Source: Mycolicibacterium mucogenicum DSM 44124
GTDB lineage: Bacteria; Actinomycetota; Actinomycetes; Mycobacteriales; Mycobacteriaceae
Length of the DNA stretch: 64,000 bases
Reading direction: 5' to 3'
NCBI RefSeq assembly: GCF_005670685.2
Contig: NZ_CP062008.1
Span: forward strand, 1,922,001 to 1,986,000
Part shown: one piece after another, positions 1-64,000 of the stretch
Layout: each line of letters begins with the position of its first letter
How positions within the stretch are numbered: position 1 is the stretch's first letter
Translations under genes and position numbers: made by a program
The notes under the pieces: generated by a model
What the model was told of the DNA's origin: nothing
The model's database searches: none
What the model saw: only the letters and a program-made list of their open reading frames with translations

Positions 1-1
1 T

Positions 2-730
2 ATCGTGCTCGACCGGCCCGAGGCGGCCAACGGCATGAACGACGCGCTCACCCGCGACCTGGCGGCCGCTGCCGCGCTGTGCGACACCGCCTCGGTGAAG
101 GTCGTCACCCTGACCGGTGCCGGCCGGTTCTTCTGCGCCGGTGGCGACCTCAAGGCGATGGCCGCCGCCGAGGATCCGGGCGCGTTCGTCAAGGGCATCG
201 CCGACGACCTGCACCGCGCCATGTCGACGTTCGCCCGCATGGACGCCGTGCTGATCACCGCGGTCAACGGCGTCGCCGCCGGCGCGGGCTTCCCGCTGGG
301 TGTCTCGGGCGATCTGGTGCTCGCCGCCGAGTCCGCGTCGTTCACCATGGCGTACACCAAGGCCGGTCTGAGCCCCGACGGCGGATCGTCGTACGTCCTG
401 CCGCGGCTGATCGGTCTGCGCCGCACCCAGGAACTCATGATCACCAACCGCGTGCTCACCGCGGCCGAGGCCGCCGACTGGGGCCTGGTCACGCGCGTCG
501 TGCCGGACGCAGAGCTGCCCGCCGCGCTCGACGCCCTGGCCGCCGACGTCGCCACTCAGGCGCGCGGCTCGAACTCCGCTGTCAAGCAACTGCTGCTGAC
601 GACCTACGGCGCCGACTACGAGACCCAGCTGGAACGCGAGGGCCGGCTGATCGCCAAGTGTGCCGGGTCACCGGACGGCAAAGAGGGTGTCGGCGCCTTC
701 GTCGGCAAGCGCAAGCCGGAATTCGCCTGA
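2..730 (+). CDS. Enoyl-CoA hydratase/isomerase family protein (5' end cut off by the window)
   Basis: Crotonase-fold enzyme acting on acyl-CoA thioesters in beta-oxidation or aromatic acid breakdown. The reading frame is open to the window edge, so the true start lies upstream. The oxyanion-hole segment GRFFCAGGDLKAM is near residue 42 and a second glycine-rich segment (VAAGAGFPLG) near residue 90. The active-site region reads KAGLSPDGGSSYVLPRL. The PDGG form, with Asp where hydratases have Glu, resembles PaaG-type isomerases, so isomerisation is as likely as hydration. It is convergent with panB; a 19-bp hairpin lies between them. Family assignment is firm, substrate unknown. Confidence 0.88.
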   Translation: MVLDRPEAANGMNDALTRDLAAAAALCDTASVKVVTLTGAGRFFCAGGDLKAMAAAEDPGAFVKGIADDLHRAMSTFARMDAVLITAVNGVAAGAGFPLGVSGDLVLAAESASFTMAYTKAGLSPDGGSSYVLPRLIGLRRTQELMITNRVLTAAEAADWGLVTRVVPDAELPAALDALAADVATQARGSNSAVKQLLLTTYGADYETQLEREGRLIAKCAGSPDGKEGVGAFVGKRKPEFA

Positions 731-737
731 CGACGAG

Positions 738-787
738 TGTGAGGGCTGTGCAGGCATTTTCGCGGAATTGCCTGCACAGCCCTCACA
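738..787. terminator. Perfect 19-bp hairpin between convergent genes
   Basis: Arms at 738-756 and 769-787 are exact reverse complements (left arm begins TGTGAGGGCTG) with a 12-base loop. It lies between the crotonase stop and the panB stop and could terminate transcription from both sides. No strong T-run follows, which is usual for mycobacterial hairpin terminators. Confidence 0.7.
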
Positions 788-794
788 GTCGTAC

Positions 795-1640
795 TCAGTA
801 GGAGTGCTCCTCGGCGGGGAACACGCTGGAGGCCACCTCGGCGGCGTATTGCCGTGCGGCGCGGCCCAATTCGGCCCCGACGTCACCGAAGCGCTTGACG
901 AACTTGGCGGTCTTGCCCGCCGTCATGCCCGCCATGTCCTGCCACACCAGCACCTGCGCGTCGCAGTTGGCACCGGCGCCGATGCCGACGGTCGGGATGG
1001 TCAGCTTGCCGGTGATCTGGGTGGCCAGCTCGGCCGGCACCATCTCGAGGACGACGGCGATGGCGCCGGCCTCGGCGACGGCGATGGCGTCGTGGATGGT
1101 CTGGTCGCCGGCTTCACCGCGGCCCTGGACGCGGAAACCGCCGAGCCCGTTGACGCTCTGCGGGGTGAAACCGATGTGGGCCACCACGGGGATGCCGGCC
1201 TGGGTCAGCGCGGCGATCTGCTCGACCATCCGCTCACCGCCCTCCAGCTTGACCGCGTGGGCGCCGGTCTCCTTCATGAAGCGCGTCGCGGTCGCGAGCG
1301 CCTGCCGCGGGCTTTCTTCATAGCTGCCGAACGGCAGGTCGGCGACCACCAGCGCGTGCGGGGCACCCTTGACGACCGCGCGGGCCAGGGGGATCAGCTC
1401 GTCGATGGTGATGGGGAGGGTGGTGTCGTAGCCGTAGACCACGTTGGCCGCCGAATCGCCGACGAGCAGAACGGGAATCTCGGCGTCGTCGAAAATGCGG
1501 GCAGAGGAGTAGTCGTAGGCCGTGAGCATGGCCCACTTGTGGCCTTCGGCCTTCCATTTCGCCAGGTGATGGGTACGAATCTTGGTTCGCGGGGTCTTAC
1601 AGACAGACTCCGGGGCAGCGCCGTAAACCTGATCAGACAT
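795..1640 (-). CDS. panB: 3-methyl-2-oxobutanoate hydroxymethyltransferase
   Basis: First committed enzyme of pantothenate (vitamin B5/CoA) synthesis: transfers a hydroxymethyl group from 5,10-methylene-THF to 2-oxoisovalerate in the cytoplasm. The 281-residue product has the usual family length. It contains the family segments [34 protein letters not shown] and [15 protein letters not shown]. The ATG at 1640 is preceded by GAGGACGACG, a usable ribosome site, and the first residues MSDQVYG look mycobacterial. The much longer open frame upstream is antisense to the acyltransferase gene and is not coding. Position next to Hip1-like genes matches the Rv2224c-Rv2225 neighbourhood. Confidence 0.96.
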
Positions 1641-1789
1641 CGTCGTCCTCAAATGTGTTGGTCGGTACGAACCTCGAGGCCCATATCGGGTCCCCGGGAC
1701 GTTTGACGGGGTCAAGTCTGCCACCACCACACCCCCAAGGTGAACGACACGTGAAGTGGAATGCCTCACATTGGGTAAAGAGAGCCGCC

Positions 1790-1795
1790 TACGAT
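1790..1795 (+). promoter_or_regulatory. -10 box TACGAT, leaderless start
   Basis: TACGAT fits TANNNT and ends 7 bases before the ATG at 1803, so the transcript probably begins at or next to the start codon. No ribosome site is visible. Confidence 0.55.
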
Positions 1796-1802
1796 CACGC
1801 CC

Positions 1803-3206
1803 ATGCCCGGATATCAACGGCTCAGCGGACTCGACGCCAGCTTCCTCTATCTGGAGACCGCCGCGCAGCCGCTGCACGTGTGCGCGGTGCTGGAACTCGA
1901 CGCCGCCACCATTCCGGGCGGCTACACCTTCGACAAGATGCGGCAGATGCTGAGCGAGCGCATCGCCGCCATGCCGCAGTTCCGCGAGAAGCTGGCCGAC
2001 TCGCCGCTGAACCTCGACCACCCGGTGTGGGTGGAGGACCCGGATTTCGACATCGACCGGCACCTGCACCGGATCGGGCTGCCGGGCCCGGGCGGGCGTG
2101 TCGAGCTGTCCGAGATCTGCGGGCACATCGCCGCGCTGCAGCTGGACCGCAGCCGGCCGCTGTGGGAGATGTGGGTGATCGAGAACATCGCCGGCACCGA
2201 CGCCCACGACGGCGGCCGGCTCGCCGTGATGACCAAGATGCACCATTCCGGCATCGACGGCGTCACCGGCGCCAACCTGATGTCGCAGCTGTGCACGCTC
2301 GAGCCGGACGCGCCGGCACCCGAGCCCGTCGCGGGCGCCGGCACCGCCTCCGAACTCGAGATCGCGGTGGGCGGCGCGGTCAAGTACTTCACCCGGCCGC
2401 TGAAGCTGGCGGGCGTGCTGCCCTCGACGGCGACGACTGTTATCGACACCGTCCGCCGGGCGGCGAAGGGCCTGACCATGGCGGCACCGTTCGCCGCGCC
2501 CAAGACGGCCTTCAACGTCAACGTCACCGCACACCGCAACGTGGCCTTCGCCCAGCTGGACCTGGCGGACATCAAGACCGTCAAGAACCACTTCCACGTC
2601 AAGGTCAACGACGTCGTGCTGGCGCTGGTGTCGGGCGCGCTGCGGCGCTACCTGGCCGAGCGCGACGCACTGCCGGACTCCACCCTGGTGGCCATGTGCC
2701 CGGTGTCGGTGCACGGCAAATCCGACCGCCCGGGCCGCAATCAGGTGTCGGGCATGTTCGCCAAACTCGAGACCACCATCGAGGATCCGGCCGAGCGCCT
2801 GCGCGCCATCGCCGACTCGAGCACCGTTGCCAAACAACACAGTTCGGCCATCAGCGCGACGCTGTTGCAGGACTGGTCGCAGTTCGCCGCGCCGTCGGTG
2901 TTCGGGGCCGCGATGCGGGTTTTCGCGGCATCCGGCCTGGCGGAGGCCAAGCCCGTGCACAACCTCGTCGTCTCGAACGTGCCCGGCCCACAGGATCCGC
3001 TGTACATGCTCGGCGCCGAGGTCAAGGCGATGTACCCGCTGGGCCCGCTGTTCCACGGCTCCGGACTCAACATCACCGTGATGTCGCTCAACGGCACGCT
3101 CGACGTCGGCCTGATCTCGTGCCCGGAGCTGGTCCCGGACCTGTGGGACATGGCCGACGAGTTCGCCGCCGCGTTGGACGAACTGGTTGCCGCCGCCAGC
3201 CACTGA
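1803..3206 (+). CDS. WS/DGAT family acyltransferase (wax ester synthase / diacylglycerol acyltransferase)
   Basis: Transfers an acyl group from acyl-CoA to diacylglycerol or a fatty alcohol, making storage triacylglycerol or wax ester. The catalytic motif HHSGIDG (HHxxxDG) is at residues 147-153. The N-terminus [18 protein letters not shown] is the family hallmark, and the C-terminal half contains [16 protein letters not shown], typical of DUF1298/WES domains. Length 467 residues is normal. No signal peptide; these proteins associate with membranes or lipid bodies. It is transcribed divergently from panB. Substrate preference cannot be read from sequence. I do not recall this gene between panB and hip1 in M. 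tuberculosis. Confidence 0.93.
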
Positions 3207-3277
3207 CGAGGTGATCTGATGGCGCGCGGCAACGCCCTCATCAGGTCAGACCAGGCCACATGGCACCATGGTCGACC

Positions 3278-4804
3278 ATGAACCTCAGACGGGGGAGTCT
3301 CGCCCGCGCATCGGCATTGGCCATGGTCCTGGTGCTGGCGTCGGGCTGCAGCCAGGTGATCGACGGACGCGCCACGCGCGCGGTGCCGAAGCCGGGTGCG
3401 CCCCTGCAATGGTCGCCGTGCCAGACCACGTCCCCGGACTCGCAGTCGCGCATCCCCAAGGGCGCCGAGTGCGCGATGCTGTCGGTGCCCGTCGACTACA
3501 GCAAGCCCGACGGCGACGTCGCGCAGCTCGCGCTGCTGCGGATCAAGGCGACCGGCGACAAGATCGGTTCCCTGGTGATCAACCCCGGCGGTCCGGGGGA
3601 GTCCGGCGTCAGCGCGGCGGTGTCGTTGCTCAACAACATTCCCGACTCGGTGCGCCAGCGCTTCGACCTCGTCGGCTTCGACCCTCGCGGCGTCGGGTCC
3701 TCCAAGCCCGCGGTGTGGTGCAACTCCGACGCCGACAACGACCGGCAGCGCGCCGACCCGCAGGTCGACTACTCGCCCGCCGGCGTCGCCCACATCGAGG
3801 CCCAGACCAAGGAATTCGTGCAGCGCTGCGTCGACAAGATGGGCAAGGAGTTCCTGGAGAACGTCGGAACCGCCAACGTCGCCAAGGATTTGGACGCCAT
3901 CCGGGCCGCGCTCGGCGACGACAAGCTGACCTACCTGGGCTACTCGTACGGCACCCGGATCGGCGCCCAGTACGCCGAGGACTACCCGGACAAGGTGCGC
4001 TCGATGATTCTCGACGGCGCCGTCGACCCCAACGCCGATCCCATCGAAGCCGACATCAACCAGGCCGCCGCGTTCCAGACCGCGTTCAACAACTACGCCG
4101 CCGACTGCGCGACCAGCCCGGACTGCCCGCTGGGGACCGACCCGGCCAAGGTCAACGACGTCTACCACAGCCTCGTTGACCCGCTGGTCCAAAAGCCCGC
4201 TCCCACAAAGGATCCGCGCGGTCTGAGCTACAGTGACGCGCTGGTCGGCACCATCCTGCCGCTGTACTCACCGGCAATGTGGAAGGACCTCACCGCAGGT
4301 CTCACCGAGCTGGCGGGCGGCCACGGCGACATCATGCTGCGGCTCGCCGACGCCTACATGGGGCGCGATGCCGACGGCCACTACGACAACTCGACCGATG
4401 CCCGGGTTGCGGTCAACTGTGTCGACGAACCGCCGATCACCGATCGCGCCAAGGTGATTGCGGAGGACAAGCGCACCCGTGAGGTGGCGCCGTTCATGAG
4501 CTACGGCCAGTTCACCGGCGACGCCCCGCTGGGCACCTGCGCGTTCTGGCCCGTACCGCCGACGTCGAAGCCGCACGAGATTTCGGTCAAGGGCCTGCCG
4601 CCGACACTGGTGGTGTCGACGGTCCACGACCCGGCCACGCCGTACCAGGCGGGTGTGGACCTGGCCAAGGAGCTCGGTGGCAGCCTGCTGACGTTCGACG
4701 GCACCCAGCACACCGTGGTGTTCCAGGGCAACAGCTGCGTCGACGAGCACGCGGCCGGCTATCTGGTCAACGGGACCGTGCCCGAGGCCGGCGCGAAATG
4801 CTGA
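3278..4804 (+). CDS. Hip1/CaeA-like alpha/beta hydrolase, lipoprotein (TAP-like C-terminus)
   Basis: Cell-envelope serine hydrolase/peptidase of the family that includes M. tuberculosis Hip1 (Rv2224c). From the ATG at 3278 the protein is 508 residues. An N-terminal signal ends in the lipobox LASGC (Cys24), so it should be lipid-anchored. The oxyanion region LVINPGGPGESG, the nucleophile motif GYSYGT (Ser223), a C-terminal Asp (TVHDPATPY) and His (GTQHTVV) form the expected triad. An in-frame ATG at 3260 would put charged residues and an extra Met before the signal and is less likely. It is followed by a close paralogue. Known Hip1 cleaves GroEL2; substrates here are unknown. Confidence 0.9.
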   Translation: MNLRRGSLARASALAMVLVLASGCSQVIDGRATRAVPKPGAPLQWSPCQTTSPDSQSRIPKGAECAMLSVPVDYSKPDGDVAQLALLRIKATGDKIGSLVINPGGPGESGVSAAVSLLNNIPDSVRQRFDLVGFDPRGVGSSKPAVWCNSDADNDRQRADPQVDYSPAGVAHIEAQTKEFVQRCVDKMGKEFLENVGTANVAKDLDAIRAALGDDKLTYLGYSYGTRIGAQYAEDYPDKVRSMILDGAVDPNADPIEADINQAAAFQTAFNNYAADCATSPDCPLGTDPAKVNDVYHSLVDPLVQKPAPTKDPRGLSYSDALVGTILPLYSPAMWKDLTAGLTELAGGHGDIMLRLADAYMGRDADGHYDNSTDARVAVNCVDEPPITDRAKVIAEDKRTREVAPFMSYGQFTGDAPLGTCAFWPVPPTSKPHEISVKGLPPTLVVSTVHDPATPYQAGVDLAKELGGSLLTFDGTQHTVVFQGNSCVDEHAAGYLVNGTVPEAGAKC

Positions 4805-4912
4805 GTCGCGAAAAGCTCGGTGCCGCCGGGAGATAACTGTTCGGTCACCGTCTGATTGCCGGCTTGTCTCCCTCCGGAACCGGGCTTCGGCTCGGCTGCG
4901 CGCCGTGCGACC

Positions 4913-6454
4913 ATGTTTGCCATGTGGCGGGTGGGCGGTCGTGGACGACGGTGTGCGGTAGGGGTCGTCGGACTGCTGGTGGCCATCAGCGCCGCGCCGG
5001 GATCGGTCGCGCACGCGGCCCCCGAATCCCTGCAGTCCTTCTACGAGCAGGCGCCGGCCTGGACCGGCTGCGAACCCTTCATCGGTGACACCACGGACCT
5101 GCCGACGGCGCGGTGCGCCAACATCAGCGTCCCCGTCGACTACGCGGATCCACAAGGGCCACAAGCGAAGCTGGCCGTCATCCGGGTCCCGGCCTCGGGT
5201 CAGCGCCTCGGCGTGCTGCTGGTAAACCCCGGTGGCCCGGGCGCGTCGGCCGTCAACACCGTCGCGGGTATGGGCGCTGTCCTGTCCGACACCGAGATCG
5301 GCCGCAGCTTCGATCTCGTCGGCTTCGACCCGCGCGGCGTGGGGCATTCGACGCCGCAGTTGCGCTGCCGCAGTGACGCCGAATTCGACGCCAACCGCCG
5401 CGACCCCATGGTCGACTACAGCCCGGCCGGCGTGGCGCACATCGAAGCCGTCAGCCGCCGCACGGCGCAGGACTGCCTGCAGCAGATGGGCAGCAGCTTC
5501 CTGGCCAACGTCGGAACCGCCTCGGCGGCAAGGGATATGGACGTGGTGCGGGCCGCGCTCGGAGAGTCGCAGATCAACTACCTGGGCTTCTCCTACGGCA
5601 CCGAGCTGGGTGCGGCCTACGCCGAACGGTTCCCCGACCGGGTACGCGCCATGGTGCTCGACGGCGCCGTCGACCCCAATGCCGATCCGGTCACCGAGAA
5701 CCTGCTCCAATTGGCCGGATTCCAAACGGCTTTCAACGACTATGCGGCGGACTGCGCGCAGTCCGTCGGCTGCCCGCTGGGCACCGACCCGACGCAGTTC
5801 GTGGCGCGATACCAGCAGCTGGTCAATCCGCTCGCCGTGCGCCCGGGTCTGACGTCCGATCCGCGGGGCCTGAGCTACTCCGACGCGATCACCGGCACCA
5901 TCAACGCGCTCTATACGAAAAAGTACTGGAAGTTCCTGACCAGTGGGCTGATCGGACTGCAGCGCGGCGGCGACGCCGGCGATCTGCTGCTGCTGGCCGA
6001 CGATTATCAGCACCGTGATCAGAACGGGCACTACGCGCCCCTGCAGGACGCGTTCACCGCTATCCGGTGCGTCGACGCGCCGTTCCCGACCGATCCCGCG
6101 ACGTGGGCGGCCGCCGATCAGCGCGCGCGCCAGCTGGCGCCGTTCATGAGCTACGGCCAGTACACCGGCTACGCGCCGCGCGACGTCTGCGCCATGTGGC
6201 CGGTGCCCGCGACCTCCCGTCCGCACGCACCGGCGTCGCCCGGTCCGGGCAAGGTCGTCGTCGTGTCGACCACGCACGATCCCGCCACGCCGTATCAGGC
6301 CGGCGTGAACCTGGCGCGCGAACTCGGCGCCTCACTGATCAGCTACGAGGGCACCCAGCACACCGTCGTCTTCAACGGCGACCGGTGCGTCGACACGGCC
6401 GTGGTGGCGTTCCTGACGCAGTCCGTGCTGCCTGCCGCGGGATTGCGTTGCTGA
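4913..6454 (+). CDS. Hip1/CaeA-like alpha/beta hydrolase, secreted paralogue
   Basis: Tandem paralogue of the preceding gene, 513 residues from ATG 4913 (an in-frame ATG at 4922 is also possible). It shares LLVNPGGPGAS, the nucleophile motif GFSYGT (Ser227), STTHDPATPYQAG and EGTQHTVVFNG, so the serine triad is intact. Unlike its neighbour, the signal sequence has no lipobox; it ends in VAHAAPE, a signal-peptidase-I type site, so this copy is probably released or membrane-retained rather than lipid-anchored. The first 19 residues of the longest frame lack signal character and were excluded. The pair corresponds in position to Rv2223c/Rv2224c; which is the functional Hip1 equivalent is not decidable here. 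Confidence 0.88.
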   Translation: MFAMWRVGGRGRRCAVGVVGLLVAISAAPGSVAHAAPESLQSFYEQAPAWTGCEPFIGDTTDLPTARCANISVPVDYADPQGPQAKLAVIRVPASGQRLGVLLVNPGGPGASAVNTVAGMGAVLSDTEIGRSFDLVGFDPRGVGHSTPQLRCRSDAEFDANRRDPMVDYSPAGVAHIEAVSRRTAQDCLQQMGSSFLANVGTASAARDMDVVRAALGESQINYLGFSYGTELGAAYAERFPDRVRAMVLDGAVDPNADPVTENLLQLAGFQTAFNDYAADCAQSVGCPLGTDPTQFVARYQQLVNPLAVRPGLTSDPRGLSYSDAITGTINALYTKKYWKFLTSGLIGLQRGGDAGDLLLLADDYQHRDQNGHYAPLQDAFTAIRCVDAPFPTDPATWAAADQRARQLAPFMSYGQYTGYAPRDVCAMWPVPATSRPHAPASPGPGKVVVVSTTHDPATPYQAGVNLARELGASLISYEGTQHTVVFNGDRCVDTAVVAFLTQSVLPAAGLRC

Positions 6455-6626
6455 CCGTAGCGCGTTGACTGCGAACTGACGCACAGCGCTGATCTGTTGC
6501 GGTAAGGGACCTTTGGCCCTGCCCCGACTGCCCATCGACGAAATAGCGTGCCCGACAGGTCTGTCTGTGCGGGAGGTTGATTTCGGTGGTGCGATGGGAC
6601 GTAATGGATGCGGGACGTTTCGATGA

Positions 6627-8375
<1,749 letters not shown>

Positions 8376-8396
8376 ACGGGCGACACCGACAAACGA

Positions 8397-8426
8397 AAGC
8401 CGCCCCGGCACTCGCCGGGGCGGCTT
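8397..8426. terminator. GC-rich 13-bp hairpin after ctaD
   Basis: Arms 8397-8409 and 8414-8426 (AAGCCGCCCCGGC and its complement) with a 4-base loop ACTC. It lies between the convergent ctaD and hsaA genes and could serve both. Confidence 0.75.
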
Positions 8427-8452
8427 CGGCTTTCACCTCCGTGCTGCGACCC

Positions 8453-9655
8453 TCAGACCATGGTGTCGGCCGGGGGCAGACCGAACTCGTTGTTACCGAA
8501 GATCAGGTAGGCGCGCTCGGGCTCGTTGGCGGCGTGCACGCGGCCGGCGTGGGCGTCGCGCCAGAAGCGCTGCAGCGGGGTGCCGTTGGCCAGCGCGGTG
8601 GCGCCGGCGGCTTCGAAGAGCCGGTCGACGGAGGCGATGGCGCGGCCGGTGGCGCGCACCTGGTCACGGCGGGCGCGGGCCCGCAGCTCGAACGGGATCT
8701 CCTTGCCGGCGACCAGCAGGGCGTACTCGTCGGCGACGTTGCCGATGAGTTGACGCCAGGCGGCGTCGATGTCGCTGGCGGCTTCGGCGATGCGGACCTT
8801 GGCGAACGGGTCGTCCTTGGACTTCTCGCCGGCGAATGCGGCGCGGACGCGCTTGCCCTGGTGTTCGACGTGCGCGGCGTAGGCGCCGTAGGCCATGCCG
8901 ACGATGGGGGCGGAGATGGTGGTGGGGTGCACGGTGCCCCAGGGCATCTTGTAGACCGGGGCGGTGTTGGTCTGGTAGCCGCCGGCGGTGCCGTCGTTCA
9001 TCGACTTGTAGGACAGGAAGCGGTGCCGGGGCACGAAGACGTCCTTGACGACGATGGTGTTGCTGCCGGTGCCCCGCAGGCCGACGACGTTCCAGACGTC
9101 GTCGATGGTGTATTCGGTGCGCGGGATCAGGAAGCTGCCGAAGTCGACCGGGTGGCCGTCCTTGATGACCGGGCCACCGAGGAACGCCCACGTCGCGTGT
9201 GCGGAGCCGGACGACCATTGCCACGAGCCATTGACCACATAGCCGTCGTCGACAATCGTGGCGGAGCCCATCGGGGCGTAGGACGAGGAGATGCGGACGG
9301 TCGAGTCGTCACCCCAGACGTCTTCCTGGGCCAGCTGATCGAACAGCGCCAGATGCCAGTTGTGCACGCCGAGTACACCGGCCACCCAGCCCGTGGAACC
9401 GCACGCGCTGGCCAGTCTGCGCACCGCCTCGAAGTAGACGGTGGGGTCGCACTGCAAGCCACCCCACTGGGCGGGCTGCAACAGCTTGAAGAACCCGACG
9501 TCTTCGAGCGCCGAAAGTGTTTCGTCAGGGATCGCGCGGATGTCCTCGGTGAGCTGGGCGCGGTCGCGGAGCAATGGCAACAGTTCGTCGACGCCAGCCA
9601 GCACTGACTGGCTGTCGCGCACCGTCTGGGCAATACCTTGCTCAATTGCAGTCAT
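8453..9655 (-). CDS. hsaA: HsaA-like flavin-dependent monooxygenase, oxygenase component
   Basis: Closely matches what I remember of HsaA (Rv3570c), the FMNH2-dependent oxygenase that hydroxylates 3-HSA to 3,4-DHSA in steroid A/B-ring breakdown. The 400-residue product has the acyl-CoA dehydrogenase fold. Segments ALEDVGFFKLLQPAQWGG, CGSTGWVAGVLGVHNW, RISSSYAPMG, GLRGTGSNT and PVYKMPWGTVHPTTISAP line the FMN and substrate sites in the family. It overlaps the upstream kshA stop by ATGA (9652-9655), so the two are translationally coupled. No HsaB reductase is nearby, so the flavin must come from an enzyme encoded elsewhere. A paralogue with altered substrate is possible. Confidence 0.88.
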   Translation of the reverse strand: MTAIEQGIAQTVRDSQSVLAGVDELLPLLRDRAQLTEDIRAIPDETLSALEDVGFFKLLQPAQWGGLQCDPTVYFEAVRRLASACGSTGWVAGVLGVHNWHLALFDQLAQEDVWGDDSTVRISSSYAPMGSATIVDDGYVVNGSWQWSSGSAHATWAFLGGPVIKDGHPVDFGSFLIPRTEYTIDDVWNVVGLRGTGSNTIVVKDVFVPRHRFLSYKSMNDGTAGGYQTNTAPVYKMPWGTVHPTTISAPIVGMAYGAYAAHVEHQGKRVRAAFAGEKSKDDPFAKVRIAEAASDIDAAWRQLIGNVADEYALLVAGKEIPFELRARARRDQVRATGRAIASVDRLFEAAGATALANGTPLQRFWRDAHAGRVHAANEPERAYLIFGNNEFGLPPADTMV

Positions 9656-10851
9656 TGAACTGTCCTTCCGAGGCTGGGTTGGTTGGGACCGCGGTCCGTC
9701 GTGACCGGGGTCGGGGTTTCTCGCAGTCGTAGGTTCTCCGCGACTTCAGCGCGCCAAAACTCGTTGGCGGCAGTGGTATCCACCTCGTACTCGAAGCGAT
9801 CGGTCATGTCTGGGGTGACATCGGCGGCATCGACGTAAAACTGCTCGTACCACCGTCGGAGTTGGTAGACCGGCCCGTCTTCCTCGACGAGGAGCGGATT
9901 GTCGATGCGCGTCTTGTTCTTCCAGATCTCGACGTCCTGCAGGAAGCCCTTGCTGACGCCGTCGGTGAACGCACGCAGCAGCATCGTGGTCGCTCCATCG
10001 GGCAGCCCCTCGGGGCGGCGCACCATGATTCCCCATTGCAGCACAAAGGAATCCGATGTGACCGGATAGTGACAGTTGACCAGGATGGCCTCGACCCGGT
10101 AGCCGCCGTAGCTGTTGTGCAGCCGGTTGATCATGAACGAAGGTCCGAAGTAGGACGCCTCGGAGTCGAGGATCTGTTCGCCCGCGTAGTGCGATCCACC
10201 CAAGTTCACGTCGGGCCTGCCGATCGTCCGGAGATACTGGGACGCGATGTGCCCTTCGAACACGTTCTTGAAGTAGGTCGGGTACCCGAAATGGATGTAG
10301 TAGAAGTGCGCCATGTCGACGATGTTGTCGACGATCTCTCGGCAGTTTGAACCGATCAGCTCCGTGCGCCAAGACCATTGCGTCCAGCCCTCGTCACCGA
10401 ACTCCGGTAGTTCGGGGATGTCGAGGTGCGGTGACGGTGCCGAGCCCTCGGGGTCATGCCACACGAAGAGGAGGCCTGCCCGGACACGTGATGTCCACAC
10501 CCGGGTCCGTCCCAGCCGGGGAGCGCGTTTCGCATAGGGCACCTGCGCGCAGCGGCCGTTGCCGTCCCATCGCCAGTCGTGGAACGGACATGCGACGGCG
10601 TCCTCTTTGATCTGACCTTGCGACAGGTCGCCACCGAGATGGCGGCAATAGGCGTCGAGGACGTGCGGAACCCCCGCACTGTCGGCAAAGACCACCAGCT
10701 TCGTTCCGAACGCGCTGATCGAATGCGGCTTGCCGTCCGTGAACTCCGACAGCAATCCCAGGCAGTGCCAGCCTCTGGCGAACCGTGTGGGCGGCGTGCC
10801 GATATCGATCTCACGGACATCGGCGCTCGTCGAATTGGTCAATTCCGTCAC
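9652..10851 (-). CDS. kshA: 3-ketosteroid 9-alpha-hydroxylase oxygenase (Rieske type), KshA-like
   Basis: Rieske non-haem iron oxygenase that with reductase KshB 9-hydroxylates 3-ketosteroids, opening ring B. The Rieske cluster ligands are in CRH (residue about 69) and CPFHDW about 17 residues later. The mononuclear iron site is in NIVDMAHFYYIHFG. SEASYFGPSFMIN and GVSKGFLQDVEIWKNKTRIDNP are KshA-specific runs. The coordinates use the GTG at 10851. However, GGAGGTGA (10848-10855 on this strand) overlaps that GTG and is spaced 5 bases from an in-frame TTG at 10842, which I consider the likelier start (396 residues). A KstR-type operator lies just upstream. KshB is not in the window. Confidence 0.9.
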   Translation of the reverse strand: MTELTNSTSADVREIDIGTPPTRFARGWHCLGLLSEFTDGKPHSISAFGTKLVVFADSAGVPHVLDAYCRHLGGDLSQGQIKEDAVACPFHDWRWDGNGRCAQVPYAKRAPRLGRTRVWTSRVRAGLLFVWHDPEGSAPSPHLDIPELPEFGDEGWTQWSWRTELIGSNCREIVDNIVDMAHFYYIHFGYPTYFKNVFEGHIASQYLRTIGRPDVNLGGSHYAGEQILDSEASYFGPSFMINRLHNSYGGYRVEAILVNCHYPVTSDSFVLQWGIMVRRPEGLPDGATTMLLRAFTDGVSKGFLQDVEIWKNKTRIDNPLLVEEDGPVYQLRRWYEQFYVDAADVTPDMTDRFEYEVDTTAANEFWRAEVAENLRLRETPTPVTTDRGPNQPSLGRTVQ

Positions 10852-10855
10852 CTCC
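10848..10855 (-). promoter_or_regulatory. Ribosome binding site that decides the kshA start
   Basis: GGAGGTGA is a near-perfect match to the 16S anti-SD. It overlaps the GTG at 10851, so it cannot serve it, and sits 5 bases before an in-frame TTG at 10842. Confidence 0.6.
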
Positions 10856-10873
10856 AGGCGAGTGGCGTCTTAC

Positions 10874-10887
10874 TAGAACGCGTTCCT
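10874..10887. promoter_or_regulatory. KstR-type operator
   Basis: TAGAACGCGTTCCT matches the palindromic KstR consensus TNNAACNNGTTNNA at every fixed base except the last. It lies 23 bases upstream of the kshA GTG, where a repressor would block transcription. KstR is the TetR repressor of cholesterol genes, relieved by steroid CoA thioesters. Confidence 0.8.
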
Positions 10888-11150
10888 TAAACCGTCGATT
10901 GGTCACCGTATGGCCAGGCAGAAGCTTGATATAGGGACTAATGGCTCTACTTTCTTGCGGGCACCTGGCCGCACATATGGCACGTTTCAGCGGAACGGGG
11001 TCCCGTAGATCGGCCTGCCGCCGAACCGGCCGAGTAGCGGAATGCCGACGGCCACTGGGCGACACGTGGCGGAGACCTCCGGCCGGCCGTGCGCATCTGG
11101 GATTCCGCGAGGCAGATCACCGGCGAAACATGCCGAAGAGAGTCCGCTTG

Positions 11151-11166
11151 GTAACACGGATTTAAC
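11151..11166 (+). promoter_or_regulatory. Possible GlnR half-site pair upstream of glnA2
   Basis: GTAAC-N6-TTAAC resembles the GlnR consensus GTNAC-N6-GNAAC with one mismatch. It lies 23 bases before the glnA2 start, close for an activator, so this is only a candidate. Confidence 0.3.
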
Positions 11167-11176
11167 AGCTGCTGCC

Positions 11177-11182
11177 TACGCT
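11177..11182 (+). promoter_or_regulatory. -10 box TACGCT, leaderless glnA2
   Basis: TACGCT fits TANNNT and ends 6 bases before the ATG at 11189; no ribosome site is present. This supports the ATG at 11189 over longer versions. Confidence 0.5.
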
Positions 11183-11188
11183 GCGGAC

Positions 11189-12532
11189 ATGGATCGCCAG
11201 AAGGAATTCGTGCTGCGCACGCTGGAAGAACGCGACATTCGCTTTGTCCGGCTGTGGTTCACCGACGTGCTCGGATACCTCAAGTCCGTGGCGATCGCGC
11301 CGGCCGAGCTGGAAGGCGCCTTCGAAGAGGGCATCGGCTTCGACGGTTCCGCCATCGAGGGCTTCGCCCGCGTCTCCGAGGCCGACATGGTGGCCCGCCC
11401 CGATCCGTCCACGTTCCAGGTGCTGCCGTGGACCACCAAGAGCACCGGCAAGCACTACTCGGCCCGCATGTTCTGCGACATCACCATGCCCGACGGCTCG
11501 CCGTCGTGGGCCGACTCGCGGCACGTGCTGCGCCGGCAGCTCGCCAAGGCCAGCGATCTCGGCTTCTCGTGCTACGTGCACCCCGAGATCGAGTTCTTCC
11601 TGCTGGAGCCCGGTCCCAACGACGGCTCGGTGCCGGTGCCGGCCGACAACAACGGCTACTTCGACCAGGCCGTGCACGACTCGGCCCCGAACTTCCGCCG
11701 GCACGCCATCGAGGCGCTCGAGTCCATGGGCATCTCGGTCGAGTTCAGCCACCACGAGGGCGCACCCGGCCAGCAGGAGATCGACCTGCGGTACGCCGAC
11801 GCCCTGTCGATGGCCGACAACGTCATGACCTTCCGGTACCTGGTCAAGGAAGTCGCGATCAACGAAGGCGTGCGGGCCACCTTCATGCCCAAGCCGTTCA
11901 GCCAGTACCCGGGCTCGGCGATGCACACGCACATGAGCCTGTTCGAGGGCGACACCAACGCCTTCCACAGCGCTGATGACCCGCTGCAGCTGTCGGACGT
12001 CGCGAAGTCCTTCATCGCCGGCATCCTGACGCACGCCAGCGAGATCAGCGCCGTCACCAACCAGTGGGTGAACTCCTACAAGCGTCTGGTGCACGGCGGC
12101 GAGGCGCCGACCGCCGCGTCGTGGGGCGCGGCCAACCGCTCGGCCCTGGTCCGGGTCCCGATGTACACACCGCGCAAGGCGTCGTCGCGTCGTATCGAGG
12201 TGCGCAGCCCCGACTCGGCATGCAACCCGTACCTGGCGTTCGCGGTGCTGCTGGCCGCCGGCCTGCGCGGCATCGAGAAGGGCTACGAACTCGGGCCGCA
12301 GGCCGAGGACAACGTCTGGAACCTGACGCCCGAGGAACGGCGCGCGATGGGTTACAAAGAGCTGCCGAGCAGCCTCGGTGTGGCGCTGGCCGACATGGAG
12401 AAGTCCGAGCTCGTCGCCGAGGCCTTGGGAGAGCACGTCTTCGACTACTTCCTGCGGAACAAGCGCAGCGAGTGGGAGACCTACCGCAGCCACGTGACAC
12501 CGTTCGAACTCAAGGAATACCTGTCGCTGTAA
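11189..12532 (+). CDS. glnA2: Glutamine synthetase type I, GlnA2
   Basis: ATP-dependent glutamine synthetase paralogue; 447 residues, matching the shorter GlnA2 class (M. tuberculosis Rv2222c about 446). The N-terminal beta-grasp contains WFTDVLGYLKSVAI. The GS catalytic signatures are FDGSAIEGF, VHPEIEFFLLEPG, EFSHHEGAPGQQEID, the ATP-site KPFSQYPGSAMHTHMS and the NRSALVRVP region. It lacks the adenylylated-Tyr loop context (DLYELPP) of GlnA1, so GlnE control is unlikely. I start it at ATG 11189 (MDRQKEF) because a -10 box sits 6 bases upstream and the 49 extra upstream residues do not look coding. glnE follows after 25 bases. GlnA2 enzymes in other species may prefer other acceptors. Confidence 0.94.
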   Translation: MDRQKEFVLRTLEERDIRFVRLWFTDVLGYLKSVAIAPAELEGAFEEGIGFDGSAIEGFARVSEADMVARPDPSTFQVLPWTTKSTGKHYSARMFCDITMPDGSPSWADSRHVLRRQLAKASDLGFSCYVHPEIEFFLLEPGPNDGSVPVPADNNGYFDQAVHDSAPNFRRHAIEALESMGISVEFSHHEGAPGQQEIDLRYADALSMADNVMTFRYLVKEVAINEGVRATFMPKPFSQYPGSAMHTHMSLFEGDTNAFHSADDPLQLSDVAKSFIAGILTHASEISAVTNQWVNSYKRLVHGGEAPTAASWGAANRSALVRVPMYTPRKASSRRIEVRSPDSACNPYLAFAVLLAAGLRGIEKGYELGPQAEDNVWNLTPEERRAMGYKELPSSLGVALADMEKSELVAEALGEHVFDYFLRNKRSEWETYRSHVTPFELKEYLSL

Positions 12533-12548
12533 CACCGTGACGGTGCGC

Positions 12549-12554
12549 TAACGT
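12549..12554 (+). promoter_or_regulatory. -10 box TAACGT before glnE
   Basis: TAACGT ends 6 bases before the second of two adjacent GTG codons (12561), suggesting a leaderless glnE transcript in addition to read-through from glnA2. Confidence 0.4.
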
Positions 12555-12557
12555 CGG

Positions 12558-15521
12558 GTGGTGCCCAACCCCGCGACGCAGCGCCCAACACAGCCCAGCG
12601 TCGGCCGCCTCGGGTTGGTGGCGCCCACGGCCCGGGCGGACCTCGACCGGCTCGGCTGGAACACCGACGCGCACGTCCCGTTGTTGTGGTCGCTGTCGCG
12701 CGCCCCGGACGCCGACAGCGCCCTGCGCGCCATGGTGCGGGTCGCGGACGCGCTCGAAGGCGACTGGGCCGAACTCAGCAAGCTGCTGGTGACCGACACG
12801 GCGCTGCGGGGCCGGCTGTTCGCGGTGCTGGGGTCGTCGCTGGCCCTGGGCGATCACCTGGTGGCACACCCCCTTTCGTGGCGACTGCTGCACGGCGACA
12901 TCACGCTGCCGTCGCGCGCCGAGTTGCTCGACGACTTCGAACGGCTGGCGGCCGAAGTCGCCGGTACCCCAACGGCTTCCGCGGTATTGCAGACCTACTA
13001 CCGGGACCGCATCCTGGTGCTGGCGGCGCTGGACGTCGCGCCGACGGTCGAGAACGAGCCGGTGCTGCCGTACGTCACGGTGGGCGAGCACCTGTCCGAC
13101 CTGGCCGACGCGGCGCTCGGGGCGGCACTGGTCGTCGCGACCCGGACGGTGTGCGGCGACGATCCCGGGCCCCGGCTCGCGGTCATCGCGATGGGCAAAT
13201 GCGGTGCGCGCGAACTGAACTACGTCAGCGACGTCGACGTCATCTTCGTGGCGGAGGCGGCGGACTCGGTGACCACGCGAGTGGCCGGCGAGATGATGCG
13301 GTTCGCGGGCGAGACCTTCTTCGAGGTCGACGCGGCGCTGCGGCCCGAGGGCAAGGCCGGCCAGCTGGTCCGCACCCTGGAGTCGCACGTCGCTTACTAC
13401 CAGCGCTGGGCGAAAACCTGGGAATTCCAGGCGCTTCTGAAGGCCCGGGCGGCCGTCGGCGATGCCGAGCTGGGCGAGCAGTACATCGACGCGCTGATGC
13501 CGATGGTCTGGACCGCCTGTGACCGTGAGGATTTCGTGCCCGACGTACAGGCCATGCGCCGCCGCGTCGAGGAGCTCGTGCCCGCCGGGGTACGTACCCG
13601 GGAACTGAAACTGGGCAAGGGCGGCCTCCGGGACGTCGAGTTCGCGGTGCAGCTGTTGCAACTCGTGCACGGCCGCAACGACGAGTCGCTGCACGTCGCC
13701 TCGACGGTCGACGCCCTGGCGGCGCTCGGCTCCGGCGGTTACATCGGCCGCGACGACACCGCGAATCTCACTGCGTCCTATGAATTTCTGCGGCTGTTGG
13801 AGCACCGGCTGCAGCTGCAGCGACTCAAGCGGACCCACCTGCTGCCCGAGGACGGCGACGACGAAGCGTGGCGCTGGCTGGCGCGCGCGGCGCACATCCG
13901 GCCCGACGGACAGCACGACGCACTCGGGGTCCTGCGCGAGGACCTGCGGCGGCAGAACACACGGGTGTCCCGCCTGCACGCCAAGCTCTTCTATCAGCCA
14001 CTGCTGGAAGTAGGAAACCAGTTCGGTCCGAGCCTGACCACCGCCGCGGCCGAAAGGCAGTTGGCCGCACTGGGTTACGAAGGCCCGCAGAGCGCCCTGA
14101 CGCACCTGGCCGCGCTGACCAGTGCCAGCGGCCGCCGCGGCACGGTGCAGCAGGTGCTGCTCCCGACGCTGCTGGACTGGCTGTCGGACACCCCGGACCC
14201 GGACGCGGGCCTGCTGGCGTACCGGCGGATCAGTGAGGAGCTGGGGGACCAGCGCTGGTTCCTGTCCACACTGCGTGACGAGGGCGCCGTCGCCAAGCGG
14301 CTGATGCGGGTGCTCGGCACGTCGGCCTATGTGCCGGAGCTGTTGATGCGGGCACCGGAGGTCCTGCAGCAGTACGCCGACGGTCCGCAGGGGCCGAAAC
14401 TCCTTGAGGTGGAACCGGATGCGGTGTTCCGCGCGCTGGTCGCCTCGGCCGGGCGGCACGCCGACCCGGTCCGCGCCATCGCCGCGGCGCGCACCCTGCG
14501 TCGTCGGGAGCTGGCGCGCGTGGCATCGGCAGACCTGCTGGGGCTGCTGTCGGTGGTCGACGTCTGCAAGGCGCTGACGTCGGTGTGGGTCGCGGTGCTG
14601 CAGGCCGCACTCGACGCGGTGATCCGGGCGCGCTCGGGACCGGACGGCCCGCCGGCGCGCATCGCCGTCATCGGCATGGGCCGGCTCGGCGGTGGTGAAC
14701 TTGGCTACGGATCGGACGCCGACGTGATGTTCGTGTGCGAGCCCGTCGAGGGCCCCGCCGGGGCGGACGAGTCCGCTGCCGTGCGCTGGGCGATCGGGGT
14801 CGCCGAACAGGTGCGGACGTTGTTGGGACAGCCCAGCAGCGACCCGCCGCTGGAGGTCGACGCCGGGCTGCGGCCGGAAGGCCGGAACGGTTCGCTGGTG
14901 CGGACGCTGGCGTCCTACGAGTCGTACTACGCCCAGTGGGCGCAGCCGTGGGAGATTCAGGCCCTGCTGCGGGCGCACCGGGTGGCGGGTGACCTGGAGC
15001 TGGGCGAGCGGTTCCTGCTGATGGTGGACAAGACCCGGTACCCGTCCAGTGGCTTCTCGGTGGACGCGGTGCGCGAGATCCGGCGGATCAAGGCCCGCGT
15101 CGACGCCGAACGGTTGCCGCGTGGCGCCGACCCCAACACGCACACGAAGTTGGGCCGCGGTGGCCTGGCCGACGTGGAGTGGACGGTGCAGTTGCTCCAA
15201 TTGCGTTACGCGCACCAGGTTCCCACGCTGCACAACACCTCGACGCTGGAAGCACTGGATGCCATCGAGGCGGCCCAGCTGATCGAGGGCGACGAGGCGG
15301 ACATCCTGCGGCAGGCCTGGCTGACGGCGACCCGCGCGCGCAACGCCCTGGTGCTGGTGCGTGGCAAGCCGACCGACCAACTGCCCGGGCCGGGCCGTCA
15401 GCTCAACGCGGTCGCGGTGGCGGCCGGCTGGCCGAGCGGCGACGGCGGCGCCTTCCTGGACAACTATCTGCGCGTGACTCGTCGTGCCAAAACCGTGGTG
15501 CGCAAGGTGTTTGGGGAGTAG
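12558..15521 (+). CDS. glnE: Bifunctional glutamine synthetase adenylyltransferase/deadenylase
   Basis: Adds AMP to and removes it from a Tyr of GlnA1, tuning nitrogen assimilation. The 987-residue protein has the expected duplicated structure. The N-terminal nucleotidyltransferase domain has [19 protein letters not shown] near residue 215 with the DxD metal motif. A central helical region follows, and a C-terminal nucleotidyltransferase domain has [17 protein letters not shown] near residue 706. Each has a downstream [10 protein letters not shown] / [10 protein letters not shown] segment. Two adjacent GTG codons (12558, 12561) are both possible starts. It is co-oriented with glnA2; its substrate gene glnA1 is 3 kb further on the other strand. 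Confidence 0.95.
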
Positions 15522-15526
15522 GCAGC

Positions 15527-16165
15527 GTGAGTGATTTTCCGTTCGACGTGATCAGCGATGCCGAATATGAGCGTCAGCTGGCGGTGTACCGGCCGTTCAC
15601 CGATGCGGTGCGCCGGCTGATCGATGCCGGCATCCGGACCGGTGTCGACGAGGCCACCATCGCCGAGGCGCAGGCGGCGATCGAAGGGGTCACCGAGCGG
15701 CTCGTGACGGTGCAGCACAACAGCACCTCGACGCTGCGGAACGCGGACACCGGACGTCCGCTTGCCTACACGAATCCTGCTGTGGGCGTGCGCAATGCGA
15801 TCGCCCCGCCGATGGAGATCCACCATGAGGGCGGGGCGGGGGCAGGCGGCCGGTGCTGGGCAGAGTTCGAACTGGGCCTGCCCTACGAAGGGCCGCCCGG
15901 CCTGGTGCACGGCGGCATCTGCGCGCTGGTGCTCGACCACATTCTCGGCGAATCCGCCAGCGACGGACTGACCAAGCCGCATTTCACCGGCACCATCACA
16001 CTGCGGTACCTGCGGGGCACCAAGCAGGGACCGGTGCGGGCCGAGGCCTGGATCGACCGCGTCGACGGCGTCAAGACGTTCGCCCGCGGCACGCTGTCGG
16101 ATGCCGACGGCGTCACCGTCGAGGCCGACGGCATCTTCATCAGGCCCTCCTGGGCGCGCGGGTGA
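15527..16165 (+). CDS. PaaI-like hotdog thioesterase
   Basis: Predicted acyl-CoA thioesterase of the hotdog superfamily, 212 residues. The core motif GPPGLVHGGICALVLDHILGE (residues about 120-140, cited in part) carries the HGG turn and the acidic residue used by PaaI-type enzymes. The first 60 residues are a helical extension. The GTG at 15527 is chosen because GGGGAG overlaps the glnE stop 8 bases upstream and the next residues (SDFPFDV) are a plausible N-terminus. Upstream sequence in this frame is antisense-like shadow inside glnE. It overlaps the next gene by GTGA, so the two are translationally coupled. Substrate unknown. Confidence 0.82.
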   Translation: MSDFPFDVISDAEYERQLAVYRPFTDAVRRLIDAGIRTGVDEATIAEAQAAIEGVTERLVTVQHNSTSTLRNADTGRPLAYTNPAVGVRNAIAPPMEIHHEGGAGAGGRCWAEFELGLPYEGPPGLVHGGICALVLDHILGESASDGLTKPHFTGTITLRYLRGTKQGPVRAEAWIDRVDGVKTFARGTLSDADGVTVEADGIFIRPSWARG

Positions 16166-17016
16166 AGTTCTACGTCAGCCTGGCGTTCCTCGACGTCAGC
16201 GAGCTGACCGAGATCGCCCGGGCTGCAGACGAACTCGGCTACGACGGCATCGCCATCCCGGACCATGTGGTGAACCTGGAGAAGCTGAGCACGCCGTACC
16301 CGTACACCCCCGACGGGCAGCGGCGGTGGCAGCCGTTCACGCACTGGCCGGATCCGTGGGTGCTGGTCGGCGCCCTGTCGCAGGTGACCAGCCGGGTGAA
16401 ATTCGTGACGACGGTGTACATCCCGGGGATGCGTGACCCGTTCTCGGTCGCGAAGTCGGTCGGGACCGCGGCCTGTCTGTCCGGTGGCCGGGTGGAGTTC
16501 GGCGTCGGCGTGGGCTGGTGTGCCGACGAATTCGCTTTGATGGGTCAGCCTTTCGAGCGTCGCGGCACGCGCACCGACGAGATGCTGGAGCTGATCCGGC
16601 AGCTGTGGCAACCAGGCTGGACATCGTTCGACGGGGAGTTCTACCAGGTGCCGCGGCTCGAGATGGAGCCGACGCCGCCGCCGGTGCCCATCTACGTCGG
16701 CGGGCTCAGTGAGATCGCCCTGCGCCGGGCCGCGCGCAACGACGGCTGGATCGGCGATCTGATCACCACCGACCAGGCCGTCGCCGCCGCGACCCGGGTG
16801 CGCGAACTGCGCGTCGAAAATGGTTTACCGCTGGAGGGTTTCGAGATCCTGACGCCGCTGGCCGATGCCTACCTGCCGGAGCATTTCGAGCGCGCCGCGC
16901 AGGCCGGCATCACGGGCAACGTCACGATGCCGTGGATGTTCTACAGCGGTCCCACGGCCACGCTGGCCGAGAAGATCGAGGGACTCAAGCGGTTTCGTGT
17001 GGACCTGGGGCTGTAA
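16162..17016 (+). CDS. LLM-class, probably F420-dependent, oxidoreductase
   Basis: Luciferase-like monooxygenase-fold protein, 284 residues. Mycobacteria use this class with cofactor F420, and the motif set here agrees: N-terminal YVSLAFLDVSELTEIARAADELGYDGIAIPDH, FGVGVGWCADEF around residue 115, and IYVGGLSEIALRRAARNDGWIG around residue 180. The GTG start at 16162 overlaps the thioesterase stop as GTGA. The frame extends upstream of it only as thioesterase shadow. Substrate unknown; the pairing with a thioesterase hints at lipid or steroid side-chain CoA chemistry, but that is inference. Confidence 0.85.
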   Translation: MKFYVSLAFLDVSELTEIARAADELGYDGIAIPDHVVNLEKLSTPYPYTPDGQRRWQPFTHWPDPWVLVGALSQVTSRVKFVTTVYIPGMRDPFSVAKSVGTAACLSGGRVEFGVGVGWCADEFALMGQPFERRGTRTDEMLELIRQLWQPGWTSFDGEFYQVPRLEMEPTPPPVPIYVGGLSEIALRRAARNDGWIGDLITTDQAVAAATRVRELRVENGLPLEGFEILTPLADAYLPEHFERAAQAGITGNVTMPWMFYSGPTATLAEKIEGLKRFRVDLGL

Positions 17017-17433
17017 CTAGCGTTTACGCAGCGAGTCCAGGGCGATCGCGCCGCCGCCGGTGAACACCAGCAGGAACAGCGCGAAGCAGTAGAGCACCGC
17101 CGGCTCGCCGCCGTTCTCGATGGGCAGCAGGCCCTTCGGCTGGTGCGCCATGAAATAGGCGAAAGCCATTTCGCCGGAACCGATGAAGGCGGCGATGCGG
17201 GTGGCCAGGCCGGTGAAGATCAGGATGCCGACGATCAGCTCGATGGCGCCGGCGTACCAGCCCGGGAAACTGCCGAAATCCGGTGCGGCCACGCCGGGAT
17301 TGGTGTCGACGGGCCATTTGAACAGCGTGGTGGCGCCGTGGATGGTGAACAGGAAGCCGATGACTATCCGGAAAACGGACAGGACGATGGGAGCGACAGC
17401 GTCGAGCCGGGATTCGATGTCAGTCTGAGCCAT
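17017..17433 (-). CDS. DoxX family membrane protein
   Basis: Small integral membrane protein, 138 residues, with four hydrophobic segments (about residues 14-33, 60-78, 82-98, 112-130). The DoxX signature is visible: FRIVIGFLFTIHGATTLFKW, FGSFPGWYAGAIELIVGI and GLATRIAAFIGSGEMAFAYFM. In M. tuberculosis a DoxX protein joins SodA and SseA in a membrane oxidoreductase complex, but no such partners are here. Its stop codon abuts the stop of the convergent upstream gene with no spacer. Role unknown. Confidence 0.85.
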   Translation of the reverse strand: MAQTDIESRLDAVAPIVLSVFRIVIGFLFTIHGATTLFKWPVDTNPGVAAPDFGSFPGWYAGAIELIVGILIFTGLATRIAAFIGSGEMAFAYFMAHQPKGLLPIENGGEPAVLYCFALFLLVFTGGGAIALDSLRKR

Positions 17434-17571
17434 GGGTTGATCCTAGGGGGCGTCGCGCCGTGGCGCCGACGTGCGTCAGCCTTTGCGGCGGTGGCGTTAT
17501 CGGACCGTCATCGGTTTGGTGTCCGACCCGTGCGGCAGTATCGAAACCCGACACGACCCAGGAGAAGACGT

Positions 17572-18015
17572 ATGACCGATGCGGTGACCCTCGTCCGGGC
17601 CTTCGCTGCACCCCCGGAGCAGGTGTATTCGCTGTTCGTCACACCCGAGTACTTCGCGACCTGGTTCGGCACCGACCAGGTCGACGTGCCGCCGGACACG
17701 CTTGCGATGGACGTACGGATCGGTGGCCAGTGGCGGGCCGTCATGCACCTGCCCGATGGCACGCTCAAGCACTGGGCGGGCAGCTTTCTCGAACTCGACG
17801 CGCCGAACCGGGTGGTGTTCGACCTCACCGACGAACCCGAGAACCCGGACCGGCTGCCGGTCACGGCGACACTGCGGCCGACCGACGGCGGCACCGAACT
17901 GACCCTGGTGCAGCCGACGCCGGGCTGGCCCGCCGAGGGTCGCGCCGCGCTGGAGCAGGGGTACAACGCGTTCCTCGATTCCATGGATCGGCTGCTGCAG
18001 CGGTTGCCTGCCTGA
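17572..18015 (+). CDS. SRPBCC / AHSA1-type protein
   Basis: Cytoplasmic START-like beta-barrel protein of 147 residues (activator of Hsp90 ATPase homologue 1-like). Family segments: VRAFAAPPEQVYSLFVTPEYFATWFG, IGGQWRAVMHLPDGTLKHWAGSFLELDAPNRVVF, and a C-terminal helix ending in MDRLLQRL. The ATG at 17572 follows AGGAGAAGACGT, a good ribosome site. A weak promoter-like pair TTGGTG (17516) and TATCGA (17539) with 17-base spacing lies upstream. Such proteins often bind hydrophobic ligands or pair with ArsR regulators; no ArsR gene is adjacent. Function unknown. Confidence 0.83.
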   Translation: MTDAVTLVRAFAAPPEQVYSLFVTPEYFATWFGTDQVDVPPDTLAMDVRIGGQWRAVMHLPDGTLKHWAGSFLELDAPNRVVFDLTDEPENPDRLPVTATLRPTDGGTELTLVQPTPGWPAEGRAALEQGYNAFLDSMDRLLQRLPA

Positions 18016-18033
18016 AAACTGGTGAGCAGACGC

Positions 18034-18069
18034 AAAACTGTCCCTCTTCTTCGGAAGAGGGACAGTTTT
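18034..18069. terminator. 16-bp hairpin with UUCG tetraloop
   Basis: Arms 18034-18049 and 18054-18069 pair perfectly around TTCG; the closing C(UUCG)G is an exceptionally stable loop. It sits between convergent genes and ends in TTTT, a classic intrinsic terminator for the + strand. The left arm begins AAAACTG and is preceded by GAGCAGACGC, shared with two other hairpins. Confidence 0.8.
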
Positions 18070-18083
18070 GTTGGGGCCCTTGG

Positions 18084-18410
18084 TTATCCGACCGCGGTCC
18101 TGCCGTAGTTGTCCGCGTAGGCGTTCGCGACGCCGGGCAGGATCTCGACGACGGCGAAATACCGGTCCCACAGGGGTGATTCGCGGAGCTCTTCGACCGC
18201 GAGTTCGTACTGGTGTTGGTCGGCAGCCTCCCACATCCAGACGTCGGTGACCCGGGCGGTGTAGAACTCGGTGTCGATCCACTTGAAGTCGACCGCCGGG
18301 TGGCGGTCGAGGATCGGCTGCAGGTGCAGCGTGAGTTCGTCGAACCGTTTGGCCACCGGGAAACCGAGCCACTCGGGATTCGTCTTGACCAACATGAAAA
18401 CCGTGAACAT
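18084..18410 (-). CDS. Darcynin-family protein
   Basis: Small soluble protein, 108 residues, starting MFTVFMLVKTNPEWLGFPVAKR, which I recognise as the opening of darcynin-type proteins. The biochemical role of this family is not known to me. It is rich in aromatic and acidic residues and has no signal or membrane segment. The start at 18410 (ATG) is preferred over the open frame extending to 18557, because that extension has no family resemblance and overlaps a good promoter and leader. Transcription from that promoter would give an untranslated leader of about 110 bases with two hairpins. Confidence 0.75.
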   Translation of the reverse strand: MFTVFMLVKTNPEWLGFPVAKRFDELTLHLQPILDRHPAVDFKWIDTEFYTARVTDVWMWEAADQHQYELAVEELRESPLWDRYFAVVEILPGVANAYADNYGRTAVG

Positions 18411-18445
18411 GGGTGAACCTCGTTCTCTCGCTTGTGAATAGGGCT

Positions 18446-18478
18446 GGAGAGAAGCGAAAAAGGCCAACGAATCTCTCC
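18446..18478 (-). other. Hairpin in the leader of the darcynin-like gene
   Basis: GGAGAGA (18446-18452) and TCTCTCC (18472-18478) pair, with two further G-C pairs beyond a two-base mismatch. It lies in the predicted 5' leader; a regulatory role is only a possibility. Confidence 0.35.
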
Positions 18479-18502
18479 GTTGACCTGTGAGGTTGTCAGC
18501 AC

Positions 18503-18522
18503 CGCGAGCAGTGCTGCTCGCG
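18503..18522. promoter_or_regulatory. 20-bp palindrome at the promoter of the darcynin-like gene
   Basis: CGCGAGCAG-TG-CTGCTCGCG has perfect 9-bp arms. It begins about where transcription from the -10 at 18529-18534 should start, so it could be a repressor operator or a 5' hairpin. No known regulator consensus is recognised. Confidence 0.5.
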
Positions 18523-18528
18523 ATGGTT

Positions 18529-18557
18529 AGGCTACCGTACTTGTTGGTGTCGGGCAA
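18529..18557 (-). promoter_or_regulatory. Promoter of the darcynin-like gene
   Basis: On the minus strand TTGCCC (18552-18557), a 17-base spacer, then TAGCCT (18529-18534). Spacing and the TANNNT box fit a SigA-type promoter. Confidence 0.6.
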
Positions 18558-18591
18558 GGGCGCGGCCGGGCCGCACAGTCAGTAGACGCAA

Positions 18592-18623
18592 AACTGCCCC
18601 TCTCCCGGAGGAGAGGGGCAGTT
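18592..18623 (-). terminator. 14-bp hairpin after glnA1
   Basis: Arms 18592-18605 and 18610-18623 around CGGA pair perfectly. It lies 15 bases beyond the glnA1 stop and is preceded on the plus strand by AGTAGACGCAAAACTG, a motif shared with hairpins at 18034 and 56179. Confidence 0.75.
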
Positions 18624-18637
18624 CTTGTGCTCGCGAC

Positions 18638-20074
18638 TCAGCAGTCGTAGTAGAGCGAGAACTCGTACGGGTGAGGGCGAATCTGCACCGGCAGGATCTC
18701 GTTCTCGCGCTTGTACGAGATCCAGGTCTCGATCAGGTCCTCGGTGAACACGCCACCCTCGGTGAGGTAGTCGTGGTCTTCCTCGAGCTTGTCGATGACG
18801 CTGGCCAGCGAGGTCGGGGCCTGCGGGATGTTGGCGGCCTCGTCCGGCGGCAGCTCGTAGAGGTCCTTGTCGACCGGGGCCAGCGGCTCGATCTTCTTCT
18901 TGATGCCGTCGATACCGGCCATGAGCATCGCCGAGAAGGCCAGGTACGGGTTACCCGAGCTGTCCGGGCAACGGAACTCGAGGCGCTTGGCCTTCGGGTT
19001 GTTGCCGGTGATCGGGATACGCACACACGCCGAGCGGTTGCGCTGGCTGTACACCAGGTTGATCGGGGCCTCGTAGCCCGGCACCAGACGCTTGTAGGAG
19101 TTCACCGTCGGGTTGGTGAACGCCAGCAGCGACGGGGCGTGGTGCAGGATGCCGCCGATGTAGTGGCGCGCCATGTCGGACAGGCCCGCGTAGCCGGACT
19201 CGTCGTGGAACAGCGGCTTGCCGTCCTTCCACAGCGACTGGTGGGCGTGCATGCCCGAGCCGTTGTCGCCGAACAGCGGCTTCGGCATGAAGGTGACCGT
19301 CTTGCCGTTCGCCCACGCGGTGTTCTTGATGATGTACTTGAACAGCAGCACGTCATCGGCCGCGGCGAGCAGCGTGTCGAACTTGTAGTTGATCTCGGCC
19401 TGGCCGGCGGTGCCGACCTCGTGGTGGCCGCGCTCGAGGGTGAACCCGGCGTTGATCAGGTTGGTCGACATCTCGTCGCGCAGGTCGACGTAGTGGTCGT
19501 ACGGTGCGACGGGGAAGTAGCCGCCCTTGGGGCGGACCTTGTAACCGCGGTTGGGGGAGCCGTCGGCCTCGAAGGGCTCGCCGCTGTTCCACCAGCCCGA
19601 CTCGGAGTCGACTTCGTAGAACGTGCCGTTGATCTTCGAGTCGAAGGCCACGGAGTCGAAGATGTAGAACTCGGCCTCGGCACCGAAGTACGCGGTGTCG
19701 GCGATGCCGGTGCTCTTCAGGTAGTTCTCGGCCTTGCGCGCGACGTTACGCGGGTCGCGGGAGTACGCCTCGCGAGTGAACGGGTCGTGCACGAAGAAGT
19801 TCAGGTTCAGCGTCTTGGCGGCGCGGAACGGGTCGATGCGCGCGGTGTTGGCATCCGGCAGCAGCATCATGTCGGACTCGTGGATCGACTGGAAGCCGCG
19901 CACGGACGAGCCGTCGAACGCGAGGCCGTCTTCGAAAACGCTCTCGTCGAACGCCGAAGCCGGGATCGAGAAGTGCTGGACAACACCAGGCAGATCGCAG
20001 AAACGGATGTCGACGTACTCGACGTTCTCGTCCTTGATCAGCTTGAAAATGTCGTCAGACGTCTTTTCTGCCAC
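18638..20074 (-). CDS. glnA1: Glutamine synthetase type I-beta, GlnA1
   Basis: Main ammonium-assimilating enzyme: glutamate + NH3 + ATP to glutamine. The 478-residue length matches M. tuberculosis GlnA1. Signatures: [47 protein letters not shown], the ATP loop [18 protein letters not shown] and NRSACVRIP. The regulatory Tyr406 lies in [11 protein letters not shown], the adenylylation site acted on by GlnE, encoded 3 kb away. GTG start with AAGGAGA 8 bases upstream. A GlnR box and a promoter lie in the 168-base upstream gap, so nitrogen-limitation control is likely. Confidence 0.97.
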
Positions 20075-20110
20075 GTAAGTGATCTCCTTTACTGGTGTTA
20101 CCCGCGGTTG

Positions 20111-20138
20111 AACCTAGGGACACGATGTTGCACGCCAA
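20111..20138 (-). promoter_or_regulatory. Predicted glnA1 promoter
   Basis: On the minus strand TTGGCG (20133-20138), 16-base spacer, TAGGTT (20111-20116). It would start transcription about 30 bases before the GTG. Confidence 0.45.
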
Positions 20139-20148
20139 TCAACCGTAT

Positions 20149-20164
20149 GTTTCGCGGACGTTAC
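20149..20164 (-). promoter_or_regulatory. GlnR box upstream of glnA1
   Basis: On the minus strand GTAAC-N6-GAAAC, an exact match to the actinobacterial GlnR consensus GTNAC-N6-GAAAC. It is centred about 50 bases upstream of the predicted transcription start, a normal activator position. Confidence 0.75.
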
Positions 20165-20230
20165 GCGATCGGTGGTTCATGGAACCTCCGACCACACACC
20201 GCGCGGTTCGGTTGCACGAGCGCGCACGCC

Positions 20231-20236
20231 TATCCT
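20231..20236 (+). promoter_or_regulatory. -10 box TATCCT, leaderless RDD gene
   Basis: TATCCT ends 6 bases before the ATG at 20243, with no ribosome site; supports a leaderless transcript and this start codon. Confidence 0.55.
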
Positions 20237-20242
20237 GACACC

Positions 20243-20734
20243 ATGGCAGGTGCTGATGAATTTCGGCTCGGTTCGTGGCTGTCCGGGCCCGAATCGCAGC
20301 GCCCCGTTGATGAGTCTTCGTACCCGGGTAAAGCCCTCGGTCTGCCGGAATCCGGCCCCGGTTCCCTCGCCCGATTCGGCCGTCGATTCGCCGCGTTGTT
20401 GGTGGACTGGCTGATCTGCTACGGCCTCGGCACGCTGAGCGTGGTGTTCGGCGGCCTCAGCGAATACGAATACCAATACGTCTGGCACGGCACGCCCGCG
20501 GTGATCGCCTGGGTCGTCGTCGGCACGGTTTCGGTGCGGCTCTTCACCTTCACGCCGGGCCAGTTCGCACTGGGACTGCGCGTCGTGTCCGTCGGCCGCA
20601 GCCAGTACGTCGGAATCGGCCGCGCCTTCGTGCGAATGCTGCTGGTGCTGCTGGCCGTGCCCGCGCTGCTCACCGACGCCGACGGCCGCGGGCTGCAGGA
20701 CCGGCTGACCAACACCGCCGTCCTGCGCCGTTAA
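20243..20734 (+). CDS. RDD family membrane protein
   Basis: Integral membrane protein of 163 residues, same length as I recall for Rv2219A. After a polar N-terminus (about 40 residues) come the RDD helix RFGRRFAALLVDWLICYGLG, a second membrane segment VIAWVVVGTVSVRLFTF, the conserved TPGQFALGLRVVSV turn and a third segment VRMLLVLLAVPALLTD, ending in RGLQDRLTNT. Proposed roles for the family include transport or ion exchange; nothing here decides. The start at 20243 is fixed by the -10 box 6 bases upstream. Its stop TAA overlaps the stop of the convergent next gene. Confidence 0.88.
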   Translation: MAGADEFRLGSWLSGPESQRPVDESSYPGKALGLPESGPGSLARFGRRFAALLVDWLICYGLGTLSVVFGGLSEYEYQYVWHGTPAVIAWVVVGTVSVRLFTFTPGQFALGLRVVSVGRSQYVGIGRAFVRMLLVLLAVPALLTDADGRGLQDRLTNTAVLRR

Positions 20735-21366
20735 CCCGGCTGATCGAGCAGCGCGCGACCGTCGCCCTCGACCAGGCTCAGGTCGGGCTGCCGCCCGGAC
20801 GCGATCATCAGCAGTTCCTGGATCGGCCCGCGGATCGTCGGGCCGCGGCCACGCGACCAGGTGATGTCGGTCGCTTCCATTCGGACGCTTCGGAGCAGCC
20901 GACTCGTGCCCATGAGCGGTGCGAGCAGGCGCACCCGCTCCGTGGCGACGAGCGCCGCCTCGGGATCCATCGCCCGCGAGCGGCCGAGCGGGCGGACGAT
21001 GTCCTGGTGATGCAGCAGCGCGTCGATGAGCGGCTCGACCGTTGTCGTCGTGGGTACGTGGTGCGTGCTCGAGGAGAACGTCGCGAAGTCGGACAGGACG
21101 CTGCCGGCGGTCTGTTCGGCTCCCAGCCGTTTCACCTCGCGGAAGATCATGGTGTTGTAGCTCCGGCCGAGGTTGCGCATCGTCATCTCGGCCAGTTGGC
21201 GCCAGCCGATCTGCGGCGTGGAGATCACGTGGGCCGCGACGTCCAGCACGGTCCAGCCGGGGCAGAGCGTGTCATGGCTCCAGTCGCCGTCGTCCAGCTC
21301 TGCCAGCGTCGTCGCCAGTGCCGCGCGCTCGGCGTGGATGTGCCGCCACAAAGTTGCTTTGTCCAC
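20731..21366 (-). CDS. Maleylpyruvate isomerase-like, mycothiol-dependent family (DinB fold)
   Basis: Four-helix DinB-fold protein of 211 residues. The N-terminal segment LAELDDGDWSHDTLCPGWTVLDVAAHV is the typical opening of the family, with the conserved His of VAAHV and HHQD (residue about 115) as probable metal ligands. Family members isomerise or conjugate small molecules using mycothiol; the substrate here is unknown. The GTG at 21366 (VDKATLW) follows GAGGCGGGACC; the frame beyond it enters a hairpin and is not coding. Stop codons of this gene and the RDD gene overlap on TTAA (20731-20734). Confidence 0.8.
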   Translation of the reverse strand: MDKATLWRHIHAERAALATTLAELDDGDWSHDTLCPGWTVLDVAAHVISTPQIGWRQLAEMTMRNLGRSYNTMIFREVKRLGAEQTAGSVLSDFATFSSSTHHVPTTTTVEPLIDALLHHQDIVRPLGRSRAMDPEAALVATERVRLLAPLMGTSRLLRSVRMEATDITWSRGRGPTIRGPIQELLMIASGRQPDLSLVEGDGRALLDQPG

Positions 21367-21386
21367 GGTCCCGCCTCTTCCCGGTG

Positions 21387-21441
21387 AGGGATTTGTGCAC
21401 GATTTTCCGCGCTGACCGCGGAAAATCGTGCACAAATCCCT
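21387..21441 (-). terminator. 24-bp perfect hairpin after the DUF4191 gene
   Basis: Arms 21387-21410 and 21418-21441 pair without mismatch around a 7-base loop. The stem includes the last bases of the DUF4191 stop codon, so termination should be tight. It also insulates the next gene on the same strand. Confidence 0.75.
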
Positions 21442-22195
21442 ACTTACGACGTGCGGTGCGCTGCATGCCCTTCATCTTGGCGCCGGCGGGCAGCGGACCC
21501 TTGGGCAGACCGCCGGGGCCCAGCTTGGAACCCAGGGCGGCGAGACGCGACTCGAGCGCGTCCATCTGCTTGGTGGTGATGTTGGCGGGCAGCTTGGTCA
21601 GGTGCCGTTCCAGCTTGGCCAGCGGCACCTGGTCCTCCTCGTTGCCGACCACGATGGTGTAGATCGGCACCTCGCCGACCAGTCGTGCGGTGCGCTTCTT
21701 CTCCTGCGCCAGAAGCGGTTTCAGGCGCTGCGGCGAACCCTCGCCGACGAAGATCACACCCGGCCGGCCGACCACCCGGTGCACGGCATCGAAGCTGCCG
21801 GTGGCGGCGACGCCCTGCGTGACCCGCCACTGGCCGCGCATGTTGTCCAGCGCCCAGGCCGCCGCGCCGGTCTGGCCATCAGCCTTGCTGTAGACCGACT
21901 TCTGCGCCCGCCGGCCGAAGATGATGAACGCGATCAGCGCGCCGAGCAGCACACCCAGGATGGGCAGCGTGATCCAGCTGAATATGCCACCGGAGTACGC
22001 GGCCATCGCGACGGCGAGCGCCACGATCAGGACGAACGCGCCGATCATGTACGGCAGCAGCCGCTTGTCCTCTTTGCGCTGAATCTGGAACGCCTGCCAG
22101 AGCTGGGCGCGGCGCTGCTTCGAGGCGGCCTTGCGGGCCGCCTTCGCCTCGGCCTTCGCAGCCTTCACAGCGGCAGGATTGGTGGTCTTCGCCAT
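21440..22195 (-). CDS. DUF4191 membrane protein (Rv2219-like)
   Basis: Conserved actinobacterial membrane protein, 251 residues (Rv2219 is about 250). A Lys/Ala-rich cytoplasmic N-terminus (residues 1-40) is followed by two adjacent membrane segments (about 48-66 and 74-92), then a long soluble C-terminus with VHRVVGRPGVIFVGEG and a basic tail. It lies 15 bases downstream of lipA on the same strand, in the lipB-lipA operon. Function unknown; the conserved link with lipoylation genes is suggestive only. Confidence 0.86.
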   Translation of the reverse strand: MAKTTNPAAVKAAKAEAKAARKAASKQRRAQLWQAFQIQRKEDKRLLPYMIGAFVLIVALAVAMAAYSGGIFSWITLPILGVLLGALIAFIIFGRRAQKSVYSKADGQTGAAAWALDNMRGQWRVTQGVAATGSFDAVHRVVGRPGVIFVGEGSPQRLKPLLAQEKKRTARLVGEVPIYTIVVGNEEDQVPLAKLERHLTKLPANITTKQMDALESRLAALGSKLGPGGLPKGPLPAGAKMKGMQRTARRK

Positions 22196-22210
22196 GCCAC
22201 CAGGATAGAT

Positions 22211-23143
22211 TCAGGAAACCGGTGGCCGTAACCGGGCAGCCTGGGCGTACAGCTTCCCGGCCCGGTAGGACGACCGGACCAGCGGTCCGGCCAGGACGCC
22301 GGCGAACCCGAGACCCTCCGCGAACTGCTGGTGCTCGACGAATTCCTCCGGCCGCACCCACCGCTCGACGGGGTGGTGCCGCGGCGACGGACGCAGGTAC
22401 TGCGTGATGGTGACGATGTCGCAGCCCGCGTCGTACAGGTCCTGCAGGGCCACCCGGATTTCCTCGGGCGTCTCACCCATGCCGAGGATCAGGTTGCTCT
22501 TGGTCACCAGGCCGTAGTCGCGGGCGGCGGTGATGACGCCCAGGCTCCGCTCGTAGCGGAACGCCGGGCGGATGCGCTTGAAGATGCGCGGCACGGTTTC
22601 GACGTTGTGCGCGAACACTTCCGGGCGCGAGTCGAAGACCTCCTCGAGCAGTGCGGGCACGCCGTTGAAGTCGGGCGCCAGCAGCTCGACACCGGTGTTC
22701 GGGTTGAGTGCGTGGATCTGGCGGACCGTCTCGGCGTACAGCCAGGCGCCGCCGTCGGGCAGGTCGTCGCGGGCCACGCCGGTGATGGTGGAGTACCGCA
22801 GGCCCATGGTATGCACGCTCTCGGCGACCCGGCGCGGCTCGTCACGGTCCAGGTCGGCGGGCTTGCCGGTGTCGATCTGGCAGAAGTCGCAGCGGCGCGT
22901 GCACTGCTCGCCGCCGATGAGGAAGGTGGCTTCGCGGTCCTCCCAGCATTCGTAGATGTTGGGGCAGCCGGCCTCTTCGCACACCGTGTGCAGGCCCTCG
23001 CGCTTGACCAGGCTCTTGAGGTCCTTGTACTCGGGGCCCATCTTGAGCTTGGTCTTGATCCACGGCGGCTTGCGCTCGATCGGCGTCTCCGCGTTGCGGA
23101 CCTCCAGGCGGAGCAGCTTGCGGTTACCGGGATCGACGCTCAT
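22211..23143 (-). CDS. lipA: Lipoyl synthase (radical SAM)
   Basis: Inserts two sulfur atoms into protein-bound octanoyl groups to make lipoate for E2 and GcvH proteins. The 310-residue protein has the auxiliary Fe-S cluster cysteines 55, 60 and 66 ([12 protein letters not shown]) and the radical-SAM CxxxCxxC at 81, 85 and 88 (CTRRCDFC). The C-terminal RSSYRAG supplies the Ser ligand. Start ATG 23143 overlaps the lipB stop as ATGA, so the genes are translationally coupled. A likely client, DlaT, is encoded 1.6 kb away. Confidence 0.97.
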
Positions 23144-23832
23144 GGTGTCGATGTTAGTGCCGCGGCGCCGAGCGCCTTGTCGGACGTAGCGCCGAGTGCC
23201 GCGCACACCGCCGATGCCACCCGGTCGATGACGTCCTCGGGCGTGATCTCGCGGCCCAGCTCCTTCGTCAGCGACGTGACGCCCGCGTCGGCGATGCCGC
23301 ACGGGACGATGCCGCCGAACGCGCGCAGGTCGCAGTTGCAGTTCAGGGAGAAGCCGTGCAGCGTCGTGCCGCGGGCGACGCGGATGCCGATGGCGGCGAT
23401 CTTGCGTTCGGGCCGCAGGCCGTCGGCCGGCAACCACACGCCGGACCGGCCGTCCACCCGGATGGTCTCCAGACCGAGCTCGGCGCACACCGACATCAGC
23501 GCATCCTCAAGCAGCCGAACGAATTTCACCACGTCGAGCGGCTGTGCCAGGCCGATGATCGGATAGCCCACCAGCTGCCCGGGACCGTGCCACGTGATCT
23601 TGCCGCCGCGGTCGGTGTCGATGACGGGAGTGCCGTCGACCGGCCGCTCGTGCGGTTCGGTGCGGCGTCCGGCCGTGTAGACGGGCGGGTGCTCGAGTAG
23701 CAGCAGCGTGTCGTTGCCGCGCTCGTCGGAACGGGCGGCGGCGAGCTCGCGCTGGAGGTCCCAGGCGTCGTTGTAGTCGATGGTGCCCAGGCGGCGCACG
23801 TCGATCGGGCCGCCGGCAGATCGGATCGTCAC
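23140..23832 (-). CDS. lipB: Lipoyl(octanoyl) transferase
   Basis: Moves octanoyl from acyl-carrier protein to lipoyl domains, the step before LipA. 230 residues. The catalytic Cys178 ([12 protein letters not shown]) and Lys144 ([11 protein letters not shown]) of the Cys/Lys dyad are in place, with [16 protein letters not shown] and RVDGRSGVW. The GTG start at 23832 is supported by a -10 box 7 bases upstream (leaderless). First gene of lipB-lipA-DUF4191. Confidence 0.96.
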
Positions 23833-23839
23833 CGAATTG

Positions 23840-23845
23840 ACGCTA
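23840..23845 (-). promoter_or_regulatory. -10 box TAGCGT, leaderless lipB
   Basis: On the minus strand TAGCGT ends 7 bases before the GTG of lipB. Confidence 0.5.
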
Positions 23846-23857
23846 CGCCTGCCGGAG

Positions 23858-24766
23858 TCACGCTGCGTTGGGGGCGGTGACGTACGACAGCGCCTCGCCG
23901 ATGGTGCGCTGATGGAACTCGAAGCCGGCGTCCTCCAGCGCGGCCGGAATGGCCCGCTGGCCGCCGAGCAGTCCCTCCTCGGCGAACTCGCCGAGCGCGG
24001 CGCGCAGCGCGAAACCGGGCATCAGCAGCGGGGTGGGGCGGTGCAGGGCGCGTCCCAGTGCCTCGGTGAACTCGCCGTTGGTCACCGGCGCCGGGCCCGT
24101 CAGATTCAGCGGGCCGGACAGGTCGTCGTGATTCAGCGCGAACAGCAGGGCCCGCACCTCGTCCTCGAGCGTGATCCACGGCATGTACTGGCGCCCACTG
24201 CCCAGCCGGGCACCGAGGCCGAGCCCGAAGACCGGACGGAGCCGGGCCAGCATGCCGCCCGCCGGTGCCAGCACCAGGCCGGTGCGCGCGAGCACGACCC
24301 GGACACCGGCGTCGGCGGCCGGCCGCGTGGCGGCCTCCCAGTCCAGGCAGAGCCGGGCCAGGAAGCCCGTGCCGGCGGGGGACTGCTCGTCGGCGATCCG
24401 GTCCCGCGTATTGCCATAGAAGCCAACGGCACTGGCGTTGATGAGCACTGGCACCCCGGCGTCGACGACGGCGTCGGTGAGCACCTCGGTGGGGACGATC
24501 CGGCTGTCACGCAGGCTCTGCTTGAACGCTCCCGACCAACGGCGGGACCCGATGCTCACCCCACACAGGTTGACCACGGCATCGACGTCGCGCAGTGCGC
24601 GCCAGTCGAAGTCGCCGGCGTCGGGGTTCCAGTAGACCTCGTCGGCGTTGGCCGGCTGGCGGCGCACGATGCGCACCACCCGATGGTCGGTCGCGCGCAG
24701 CGCCGACACCAGTGCGGAACCGATGAGTCCCGACGAGCCCGCGATGGCTATGACCGCGTGCGCCAT
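23858..24766 (-). CDS. TIGR01777-type NAD(P)-binding epimerase/oxidoreductase
   Basis: Extended short-chain dehydrogenase-like protein, 302 residues, equivalent in position to Rv2216. The Rossmann motif [16 protein letters not shown] is at residue 6-21. [24 protein letters not shown] (with the family's altered catalytic Tyr context) and [14 protein letters not shown] follow, and a DUF1731-like C-terminus [21 protein letters not shown] ends it. ATG 24766 lies 4 bases after the dlaT stop, so they form an operon. The product catalysed is unknown; family members are sometimes linked to cell division inhibitor SulA by name only. Confidence 0.88.
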
Positions 24767-24770
24767 GGGA

Positions 24771-26561
24771 TTACAGCCCCAGGTCGGCCTCGAACGCACC
24801 CTCTTCGAGACGACGTTTGATGGTGGTCACGAACCGTCCGGCGTCGGCGCCGTCGATCAGGCGGTGGTCGTAGGTCAGCGGCAGGTAGCAGACCGACCGG
24901 ACGCCGATCGACTCGTTGCCGCCCTCGTCCACGACGACGCGCGGCCGCTTGACGATGGCACCGGTGCCGAGCATGGCCGCCTGCGGCGGAACCAGGATCG
25001 GGGTGTCGAACAGGGCGCCCTGGCTGCCGATGTTGGTGATGGTGAAGGTGCCGCCGGCCAGCTCGTCGGGCCGCAGGTTGCCCGAGCGGGCACGGTCGGC
25101 GATGTCGACGATCGCGCGGGCGAGGCCACCGAGGGACAGGTCACCGGCGTTGTGCACGACCGGCGACAGCAGGCCCTGCTCGGTGTCCACCGCGAAGCCG
25201 AGGTGCTCGGCGTCGTAGTAGGTGATCTCCTTGGTTTCCTCGTTATAGCTGGCGTTGACGTTCGGGTGGATCTTCAACGCGTCGATCACCGCGCGGGCGA
25301 TGAACGGCAGGTAGGTCAGGTTCACACCCTCGCGCTCGGCGAACGAGTTCTTGGCGCGCGCCCGCAGCGAGACGATGCGCGTCATGTCGACCTCGTGGGT
25401 CTGCGTCAGCTGCGCCGTGGTCTGCAGCGACTCGCGCGTCTTCTTGGCCGTGATCTGACGGATCCGGGTGGCCTTCTGCGTGGTGCCACGCAGGTGCGCC
25501 AGGGCCGGTGCCGGCGCGGCGGCCGGGGCCTTGGCGGCCGGAGCTGCCGGGGCGGCAGCGGGTGCGGCGGCGGCAGGTGCGGCCGGCGCCTTGGCGGCCT
25601 CGGCCGCGGCGAGCACGTCCTGCTTGCGGATGCGACCACCGACACCGGTGCCCTGCACCGAAGCGAGGTCAACGTTGTTCTCGGCAGCCAACTTTCGCAC
25701 CAGCGGGGTGACGTACGGGCTGGCGTCGTCGGACGGGGCGGACGGCGCGGCCGGAGCTGCGGCCGCGGGGGCCGGGGCAGCCGGGGCGGGAGTGGGCGCG
25801 GGGGCCGGCGGCGGGGTGGGTGCGGCCGGGGCCGGGGGAGCCGGAGGCGGCGTCGGTGCGGCGGCGGGCTCTGGTGCCGAAGCCGGCGCCGGAGTGGCCG
25901 GGGCTGGAGCGGCGGCCGGAGCCGAACCGGCGGCACCGATCTTGGCGAGCTCGCCACCGATGGACACGACGTCGTCCTCGTCGGCGGTGATGGACAGCAA
26001 CACGCCGGCGACCGGCGACGGGATTTCGGTGTCGACCTTGTCGGTCGAGACCTCGACCAGCGGCTCGTCGACCTCGACGGAGTCGCCGACCTTCTTGAGC
26101 CAGCGGGTGACGGTGCCCTCGGTGACTGACTCGCCGAGCGTCGGCATCACGATCGAGGTGGCGTCGGTCGCGTCGGAGGCTGCCGGGGCGGGAGCCGAAG
26201 CGGGCGCGGGAGCGGGAGTTTCGGGGGCCGGAGCCGGAGCCGCTGCAGCGGGCTCGGGGGCCGGGGTGGGCTCCGGCGCGGGCGCCGCGGCGGGCTCGGG
26301 GGCCGACGGTGCGGGGGCCTCTCCGGCCTCACCGATGACGGCGAGCTCGCCGCCGATCTCGACCACGTCGTCTTCCTGCGCGACGATCTTGGTCAGGACA
26401 CCGGCTGCCGGCGACGGGATTTCGGTGTCGACCTTGTCGGTGGACACCTCGAGCAGGGGCTCGTCGACCGCGACGGTGTCGCCCTCCTGCTTGAGCCATC
26501 GAGTGACGGTCCCCTCGGTAACGCTCTCACCGAGTGCGGGCATCTGGACGGAGATGGCCAT
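24771..26561 (-). CDS. dlaT: Dihydrolipoamide acyltransferase (E2) of pyruvate dehydrogenase / peroxynitrite reductase
   Basis: E2 core enzyme, often labelled sucB. 596 residues with two N-terminal lipoyl domains, each with [10 protein letters not shown] (lipoyl Lys43 and Lys175). These are joined by long Ala/Pro linkers (about 80-135 and 205-285), then a peripheral subunit-binding domain ([19 protein letters not shown], near 290) and the catalytic acyltransferase domain ending in [15 protein letters not shown] (His/Asp motif). In M. tuberculosis DlaT serves PDH and, with Lpd, AhpD and AhpC, antioxidant defence. It is slightly longer than the 553 residues I recall, because of the linkers. GAGGAG ribosome site. 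Confidence 0.94.
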
Positions 26562-26668
26562 TACGTTGACTCCTCGAAAAGTCGCTCGTCACTTCGAATG
26601 TCTACAGAGCCCATCCTGTCATGCTCGCGCAGTCGAGGAGGGGCGGGTCGGGACTTTGTCCCGCTGTG

Positions 26669-26696
26669 TTGACACCCTCGCTGAGCAGGCTACTGT
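26669..26696 (+). promoter_or_regulatory. Near-consensus promoter of the EphD-like gene
   Basis: TTGACA (26669-26674), 16-base spacer, TACTGT (26691-26696). The best -35 in the window; predicted leader about 43 bases. Confidence 0.6.
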
Positions 26697-26746
26697 CGCA
26701 TTCAAACCAGTACCGGCGGTACGGGATACTTTGAGGTCAGGCGGGT

Positions 26747-27688
26747 GTGGCGATGCAGTTTGTGGACAGTGCCGACGGGACGCGGATCGCGACCTACGAA
26801 GAGGGCAACCCCGACGGCCCGGTGATGGTGCTGGTACACGGCTGGCCGGACTCGCACGACATGTGGGACGCCACGGTGCCGCACCTCGCCGACACGTACC
26901 GGGTGATCCGCTACGACAACCGCGGATCGCGCAATTCCGGTGTGCCCAAGAAGGTTTCGTCGTACACCATGGCGCATTACGCCGACGACTTCGCGGCCGT
27001 CATCGCCGCCTTGGCGCCCGGCGAGAAGGTCCACGTCCTGGCCCACGACTGGGGCTCGGTCGGCATCTGGGAGTACCTGTCGCGACCGGATTCGGTGGAC
27101 CGCGTCGCGTCGTTCACCTCGACCTCGGGGCCGAGCGCCGACCACACCCGGCGCTTCATCATGGAGGGTCTCAAGCGCCCGTATCGGCCGGTGCGGTTCC
27201 TGCAATCGGTGTCGCAGTTCCTGCGGTTGACGTATCAGGGTTTCTTCTCGATCCCGCTCGTGGCTCGAGTCCTGGTGCGCGCCAGCGTGCCGACCATCAT
27301 CCCCCAGTTGCTCAAGCGTCTCGATGGCATGTCCGACAACCAGATTCGGCATTCGGACACCTTTGCGACCGACGCCGCGAACAGCCTCAAGGTGTACCCG
27401 GCCAACTACTGGCGCACCCTGTTCAAGGGCCGGCGCGACCACTACGTCAGGGTTCCCGTGCAGGTGATCGTCAACCGCGGAGACCAGTTCGTGCGCCCGT
27501 ACCTGTACGACGAGACGCCCCAATGGGTCTCGCAGCTGTGGCGCCGGGACATCGAGTCGGGGCACTGGTCGCCGATGTCGCATCCGGAGCTGCTCGCCAC
27601 CGCCGCCCGTGAACTCGCCGAGCACGTGACCGGCGCCGCGCCCACGCCGGAGCTGCAGCTGGCTCAGGTCGGCAGCAAAGCCGGCTAG
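26747..27688 (+). CDS. EphD-like alpha/beta hydrolase (hydrolase half only)
   Basis: Predicted epoxide hydrolase, 313 residues. Family motifs: oxyanion segment VHGWPDSHDMWD, nucleophile elbow AHDWGSVG (Asp in the HDWG context, typical of epoxide hydrolases), and catalytic His in SGHWSPMSHP. M. tuberculosis EphD (Rv2214c), from memory about 590 residues, carries a C-terminal short-chain dehydrogenase domain that is absent here: the frame stops at 27688 and the next gene runs the other way. EphD acts on epoxy-mycolic acids. GTG 26747 or ATG 26753 could start it. Confidence 0.85.
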   Translation: MAMQFVDSADGTRIATYEEGNPDGPVMVLVHGWPDSHDMWDATVPHLADTYRVIRYDNRGSRNSGVPKKVSSYTMAHYADDFAAVIAALAPGEKVHVLAHDWGSVGIWEYLSRPDSVDRVASFTSTSGPSADHTRRFIMEGLKRPYRPVRFLQSVSQFLRLTYQGFFSIPLVARVLVRASVPTIIPQLLKRLDGMSDNQIRHSDTFATDAANSLKVYPANYWRTLFKGRRDHYVRVPVQVIVNRGDQFVRPYLYDETPQWVSQLWRRDIESGHWSPMSHPELLATAARELAEHVTGAAPTPELQLAQVGSKAG

Positions 27689-27704
27689 GTCCGTTCGGCC
27701 GGCG

Positions 27705-28052
27705 TCAGGGGTGGTCGCCGTTGACGTTGACGTTGTGCGTGACCTCGCCCTCGTGGTTCACGTTCACGTTGACGGTGGGATTGCAGGCCGGGTTCTGGAA
27801 CGCGACGCTGTCGCACGGCATGCCGTTGTTGTAGAACAGCCCGCCACCGTTGTTGTCGCCGTTGTCGAACCCGGGGTCGCACTGATCGTCGCCGCCCAGC
27901 CGATCGATGACGTTCCGGAAGGGACACAACTGGTCGGCGATGATGTCCTCGTCTTCGGGATCGGCCAGCGCCTGCGCGGCGCCGCCTACTCCGGCTAATT
28001 CCATGCCGATAACGGTGGCTGTGACGGCAGCCGCCTGAATCAACTTATTCAT
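27705..28052 (-). CDS. Small secreted Asn-rich protein, unknown function
   Basis: 115 residues. Signal peptide from ATG 28052 (MNKLIQAAAVTATVIGMELAG...) with likely cleavage after ALA-DP near residue 31. The mature part is acidic, has three Cys (CPF, QCDP, MPC) plus a fourth in NPACNP, and a Gly/Asn stretch DNGDNNGGG. It ends with the repeated motif NVNVN (NVNVNHEG and NVNVNGDH). I know no named family. The upstream frame beyond the signal peptide is not signal-like and was excluded. Convergent with the EphD-like gene, 16 bases apart. Confidence 0.7.
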   Translation of the reverse strand: MNKLIQAAAVTATVIGMELAGVGGAAQALADPEDEDIIADQLCPFRNVIDRLGGDDQCDPGFDNGDNNGGGLFYNNGMPCDSVAFQNPACNPTVNVNVNHEGEVTHNVNVNGDHP

Positions 28053-28091
28053 GCAGGAATTTTGGGCCGTTGAGCGGGCATGCGCGCCGAA

Positions 28092-28126
28092 AATGCGGTA
28101 ACTGGAGCTGATCCAGCTACCGCATT
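28092..28126 (-). terminator. 15-bp hairpin after pepB
   Basis: Arms 28092-28106 and 28112-28126. On the minus strand the single irregular pair becomes G-U, so the stem is complete in that direction, followed by TTTTC. It lies 18 bases beyond the pepB stop. Confidence 0.7.
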
Positions 28127-28144
28127 GTCGCCGTCTTGGCGGAC

Positions 28145-29650
28145 CTAGCCGTTGGCGGCGATGTCCTCCAAGACCGCGAACATGGTCCGGGTCGGGACGC
28201 CGGTGCCGCCCTTGCCGGTGTAGCCCCAGGGGCCGCCGGTGTTGTAGGCCGGGCCGGCGACGTCGAGGTGCGCCCACTGCACGCCGTCGGCGACGAACTC
28301 GCGCAGGTACACCCCGGCCACCAGCATGCCGGCGTTGCGCGCGCCGCTGACGTTCGCCAGGTCGGCGACCGTCGACTTCAGGTCGTCCTTGAGCTCCTCG
28401 GGCAGCGGCATCGCCCAGGCGTTCTCGCCGACTCCCTGCGACAGCTTGGCCACCCGGTCGCGGAACTCGTCGCTACCCATGACGCCCGGGGTACGCGTGC
28501 CGAGCGCCACGAGCTGCGCGCCGGTCAGCGTCGACGTCTCGATCAGATAGTCGGGATTGTCCTCGCAGGCGCGGACGATGGCGTCGGCCAGGATCAGCCG
28601 GCCCTCGGCGTCGGTGTTGAGCACCTCGATGGTGGTGCCGCCGTACTGGGTCAGGACGTCGCCGGGCCGCTGCGCCGTCGACGACGGCATGTTCTCGGCC
28701 ATGGGCACGGTGGCGGTGACGTCGACCGCCAGCTTCTGGCGCGCCGCCAGCACGACGGTCGCGATGACGGCCGCGGCACCGCCCATGTCGGAGGTCATGT
28801 GGTGCATGTTGGCGGCCGGCTTGATCGAGATGCCGCCGGTGTCGAAGGTGATGCCCTTGCCCACCAGCGCCACCTTCTTGGCGTCCTTCTTGCCGGAACG
28901 GTAGGTCAGCCGCACCAGGCGCGGCCCGCGGGACGAGCCTTTGCCGACGCCCACGATGCCGCCGAATCCGGCGTCCTCCAGTTCCTTCTTGCCCAGCACC
29001 TCCACCTCGAGGCCCGCCGACTTGCCCAAAGCCTTTGCGCGCTTGGCGAATTCGCCCGGGTACAGGTGGCTCGGCGGGGTGTTGACGAAGTCGCGGGCGG
29101 TCGCCACGGCGGTCGCGACGTCGACGCCCCGGGCCGCGGCGGTCTCGGCGTCGTCAGCGGTGGACAGCACCGTCAGCGCCGTCAGGCCGGCCTCCTTCGG
29201 GGCGGTCTTGGCGCTGCGGAATTCGGAGAAACGGTAGGCACCGAGGATCAGGCCCTCGACGGTCGCCGCCACATCCAGCTCGGACAGCGTGGTCACGACC
29301 GTCTCGGTGCCGTTGAGGGAGCGCGCCGCCACGCCTGCGGCGCGGCGGATGACGTCGGCCGGCCACTCGTCGCGGTCCTTGCCGAGGCCGACCGTCAGCA
29401 CGCTGGCGACCGGCAGCGACGGGACGAGTACGCGGGTCACCTGCTCGGTCGAGCCCTTCGCGCCCAGGGCCTTCAGTGTCACCTCGATCTCACCGGTGGC
29501 TTCGGCGTCCAGGAACGGGTTGGCCACGACCGTGGCCTCGTCGTTGTCGCCGGTGATGACCGGCACGATCAGCACCGCGGCGTCCAGATCGGACGGCAGG
29601 GCGGATGCGACGGTGACGGCGGGGGACTGGTAACCGGGTGCGCTGCTCAC
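28145..29650 (-). CDS. pepB: Leucyl aminopeptidase (M17)
   Basis: Cytosolic two-metal aminopeptidase; 501 residues from the GTG at 29650. The metal-binding block reads [18 protein letters not shown] and SDMGGAAAV, followed by [13 protein letters not shown], all hallmark M17 residues (Lys, Asp, Asp, Glu). I chose GTG 29650 because it gives [10 protein letters not shown], matching the start I recall for Rv2213, and has AGGGTGG in front. The alternative GTG at 29668 overlaps the cyclase stop as GTGA. It is downstream of the cyclase in the same direction. Confidence 0.94.
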
Positions 29651-29664
29651 CAGGCCCACCCTAG

Positions 29665-30774
29665 TCACTGTGCCAGTCGGGCCGCCTGCTCAGCCTCTGC
29701 GCACACCTCGAACGCGGTCACGGGGTCGTTGAAGCCCTTGAGCACCAACGGCTCCCGTGGCGCGACCGGCCATTTGCCCGGCATGTCGTACCAGGGCGCG
29801 GCCACCAGAATCTGCCCGGGCTCGGCCGCGGCGACCAGGCGGGCTGCCAGATTCACGGCGTTGCCGAAGTAGTCGCCGCCGGTGGCCACCACCGGCCCGA
29901 AGCTCAGGCCCGCCCGCACGCTGATGTGGGCCATCTTCGGCCGGGGATGGTGCACCAGGTCGACCGCGACCCGCGCCAGCGATTCGGGTGTCGCGCTGAC
30001 CCACATCACCGCATCGCCGATGAACTTGATCACCCGGCCACCGTCGGCGTGCACCACATCGTTGGTGATGGCGTTGAACTCGTTCAGCAGGCTGGTCAGA
30101 TCGTCAGGTGTCAGGCGCTGCGTGAGCTGCGTGAAGTTGGACAGATCGGCAAACCCGATGCCGCACACCACCGTTGACGCTTCACGGTGGTCGATCGCGT
30201 CGAAATACTCTCTGGCGGAGGCGACATGGTGGCGGTGGACGGCGTCGATCATGCCGCCGATGCGCGGGATGAACTGGGCCGCCGCCCGGTAGGCGCGCGC
30301 GGTGACGAGTTCGTCGTGGGTCTGGGCCAGGTCGAGGTCGGGCAGACCGGTGCGGCTCATCGACGCCAGTGCCTCGGCCATCCGTGCCACGCTGGTACCG
30401 ACGACCCGCAGGAATCCCCACGCGGCATCGTCGCCGATCGTGGTCCGCAGGTCCGCCCAGGTGCGCAGTGCCTCGATGTCGGCGTCGGAGAGCGTCGGCG
30501 CGGTCGGGTCGGAGGCTGTCAGGCCCAGCACCGCCCACGTCTGTTGAACGTCGGCCACCGGTACCCCGAGCGTGTTCGCGGCATCGGCCAAGCTGTGTCT
30601 GGGCTGCCCCGACCACTGCACGACGTCGCCCGCCAGCCCGAAGAGCCGGCCCTGTTTTTCGGCCTCGATCATCTGCTCAGCGGTGAGTCCCAGGCTGTCC
30701 AGATACTGGATGAGCGGCGCGCGCCGGCGCGCATCGGCGATGCCCGCGGCTTCCAACGCGTCGAAATCGACCAC
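29665..30774 (-). CDS. Class III adenylyl cyclase with N-terminal regulatory domain (Rv2212-like)
   Basis: Makes cAMP from ATP in the cytoplasm. About 369 residues from the GTG at 30774. Residues 1-190 form a helical regulatory domain. The catalytic domain (about 200-360) has the metal Asp in [11 protein letters not shown], the adenine-selecting Lys with second metal Asp in [12 protein letters not shown], and the transition-state region [11 protein letters not shown]. tuberculosis Rv2212 is modulated by fatty acids and pH (from memory). Extending the frame to 30828 adds residues without resemblance and runs into an inverted repeat, so I prefer 30774. pepB follows with an overlapping or nearly overlapping start. 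Confidence 0.88.
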
Positions 30775-30827
30775 GAGACGAGTCTGACAGCTATCAGCGG
30801 AATGGCGGGGCGATCTGACCATCGACA

Positions 30828-30870
30828 ACGCCTCGGATCACAGCCACATACCGACTGCGATCCGAGGCGT
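30828..30870. repeat. 12-bp perfect inverted repeat between cyclase and gcvT
   Basis: Arms 30828-30839 (ACGCCTCGGATC) and 30859-30870 are exact complements with a 19-base centre. It lies in the divergent promoter region with the right arm at the -35 position of gcvT, so an operator is as likely as an RNA hairpin. Confidence 0.6.
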
Positions 30871-30876
30871 AAGCAC

Positions 30877-30882
30877 TAGGCT
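30877..30882 (+). promoter_or_regulatory. -10 box TAGGCT of gcvT
   Basis: TAGGCT ends 8 bases before the GTG at 30891; likely leaderless. Confidence 0.5.
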
Positions 30883-30890
30883 GACTGGCC

Positions 30891-31985
30891 GTGAGCGAAC
30901 TGTTGCAGGGCCCGCTGGAAGACCGTCACCGCGAACTCGGGGCGAGTTTCGCCGAATTCGGGGGCTGGTTGATGCCGGTGTCGTACGCCGGCACCGTGGC
31001 CGAGCACAACGCCACCCGCGAGACCGTCGGGCTCTTCGACGTCAGCCACCTCGGCAAGGCGCTGGTGCGTGGCCCAGGCGCAGCCGAGTTCGTCAACTCC
31101 GCCTTCACCAACGACCTGCGCCGCATCGGCCCGGGCAAGGCGCAATACACGTTGTGCTGCAACGAGTCCGGCGGTGTGATCGACGATCTGATCGCCTACT
31201 ACGTCTCCGATGACGAGATCTTCCTGGTGCCCAACGCGGCCAACACGGCCGCGGTGGTCGCCGAGCTGCAGCGCGTCGCCCCGCCCGAACTGACCATCAC
31301 CGACGAGCACCGCTCGTACGCCGTGCTGGCGGTGCAGGGGCCGAAGTCCACCGAGGTGCTCACCGCGCTCGGGTTGCCGACCGACATGGACTACATGGGC
31401 TACGCCGACGCCGAGTTCAACGGCGTCCCGGTCCGCGTGTGCCGCACCGGCTACACCGGCGAGCACGGCTACGAATTGCTGCCCGAGTGGGACCGCGCGG
31501 GCGTGGTGTTCGACGCGCTCGTCGCCGCGGTCAAGGATGCCGGCGGTGAACTCGCCGGGTTGGGCTCGCGCGACACCCTGCGCACCGAGATGGGCTACCC
31601 GCTGCACGGACATGAACTGTCGCTGGACATTTCGCCGCTGCAGGCCCGCTGTGGCTGGGCCATCGGCTGGAAGAAGGATGCGTTCTGGGGCCGCGACGCC
31701 CTGCTCGCGGAGAAGGAAGCCGGTCCGAAGCGGACGCTGCGCGGCCTCAAGGCGGTCGGCCGTGGCGTGCTGCGGGCCGACCTCACCGTCTTGGACGGCG
31801 ACAACCCGGTGGGTATCACCACGTCGGGCACCTTCTCGCCGAGCCTCAAGGTCGGCATCGCGCTGGCGCTGCTCGACACCGCGGCCGACATCGCCGACGG
31901 CGCGCGGGTGACCGTCGACGTCCGCGGCCGGGCGCTCGAATGCGAGGTCGTGGCGCCGCCGTTCGTGGCGGCGAAGACGCGTTAG
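30891..31985 (+). CDS. gcvT: Glycine cleavage system aminomethyltransferase (T protein)
   Basis: Transfers the methylene group from aminomethyl-lipoyl-GcvH to tetrahydrofolate, releasing ammonia. 364 residues. Family segments: [95 protein letters not shown] start at 30891. GcvH and GcvP are not in the window, as in M. tuberculosis where gcvT is separate. The 3' end carries a 20-bp tandem duplication spanning the stop codon. Confidence 0.95.
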
Positions 31986-32009
31986 CCGCGGCGAAAACGC
32001 GCTAGCCAC
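31970..32009 (+). repeat. Imperfect 20-bp tandem repeat over the gcvT stop
   Basis: Copies 31970-31989 and 31990-32009 match at 17 of 20 positions (GGCGAAGACGCGTTAGCCGC versus GGCGAAAACGCGCTAGCCAC). The first copy holds the gcvT stop TAG. Confidence 0.7.
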
Positions 32010-32015
32010 GGGCGA

Positions 32016-32021
32016 TACAAT
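32016..32021 (+). promoter_or_regulatory. -10 box TACAAT, leaderless ilvE
   Basis: TACAAT, close to TATAAT, ends 6 bases before the ATG at 32028, with no ribosome site; the clearest leaderless arrangement in the window. Confidence 0.65.
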
Positions 32022-32027
32022 CGGCAT

Positions 32028-33146
32028 ATGACCGATGGCCCCCTCGAATTCACCGTTTCGCGCGCGAGCAACCCGGCGAGCGACGAGGTAAGGGCTCAGG
32101 TACTGGCCGACCCCGGATTCGGGCGGTTCCACACCGACCACATGGTGGCCATCGACTACACCGTCGACCGTGGCTGGCACGACGCGCGGGTCACCGAATA
32201 CGGGCCCATCGAGCTGGACCCGTCGGCGATCGTCCTGCACTACGCGCAGGAGGTCTTCGAGGGTCTGAAGGCGTACCGCTGGAACGACGGTTCGATCGTG
32301 TCGTTCCGTCCGGAGGCCAACGCCGCCCGGCTGCAGTCGTCGTGCCGGCGCCTGGCCATCCCGGAGCTGCCCGGCGACGTCTTCGTCGAGTCACTGCGCC
32401 AGCTGATCGCCGTCGACAACGAATGGGTGCCGGCCGCCGGTGGCGAGGCGTCGCTGTACCTGCGGCCGTTCATCATCGCCACCGAGCCCGGCCTGGGCGT
32501 GCGCCCGGCCAACGAGTACCGCTACCTGGTGATCGGTTCGCCCGCCGGCGCGTACTTCAAGGGCGGCATCAAGCCGGTGTCGGTGTACCTGTCGACCGAG
32601 TACGTGCGGGCCAGCCCCGGCGGCACCGGTGCGGCCAAGTTCGGCGGCAACTACGCCGCCTCGCTGCTGGCGCAGGCGCAGGCTGCCGAGATGGGCTGCG
32701 ACCAGGTGGTCTGGCTGGACGCCATCGAGCGCCGGTACGTCGAAGAAATGGGTGGCATGAACCTGTTCTTCGTGTTCGGCAGCGGTGGCTCGGCACGCCT
32801 GGTCACCCCCGAGCTGTCGGGCTCGCTGCTGCCCGGCATCACACGGGATTCGTTGCTGCAGTTGGCGGTTGACGCCGGCTTCGCCGTCGAGGAACGTAAG
32901 ATCGACATCGACGAGTGGCAGAAGAAGGCCGCCGCGGGCGAGATCACCGAGGTGTTCGCCTGTGGGACCGCGGCCGTCATCACGCCCGTCGCGCACGTGA
33001 AGTACGGGCACGGCGAATCGGCCGGCGAGTTCACCATCGGCGACGGCCAGCCCGGTGAGGTCACCATGGCACTGCGCGACACCCTGACCGGTATTCAGCG
33101 CGGCACCTTCGCCGACACCCACAACTGGATGACCCGCCTGGGCTGA
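32028..33146 (+). CDS. ilvE: Branched-chain amino acid aminotransferase
   Basis: PLP enzyme (class IV) for the last step of Leu, Ile and Val synthesis and the first of their breakdown. 372 residues. Active-site Lys204 lies in [13 protein letters not shown]. Other signatures: [41 protein letters not shown] and [10 protein letters not shown]. The ATG is fixed by the -10 box. Convergent with the cob operon across a 20-bp hairpin. In mycobacteria IlvE also converts ketomethiobutyrate to methionine. Confidence 0.96.
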
Positions 33147-33158
33147 CCCAGGGCCAAC

Positions 33159-33207
33159 GTGAAGAAGATCGCGAGATTCCAGTCTGAAATCTCGCGATCT
33201 TCTTCAC
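33159..33207. terminator. 20-bp perfect hairpin between ilvE and cobS
   Basis: Arms 33159-33178 and 33188-33207 with a 9-base loop; AT-rich outer part (GTGAAGAAGATC). It probably serves both convergent genes. Confidence 0.75.
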
Positions 33208-33216
33208 ATTCGGCGG

Positions 33217-33939
33217 CTAGTGGACGGCCAGTCCCAGGGCGGTCAGTGTCGTCGTGACCTCGACGGCCGCACCCAGTACGTCGCCGGTGATCCCACCGAA
33301 CCGGCGGACGCAATGCGCCACCAGTAGCGCGGTGACTCCCAGCGCGACGAGCACGACCACGGGACCCTGCCACAGTCGCGGCGTCGCCGACGCGGACGCG
33401 GCGGCCAGCGCCACCGTCCACGCCGCGACCACCCACACCGGCTGACTACCGGCGACCAGCGCGCCCAACGTGCTGCCCGGCGCGGCCGGTACCGACGTGC
33501 GGCAGGCCGCCAGCGCGGCGACCCGGCCGGCGGTGACGGCGACGACGACCGCCACCGGGCTCAGCGCAGCGAACGTCATGCTCTGCGCGCCGATCGCCAC
33601 CACGATCGCGGCCACCCCGAACGGGCCCGCGGTGCCGCCGCGCATGACGGCCAGGGCTCGCTCGGGCGGGCCGTAACAGCCGAGGCCGTCGACGGTGTCG
33701 GACAGTCCGTCAATGTGCAGTCCGCGGGTCAGCAGGAGCAGCACCGCCACCGCGAGCAGCCCGGCGAGCGGGCCGGTCACGTACACATGCCCCGCGCCCC
33801 ACACGACGGCCGCGGCGATACCGCCGAGAACGATGCCCACCGCCGGCAGCGCGGTCAGTGTGCCCCGGCCGAACGACCGGCTACTGCGCACCGGCAGGAC
33901 GGTGCTGAATGCGAAAGCCGAAGCCAGGGAAGAGATCAC
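33217..33939 (-). CDS. cobS: Adenosylcobinamide-GDP ribazoletransferase
   Basis: Membrane enzyme joining AdoCbi-GDP with alpha-ribazole to finish the nucleotide loop of cobalamin. 240 residues with about six hydrophobic segments. The CobS signature [36 protein letters not shown] (residues about 80-115, cited in part: [22 protein letters not shown]) is clear. GTG start at 33939 overlaps the cobT stop as GTGA (33936-33939). The long frame beyond it is shadow of cobT. Last gene of DUF3043-cobU-cobT-cobS. Confidence 0.94.
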
Positions 33940-35006
33940 AATGTCTTGTCGGCCGGCTTGTCGCTGACGTTCGCCTCGCCGAACGTGGCCATGGACACCA
34001 GCGTCGCGACCGCGGCCCGCAGCACCGGCAGTGCCACCGCGGCACCGCTGCCTTCGCCGAGGCGCATGCCCAGGTCCAGGATCGGGGTCAACTGCAGGCG
34101 CTGCAGCGCCACCGCGTGAGCGGGTTCGGTCGACAGGTGGCCGGCCTGCCACCACGCCTTCGCGCCGGGGGCCAGCCGGTCGGCGACGAGCGCCGCGGCC
34201 GTCACCACCACGCCGTCGAGCAGGACGGGGGTGCGCCGGACCGCGGCCTGGGCCAGGAAGCCGGCCATGGCCGCCAGGTCCGCGCCGCCGCAAACGGCAA
34301 GCAGCGCAACGGGATCGGCCTTGACCTGACGGGCGCGGAACAGCGCGTCGCGGATGGCCGCGGTCTTTCGGGCCCAGCCCTCGTCGTCGACGCCGGTGCC
34401 ACGGCCGACCACGGCGACGGGTTCGGTTGCGGTGAGGGCGGCGACCAGAGTCGTTGCCGGAGTGGTGTTTCCGATGCCCATGTCGCCGGCGATGAGGAGG
34501 TCGGCGCCCGCGTCGACCTCCTGGTCGGCAATGGTGCGACCCGCCGCGATCGCCGCGACGGCCTCCTCCGTCGACAGTGCGTCCTCGACGGCGATGTTGC
34601 CGCTGCCGCGCCGCACCTTGTGGGCGCCGATCGCGGGGGAGTGGGCCTCGCCGTCGACGGCGATGTCGGCGACGCGCACGGTCGCGCCGGCCACCTCGGC
34701 CAGCACGTTGATGGCGGCGCCGCCGGCGTCGAAGTTGGCCACCATCTGCGCGGTGACCTCGGATGGGAACGCTGAGACGCCGGCGGCCGTCACCCCGTGG
34801 TCGCCGGCGAACACCACGATGCGGGCGCGCTCGAATTGCTTTGGCGGACAGACGCCTTGGCACGCCGACACCCAGACCGACAGTTCCTCCAGGCGCCCCA
34901 GCGAGCCGGGCGGTTTCGTCAGGGTGTTCTGGCGCGCGAGAGCGGCCTCCCGCACGTCGGCGTCCGGTTTGGTGAGATCGGGAAACTGGGCGCGGGGATC
35001 GCTCAT
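33936..35006 (-). CDS. cobT: Nicotinate-nucleotide--dimethylbenzimidazole phosphoribosyltransferase
   Basis: Activates the lower ligand base (DMB) for cobalamin by forming alpha-ribazole phosphate. 356 residues. Signatures: [62 protein letters not shown], and a C-terminal [14 protein letters not shown] with the catalytic Glu. The ATG at 35006 (MSDPRAQF) overlaps the cobU stop by one base (TGATG); the upstream frame is cobU shadow. Overlap with cobS downstream also suggests coupling. Confidence 0.95.
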
Positions 35007-35542
35007 CAGGACTCCTTGACGGTGAGAGGCTGGCCGGCCACTACGAGCACCACCCGGTCGCAGACCGCGGCCAGGCGCTGGTTGAGCGAGCCCAGTTCGT
35101 CGGCGAAACGGCGGCCCGACTCCGTGGCGGGGACGACGGTCAGGCCGACCTCCGGGCTGACCAGGGCCAGTGGCGCGGTGAATGCGCTGACTGCCGAGGT
35201 CAATTCGTCGATATCGGCCCGAAGGGAGGCGCCGGACCGAGCCCCTTCCCATGCGCCGCGCCGGTCCATCGCGGCGACCAGCCAGCCGCCGATGTCGTCG
35301 ACCATGGTGGCGGCAGCCGACTCACGCAAAGTCGTTGCCACGTCAGCGGATTCGACGGTCGACCAGTGCGCCGGCCGACGGTTCCGATGGGCCGAAACCC
35401 GGGCCGCGAAGTCGGCGTCGCCGTCGACGGACCCGGTCGCGACATAGCGCACCGATCCGCTCGGACCCGCCGTACGGGCGATCCAATCCTCGGCCCACTG
35501 CGACTTTCCCGACCGGATGCCGCCGAGCACCAGGGTGCGCAC
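35006..35542 (-). CDS. cobU: Adenosylcobinamide kinase / guanylyltransferase
   Basis: Phosphorylates adenosylcobinamide and adds GMP, the step before CobS. 178 residues, the standard length. The P-loop GGIRSGKS is at residues 7-14, followed by YVATG (16-20 residues on), the His-containing [13 protein letters not shown] (guanylylated His region) and DDIGGWL. The GTG at 35542 is preferred since it starts directly at the beta-strand VRTLVLGG of the P-loop fold; the longer frame is shadow. As I recall, M. tuberculosis has cobU elsewhere (Rv0254c), so its inclusion here differs. Confidence 0.92.
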
Positions 35543-35547
35543 CGGGC

Positions 35548-36228
35548 TCAGTCGACCTTGTCTCCGCGGTTGACCTGCGGCTTCGGCACGCGCATGCGGC
35601 GCAGCTGCGAGGCCCGGCTGGACGCGTAGAAGCCCAGCTTCCAACCACTTTCGGTGTTGCCCGGGAACTTCGCGTCGACCCGCTTGTTGATGCGCCGGCT
35701 CAGCAGGACGCCGTCGATGGCCATGATCACCATCAGACCCAGCATCGCGACCGACAACAGGCCCTGCGTCTGCACCGGCGGAAGCGCCATCATGAAGAAC
35801 ACCAGCACCAGTGCCGACGGCATGAACAGCCCCAGCACGTTGCGCCGGGAATCGACGAGGTCGCGGACGTAGCGCTTGACCGGGCCCTTGTCGCGGGGCA
35901 ACAGGTAGGCCTCGTCGCCCGCCATCATCTTGGCGCGGCGCGCATCCATGTCGGCGCGGCGGGCGACGCGGTCGGCCTTGCGCTCTTCCTTCGTCTTCGA
36001 GTTGCGGAGCTCCTTGCGCCGCTTGCGCGCCTCGGCCGTCGTCATCGGCGCCGGTGCGACGGGGCCGCGCTTGCGGTTCGCGCTCTGCTTGGGGGTCGGG
36101 CGGCCCTTGGGCGCGGTGGTCCGGGCCCCGGCATCGTCGTCCGAGTCGACAGTCACGTTGACGTCGTCAGCACCGCCGCTCTCGTCCCCGGAGTCGGCGT
36201 TGTCCTTCTTGCGGCCCAGCAGATTCAC
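35548..36228 (-). CDS. DUF3043 membrane protein (Rv2206-like)
   Basis: Conserved actinobacterial protein, 226 residues. A disordered acidic then Lys/Arg-rich N-terminus (1-115; KKDNADSGDES, KSANRKRG) precedes two membrane segments (about 135-152 and 160-178, LFMPSALVLVFFMM and LLSVAMLGLMVIMAI), then a basic C-terminus. The GTG start is fixed by a -10 box 6 bases upstream. First gene of the cobUTS operon, 5 bases from cobU. Function unknown; linkage to cobalamin assembly is by position only. Confidence 0.87.
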   Translation of the reverse strand: MNLLGRKKDNADSGDESGGADDVNVTVDSDDDAGARTTAPKGRPTPKQSANRKRGPVAPAPMTTAEARKRRKELRNSKTKEERKADRVARRADMDARRAKMMAGDEAYLLPRDKGPVKRYVRDLVDSRRNVLGLFMPSALVLVFFMMALPPVQTQGLLSVAMLGLMVIMAIDGVLLSRRINKRVDAKFPGNTESGWKLGFYASSRASQLRRMRVPKPQVNRGDKVD

Positions 36229-36234
36229 GGTGTC

Positions 36235-36240
36235 AGGTTA
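36235..36240 (-). promoter_or_regulatory. -10 box TAACCT, leaderless DUF3043/cob operon
   Basis: On the minus strand TAACCT ends 6 bases before the GTG at 36228. Confidence 0.55.
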
Positions 36241-36287
36241 CTTCGGTCGCCGGGCTCGGCCGTCATGCACCCGAGCTGTAGGCGGCT

Positions 36288-36293
36288 TAACCT
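36288..36293 (+). promoter_or_regulatory. -10 box TAACCT, leaderless glycerate kinase
   Basis: TAACCT ends 6 bases before the ATG at 36300; identical hexamer and spacing to the divergent promoter 47 bases away. Confidence 0.55.
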
Positions 36294-36299
36294 GCTCCG

Positions 36300-37364
36300 A
36301 TGAGAGTCCTCGTCGCCCCCGACTGTTACGGCGACAGCCTCACCGCGGTCGAGGCCGCGGCGGCCATCGCCGCGGGCTGGACCGTCGCGCGGCCGGCCGA
36401 CACGCTGGTGCTCGCCCCGCAGTCCGATGGCGGCCCAGGTTTCGTCGACGTCCTGGCCGAACGGTTGGGCGGTCTGCAGACGGCGACGGTGCGCGGCCCG
36501 CTCGATCGCGACGTCACCGCGCACTGGGTGCTGCACCAGGACACCGCATATATCGAGTGTGCGCAGGCCTGCGGATTGGCGCTGCTCGGCGGGCCGCCGA
36601 CGGTGCGGACCGCGCTGGACGCCACCAGCTTCGGGGTAGGGCAACTCGTCGACGCGGCGCTGACGGCGGGCGCGCAGAAAGTGGTCGTGGGCCTCGGCGG
36701 CAGCTCGTGCACCGACGGCGGTCTGGGTCTCGTCGCGGCGCTGGGCGGGCTGACGCCGGCATGTCAGAGGTTGGCCGGCGTCGAGGTCATCGTCGCCTCC
36801 GACGTCGAACATCCGCTGCTGGGGCCGATGGGTGCGGCCGCGGTGTTCGGTCCGCAGAAGGGGGCCGACCCCGCCACGGTGGAACTGCTGGAGCAGCGGC
36901 TCACGGCGTGGGCCCGCGAACTCGAATCGGTGGCCGGCCGCGACGTCGCCGTCGAACCGGGAGCCGGCGCCGCCGGCGGCCTGGGCGCGGCGCTGCTGGC
37001 GCTGGGCGGACGGCGCGAATCGGGCGCGACGGTCATCGCCGAGCACACCGGGCTGGCCGCCGACCTGGCTGCCGCGGACCTGGTCATCACCGGTGAGGGC
37101 CGGTTCGATGACCAATCGCTGCACGGCAAGGTGATCAGCGCACTGGTGGGCCAGGCCGGCGGCACGCCTGTCCTGGTGCTGGCCGGGCAGGTGACGCTGG
37201 ACCCGTCCGCGCTGGCCGACGCCGGCATCGAGGCCGCGTATTCGATCACCGATCACGCCGGTTCGGTGGAGCTGGCCATGAGCGACGCGGCCAACCAGCT
37301 GACCGGATTAGCTACGGGCGTAGCCGCTGAACTCGGGAATAACGGCCCGACAAGGTACCGTTGA
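36300..37364 (+). CDS. glxK: Glycerate kinase
   Basis: Phosphorylates glycerate with ATP (GlxK/GarK family), equivalent in position to Rv2205c. 354 residues. Segments: [24 protein letters not shown] (start, with catalytic Lys replaced by the Tyr/Gly context seen here), [53 protein letters not shown] and [15 protein letters not shown]. Most kinases of this family read PDSFKGS near the start; here it is PDCYGDS, so a weakened or altered activity is possible. Start fixed by the -10 box. Confidence 0.86.
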
Positions 37365-37399
37365 TGGTGCCTGGATAGTGCCAGGTAATCGATGCACCA
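37365..37399 (+). other. Imperfect hairpin in the erpA leader
   Basis: TGGTGCCTGG (37365-37374) pairs with CCAGG (37381-37385) and, past a bulge, with GCACCA (37394-37399). It begins right after the glxK stop and ends just before the GGGAG ribosome site, so it could act as a terminator or affect translation. Confidence 0.35.
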
Positions 37400-37409
37400 G
37401 GGAGATGCA

Positions 37410-37778
37410 ATGACTGTTGAGGACGCGACCAGCACCGGTACCTCGACCGAGACCCACGGCGTGATCTTGTCGGACGCGGCGGCCGCCAAGGCCAAGGCTC
37501 TGCTGGACCAGGAAGGCCGTGACGACCTCGCGCTGCGTATCGCCGTGCAACCGGGCGGCTGCGCCGGCCTGCGTTACAACCTCTTCTTCGATGACCGCAC
37601 CCTTGATGGTGACCTCACCACCAACGTGGGCGGCGTCAACCTGACCGTCGACCGCATGAGTGCCCCGTACGTGCAGGGCGCCACCATCGACTTCGTCGAC
37701 ACCATCGAGAAGCAGGGCTTCACCATCGACAACCCGAACGCCACCGGCTCCTGCGCCTGCGGCGATTCGTTCAACTGA
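37410..37778 (+). CDS. erpA: A-type Fe-S cluster insertion protein (HesB/IscA/ErpA)
   Basis: Carrier that receives and passes on Fe-S clusters. 122 residues with the three conserved cysteines: Cys51 (QPGGCAGLRY), Cys115 and Cys117 (GSCACGDSF). The start MTVEDATS at 37410 follows GGGAGATGCA; the in-frame ATG at 37392 lies before this ribosome site and is rejected. It matches Rv2204c by position and length. Likely clients in the window include LipA, QcrA and KshA, though that is inference. Confidence 0.94.
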   Translation: MTVEDATSTGTSTETHGVILSDAAAAKAKALLDQEGRDDLALRIAVQPGGCAGLRYNLFFDDRTLDGDLTTNVGGVNLTVDRMSAPYVQGATIDFVDTIEKQGFTIDNPNATGSCACGDSFN

Positions 37779-37795
37779 GATAGCCGACCGTGCTG

Positions 37796-37828
37796 GTCCG
37801 GCGGTCTCCTACAGGGAGTCCGCCGGAC
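37796..37828. terminator. Hairpin between erpA and the Rv2203-like gene
   Basis: GTCCGGCGG (37796-37804) pairs with CCGCCGGAC (37820-37828); after one mismatch CTCC pairs with GGAG around a 5-base loop. It overlaps the end of the convergent membrane protein gene. Confidence 0.6.
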
Positions 37829-38441
37829 GCGGCAGGTACGAGCAGACCAGGGTCTCGCGCGGCTGCACCAGCAGCTGGGCGACAGCCTGCAATTCGTTGT
37901 TCTTCGGTCCCGAACCGCGCGGCAGCCGGCCTGACGGCGCCACCTTCATGGTGAACAGCACCTGCGCCTGATTCGGTGACAGCATCACGATCTTGTCGAT
38001 CGACGTCACATCCGCCTGACCGAACTGCTTGCGGAACGCATCACTGGCCAGATTCGCCACGGTGAAATCCGTGGCGTGATCCTTGATGCCGTCATACAGG
38101 CCGCACAGGGCATGCCGTGCCACGGTCTGCTTGTCCTGTTGCAGCAACGCATTTAGGTAGCCCTGGATGGCGGACTTGGCGGAGGCGTCGGTCAGGCCGC
38201 GATCGCTGGTGCTGCGAACCGCGAAGATGATGCCGCCGATGACGGCGACGACCGCAACCACGGCGCCGACGACCAGCAGGATTCGCTTGGTGTTGTTACC
38301 GCCGCCCGACGGATACTCCACGGCCGGTGGAAGTGTCGTCGGGTAAGAGGCGGGCGGGCCACCATAGGGGGCACCGTAGGTGGGGTTCCCCGGACCCGGC
38401 TGCGGGGGAATCGATTCCGGGTACGGATATGCGCCGTCCAT
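37809..38441 (-). CDS. Single-pass membrane protein (Rv2203-like)
   Basis: 210 residues. A Pro/Tyr/Gly-rich cytoplasmic N-terminus (1-48, with PYPESIPPQPGPG) is followed by one membrane helix (ILLVVGAVVAVVAVIGGIIFAV, about 52-74, cited in part) and an extracytoplasmic domain with two Cys (HALCGLYD, TLVCSYL) that may bond. This layout resembles mycobacterial proteins with a DUF4878/lumazine-binding-like outer domain. The ATG at 38441 is preferred to GTG 38450 because the -10 TAGCCT directly abuts that GTG. Function unknown. Confidence 0.83.
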   Translation of the reverse strand: MDGAYPYPESIPPQPGPGNPTYGAPYGGPPASYPTTLPPAVEYPSGGGNNTKRILLVVGAVVAVVAVIGGIIFAVRSTSDRGLTDASAKSAIQGYLNALLQQDKQTVARHALCGLYDGIKDHATDFTVANLASDAFRKQFGQADVTSIDKIVMLSPNQAQVLFTMKVAPSGRLPRGSGPKNNELQAVAQLLVQPRETLVCSYLPRPADSL

Positions 38442-38450
38442 GTTGTCCAC

Positions 38451-38456
38451 AGGCTA
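38451..38456 (-). promoter_or_regulatory. -10 box TAGCCT that decides the Rv2203-like start
   Basis: On the minus strand TAGCCT is immediately followed by GTG (38450) and lies 9 bases from the ATG at 38441. A transcript begun 6-8 bases downstream would lack the GTG and start next to the ATG. Confidence 0.5.
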
Positions 38457-38503
38457 GCGCACCCGCGCGGGTGGACCGGTCCGACTACTACGGCTGCGCT
38501 GGG

Positions 38504-39487
<984 letters not shown>

Positions 39488-39489
39488 GC

Positions 39490-39562
39490 ACTACGCCGAA
39501 AGTGCGGGAAATGACCGAATTCAGTGCGAATTCGCGGTCGTTTCCCGCACTTTCGGCGTAGT
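39490..39562. terminator. 28-bp hairpin between adoK and asnB
   Basis: Arms 39490-39517 and 39535-39562 pair along 28 bases with one G-U; after a 2-base bulge two GAATTC blocks (517-522 and 528-533) extend it. It fills almost the entire gap between the two stop codons. Confidence 0.75.
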
Positions 39563-39564
39563 GG

Positions 39565-41520
39565 TCAGAGTTCGACGGGGTAGACGGGCTCACTGATCTG
39601 CGGCGTGACGCTGCCCTCGATGAAGATGGCGTGCCACAGCATGAAGATCAGCACCGTCCACAGCCGGCGGCTGTGATCGCTGACGCCGTTGCGGTGCTCC
39701 TCGAGCATCTGCCGGACGGCGTCCAGGTTGATGAGATGCCCGGCCTGCGACGCGTCGACGGTCGCGTAGGCCCACTCCAGCAGCTCACCAGAGCGCAGCC
39801 AGTGCCGGATCGGCACCGGGAAACCCAGCTTCGCGCGGTGCAGCACATGCGCGGGCACGATGGGCTCGAGGGCCCGGCGCAGCGCGTACTTGGTCGTGGT
39901 GCGGGTGATCTTCTGGTCGTACGGCAGCTTGGCCGCGACCGCGAACACCTCGGGATCGAGGAACGGCACCCGCAGCTCCAGTGAATTGGCCATGGTCATC
40001 TTGTCGGCCTTGACCAGGATGTCGCCGCGCAGCCAGGTGAACAGGTCCAGATGCTGCATGCGCGCCACCGGGTCCCAGCCCGCGGACTCGGCGTAGATCG
40101 GCGCCGTCACATCGGTGTGGGTCCACTCCGGGTTGAACTGCGCCAGGGTCGCCTGCAGCTGCTCGTCGGAGAAGCTGCGGGCGTTGCCGTAGTAGCGCTC
40201 CTCGAGCGTCAACGACCCGCGGTGCAGCAGGCTCTTGCCGCGCATACCGTCCGGCAGCGACTTCGAGGCCTTGCCGAGCCCGCGCCGCAGGCCCCGCGGG
40301 ACGCGGTCGAAAGCCTTGAGGGACAACGGTTCCCGGTAGATGGTGTAGCCGCCGAAGAGCTCGTCTGCGCCCTCGCCGGAGAGCACCACCTTGACGTGCT
40401 TGCGGGCCTCGCGGGCGATGAAGAACAGCGGCACCAGCGCCGGGTCGGCCACCGGCTCGTCCAGGTACCAGACGATCTCGGGCAGCGCCGCGACGAACTC
40501 GGCCTGGCTGACGACCTTGGTCACGTGCCGCGCCCCGATGGCCTCGGCGGAGGCGACGGCCACGTCGACCTCCGAAAAGCCTTCGCGCTCAAAGCCCGTC
40601 GTGAAGGTGATCAGCTTGGGGTTGTGCCGCATCGCCAGCGCGGCGATCGCGGTGGAGTCGATGCCGCCGGACAGGAATGCGCCGACGGTGACGTCGGCCC
40701 GCATGTGCTTGGCGACCGAATCCTCCAGGACGGCGGTGATCTCGTCGTACCGCGCCTGCTCCTGCCCTGTGACAAATGGCACAGCGGCGAACTTCGGCTT
40801 GAAGTAGCGCGTCACCTCGGGCTGCTGGCCCGGGCGGATACGGGCGTAGCTGCCCGACTCCAGCCGGCGGATCCCGCGCTGCAGCGTCTCGGGTTCGGGC
40901 ACGTACTGCAGCACCGTGTAGTGCTGGACGGCGCGCTCGTCGATGCTCAGGTCGACGCCGGCGCGGGCCGCCAGGTCGAGGATGCACTTCTTCTCGCTGC
41001 CCACGATGGTGCCGCCGGGGCCCGTCGCCAGATACAGCGGCTTGATGCCGAAGGGGTCGCGCGCGCAGAACAGCTCGCGGGTCTCGGTGTCCCACAGCGC
41101 GAAGGCGAACATCCCGCGCAGGCGGTTCAGCGCCGTGGTGCCCCAGTAGTGGTAGGCGGCGACGATCGCCTCGCTGTCGCCCTCGGTGGCGAACTCGGCA
41201 CCGAACTCGGCGCGCAGTTCCTCACGCAGCTCGAGGTAGTTGTAAATCTCGCCGTTGAACACCAGCGCGTAGCGGTTCGGGGCCTCGGGCGGACCCCAGC
41301 GGAGCGGCTGGTGGCTGTGTGCGATGTCGATGATCGACAGCCGGTTGAAGCCGAGGACGACGGTGTGATGACCGTCGGTCGGATCGCTGTCGTCGGCCCA
41401 GGCGCCCGACTCGTCCGGACCCCGGTGACGCATCGGATGCGTGGCATCCGAGACCGCGTTCACGAGGTCAGTGGAATGGTCGGCAACAGGGTCGGCCAGA
41501 TAGGCCAGCAGTCCGCACAC
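39565..41520 (-). CDS. asnB: Asparagine synthase (glutamine-hydrolysing), AsnB-like
   Basis: Converts aspartate to asparagine, or amidates another acceptor, using glutamine and ATP. 651 residues. The GTG start is followed by Cys2 (M-CGLLAYL), the glutaminase nucleophile, which fixes the start. N-terminal Ntn domain: RHRGPDESG, FNGEIYNY. The synthase PP-loop FLSGGIDSTAIAAL is near residue 285 and LSGEGADELFGGY near 380. Length equals Rv2201 (652). A homologue in corynebacteria (LtsA) amidates peptidoglycan diaminopimelate, so that role should be considered. Confidence 0.92.
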   Translation of the reverse strand: MCGLLAYLADPVADHSTDLVNAVSDATHPMRHRGPDESGAWADDSDPTDGHHTVVLGFNRLSIIDIAHSHQPLRWGPPEAPNRYALVFNGEIYNYLELREELRAEFGAEFATEGDSEAIVAAYHYWGTTALNRLRGMFAFALWDTETRELFCARDPFGIKPLYLATGPGGTIVGSEKKCILDLAARAGVDLSIDERAVQHYTVLQYVPEPETLQRGIRRLESGSYARIRPGQQPEVTRYFKPKFAAVPFVTGQEQARYDEITAVLEDSVAKHMRADVTVGAFLSGGIDSTAIAALAMRHNPKLITFTTGFEREGFSEVDVAVASAEAIGARHVTKVVSQAEFVAALPEIVWYLDEPVADPALVPLFFIAREARKHVKVVLSGEGADELFGGYTIYREPLSLKAFDRVPRGLRRGLGKASKSLPDGMRGKSLLHRGSLTLEERYYGNARSFSDEQLQATLAQFNPEWTHTDVTAPIYAESAGWDPVARMQHLDLFTWLRGDILVKADKMTMANSLELRVPFLDPEVFAVAAKLPYDQKITRTTTKYALRRALEPIVPAHVLHRAKLGFPVPIRHWLRSGELLEWAYATVDASQAGHLINLDAVRQMLEEHRNGVSDHSRRLWTVLIFMLWHAIFIEGSVTPQISEPVYPVEL

Positions 41521-41526
41521 GGCGCC

Positions 41527-41532
41527 AGTATG
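41527..41532 (-). promoter_or_regulatory. -10-like box CATACT before asnB
   Basis: On the minus strand CATACT ends 6 bases before the GTG. It lacks the first T of the consensus; the same hexamer precedes ctaE. Confidence 0.35.
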
Positions 41533-41658
41533 CCTGTTCAGGCAGGTGAACTCAGAACCGACGCTGCCGATTGGCCGGTCGCTTCGCTCGGCGCTGCGGG
41601 CGTGGTCTACGCTGCGTAGTATTCGACCGGCTTGACCGACCTCTAGGAGGGCCTCAAC

Positions 41659-42699
41659 GTGACCGCTCGCGGGCTCCGTTTGGTGGCGTTGTCCGCCATT
41701 CTCGGCGCGTCGACGCTGCTGCTCAGCGGATGCAGCTGGCAGACCGTATTCGGCCTGGGCTGGCCGGAGGGTATTACCCCCGAAGCCCACGCCAACCGTG
41801 ACCTCTGGGTCTGGTCGGTCATCGCCTCGTTCGTCGTCGGCGCCATTGTGTGGGCGCTGATCTTCTGGGCCATGGCGTTCCACCGCAAGAAGAAGACGGA
41901 CACGGAGCTGCCGCGCCAGTTCGGCTACAACATGCCGCTGGAGCTGGTGCTGACCGTCGTGCCGTTCCTCATCATCTCGGTGCTCTTCTACTTCACCGTC
42001 GTGGTGCAGGAGAAGATGATGGACCACAGCAAGCCTGCTGAGGTCACCATCGACGTCACCGCGTTCCAGTGGAACTGGAAGTTCGGCTACCAGAAGGTTG
42101 CCTTCAAGGACAACACCTTCTCTTACGACGGCGCCGACGCGGCCCGTAAGGAAGCCATGAAGTCCAAGCCCGAGGGCAAGGACGAGCACGGCGAGGAGAA
42201 GGTCGGCCCGATCCGCGGCGAGAACCCCGAGGACCGCAGCTACCTGAACTTCGACAAGGTCGAGACCATCGGCACCAGCACCGAGATTCCGATCCTGGTC
42301 CTGCCGAAGGGCAAGCGCATCGAGTTCCAGATCGCCTCGGCCGACGTCATCCACGGCTTCTGGGTGCCGGAGTTCCTGTTCAAGCGGGACGTCATCCCGA
42401 ACCCCGAGGCCAACCACTCGGACAACATCTTCCAGGTCACCGAGATCGAGAAGACCGGTCCGTTCGTCGGCCGCTGCACCGAGATGTGCGGTACGTACCA
42501 CTCGATGATGAACTTCGAGGTGCGCGTCGTGGAGCCGGAGCAGTTCAAGGCCTACCTGCAGTACCGCATCGATCACCCGAAGGCGACCAACGCCGACGCC
42601 CTGGTGTCGATCGGCCTGCCGCCGGTGGCCCAGACGACCCATCCGTTCGACTCTCGCCGCGGCGAGCAGGTCGGTTCGCCGGCTCAGGCGAGCAAGTAG
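41659..42699 (+). CDS. ctaC: Cytochrome c oxidase subunit II
   Basis: Holds the CuA centre that passes electrons from the cytochrome c domain of QcrC to subunit I. 346 residues. Signal peptide with lipobox LLLSGC (Cys25), two membrane helices (about 50-72 and 94-114), then an outer cupredoxin domain. CuA ligands Cys273, Cys277, His281 and Met284 lie in [15 protein letters not shown] charged insert ([15 protein letters not shown]) typical of actinobacterial CtaC is present. GTG start after AGGAGGG. ctaF follows after 10 bases. Confidence 0.96.
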
Positions 42700-42709
42700 G
42701 GGATACGCC

Positions 42710-43129
42710 ATGCATATCGAAGCCCGACTTTTCGAGATTCTGACTGCCTTCTTCGCCTTGGCGACCGTCGGCTACGGCGCGCTGACCGCGCTGTACGCGA
42801 ACGGTGGCATCGAGTGGGCCGGCACCACCGCGTTGGTGCTGACCACCGGCCTGTCGCTGATCATCGGCACGTTCTTCCGGTTCGTGGCCCGTCGCCTCGA
42901 CACCCGGCCCGAGGACTACGAAGACGCCGAGGTCTCCGACGGCGCCGGCGAGCTGGGCTTCTTCAGCCCGCACAGCTGGTGGCCGCTGCTGATCGCGCTG
43001 TCGGCCTCGACCACCGCGGTCGGTATCGGCCTGTGGCTGCCCTGGCTGATCGTCGCCGGCGTCTGCTTCGTGCTGGCCACCGTTGCCGGCCTGGTTTTCG
43101 AGTACTACACCGGCCCCGAGAAGCACTGA
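42710..43129 (+). CDS. ctaF: Cytochrome c oxidase subunit IV, actinobacterial type
   Basis: Small structural subunit of the aa3 oxidase in the bcc-aa3 supercomplex. 139 residues with four membrane segments (about 7-28, 36-55, 88-104, 108-130) and a polar loop [21 protein letters not shown]. It matches Rv2199c in length and position. Start ATG 42710 with GGGGATACGCC upstream, 10 bases after the ctaC stop, so one operon. Confidence 0.94.
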
Positions 43130-43185
43130 CACATACGGCCCCTGTGACCTGATCGCTCTGCGGTCAGGTCACAACCGTATGTCAG
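43127..43185 (+). terminator. Two-part hairpin after ctaC-ctaF
   Basis: ACATACGG (43131-43138) pairs with CCGTATGT (43175-43182), and inside it TGTGACCTGA (43143-43152) pairs with TCAGGTCACA (43164-43173). It begins at the ctaF stop. Confidence 0.65.
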
Positions 43186-43316
43186 ATGGTCCTCTGGCAC
43201 CGTCCGGTACGGCCATGCCGGGCCCATGTTGGGTAATGTCTGCCGAAGGCTGGAATGTCGCCGTAGGCGGTGTTCCCCAGCTGCAGCGACACAGTGGTCG
43301 AGAGGGATAGGCGTAC

Positions 43317-44141
43317 GTGAGCGGGTCACATTCCCCGGGCTCGGATGATGCGGCCCGGGAGCCATCGGGCGCCGGTGAAGGCACCGGCGAAACCGAGATC
43401 TATTCGCAGGCCTACTCTGCGCCCGAATCCGAGCACTTCACCATCGCGCCGTACGTGCCACCGGAGCCCGCGCTGTACGACTACGACAGCTACGAGGCCA
43501 AATCCGAAGCTGACGACACCCCGCCGCCGCGGTGGCCGTGGGTCGTCGGCGTCGTCGCGATCATCGCCGCCATCTCGCTGGTGGCGTCCGTCGCCATCCT
43601 GGTGACCCGCAACACCGACTCGGAGAATGTGGCGACGCCGTCGACGAGCACCACGTCGGCGCCGCCGTTCCAGGACGAGTTCACCACCACGACCACACCG
43701 CCGCCTCCGCCCACGACAACCGAGCCGCCCCCGCCGCCACCACCGCCGCCTCCGTCGACGGTGACCGTGACCCAGCCGCCGCCGCCACCGCCGTCGGAAG
43801 AGCCGCCGCCTCCGCCGCCCAGCACCGCCGCGGCCGCGCCGCCGGCGACGACGTCGGCGCCGCCGACCGGGCCGCGGTATGTCACGTACCGGATTTGGGG
43901 CACGAAGGCGCCGCTGGACCGGATTTCGGTGACGTACACCGATGCCGCGGGACGCCAGCGCACCCAGCAGAACGTCTACATCCCGTGGATGATCACTCTG
44001 ACACCGATCTCGATGTCCGACGTGGGCTCGGTGCAGGCCTCCAGCCTCCTGCGGCTGAGTCACCTGAACTGTTCGATTGTGACCAGCGACGGCCAGACGC
44101 TGGCCTCGCAGACAAACGATGATTGGCAGACGAGCTGTTAA
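43317..44141 (+). CDS. mmpS3: MmpS3-like membrane protein
   Basis: Mycobacterial membrane protein, small (MmpS) family; 274 residues. A cytoplasmic acidic N-terminus (1-70), one membrane helix (about 75-97), a long low-complexity Pro/Thr linker (about 108-185 with runs of up to ten Pro) and an outer MmpS beta-sandwich domain from [20 protein letters not shown] to the end, with a final pair of Cys (LNCS, TSC). No MmpL partner is adjacent, as for Rv2198c. GTG start at 43317 with GAGAGGGATAGG upstream. The next gene begins at the base after the stop. Confidence 0.9.
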
Positions 44142-44813
44142 ATGCCGTACAACGCTGAGACTTCAACCCGGTCGCGAGTGACCGGCGGCAGCCCCGACCA
44201 GTTGGACCGTCTTCTGCTCGGTGGCTCTGTGGCCCTGTGGTTGGCGGCCCTGGGCGCCGGGGTGGCCGCTGTCGTCGCGATGGTGGACCTTGGTACCCGG
44301 CACCCGTCGGGTGCGGCGTCGTCGCACACGCCGTGGCTGCTGTACTCCGTCATCGCGGTGTCCGCGGCGGTGATCGTGGGCGCCATCCCGCTGTTGTTGC
44401 GTGCCCGTCGCGGTGGGGCGGCACCGTTGCCGCTGCTCGGGGGCGGTCCGTCCGAGGGCGACGACCGTCGTCCCGCCGGTGAACTCCCGCAGAGTGCGTT
44501 GCGCTCCTTCGACGATCCGGTCGTGCGCCGCTATTCGGCGTCGCCGGCGACCAGCATGCTCGGGTTTCCGGTGGCGGCGGTGGATCAGCTGTGGCTGCGC
44601 TGCACGCTCGGGATCGCCGCGGCCATGGGCGGCGCGACGTTGTTCGTCTTCCTCGGCGCGTACATGCTGGCCGACCGCCACGACGAGTTGGCCTGGATCC
44701 TGTACGGCCTCGCAGTCGTCATCACCGTCGCCATGGTCGCCATTCCCTGGTACTGCCTGCGCGGTCTGCACGCCGTGCTGGAGGCGTCGGCAGAGGACGC
44801 CCGCGCAGCCTGA
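44142..44813 (+). CDS. DUF2561-like membrane protein (Rv2197c-like)
   Basis: 223 residues, four hydrophobic segments (about 25-45, 62-85, 150-170, 182-202) with a cytoplasmic loop rich in Arg, Gly and Pro between the second and third. Starts directly after the mmpS3 stop (44141/44142), so translation is probably coupled. By position it equals Rv2197c. The conserved placement beside the bc1 and oxidase genes suggests a link to respiration, but no motif shows a function. Confidence 0.82.
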   Translation: MPYNAETSTRSRVTGGSPDQLDRLLLGGSVALWLAALGAGVAAVVAMVDLGTRHPSGAASSHTPWLLYSVIAVSAAVIVGAIPLLLRARRGGAAPLPLLGGGPSEGDDRRPAGELPQSALRSFDDPVVRRYSASPATSMLGFPVAAVDQLWLRCTLGIAAAMGGATLFVFLGAYMLADRHDELAWILYGLAVVITVAMVAIPWYCLRGLHAVLEASAEDARAA

Positions 44814-44816
44814 CGC

Positions 44817-45227
44817 TCAGCGCTGCGCGAAGGCGCGGATGGTGCGTCGCGCTGTCTCACTGAGATACGCGGGTGTCACCGCGTCCACGGTGAACAGGGA
44901 GCGGAAATACACCGGGCCGGCGGCCATCTCCAGCACTGCGCGCGGATCGGTGCCCGGCGGAAGTTCGCCGCGGGTGATCGCGCGGTCGACGACCGCGCCA
45001 CTGCGCCGGAAGCGTTCCTCCCAGAACCTGGTCTGCATGGTCCGCACGCGCGGCTGTGCGTCGAATTCCCTTGGCTCACCGCGCCGTACATGATCGCTCA
45101 GCACCGGTGGCACCTGGCGTGCGAGTTCGGCAACTGGATCGAGGCGGCGTTCGCCGCAAACGGTTAGCTCGGCGTTCCCGCCCCGTCGAGCCTGTGCTGA
45201 GGACGCACGGCACTCGACTTTTCTCAC
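44817..45227 (-). pseudogene. Remnant of a TetR-family regulator (C-terminal domain only)
   Basis: The 136-residue frame ends like a TetR C-terminal ligand domain: RFWEERFRRSGAVVDRAITRGELPPGTDPRAVLEMAAGPVYFRSLF (about 68-112, cited in part: RAITRGELPPGTD, AAGPVYFRSLF). The N-terminal helix-turn-helix and about 80 residues that should precede it are missing. The first 35 residues look unrelated, and neither other frame nor the next 110 bases supplies an HTH. It therefore cannot bind DNA as a normal TetR protein. I call it a broken gene; a short functional protein cannot be excluded. It ends 3 bases from the convergent Rv2197c-like gene. Confidence 0.65.
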
Positions 45228-45289
45228 CCTCAGCGCAGACGCAACGCAAGAAAAACGGGTGGGGTAGGGGAGTGGGACCCGAAAACGAC

Positions 45290-45325
45290 TTCGGCCCGGT
45301 CTGGTGGAAACCAGACCGGGCCGAA
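45290..45325 (-). terminator. 16-bp hairpin with GNRA loop after qcrB
   Basis: Arms 45290-45305 and 45310-45325 pair perfectly around GGAA when read on the plus strand. It lies 13 bases beyond the qcrB stop and probably ends the qcrCAB transcript. Confidence 0.75.
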
Positions 45326-45338
45326 ACCGTAGATCGAA

Positions 45339-46976
45339 CTAGTGATGCCCGTTGGAGCCGTTGGGCGAGATTTCGTCCTGGTATTCCTTGAGGGCGGTTA
45401 GTGCCTTGTGCTCGGCGGCGTGTTCGGCGTCGGCCAGGGCTTCCTGTTCGACGGCGGAGTCGGCGAACAGGAAGCTGCCGGTGCCGGGGGAGCCGGCGGA
45501 GCCGAGCTTGTTCATGCGCTTGGGCAGTGCGGCACCCTGGTATTCCAGCGGGATGGGGTGGCCGTGGTCGTCGACCGGGCCCAGCGGCTGGTGCAGCTCG
45601 ACGTACGCGCCGTGCGGCAGCCGCTTGATGATGCCGGTCTCGATGCCGTGCTCGAGGACGGCGCGGTCGCTGCGCTGCAGACCCACACACCAGCGGTAGG
45701 TCAGGTAGTAGACCACTGCGGGCAGAACGACCATGCCGATGCGGCCGATCCAGGTGGTGGCGTTCAGGGAGATGTCGAATTTGAGCGCGATGATGTCGTT
45801 CATCGCGGCCAGGGTGAGCACCATGTAGAACGCGATGGCCATGGCACCGATGGCGGTGCGGACCGGGACGTCACGCGGACGCTGCAGCAGGTTGTGGTGG
45901 GCGTCGTCGCCGGTGAACTTCTTCTCCAGGAACGGCCAGGCGATCAGCAGACCGAACACCAGACCCATGATCACGGCGACACCCATGACGGCGGGGATGG
46001 TGTGGCCGAAGGGGTAGAACTCCCAGGCCGGCCAGATACGGGCCAGGCCTTCGGTCCACATCATGTAGAAGTCGGGCTGGCTACCGGCGGACACCTGCGA
46101 GGGCTTGTAGGGGCCCAGTTCCCAGATCGGGTTGATCTGCAGCAGACCACCCATGATGCCCAGGATGCCGGTCACCAGCGCGAAGAACGCGCCACCCTTG
46201 ATCGCGAACACCGGCATGACGCGCACGCCGACGACGTTCTTCTCGGTGCGGCCGGGGCCGGGGAACTGGGTGTGCTTCTGGAACCACACCAGCGCCAGGT
46301 GGGCGCCGATCAGGGCCAGGATGATGCCCGGGATCAGCAGGATGTGCAGGGCGTACATGCGCGGGATGATGATGTTGCCCGGGAAGTCGCCACCGAACAG
46401 GGCCCAGTGCATCCAGGTGCCGATGACCGGGATACCCAGGGTGATGGAGGACAGGGCGGCGCGCAGACCGATACCGGAGAGCAGGTCGTCGGGCAGCGAG
46501 TAGCCGAAGTAACCCTCGAACATGGCCAGGATCAGCAGCACCGAGCCGATCATCCAGTTGGCCTCACGCGGGCGGCGGAACGCACCGGTGAAGAAGATGC
46601 GCGCCAGGTGCACCATGATCGATGCGGCGAACATCAGCGCGGCCCAGTGGTGAATCTGGCGGACGAACAGACCGCCGCGGACCTCGAACGAGATCTCCAG
46701 GGCCGATTCGTAGGCACGCGACATCTGCACGCCGCGCAGCGGCTGGTAGACGCCGTTGTAGATGACCTCGGTCATCGACGGATCGAAGAACAGGGTCAGG
46801 TACACACCGGTGAGCAGCAGCACGAGGAAGCTGTACAGCGCGATCTCACCGAGCATGAAGGACCAGTGCGTCGGGAAGACCTTGTTCAGCTGCCGGCGTA
46901 CGGCGGCCGACGGGTGGTACCGCGAGTCGATCGCGTCGCCTTGTGCGGCAGCGATGTCAGCGAGCTTGGGACTCAT
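45339..46976 (-). CDS. qcrB: Menaquinol-cytochrome c reductase, cytochrome b subunit
   Basis: Quinol-oxidising membrane subunit of the bcc complex. 545 residues, eight or more membrane helices. Haem b ligands are the His pairs in [18 protein letters not shown] (about 109 and 123) and [18 protein letters not shown] (211 and 226). The Qo motif, PEWY in most species, reads PDFY at 301-304. Thr308 in [12 protein letters not shown] is the position I equate with M. tuberculosis Thr313, where changes give telacebec resistance. A long hydrophilic C-terminal tail (about 430-545) is typical of actinobacteria. ATG overlaps the qcrA stop (ATGA). Confidence 0.96.
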
Positions 46977-48136
46977 GATTTGCGCTCCCAGAATGCCGGT
47001 CCGACGGGTTCGATGAAGTCGCCGTTGGCGACCAGGTAGCCCTCTTTGTCAATCGTGATCGGCAGCTGCGCCAGGGCGCGGGCCGCCGGACCGAAGATCG
47101 GCCGCGCGAAGTGCAGCGCGTCGAACTGCGACTGATGGCAGGGGCACAGGATGCGGTAGGTCTGCTGCTCGTACAGCGACGAGGGGCAGCCCAGGTGCGA
47201 GCACACCTTGGTGTAGGCGAAGAAGTCGCCGAAGTTGAAGCTCTCCTGGCCCTTGCGCTTGACCACGCGGGACAGGTCCTCGGGCTTGATGCGGATGAGC
47301 ATCACCGGGTTACGCACACCGAGTGCGATCTTCGACAGCTTCTCGTGCGACTCGAGGGTGGTGCCGTCGCCGTCGGACTCACGCCACGGGAACACGGTCT
47401 CCATGCCGCCCGCGTCGATGTCCTCGGGACGCATCTTCACGAAGGGGGACTCACCCGGCAGGCCGGTGGCCCGAGCCAGGTAGATGGTCTCGCCGTGGAA
47501 ACGCGGGGTCCAGCCGGACGTCCACAGGACGGCCTTCTTGCCCTCGGCGGTCGGCACGACCGGCTTCCACGGGTTCTTGATCAGACCGCCGATGAAGGCG
47601 ACCGCGGTGCCCAGGCCGAACGCACCCAGGCCGACGCCGAGCGACAGGCCGATCAGCTTGCGGCGCTTGAGGGTCGAGCCCTCCAGCGCGTCGGTCAGGT
47701 TGGCCGCGACGGTGGCGCGGTGCACCTCGGGGGAGGCGCCGTCGTGGCGGTCCTGGATCGAGATTTCCTCGGGGATGAACTTCTTCTGGAAGAGCACCGC
47801 GCCGATGCCGATCGCCAGGATCGACAGACCGAACGTCAGGCCGTACAGCGGGGTCGCGAGCGAGTAGATGAACTCGCCCTCGGACTCGAACGGCTTGTAC
47901 TCCCACGGCCAGAACAGGAACACCAGCAGCAGGGCCAGGCCGGACAGGCCACCGAGCAGCAGCCAGGCCGCGACCTGACGCTCGGCGCGCTTCTCGGCCT
48001 TGGTGCCCTCGACGGGCCAGCGGGGTTCCTTGAAGACGGTCGTGACGCCGTCGATCTTTCCGCCCAGTTCGACGAGCTCCTCGCGCGACATCTCGCGCAG
48101 CTCATCGTCACTGGGAATGTTCACGTTCTCGCTCAT
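46973..48136 (-). CDS. qcrA: Menaquinol-cytochrome c reductase, Rieske iron-sulfur subunit
   Basis: 387 residues. Unlike proteobacterial Rieske proteins it has three membrane helices (about 56-77, 94-115, 160-183), as in other actinobacteria. The 2Fe-2S ligands are Cys312 and His314 (VCSHLGC) and Cys331 and His334 (CPCHQSQFD), with Cys317 and Cys333 as the disulfide. ATG 48136 overlaps the qcrC stop as ATGA, and its own stop overlaps qcrB, so the three genes are tightly coupled. Confidence 0.96.
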
Positions 48137-48945
48137 GCGCGAGCTCCGATCCACATAGCCGCGCCGATCACGGCGACCATCCCGATAATCCACATCGCCA
48201 TGCCCTCGGGCGCGGGGCCGAAGCCGCCGAGGCCGTAGCCGCCCTGGCTGCGGGCATTCGCCGACTCGTGGACGTAGGCGACGATGTCGCGCTTCTCTTC
48301 CGGGGTCAGCTGACGATCCGAGAACTTGGGCATGTTCTGCGGGCCGGTGAGCATGGCGGTGTACACCTGCGCCGGCACTTCGGCAGCCTTGCCGAGGTCG
48401 GGCGCGTACTTGCCCGACGACAGTGCGCCGCCCTTGCCGGTGAAGTTGTGGCAGGACGCGCAGTTCAGGCGGAAGAGGTCGCCACCGCGGGCGACGTTCT
48501 CACCGAGGAACGAGTGCTGGTTGATCTGGCCGTTGGCGTCACGCGGAACCTGGGGGCCGCCGCCGTTGGCCTGGATGTAGGCACCGAGGGCGTCGATCTG
48601 GTGCTCGTCGAACGCCGGGTCCTTGCGGGGTGCCTGGGCCTCACCGCGCATGGCGGGCATGCGGCCGGTGGACACCTGGAAGTAGACGGCCGCGTCGCCG
48701 ACGCCGATGAGGCTCGGGCCGCGGTCGGTCACACCCTGCAGGTTGGCGCCGTGGCAGGAGACGCACGACGTCTCGAACAGCTGCTTGCCGGTGCGCAGCA
48801 GAGCCAACTGCGACTCGTCGGCCTTCGCGACCTGGGGCCGCGGCGTCAGGGTGGCCGCCAGGCCACCAGCGACTAGAAGTCCGAGCAGCAGCAACATGGC
48901 TGCTGAAAGGCGCCGGTGTAACCGACGGCGGGACTTGCTGGTCAT
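48133..48945 (-). CDS. qcrC: Menaquinol-cytochrome c reductase, dihaem cytochrome c subunit
   Basis: Dihaem cytochrome that replaces soluble cytochrome c in the bcc-aa3 supercomplex. 270 residues: an N-terminal signal anchor (about 14-33), haem motif CVSCH at 61-65, second haem motif CASCH at 162-166, Met ligands in GRMPAM and QNMPKF, and a C-terminal membrane helix (about 247-268). ATG 48945 has AAGGGG 6 bases upstream; the in-frame ATG at 48960 has no ribosome site. ctaE lies 50 bases upstream on the same strand. Confidence 0.95.
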
Positions 48946-48995
48946 CGAACCCCTTCTCATCGACGAGTTGGTCAGGAAGCGCATCGGCGAGCCGA

Positions 48996-50768
<1,773 letters not shown>

Positions 50769-52526
50769 CCGCTCCGCCTGCTGCGCTGCCGCCCGGGCCG
50801 ACCGGGCGGTGGCGGCCCACTCGGCCCACCGTCCGGCCGCGGTGATCGGCAGGCAGTAGCCGGCCTCCGACGCCGTGCCGGAATCGGTGCGCACGATGCG
50901 CACACCGGGCGCGGCCAGCCAGCGCACGATCAGCGCGACCTCCTCGACGGGCGCACCGCCCAGTGGCCGTTCCGACGTCAGGATCACCTGTGCCGCAGCG
51001 GATATCGCGTCGACGACGGGCATCGGGGGGACGCGCCGCGGCGCATTGCCGGCGGCTGCCAACTGGCCGTACCGGACCACGACGAGGTGCCAGCCGCCGG
51101 CGCCGTCGGGCCGGGCCGCCACCAGCTCCGGCAGTGCGGTCAGGGCGCGCAGACGCTGACCACGCCACAGTCCGTCGATGACGGTCGCGGCATGGTCGCG
51201 GAGCCGCGCCGCGGTCTCGAAACGACCCTCGGCAGCCAGGTCGTCGATGTGTTTCAGTGCCGTGCAGAGTGCGGAATCATCAACGCCGGCAATGTTTTCC
51301 GCCGCCCGGTCGGCGAATTCGGCGTAGGCGCCTGCGGTGATGCCGCGCGGCGCCGGACATGGCGACAGTTCCCGCTCCGGACATTGCGGCCCGTGGTGGG
51401 CGGCCCGCGCCAGCCGCGTCGTACAGGTCCGCACGCCCGTGAAGCGGGCCAGCAGCAGCGCCGCGTCGACGGCGTCGGCATGCGCCCGGAACGGGCCGAC
51501 CGCCCGGTCGTGTCGTGGTGCGCGCACCACGCTGAACCGGGGGAAGGCCTCGTCGGTGAGCACCACCCACCACCACTTGTGCGGGGCCTTCGAGCGCCGG
51601 TTGTAGGGCGGCGCGTGCGCGGCGAGGAGCCGCAGTTCGCGCACCCCGGCCTCGAGCTCGTGGGCGCACTCGACGTGGTCGACGCGGATGGCAAGGGACG
51701 CCATCTCTTTCATGCGGGCCCGGGGGTCGGCGCCGGTGAAGTACTGCCGGACCCGGCGGCGCAGATCGACCGCGGTGCCCACGTACAGCACCTCTTCGGA
51801 CGGACCGCGGAACAGGTAGACGCCGGGGGAGCTGGGCAGTGCGTCGGCGAGCTTGCGGTTGCGGCGCTGCGCCCTGGTGACGTCCGGGAGATACCCGCGC
51901 AGCTCGGCCAGCGTGTGCACGCCCTGGTTGCCGATGCGCTCGAGCAGCCCGTGCAGCACGTCGACCGTTGCGCGGGCGTCGTCGAGGGCGCGGTGTGTGG
52001 GTGTGGTGGTGGCGCGGAACAGCCGGGCCAGCTCCGAGAGCCGCACGCTCGGCGCCTCGTCGCGCGTCAGTACGCGGCGGGCCAGCTTGACGGTGCACAG
52101 CACCGGTGGGTTGGGCCAGGGCAGCTGCGCCCGCTCGGCCGCGGCCCGCAGGAAGCCGATGTCGAAGCCCGCGTTGTGGGCGACCAGGACGGCGCCGCGG
52201 CAGAACTCCAGGAAAGCGGGCAGCACGGATTCGATGCGCGGGGCGTCGCAGACCATGGCCGTGGTGATCCCGGTCAGCTGCACGATCTGCGGCGGGATGG
52301 CGCGGCCCGGGTCGATCAGGGTGGCCAGTTCGCCGATGATCTCGCCGCCGCGCACCTTGACCGCGCCGATCTCGGTGATGGCGTCCCAGCCGCCTCCGGT
52401 GTCGTCCGCCCGGGCCCGGCCGCCGGTGGTCTCCAGGTCGACGACCACGAATGTGGTGTCGCGCAGCAACGCCTCATCGAGATCGAAAGCCAACTGGTCG
52501 GTGGCGCTGCCGGAGCCCATGACGTG

Positions 52527-52532
52527 ACAGTA
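52527..52532 (-). promoter_or_regulatory. -10 box TACTGT, leaderless exonuclease gene
   Basis: On the minus strand TACTGT ends 6 bases before the ATG at 52520 and argues against the in-frame ATGs at 52559 and 52568. Confidence 0.5.
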
Positions 52533-52618
52533 GGGGCCGGCACCGACAAGAAATCCCATCGATGTCATTCCGTTATCCGGTTGCTGATCACCCGCACTTT
52601 TTTGTCGGTGGACGTCGC

Positions 52619-52624
52619 TAGCGT
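52619..52624 (+). promoter_or_regulatory. -10 box TAGCGT of the Cys-rich protein gene
   Basis: TAGCGT would start transcription near 52631, about 20 bases before the ATG at 52652, leaving room for its AGGAG site. Confidence 0.35.
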
Positions 52625-52651
52625 GCGCCTCAACCGATGAAGGAGTCAGAG

Positions 52652-52891
52652 ATGAAGTTCGACAACGGGCCGGTCAAGATCGACTGCGACGACTGCGCGG
52701 TGCGCGGTCCCGGCTGCGGTGACTGCGTGGTGAGTGTTTTGCTGGGCGTGCCCGAGACATTGATGGACGACGAGCGCCGCGCGCTGGAGGTGCTCGCCGA
52801 TGCCGGCATGGCGCCGCGGCTGCGGTTGGTTCCCATCGGCAGGCCGAAAGACGACATCGGTCGCGAGTCAAGCGCTACGGGCGTAGCGTGA
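52652..52891 (+). CDS. Small Cys-rich conserved-looking protein, unknown function
   Basis: 79 residues. The N-terminal half has four Cys in [19 protein letters not shown] (CxxC-N6-CxxC), a spacing seen in zinc or iron-binding knuckles; the second half is a predicted helix ([14 protein letters not shown]) and a basic strand [13 protein letters not shown] 52652 follows AGGAG by 6 bases; ATG 52637 precedes the ribosome site and is rejected. No signal or membrane segment. It lies between the nuclease gene and the NlpC/P60 gene. I do not know a named family. Confidence 0.75.
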
Positions 52892-52939
52892 CGACCCTCA
52901 CATTGTGATGCTGGTTAACGGGATCGGGGGGCGGGCTGA

Positions 52940-52945
52940 TAGATT
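52940..52945 (+). promoter_or_regulatory. -10 box TAGATT of the NlpC/P60 gene
   Basis: TAGATT fits TANNNT and would give a leader of about 90 bases before the TTG at 53045. No clear -35. Confidence 0.35.
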
Positions 52946-53044
52946 GGCCATTCCCGTTGGACAACGCCGATGCCGTTTCGTAACCTATTCGAGACCTCAC
53001 TGAGTTCGAAGCGGCTCGAACCCGCAGTTGAAGGACGCGAAATC

Positions 53045-54211
53045 TTGAGTCTCCACCGCACACACCGCACCATATGCAGTCTTAAACGACCAGTAGCCGG
53101 TGCGATCGCGGGGCTCACCATACTTGGTAGTGCGTTTGCGGGCAACGTCATGGCCGATCCGGCCGACGATGCCGTAGCAAAGCTGAACGAGCTCTCGCGC
53201 CAGGCGGAACAGACCACCGAGGCCATGCACGCCGCGCAGCTCGATCTGGACAAGAAGCTGGCTGCCGCGAAGGCCGCCGACTCCAAGCACGAGGCCGCCG
53301 CTGCCGCCGCGGAAGTCGCCAAGAACGACCTGGCTACCTATCAGGACTCGGTCGACAAGATTGCTGCAGCGCAGTACATGGGCGGCCGTACCGACGGCAT
53401 CGACGCCATCCTTACCGCCGATTCCCCGCAGGGCCTGATCGACCAGCTCTCGGTCCAGCGTGTGATGGCCGGTGAGATGGCCGCGCAGATGGCCAACTTC
53501 CACAGCGCCTCCGACTCCGCCACGAAGGCCGAGGCCGACTCGGCCAAGTCGGCATCCGAAGCCAAGACCGCGGCCGAGCAGGCCGCCGCCGTTCGTGCCG
53601 ATCTGCAGTCCAAGCAAAGCAAGCTGCAGGTGCAGATCGCCATCGTCAAGTCCCGTTACACCGCGCTGACGCCGAGCCAGCGGCAGGCGCTGGCGGCACT
53701 CCCGCCGGCTCCGGCTGCCGCGCCGCCCGCCCCCGCCCCCGACGGTCTCCCGCAGAACCCCGACGCGGTTCCGCCGGCCCCCGGCCAGGACCCGTCCATC
53801 AACGCGGCCGGCCCGAACCCGCCTGTCGAGGGGCTGCCCGCACCGTCGGACAACGGTGGCGGCACCGCTGCCGGCGCCATCGCGGTGCAGGCCGCCTTGA
53901 CCCGCATCGGCGACCCGTATGTCTGGGGTGCCGCCGGTCCCGGCCAGTTCGACTGCTCGGGCCTGGTGATGTGGGCGTTCCAGCAGGCCGGCATCTCGCT
54001 GCCGCACTCGAGCTACGCGCAGGCCGCCGGTGGCCAAGCGGTGTCGCGCGACCAGATGCAGCCCGGTGACGTCGTGAGCTACTACTCCGACGCCTCGCAC
54101 GTGGGCATCTACATCGGCGACGGCATGATGGTCCACGCATCGACGTTCGGTGTGCCCGTGCGGGTGGCGCCGGTCGACAACGCGCCGATCTACAACGTGC
54201 GTCGCTACTGA
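53045..54211 (+). CDS. ripC: NlpC/P60 peptidoglycan endopeptidase (RipC-like, Rv2190c)
   Basis: Secreted hydrolase cutting peptidoglycan stem peptides. 388 residues from TTG 53045. Signal peptide ending VMA-DP (residue about 36), a coiled-coil N-domain (40-200, starting ADDAVAKLNELSRQAEQT), a Pro/Ala-rich linker (about 215-275) and the NlpC/P60 domain with Cys304 (DCSGLVMWAF), His352 (SHVGIYIG) and His364. The TTG is chosen because AAGGA lies 10 bases before it, the signal begins right after, and upstream residues in frame are not signal-like. In M. tuberculosis RipC is activated by FtsEX. The next gene overlaps its stop. Confidence 0.9.
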   Translation: MSLHRTHRTICSLKRPVAGAIAGLTILGSAFAGNVMADPADDAVAKLNELSRQAEQTTEAMHAAQLDLDKKLAAAKAADSKHEAAAAAAEVAKNDLATYQDSVDKIAAAQYMGGRTDGIDAILTADSPQGLIDQLSVQRVMAGEMAAQMANFHSASDSATKAEADSAKSASEAKTAAEQAAAVRADLQSKQSKLQVQIAIVKSRYTALTPSQRQALAALPPAPAAAPPAPAPDGLPQNPDAVPPAPGQDPSINAAGPNPPVEGLPAPSDNGGGTAAGAIAVQAALTRIGDPYVWGAAGPGQFDCSGLVMWAFQQAGISLPHSSYAQAAGGQAVSRDQMQPGDVVSYYSDASHVGIYIGDGMMVHASTFGVPVRVAPVDNAPIYNVRRY

Positions 54212-55011
54212 GCCTCTCCCGACGGGCCGTCCTCGGCCTTCTCGCCGCGGAAGCGGCTGCCGCGGCCGTCGTACTGAACCGGGGTCCCGAGAACGATGCC
54301 GCCCCGTTGCGGGCCACGGCACCGCCGCTCGCCGCACCGACGGCGCCGACCGACATCCGGCTGGCCGACGGCCGGACCGCTGAACTCCTGGTCCTCGACC
54401 CCGGCTCGACGCTGCCGGGACGCATCACCGCGGAACTCGACGGCGCGGTCGCCGCGGTCACCGCATTCTGGGGCGACGACTGGCGTCGTCAGATCACCAT
54501 CGTGACCACCGGCACCGACGAGGAGTTCCGGGCGCTGGCCGGCGGGAAGGAAGAGTTCGCCGCGGCCACCACCGTCGACCGCATCGTATTCGCGCCCGGC
54601 GCCGCCGCGATGGGTCCCGGCGCACTGCGAATCGTGTTGCGCCACGAGCTTTTCCACTACGCCTCCCGGCCCGTGACGGCGGCCGACGCGCCGTGGTGCC
54701 TCACCGAGGGCGTCGCCGACTACGTCAGCCGCCCGCGCACCCCGCGGCCGGCGCCGGCCGCCATGGCGGTGCTGCCCACCAACGCCGACTTCCAGGTCAC
54801 CGGGCCGGCGCTGTCGCTGGCGTATGACCGCGCCTGGTGGTTCGCCCGGTTCGTGGGCGCGCAGTTCGGCGATCCGGTCCTGCGCCGGCTGTACCTGGCG
54901 GCGTGCGGCGCCGGACATCCCGACCTCGACACCGCGCTGACCGCCACCCTCGGCGCGGATCGCGACGCGTTGACCGCTGCGTGGCAGCGGTGGCTCGCGG
55001 CCGGCGGCTGA
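54208..55011 (+). CDS. Secreted HExxH metallopeptidase-like protein with CTG start (Rv2189c-like)
   Basis: 267 residues if started at CTG 54208, which overlaps the upstream TGA as CTGA. No ATG, GTG or TTG lies in frame before 54307, yet the frame upstream encodes a clear export signal: SLSRRAVLGLLAAEAAAA, with a twin-arginine SRRAVLG motif. Starting at TTG 54307 would remove it. The mature part has HELFHYAS (HExxH) followed by EGVADYVS, the gluzincin arrangement for zinc binding, and a C-terminal helical region DRAWWFARFVG. Probably exported by Tat and translationally coupled to ripC. Peptidase activity is inferred from the motif only. Confidence 0.7.
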   Translation: MSLSRRAVLGLLAAEAAAAAVVLNRGPENDAAPLRATAPPLAAPTAPTDIRLADGRTAELLVLDPGSTLPGRITAELDGAVAAVTAFWGDDWRRQITIVTTGTDEEFRALAGGKEEFAAATTVDRIVFAPGAAAMGPGALRIVLRHELFHYASRPVTAADAPWCLTEGVADYVSRPRTPRPAPAAMAVLPTNADFQVTGPALSLAYDRAWWFARFVGAQFGDPVLRRLYLAACGAGHPDLDTALTATLGADRDALTAAWQRWLAAGG

Positions 55012-55016
55012 CGCGA

Positions 55017-55022
55017 TAGCCT
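55017..55022 (+). promoter_or_regulatory. -10 box TAGCCT, leaderless pimB'
   Basis: TAGCCT ends 7 bases before the ATG at 55030, inside the gap after the HExxH gene. Confidence 0.5.
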
Positions 55023-55029
55023 GACCGCG

Positions 55030-56166
55030 ATGTCTCGGGTGCTGCTGTTGACCAACGATTTTCCGCCTCGCCGCGGTGGCATCCAGTCGTATCTGGAGAA
55101 TCTGGTGGGCGAGCTGCTCGTCCGCGGGTCGCACGAGCTGACGGTCTACGCCCCGAAATGGAAGGGCGCCCCGGAATACGACAAGGCCGCCGGGGCCGCC
55201 GGGTACGAGGTGGTCCGCCACCCGACGACGTTGATGGTGCCCGAACCGACCGTCGCGCTGCGGATGCGCCGCCTCATCGCCGAGCACGACATCGACACCG
55301 TGTGGTTCGGCGCCGCCGCGCCGCTGGCGCTGCTGGCCCCGCTGGCCCGCGATGCCGGGGCGACCCGCGTGGTCGCCAGCACGCACGGGCACGAGGTGGG
55401 TTGGTCGATGCTGCCCGTCGCGCGAAACGCGTTGCGGCACATCGGAAACAACACCGACGTGGTGACCTTCGTCAGTCACTACACCCGTAACCGGTTCGCC
55501 GCGGCGTTCGGGCCGGACGCCGCGCTGGAATACCTGTCGCCGGGAGTCGACGTCGACCGCTTCGTCCCCGACGAGGTGGCCCGGGCCGAGTTGCGCGCCC
55601 GGTACGGGCTGGGGCAGCGGCCCGTGATCGTCTGCCTGTCACGACTGGTGCCACGCAAGGGACAGGACATGCTGATCCGGGCGCTGCCCGTCATCCGGCA
55701 ACGGATCGACGGTGCCGCGCTGGTGATCGTCGGCAACGGGCCGTACCGCGACGATCTGCAGAAGCTGGCACGGCGCTACGACGTCACCGACCACGTGGTG
55801 TTCACCGGAGGGGTGCCCGGCGATGAGTTGCCGGCCCACCATGCCATGGCCGACGTCTTCGCCATGCCATGCCGGACCCGGGGCAACGGGCTCGATGTCG
55901 AAGGCCTGGGGATCGTCTTCCTCGAGGCCTCGGCGTGCGGCGTGCCGGTGGTCGCCGGTGACTCTGGCGGCGCACCGGAAACCGTCGTGGAAGGCAAGAC
56001 CGGCCATGTGGTCGACGGTCGCGACGTCGAAGACATCGCCGCCGCCATCATCGACGTCCTGGCCAACCCCGACCTGGCTGCTGCGATGGGCGCCGCCGGC
56101 CGTCAGTTCGTCGTCGACAACTGGCAGTGGAAGCTCAAGGGCGAGCGGCTTTCGGAGCTGCTCTAG
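55030..56166 (+). CDS. pimB: GDP-mannose-dependent phosphatidylinositol monomannoside alpha-1,6-mannosyltransferase
   Basis: PimB' (Rv2188c equivalent): adds the second mannose to PIM1 on the cytoplasmic face, the root of PIMs, LM and LAM. 378 residues, GT4 fold. N-terminal LTNDFPPRRGGIQSYLENLV binds donor/acceptor, STHGHEVGWS carries the catalytic His, RLVPRKGQD holds the phosphate-binding Arg and Lys, and the EX7E motif is in DVEGLGIVFLEASACGVPVV. Start fixed by the -10 box. Convergent with fadD15. Confidence 0.94.
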   Translation: MSRVLLLTNDFPPRRGGIQSYLENLVGELLVRGSHELTVYAPKWKGAPEYDKAAGAAGYEVVRHPTTLMVPEPTVALRMRRLIAEHDIDTVWFGAAAPLALLAPLARDAGATRVVASTHGHEVGWSMLPVARNALRHIGNNTDVVTFVSHYTRNRFAAAFGPDAALEYLSPGVDVDRFVPDEVARAELRARYGLGQRPVIVCLSRLVPRKGQDMLIRALPVIRQRIDGAALVIVGNGPYRDDLQKLARRYDVTDHVVFTGGVPGDELPAHHAMADVFAMPCRTRGNGLDVEGLGIVFLEASACGVPVVAGDSGGAPETVVEGKTGHVVDGRDVEDIAAAIIDVLANPDLAAAMGAAGRQFVVDNWQWKLKGERLSELL

Positions 56167-56178
56167 TTCTCTGCCGAA

Positions 56179-56228
56179 CAGACGCAAAACTGTCGTTTTC
56201 GCTTGGTAAAACGACAGTTTTACGTCTG
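56179..56228. terminator. 21-bp hairpin between pimB' and fadD15
   Basis: Arms 56179-56199 and 56208-56228 pair with a single irregular position that becomes G-U on the minus strand. The left arm CAGACGCAAAACTG repeats the motif seen at 18025 and 18585. Confidence 0.75.
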
Positions 56229-56243
56229 CTCGCGAGGAATCGT

Positions 56244-58031
56244 CTAGCTGTAGAGCGCCGCGATCTCGGCCGCGAACTTCTCGGCGACGACCTTGCGCTT
56301 GACCTTCAGCGTCGGCGTCAGCTCGCCGGTGTCCTCGGTGAAGTCGACCGGCAGGATCCGGAACTTCCGGATGGCCTCGGCCTTGGACACCGTCTGGTTG
56401 GCGTCGTCGACGGCCTTCTGGATCTCGGCGACAAGCGCGGCGTCTTCGGCCAGGTCGCCCACCGACGCGCCGGCGTCCTTGCCGTTGCGCTGCTTCCAGC
56501 CCTCGAACGCCTCGGGATCGATGGTGACGAGCGCGGCGATGAACGGCTCCTGGTCACCCACGCACATGGCCTGGCTGATCAGCGGGTGTGCCCGCATGAC
56601 GTCTTCCAGCGGGGCCGGGGCGACGTTCTTGCCGCCCGCGGTCACGATGATCTCCTTCTTGCGCCCGACGATCGAGAGGTAGCCGTCGTCGTCGATGGCG
56701 CCGAGGTCACCGGTGTGGAACCACTCGTCGGTGAAGGCCTCGTCGGTGGCGGTCGGGTTGCCCCAGTAGCCGCCGAACACCACACCGCCGGACAGCAGCA
56801 GTTCGCCGTCCTCGGCGATGCGCATGCTGTTGCCGGGCACCAGCTTTCCGACGGTGCCGACCTTCAGCTCGCCGATCCGGTTCACGGTGATGGCGGCGCT
56901 GGTCTCGGTCAGGCCGTAGCCCTCGTAGATGGTGACGCCGACGCCGCGGTAGAAGTGGCCGAGCCGCGCGCCCAGCGGGGCGCCGCCGGAGATGGCGCCG
57001 ACGCAGTTGCCACCGAGGGCGGCCTTGAGCTTGCCGTAGACCAGCTTGTCGAACACCGTGTGCTTGAGGTTGAGCAGCAGGCCGGCACCGCCGGTGTCCT
57101 GCGCCTTGCTCCACTCGATGGCGGTGTCCGCGGCGATCTGGAAGATCTTGCCCTTGCCGTCGTTGCGGGCGTTCTGCTCAGCGGTGTTGTAGACCTTCTC
57201 GAACACGCGTGGCACCGACACCACCAGCGTCGGCTTGAACACCCCGAGGATCGGCACCAGGTTCTTGATGTCGCTGGTGAAGCCGAGGGTCACCTGGTTG
57301 CTGAAGCCGGCCACCGCGACCGCGCGGGCCAGCACGTGCGCCAGCGGCAGGAACACCAGCAGCTTCTGGCCCTTGGCCAGCAGGTCGGGGAAGCAGGCCT
57401 TGACTCCGCGCAGCTCCGACAGCAGGTTGGCGTGGGTCAGCTGGCAGCCCTTGGGGCGGCCGGTGGTGCCGGAGGTGTAGATCAGGGTGGCCGGGTCGCT
57501 CGACTTGATGGCGGCCAGGCGAGCGTCCAGTTCGGCGCGGTCGACGCCGGCGCCGGCGTCGGCCAGCTGATCGAGGGCGCCGCCGTCGATGACCAGCACC
57601 TCACCGAGCGCGGGCACCTCGGACCGGATTGACTCGATCTTGGCGGCGTGGGAGTCGGCCTCGGCGAACGCCAGGACGGCGCCGGAGTCGGCCAGCACGT
57701 GCCGGATCTGATCGGCGGCGGAGGTCTCGTAGATGGGCACCGTCACCGCGCCGATCGACAGGATCGCGAAGTCGATGATCGGCCACTCGTAGCGGGTCGC
57801 CGACAGCAGCACCACGCGGTCACCGGGCTTGACGCCCTTGGCGATCAGGCCGAGGGCGGTGGCCCGGACCTGGGCGGCAACGTCGGCGCTGGTGACGTCG
57901 GTCCAGGTGTCTCCGACCAGGCGCTGGATGGCTACGTGTTTGGGGTCATCGCGCTCGAGGGAGTACACCGGGGCGACGACGTTGTCGTATTCGCCGATGG
58001 TGAACGATGCGGGAACGCTGAACTCACGCAC
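56244..58031 (-). CDS. fadD15: Long-chain fatty acid-CoA ligase
   Basis: Activates fatty acids to acyl-CoA via acyl-AMP. 595 residues, close to Rv2187 (600). AMP-binding signature [13 protein letters not shown] near residue 185, [13 protein letters not shown] near 365, [32 protein letters not shown] near 445 (cited in part: [14 protein letters not shown]), and C-terminal [21 protein letters not shown] with the catalytic Lys region. GTG start at 58031 with GAAAGGCC upstream. Chain-length preference is not readable. Confidence 0.95.
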
Positions 58032-58135
58032 GGTGTGGCCTTTCGGGTCAGAGCAAAGCAGTACTGGCAGCAGTGCCGTGACAGCAATGCCGTGCTCAGC
58101 GTAGTCGGGTGCTTCATCACACTGTGGAGGCGTAT

Positions 58136-58540
58136 GTGAAGCTGGTCCTGATGAACAGCATCCAGATCGCCGACGAGACCTTCGTGTGTGCCGACCCCGC
58201 CGCCGTCGGTGCCGCCGTGGCGAACCAGAGCAGCTGGCGGCGCTGGTGGCCGGACCTCAAGCTGACGGTCGTCGAAGACCGCGGTCCGGCGGGGCAGCGG
58301 TGGACCGTCACCGGTGCACTGACCGGGACCATGGAGGTCTGGCTGGAGACCGTCATGGACGGCGTCGTGCTGCATTATTTCCTGCACGCCGAGCCGACGG
58401 GCGTGTCCGGTGCCGCGCTGGCCGAGCTGAACCTGGCGGACCTCAACCACCGTCGCCGGGTGGCCGGCAAGAACATGGCTTTCGAGATCAAGACCGATCT
58501 CGAGCGGACGCGCCCGGTGGGCGTGTCCCGGTTGGCCTGA
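58136..58540 (+). CDS. SRPBCC-like protein (Rv2186c-like)
   Basis: 134 residues, START-like fold suggested by [31 protein letters not shown], a mid-strand [16 protein letters not shown] and a C-terminal helix [17 protein letters not shown] 58136 has GGAGG 5 bases upstream and is preferred to ATG 58151. It heads a same-strand run of five genes. No catalytic residues recognised; likely a hydrophobic-ligand binding protein. The Rv2186c match is by position and size. Confidence 0.78.
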
Positions 58541-58645
58541 GGCCCGGTATCGCCCGGCCAGGGCCGGGCGCTGGCGGTACATTGAGAACTCGGCAGACGG
58601 GCGTCTGACGCCCGCGCCGGCATCGTCAACTCGGGAAGTGGACAC

Positions 58646-59083
58646 GTGGCTGACAAGACTGCGCAGACCATCTACATCGACGCCGACCCGGCGACCGTGA
58701 TGGACGTCATCGCCGACATCGGCTCATATCCCGACTGGGTCGCCGAGTACCCGGAGACCGAGGTCCTGGACGTCTACGCCGACGGTTACCCGAAGACCGC
58801 GCGGATGGTCCTCGACGCCACGGTGCTCAAGGACACCATGGTGTTCACGTACCAGTGGCCCGCCGACCGCAAGTCGGTGAGCTGGTCCCTGGTGTCCAGC
58901 ACCCTGCTGAAGGCGCTCGAAGGCACATACCGCTTGTCGCCCAAGGGTTCTGGCACCGAGGTGACGTACGAACTGTCGGTCGATCTGATGATTCCGATGA
59001 TCGGATTGCTCAAACGCAAGGCAGAGCGCCGGCTGACCGACACGGCGCTCAAGGACCTCAAGAAGCGAGTCGAGTCTGAGTGA
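58646..59083 (+). CDS. SRPBCC / polyketide cyclase-like protein (Rv2185c, TB16.3-like)
   Basis: 145 residues. Strongly like what I recall of TB16.3: MADKTAQTIYIDADPATVMD, YPKTARMVLDATVLKDT, SLSPKGSGTEVTYELSVDL-type run (here YRLSPKGSGTEVTYELSVDL) and IGLLKRKAERRLTDTALKDLKKRVE. START-like lipid/ligand-binding fold; physiological ligand unknown. GTG start at 58646. The 3' end overlaps the next gene by 8 bases if that gene starts at CTG 59076. Confidence 0.88.
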   Translation: MADKTAQTIYIDADPATVMDVIADIGSYPDWVAEYPETEVLDVYADGYPKTARMVLDATVLKDTMVFTYQWPADRKSVSWSLVSSTLLKALEGTYRLSPKGSGTEVTYELSVDLMIPMIGLLKRKAERRLTDTALKDLKKRVESE

Positions 59084-60329
59084 CACGGACCCTGCTGGGC
59101 GTGCCAGGATCAGTCTGTTCGTCGGTAAGGGTGGAGTAGGCAAATCGACGGTGGCCACGGCCACCGCGGTGCGTGATGCCCGGGCCGGGCAGCGGGTCCT
59201 CATCGTGTCGACGGATCAGGCCCACTCCACCGGTGACGTGCTCGGGGCGGACGTCCCGCCGACCGGGCTGCGGACGCCCACGCAGGTCCCCGTCGACGAC
59301 GGCGCCGGCGTCGTGCTCGATGCCCTGGCGCTCGACACCCTGGCGCTGCTGGAGGCGCGGTGGCGTGAGGTGGCTGCGGTGCTGGTCGCCCGGTTCCCGG
59401 ACTCCGATGTGGGAGACGTTGCACCCGAGGAACTTTCGGCGTTGCCCGGGATCCAGGAGGTGCTGGGTCTGCACGAGGTCGCCGAGCTGGCGGCGTCGGG
59501 CAACTGGGACCACGTGATCGTCGACTGCGCCTCGACCGCCGATGCGATGCGGATGCTGACGCTGCCCGCCGCGTTCGCCCTGTATCTGGAGAAGGCCTGG
59601 CCGCGGCACCGGCGCCTGTCGGTCGGCCTGGCCGATGCGAAGACGGCCGCCATGGTCACCCTCGTCGAGCGCCTCGCCGCCGCCACCGAGGCGCTGGGGG
59701 AGTTGCTCGACCAGCCGGACGTCACCGCGCACCTGGTGCTCACCCCGGAACGGGTGGTGGTGGCCGAAGCGGTGCGGACGCTGGCGTCGCTCACCTTGAT
59801 GGGCGTGCACGTGTCGGAGCTGATCGTGAATCAGGTTCTGGTCCAAGACGATTCGTACGAGTACGTGAACCTGCCCGCGCACCCCGCCTTCGACTGGTAC
59901 GCCGAGCGCATCGCCGAGCAGCGCAGCATGCTCAGCGACCTGGATGCCGCCGTCGGCGACGTACGTCTGGTGCTGGTGCCGCACCTGGCCGGCGAGCCCA
60001 TCGGGCCGAAGGCGCTGGGGGAGCTGCTGGATGCGTCACGGCTGCGGCACGGCGCCCCGCCGCCCGCGCCCCCGCGCCCCATCGTCGACCGCGAATCGGG
60101 CTCAGGATTGGATGCCGTCTACCGGCTGCGGATAGAATTGCCGCAAATCGACCCGGGGTCTCTGACGCTGGGCCGCGTCGACGACGACCTGATCATCGGC
60201 TCGGGTGGCACTAGGCGCCGGGTCCCGTTGGCATCAGTCCTGCGCCGGTGCATCGTGATCGGCGCGTCGTTGCGCGGCTGTGAACTGACCGTCCGTTTTC
60301 GCCCTGACCCGGAGGTGTGGCCCAAGTGA
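59076..60329 (+). CDS. ArsA/GET3-like ATPase with CTG start (Rv2184c-like)
   Basis: 417 residues from CTG 59076. The deviant Walker A motif VGKGGVGKST spans 59121-59150, so the start must be upstream of GTG 59151, the first standard start codon in frame. Back to the in-frame stop at 59034 there is no ATG, GTG or TTG. CTG 59076 gives SDTDPAGRARISLFVGKGG, a natural N-terminus, and overlaps the previous stop. Other segments: VLIVSTDQAHSTGDVLG (switch region) and DHVIVDCASTADAM (Walker B). It resembles anion-pump/tail-anchor ATPases; partner unknown. A C-terminal small beta domain (about 350-417) resembles HSP20-like domains fused to such ATPases. Confidence 0.78.
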   Translation: MSDTDPAGRARISLFVGKGGVGKSTVATATAVRDARAGQRVLIVSTDQAHSTGDVLGADVPPTGLRTPTQVPVDDGAGVVLDALALDTLALLEARWREVAAVLVARFPDSDVGDVAPEELSALPGIQEVLGLHEVAELAASGNWDHVIVDCASTADAMRMLTLPAAFALYLEKAWPRHRRLSVGLADAKTAAMVTLVERLAAATEALGELLDQPDVTAHLVLTPERVVVAEAVRTLASLTLMGVHVSELIVNQVLVQDDSYEYVNLPAHPAFDWYAERIAEQRSMLSDLDAAVGDVRLVLVPHLAGEPIGPKALGELLDASRLRHGAPPPAPPRPIVDRESGSGLDAVYRLRIELPQIDPGSLTLGRVDDDLIIGSGGTRRRVPLASVLRRCIVIGASLRGCELTVRFRPDPEVWPK

Positions 60330-60736
60330 CGCACACCAATTTCGGGGCGGACGCTCTGGGCGACCTACCAGTGGACCTGCGGCTGCTGGCCCAGGCGCTC
60401 CTCGACAAGATCGATCCCGTCGTCCGGCTGTCCGTGGCCATGCTCGCCGACGGCGAGAACCCGAGCGACTGCAACCAGGTGTGGTGCCCCGTGTGCGCAC
60501 TGGTCGCCCTGGCCAACGACGAACAGCATCCGATGCTGACGGCCATCGCCGAACACAGCACGACTTTTCTCGACGCGGTGCGTGCCGCGCTCGCCGACCA
60601 GGGACCCGTCGGCCCGCACCCCGAGCCGCCGACGGACCCGTCCGGTCCCGGTGGCAAGCACCGCCAGCCCGACGATCCGGACGGCCCACCAGGGCCGGGT
60701 CGATACCAGTCCATTCCGGTATCTGTGGAGGAATGA
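60326..60736 (+). CDS. Conserved mycobacterial protein (Rv2183c-like)
   Basis: 136 residues. Starts MTHTNFGADALGDLPVDLRLLAQALLDKI; a CxxC pair in NQVWCPVCALVAL (about residues 52-55) and a Pro/Asp/Gly-rich disordered tail (PPTDPSGPGGKHRQPDDPD). GTG 60326 overlaps the ATPase stop as GTGA and has GGAGGT 9 bases upstream, whereas GTG 60317 would touch the ribosome site. Coupled to the ATPase, so they may act together. Function unknown. Confidence 0.8.
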   Translation: MTHTNFGADALGDLPVDLRLLAQALLDKIDPVVRLSVAMLADGENPSDCNQVWCPVCALVALANDEQHPMLTAIAEHSTTFLDAVRAALADQGPVGPHPEPPTDPSGPGGKHRQPDDPDGPPGPGRYQSIPVSVEE

Positions 60737-60777
60737 CCAGTCCGCTGCGGGCTGTGGTCGGGCCGACAGTCGGTGGG

Positions 60778-60783
60778 TAAAGT
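60778..60783 (+). promoter_or_regulatory. -10 box TAAAGT before the PlsC-type gene
   Basis: TAAAGT would start transcription near 60790, about 33 bases before the ATG; an own promoter for this gene is plausible. Confidence 0.35.
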
Positions 60784-60823
60784 TGTCGGGGGCACCGTCC
60801 GGGGGCCCTCAGCGGGAGGTTCG

Positions 60824-61525
60824 ATGTTCTTCTGGTTCTACAAGTACATCTTGATGGGCCCGTTGCTGCGCCTGCTGGGCCGTCCGAAAGTGACGGGGCT
60901 GGAATACGTTCCCGACGAGGGGCCTGTTCTGCTGGCCAGTAACCACCTGGCCGTCGTCGACAGCTTCTATCTGCCGCTGGTGCTGCGCCGCCGGATCTTC
61001 TTCCTGGCCAAGGCCGAGTACTTCACCGGTACCGGCATCAAGGGCAAGCTGATCAAGTTCTTCTACTCGTCGACCGGCCAGGTGCCGATCGACCGCACCA
61101 ACGCCGATTCCGCCGCCGACGCGCTGGCCGCCGCCGCCAAGATCCTCGACCAGGGCAAACTGCTCGGCATGTACCCCGAGGGCACGCGCTCGCCCGACGG
61201 CAAGCTCTACAAGGGCAAGACCGGCCTGGCCCGCATCGCGCTGGAGACCGGCATCCCCGTCATTCCCGTCGCCATGATCAATACCGACGTCGTGAACCCG
61301 CCGGGAAGCAAGATGTGGCACTTCGCGCGCGTCGAGGTGAAGTTCGGCAAGCCGATGGACTTCCGCCGCTTCGAGGGGCTGGCCGGTAACCGCTTCATCG
61401 AGCGCGCCGTGATCGACGAGGTCATGTACGAGCTGATGCGGCTGTCCGGCCAGGAGTACGTCGACCTGTACGCGGCCGACGTCAAAGAGGGCAAGACGCC
61501 GCCGCCCGCGATCAAAGCCGGCTGA
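60824..61525 (+). CDS. 1-acyl-sn-glycerol-3-phosphate acyltransferase (PlsC family, Rv2182c-like)
   Basis: Acylates lysophosphatidic acid or a related acceptor at the inner membrane. 233 residues. The HX4D motif is His41-Asp46 (NHLAVVD), the acceptor-phosphate motif EGTRS is at 119-123, and VIPVAMINTDVV is motif IV. A hydrophobic N-terminal helix (2-17) anchors it. ATG 60824 follows GGGAGGT; the earlier GTG/ATG in frame has no such site. Followed by a terminator and the convergent mannosyltransferase gene. Confidence 0.92.
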   Translation: MFFWFYKYILMGPLLRLLGRPKVTGLEYVPDEGPVLLASNHLAVVDSFYLPLVLRRRIFFLAKAEYFTGTGIKGKLIKFFYSSTGQVPIDRTNADSAADALAAAAKILDQGKLLGMYPEGTRSPDGKLYKGKTGLARIALETGIPVIPVAMINTDVVNPPGSKMWHFARVEVKFGKPMDFRRFEGLAGNRFIERAVIDEVMYELMRLSGQEYVDLYAADVKEGKTPPPAIKAG

Positions 61526-61535
61526 ACAGAACGCT

Positions 61536-61578
61536 GAAGCCGAGGATTGCCGTCGTCACCAGGCGGCAGTCCTCGGCT
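61536..61578. terminator. 16-bp hairpin after the PlsC-type gene
   Basis: Arms 61536-61551 (AAGCCGAGGATTGCCG) and 61563-61578 with one G-U and an 11-base loop. It sits 10 bases after the stop, followed by TC. Confidence 0.7.
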
Positions 61579-61690
61579 TTCGTGATTGCCCACAGCCGGC
61601 GCGCGGCTCCGCCAACGTAACGCGGTGGCGGAAAATCGGCTCTCGGACCGCCGTGGGGTTACGGCCGCGCCGGCCGGGTCCCTGCCACGG

Positions 61691-62962
61691 TCAGTTCGTC
61701 GCCGAGACCGGCGCGACGTGCTCGGCCGCGTCGGCTGACGGTGTGCCGCGGCCGGTGACGGTGCCCGCCGCGGCGATGACGGCCAGTCCCCACCACACGT
61801 ACGAGCTGCCGATCACCTGACGCCACAGCGTCGCGTCGACCTCGTGGTGCTCGGGCAGCAGCCGGATCGGCGTGAAGACCAGCAGGAACGCGCCGAGCGC
61901 GCTCACCGCGGCCAGGGCGGCGCTGCGTTCCCGGTAGGCGACGACGGTGATGGTCACCATGGTCGGCAGGGCCCACACCCAGTGGTGCGACCACGACACC
62001 GGCGACACCACCAGGCCGAACATCGCCACGCACATCAGGGCCAGCACCGGCTGGCCCGCGCGGAGCACCCGATGGGCCGCCCACACCGTCAGAGCCAGCA
62101 CCGCGAAGCACAGCAGAACCCAGAGCACGAACCGCGGCGTCGCCGACAGCCCGAACCGCGCCAGCGTGCCGGAGATGTTCTGGTTGGTGTTCAGCGTCGC
62201 GGTGCCGATGCGGTCGGTGTTGCGCACGGTCTTGGTCCAGTACTCCCACGAGTCGCCCCACGCCAGCGCGAAGGCGATGAGCGTGACCACGATCGACGAT
62301 GCCACCGTGGTGAGCAGCGCGCGGAAATCGCGGCGCAGCAGGAAGTACAGCAGGAACACGGCCGGGGTCAGCTTGAGGGCGATCGCCACGCCGAGCAGGA
62401 CGCCGCGCGGCCACGGGGTGCGGCGGGGGACGCAGTCGGCGATCACCAGCGTCATGAGGACGACGTTGATCTGACCGAAGTTGAAGTTGGACCGCACCGG
62501 TTCGAGGAACAGCACGGCCGGTCCCACGATCGCGACGGCCAGCCAGCAGCGGCGGGCCAGGGCCGAGCCGCGCAGGCGCGACTGCGGCCAGACGTCCAGC
62601 CGGGTCAGCACGATCACGATGGACACCAGCAACAACACGAACGTCGTCACGGTGATGGCCACGCTCGCCGCGGGCAGGGGGAGCCAGGCGAACGGCGCGA
62701 ACATGATCGCGGCCAGCGGCGGGTACGTGAACGGCAGGTCGATGCCGGCCTCGGTACGGAAGATCGTGCTCTCGCTGTACAGCGGCGTGTTGTTCAGCCA
62801 GGCGCGGCCGCCCATCCGGTACACGTCGATGTCGATCCGGTACGGCGTATGACCCAGCAGTCGCCAGGCGCCCCATACCAACGTCAACGTGGCCAGCAAC
62901 TGCAACAGCCGCCAGGCCAGCCGTTGACCGGAGGCGGGCCACGACCAAGTTCCCATACGCAT
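61691..62962 (-). CDS. GT87 polyprenyl-phosphomannose-dependent alpha-mannosyltransferase (MptC/Rv2181-like)
   Basis: Integral membrane GT-C glycosyltransferase adding alpha-1,2-mannose branches to lipomannan/LAM on the outer face. 423 residues, about ten membrane helices. The GT-C acidic motif is in [16 protein letters not shown] near residue 47; the loop [15 protein letters not shown] and [13 protein letters not shown] are GT87 hallmarks. ATG 62962 lies 10 bases after a TAGGCT -10 box; ATG 62956 is an alternative. The upstream frame has no membrane or family character. Length agrees with Rv2181 (427). Confidence 0.9.
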
Positions 62963-62972
62963 CTCGCCGGAC

Positions 62973-62978
62973 AGCCTA
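62973..62978 (-). promoter_or_regulatory. -10 box TAGGCT of the GT87 gene
   Basis: On the minus strand TAGGCT ends 10 bases before ATG 62962, giving a leader of only a few bases. Confidence 0.4.
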
Positions 62979-63033
62979 TCGGGGGGCCCGGCGCGTCGGC
63001 GCCCTGCGGGGCAGTGACACGCATACCCGGGCG

Positions 63034-63039
63034 TAAGTT
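63034..63039 (+). promoter_or_regulatory. -10 box TAAGTT, near-leaderless Rv2180c-like gene
   Basis: TAAGTT ends 8 bases before GTG 63048, within a T-run. Confidence 0.45.
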
Positions 63040-63047
63040 TTTTCACC

Positions 63048-63914
63048 GTGCGGTCGCCCTTGCCTACGGAGTTCGTGTCCAGTGGGCGGCTGCCGTTGTT
63101 GTGGTGCCTGATTGCGTTCATCCTGACGTTTTTCGTGACCCGGACCGTGGTGCGCTACATCCGGGCCCACGCCGACAATCCGGCGCCGCGCAAGTGGTGG
63201 CAGCCGCGCAACATCGGTCACGGCGGCCTGCACATCCATCACGCGGTGATCGGCGTGGTGCTGGTGATGGTGTCGGGCGTGACGATGGTGACGCTGGCGG
63301 TCGACGGCGGCGTCACCGAATTCACCGTGGCGGCAATCTTCTTCGGCATCGGCGCGGCCCTGGTCCTGGACGAGTTCGCGTTGATCCTGCATCTGTCGGA
63401 CGTGTATTGGGCCGAGGATGGCCGTACCTCGGTCGACGCGGTGTTCGTCGCGATCGCGGTCGCCGGGCTGCTGATCCTGGGGTTCAACCCGCTGTCGTTC
63501 TTCGACATCACCGTGTGGCGTGACGATCAGGACGTGGCGGCCCGGGTCATGGTCGTGGCGCTGGCCCTCATCACGCTGGCGATGGCCGTCATCGTGCTGC
63601 TCAAGGGCAAGGTGTGGACCGGTCTGATTGGGATGTTCATCACACCGCTGCTGGTCATCGGTGCAATCCGGCTCTCGCGACCGCACGCGCCGTGGGCCCG
63701 GTGGCGGTATACGAGCCGGCCGCGCAAGATGCACAAAGCGCTGGAACGCGAGCGGTGGCTACGCCGGCCGGTGGTGCGGGCGAAGCTGTGGTTACAGGAT
63801 GCGATCGCCGGTATGCCAAAGTTTCCCGACGACGCGGCCGTGGACCAACAGCTCGACCGCGAGATCCACGCGGCACCCGCGCCGCCGGACCGAACGCCGA
63901 CCGAGGTTGCCTGA
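63048..63914 (+). CDS. Multi-pass membrane protein (Rv2180c-like)
   Basis: 288 residues. About six hydrophobic segments (16-35, 66-88, 92-112, 133-150, 168-187, 192-208), a His-rich periplasm-edge loop [16 protein letters not shown], and a basic cytoplasmic C-terminus with [23 protein letters not shown] start fixed by the -10 box. The conserved His cluster near the second helix suggests metal or haem contact, but no known family motif is matched. The exoribonuclease gene begins at the base after its stop. Confidence 0.83.
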
Positions 63915-64000
63915 ATGAAGTTTTTTTACGACACCGAGTTCATCGACGACGGTCGCACCATCGACCTGATCTCGATCGGTGTGGCCGCCGAGGACGGGCG
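63915..64000 (+). CDS. 3'-5' exoribonuclease, DEDDh (Rv2179c-like), 3' end cut off
   Basis: Only the first 28 codons are in the window: MKFFYDTEFIDDGRTIDLIS and on to AAEDGR. The ExoI motif DTEF (Asp6, Glu8) and spacing match Rv2179c, an RNase T-like exoribonuclease. The ATG follows directly on the stop of the membrane protein gene, so translation is probably coupled. Confidence 0.85.
   Translation, partial: MKFFYDTEFIDDGRTIDLISIGVAAEDG

Follow-up and report, generated by a model that had tools for sequence, protein, structure and literature searches.

A CTG codon overlapping the end of the preceding gene as the probable start of an ArsA-like ATPase gene in mycobacteria

The ArsA-like ATPase gene of Mycolicibacterium mucogenicum DSM 44124 probably starts at CTG 59076, a codon that overlaps the end of the preceding SRPBCC gene. 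We put the probability at roughly 0.7 that, in a large part of the genus, this CTG is the genuine ATPase start and serves ribosomes arriving from the stop of the SRPBCC gene. The comparison behind this reading has four parts: a standard start is absent, the spacer is coding, CTG is kept despite a shifting stop and frame, and a GTG alternative lies in the same octamer. A CUG start is notable here because the published mycobacterial reporter and Ribo-RET work found no general CUG initiation. Furthermore, the gene is present in all of the 198 genus genomes searched, yet about half of the junctions (104/229) offer no other start. Were this reading to hold, reinitiating ribosomes would be less strict about their start codon than ribosomes that initiate afresh.

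The DNA analysed is a stretch of 64,000 nucleotides, referred to below as the window. The features of the junction are as follows, with positions counted from the first letter of the window.

58646..59083, + strand, upstream SRPBCC / polyketide-cyclase-like gene from the ORF list, 145 aa, C-terminus E-S-E-stop
59034..59036, + strand, TGA closing the ATPase frame upstream; the ATPase start must lie 3' of it
59061..59069, + strand, Shine-Dalgarno-like AGAAGCGAG, whose GAG lies 7-9 bases 5' of CTG 59076
59076..59078, + strand, CTG, putative start codon of the ArsA-like ATPase, followed by SDTDPAGRARISLF
59076..59083, + strand, CTGAGTGA, 8-base overlap of the SRPBCC and ATPase genes
59076..60329, + strand, ArsA/GET3-like ATPase gene with C-terminal ArsA_HSP20 domain, 417 aa counted from the CTG
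59121..59150, + strand, Walker A / P-loop VGKGGVGKST, 5' of the first standard start codon
59151..59153, + strand, GTG, first in-frame ATG/GTG/TTG; a start here gives 392 aa and loses the P-loop

An earlier note on this DNA had placed the Walker A at 59121-59150, the closing stop at 59034 and the first ATG/GTG/TTG at GTG 59151, all of which agree exactly with the sequence and the ORFs. It had also described CTG 59076 as overlapping the stop of the previous gene, and the bases shared by the two genes are indeed CTGAGTGA. Within this octamer, CTG stands in the ATPase frame five bases 5' of the SRPBCC stop codon, GTG 59080-59082 stands in another frame and is unused in the window, and TGA 59081-59083 is the SRPBCC stop. 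From TGA 59034 to the P-loop, the only NTG codons in the ATPase frame are CTG 59076 and CTG 59115, the latter being three codons 5' of GKGG. The bare octamer is not rare in the window (2 matches vs 1.63 expected); it is above chance in its conservation at the SRPBCC-ATPase junction, not in its window frequency.

The upstream gene (58646-59083) matches Pfam PF10604 and PF03364. The ATPase belongs to the ArsA/GET3 family, and its likeness to ArsA/GET3/TRC40 lies in the Walker A (GKGGVGKS), PF02374 (residues 11-317), TIGR00345 (141.7 bits, above the cut-off of 135) and the ArsA_HSP20 domain (PF17886, residues 347-408). Among solved structures, the closest in sequence are those of ArsA-type ATPases (9nbl, 1f48, 3zq6) and of Get3. 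Mycobacterial members of the family differ in having a short variable N-terminal extension. BagA/BagB (Rv3679/Rv3680) belong to the same superfamily and gave weak matches (NF053621, NF053622, 6bs3), but the ATPase scores far below the BagA/BagB family cut-offs and is therefore a separate gene; two distant matches lie elsewhere in the genome. We take Rv2184c to be the orthologue of the ATPase.

For the comparison, 265 ArsA loci from the genus were read, and removal of 35 duplicates and of one partial match (L293, which begins at query residue 75 and has no P-loop) left 229 distinct junctions. Duplicates were defined as identical over about 450 bases, so that near-identical species are still within the 229. 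Sampling was uneven: 80 of 132 relatives were kept, 25 new loci were read among the matches listed, and to these were added 100 regions taken by coordinate, 7 of them from another search, and 30 more loci; a second ArsA copy in one genome (G187), at a contig end, was left out. Mycolicibacterium sp. CBMA 226 and lyk4-40-TYG-92 are the closest relatives with a name, each sharing 98% identity with the window across the ATPase. At every one of the 229 mycobacterial junctions, an upstream ORF of more than 100 codons with a C-terminal K-x-L-K/R motif adjoins the ATPase. Start positions are counted below from the first base of the upstream stop.

At 153 of the 229 junctions, a CTG in the ATPase frame lies on or next to the upstream stop, which supports the proposal of the earlier note that CTG 59076 is the ATPase initiator. 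The CTG lies at -5 in 105 of these, at -1 in 34, at +4 in 8 and at -8 in 6, that is, overlapping the stop or a few bases from it as in coupled genes. GTG takes this place at 71 junctions (53 at -1, including 2 with CTG nearby, and 18 at +3). The other 5 comprise a TTG at -11 plus a CTG at -5, a TTG at +4, and three with a standard start further downstream (L064, L234 and L235); these three have no NTG within -12 to +6 of the stop and have their ATG or GTG in the stretch from the stop to the P-loop, whereas an in-frame NTG within that interval is present at the remaining 226 of 229 junctions. As in the window, the open frame before the P-loop contains no ATG, GTG or TTG anywhere at the 104 of 229 junctions mentioned above, which have CTG at the upstream stop, and at these strict loci the CTG is the only NTG in the ATPase frame at the junction. 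The ATPase frame of L031 is closed by an in-frame stop only five codons 5' of its CTG. A standard codon also stands between the stop and the P-loop at 39 of the 153 CTG-near junctions, which might use that codon instead. In six loci (L287-L292), the upstream gene ends GAA TCT GAC CGC TAG and the in-frame CTG at -8 is kept, with possible TTG or GTG starts further downstream.

We also read 17 loci from the same order outside the genus, one of which (L315) gave no P-loop and was not counted. All 16 readable loci have a standard start in the open frame, 7 codons 5' of GKGG in 12 of them; in L304 a GTG at +5 is accompanied by a CTG at -1. Because the outside-genus loci all have standard starts, the CTG start looks like a feature of the genus.

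Two possible starts, CTG and GTG, stand in different frames of CTGAGTGA, which also includes two TGA triplets. The upstream gene stops either on the second TGA (GAG GCT GAG TGA) or on the first (GAG GGC TGA), the ATPase starts on the CTG or the GTG, and all four stop/start combinations were found. In the CTG(-1) class, for example, the upstream gene ends on the first TGA, yet a CTG remains in frame with the ATPase. On the protein tree there are 11 changes of start type, at least 9 of them on starred branches, the start-type and pairing trees both being quick searches. The pattern suggests that a slip of one base, in either gene, can be absorbed by the motif. An NTG after a frame change is partly expected because the motif has NTG in two of three frames. 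A bolder proposal, which we regard as possible and somewhat doubtful, is that CTGAGTGA forms a two-frame start/stop cassette in which either gene may slip by one base without loss of termination or restart, with CUG acting in mycobacteria as a reinitiation-specific start that de novo initiation would reject.

The upstream codon that overlaps the CTG is conserved beyond the demands of overlapping genes, and it is conserved in GTG(-1) species as well. Specifically, the second-to-last upstream residue varies among A, S and T, yet the T of its codon is constant: T is the third base of all 141 Ala/Ser/Thr codons at this place (all classes, 200 loci tabulated), whereas GCT makes up 5.7% of the 2590 other Ala codons in the upstream gene. 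We rely here on this unconditioned codon table, since the ranking of upstream codons (with a KK anchor present in 193 of the 195 CTG/GTG rows used) is conditioned on the letters CT, and the zero T change within the CTG(-5) class is circular, the class being conditioned on CTG. The GTG(-1) species keep the CTG triplet out of the ATPase frame (45 of 48 read GAG GCT GAG TGA), with 1 change of its T among 52 loci (e.g., L012, L066 and L070); the conservation of T must therefore come partly from some other cause.

We rely as well on the Arg codon three before the CTG-overlapping codon, since it enters no class definition. It is CGA in 105 of 105 CTG(-5) loci vs 41 of 53 GTG(-1) loci, and it contributes the GAG 7-9 bases 5' of the CTG, in the place expected of a Shine-Dalgarno sequence. 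On independent pairs, association of CGA with CTG type was not significant (a mean of 2.9 of 9 pairs in the expected way and 0.0 in the opposite way, median p 0.25). Predicted pairing to the 16S tail is moderate (median -4.6 kcal/mol), 28% of control windows are equally good, and anti-Shine-Dalgarno pairing separated starts from controls poorly. The stretch before the CTG is weakly Shine-Dalgarno-like.

The spacer between the upstream stop and the P-loop, judged by its stops and substitutions, is evolving as coding sequence. Between the upstream stop and codon -5, a stop codon occurs in the P-loop frame at 1 of 229 junctions, whereas the two remaining frames contain one at 52 and 72 junctions. 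Substitutions at codon positions 1/2/3 were 43/42/67 in CTG-type pairs and 24/23/35 in GTG-type pairs, counted in 31 of 57 CTG-type and 19 of 35 GTG-type pairs that share class and spacer length and show some but unsaturated change. Base composition per codon position in the spacer was uninformative. Pairing on the tree used only rows with a CTG or GTG start (224 of 229). Spacer length differs in 39 of 112 disjoint tree pairs, in 24 of them by a multiple of three, and the 15 non-triplet differences comprise 7 with a start-codon switch and 8 with a moved upstream stop; the ATPase frame therefore appears to be set at the junction, a count that is weaker than it seems because two of the three frames of the motif contain a possible start. 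In L024 and L062 the spacer, measured from the upstream stop, has grown to 103 and 122 bases and is still in frame, the growth being, by eye, through short repeats.

Among the other explanations, programmed ribosomal frameshifting seems unlikely. Ribosomes on the SRPBCC gene would change frame before its stop and make an SRPBCC-ATPase fusion, so that no start codon is needed, and the ATPase frame is indeed open across the SRPBCC end in the window (59037 onwards) and in many relatives. However, the frame relation between the two genes is not fixed and varies between lineages. The shift would have to be +1 in CTG(-5) loci (105) and -1/+2 in CTG(-1) loci (34), with a CTG in the ATPase frame in both, and the GTG(+3) species (18) have agreeing frames but an intervening TGA. 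The four stop/start combinations thus argue against a programmed frameshift, since different lineages need different shifts. In addition, a slippery sequence is not evident at the junction by eye, and other species have a GTG start in the same octamer. A shade less probable still is that translation begins at the ATC (Ile) five codons before GKGG, at a different near-cognate codon, or within the gene at CTG 59115. ATC occupies position -5 in 143 of 153 CTG-type loci, and ATT is able to initiate in mycobacteria (PMC4633059). Against this, 68 of 71 GTG-type loci encode the same Ile (67 ATC, 1 ATA), which is therefore probably structural, the codon is GTC in 6 CTG-type loci, and such a start would make the spacer non-coding, yet its frame is stop-free in 228 of 229 junctions and its changes look coding. 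As for CTG 59115, a CTG at that position (-3) is present in only 68 of the 153 CTG-type loci.

It is very improbable that translation truly begins at GTG 59151, which would yield an ATPase lacking the P-loop. Several database entries do have this form: 20 of the best 120 database proteins lack the P-loop, and 12 of these are 392 aa long. But the P-loop is intact in 264 of the 265 ArsA loci, the sole exception being the partial match L293, which leaves among these loci no homologue that truly lacks it, an outcome that the earlier note had named as contrary to its proposal. Moreover, the GTG-type species and the 16 readable loci outside the genus encode the P-loop after a standard start. We consider least probable of all that a base is missing from the window sequence or that the gene is a frameshifted pseudogene. 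A GTGA overlap lies one frame away and would make a standard junction, as used by 53 of 229 relatives. Yet near relatives that were assembled separately show the same CTG arrangement (L031-L034, with 93-98% ATPase identity, and L112), L111 has the CTG too, and the in-frame CTG stands beside the stop in 153 of 229 loci, so a sequencing error, also raised in the earlier note, does not explain it; the comparison of upstream regions that the note had proposed thus finds the CTG kept in near relatives.

Under the preferred reading, a CTG start used after the SRPBCC gene, ribosomes finishing at TGA 59081-59083 would stay near the message and start again on the overlapping CUG, which lies two bases 5' of the final sense codon that they decoded. 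The CUG would presumably be read by initiator tRNA, initiation on the ATPase would depend on translation of the SRPBCC gene, and the weak Shine-Dalgarno-like AGAARCGAG may assist re-initiation.

CUG accounted for 0.03% of reads in a leadered reporter in M. smegmatis (PMC4633059), and in M. tuberculosis Ribo-RET ATG, GTG and TTG were enriched and CTG was not (PMC9094748), whereas N-terminal mapping on recoded rpoB in mycobacteria counted UUG and CUG starts (PMC10653884). A start restricted to reinitiating ribosomes would reconcile these conflicting mycobacterial reports. Ribosomes released at a stop in E. coli are described as moving in either direction, with a Shine-Dalgarno sequence drawing them upstream; in an E. 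coli coupling system the junction triplet AUA failed as a start, so reinitiation there is sensitive to the codon (PMC9955659). Evolutionary switches to CUG are very rare, having been counted at 2 of 61,358 AUG, 1 of 5,080 GUG and 1 of 2,468 UUG starts (PMC5622118). Mycobacterial operon junctions were described with RTGA coupling and with Shine-Dalgarno-like signals inside the upstream gene (PMC4633059).

The junction studied here resembles RTGA coupling (termination-reinitiation) in its stop/start overlap, and the GTG(-1) species have the classical GTGA. It differs in that the start is CTG, mostly five bases before the stop (an 8-base overlap), and in that the frames of both genes relative to the motif vary between species. 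As in other bacterial CUG starts, the CUG would be read as a start; unlike them, CTG is found at most sampled junctions of one gene in the genus (153 of 229), and CTG/GTG switches accompany frame changes, not point changes.

The CTG start is already in public annotation and so is not unannotated, and our literature search found no paper describing the start of this ATPase gene. The NCBI starts for ATPase proteins are, we assume, automatic predictions. Among the best 120 database proteins, 19 were placed on a locus. NCBI proteins from CTG-type species that lack another start begin exactly at CTG -5 (P0003, P0004, P0028, P0039, P0099, P0101, P0110 and P0113) or at CTG +4 (P0041), and P0001 and P0002 have the N-terminus MSDTDPAGR, matching the CTG start. 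Two further NCBI-sourced proteins on CTG-type loci are begun at a more distant standard codon (P0042 at GTG +28 and P0054 at GTG +14). Database entries that start at the first standard codon lose the P-loop. The 20 proteins without it mentioned above are P0005-P0018, P0020, P0029, P0033, P0064, P0072 and P0120, those of 392 aa being P0005-P0015 and P0017. P0015, P0017 and P0020, placed on CTG-type loci, start MATATAV, just 3' of the P-loop, and the locus of P0020 is CTG-only.

While its proposal of a CTG start is supported, the rule that the earlier note drew from its two CTG candidates, CTGAG plus a pyrimidine, is not supported as an independent signal. CTGAGY occurs in 98 of the 153 CTG starts, and the other 55 read CTGACT (33), CTGACC (7), CTGATT (5) and others. 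CTGAGY is common because its letters largely belong to the overlapped upstream stop: in the 105 CTG(-5) loci, the letters 3' of the CTG are the last codon and the stop of the upstream gene.

The first of those candidates is most likely CTG 54208 (54208-54213), a CTGA overlap at the end of an NlpC-like gene (52970-54211), 3' of which the next gene has TTG 54307 as its first ATG/GTG/TTG. As a genus-wide pattern this candidate was rejected, as it fails to generalise across 30 loci of the NlpC-like junction: 16 have an ATG 29 bases 5' of the stop instead, and apart from the window copy (L236) only L247 clearly has its CTG at -1 following this gene end. It is kept in two close relatives (L296 and L297).

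A separate observation concerns the Val codon of the P-loop (GKGG-V-GKS; 59136-59138 in the window). GTA showed no link to start type there (91 of 153 CTG-type and 40 of 71 GTG-type loci). It is used in 131 of 224 loci vs 3.9% of the Val codons elsewhere in the gene, and it creates a TAG in the +1 frame.
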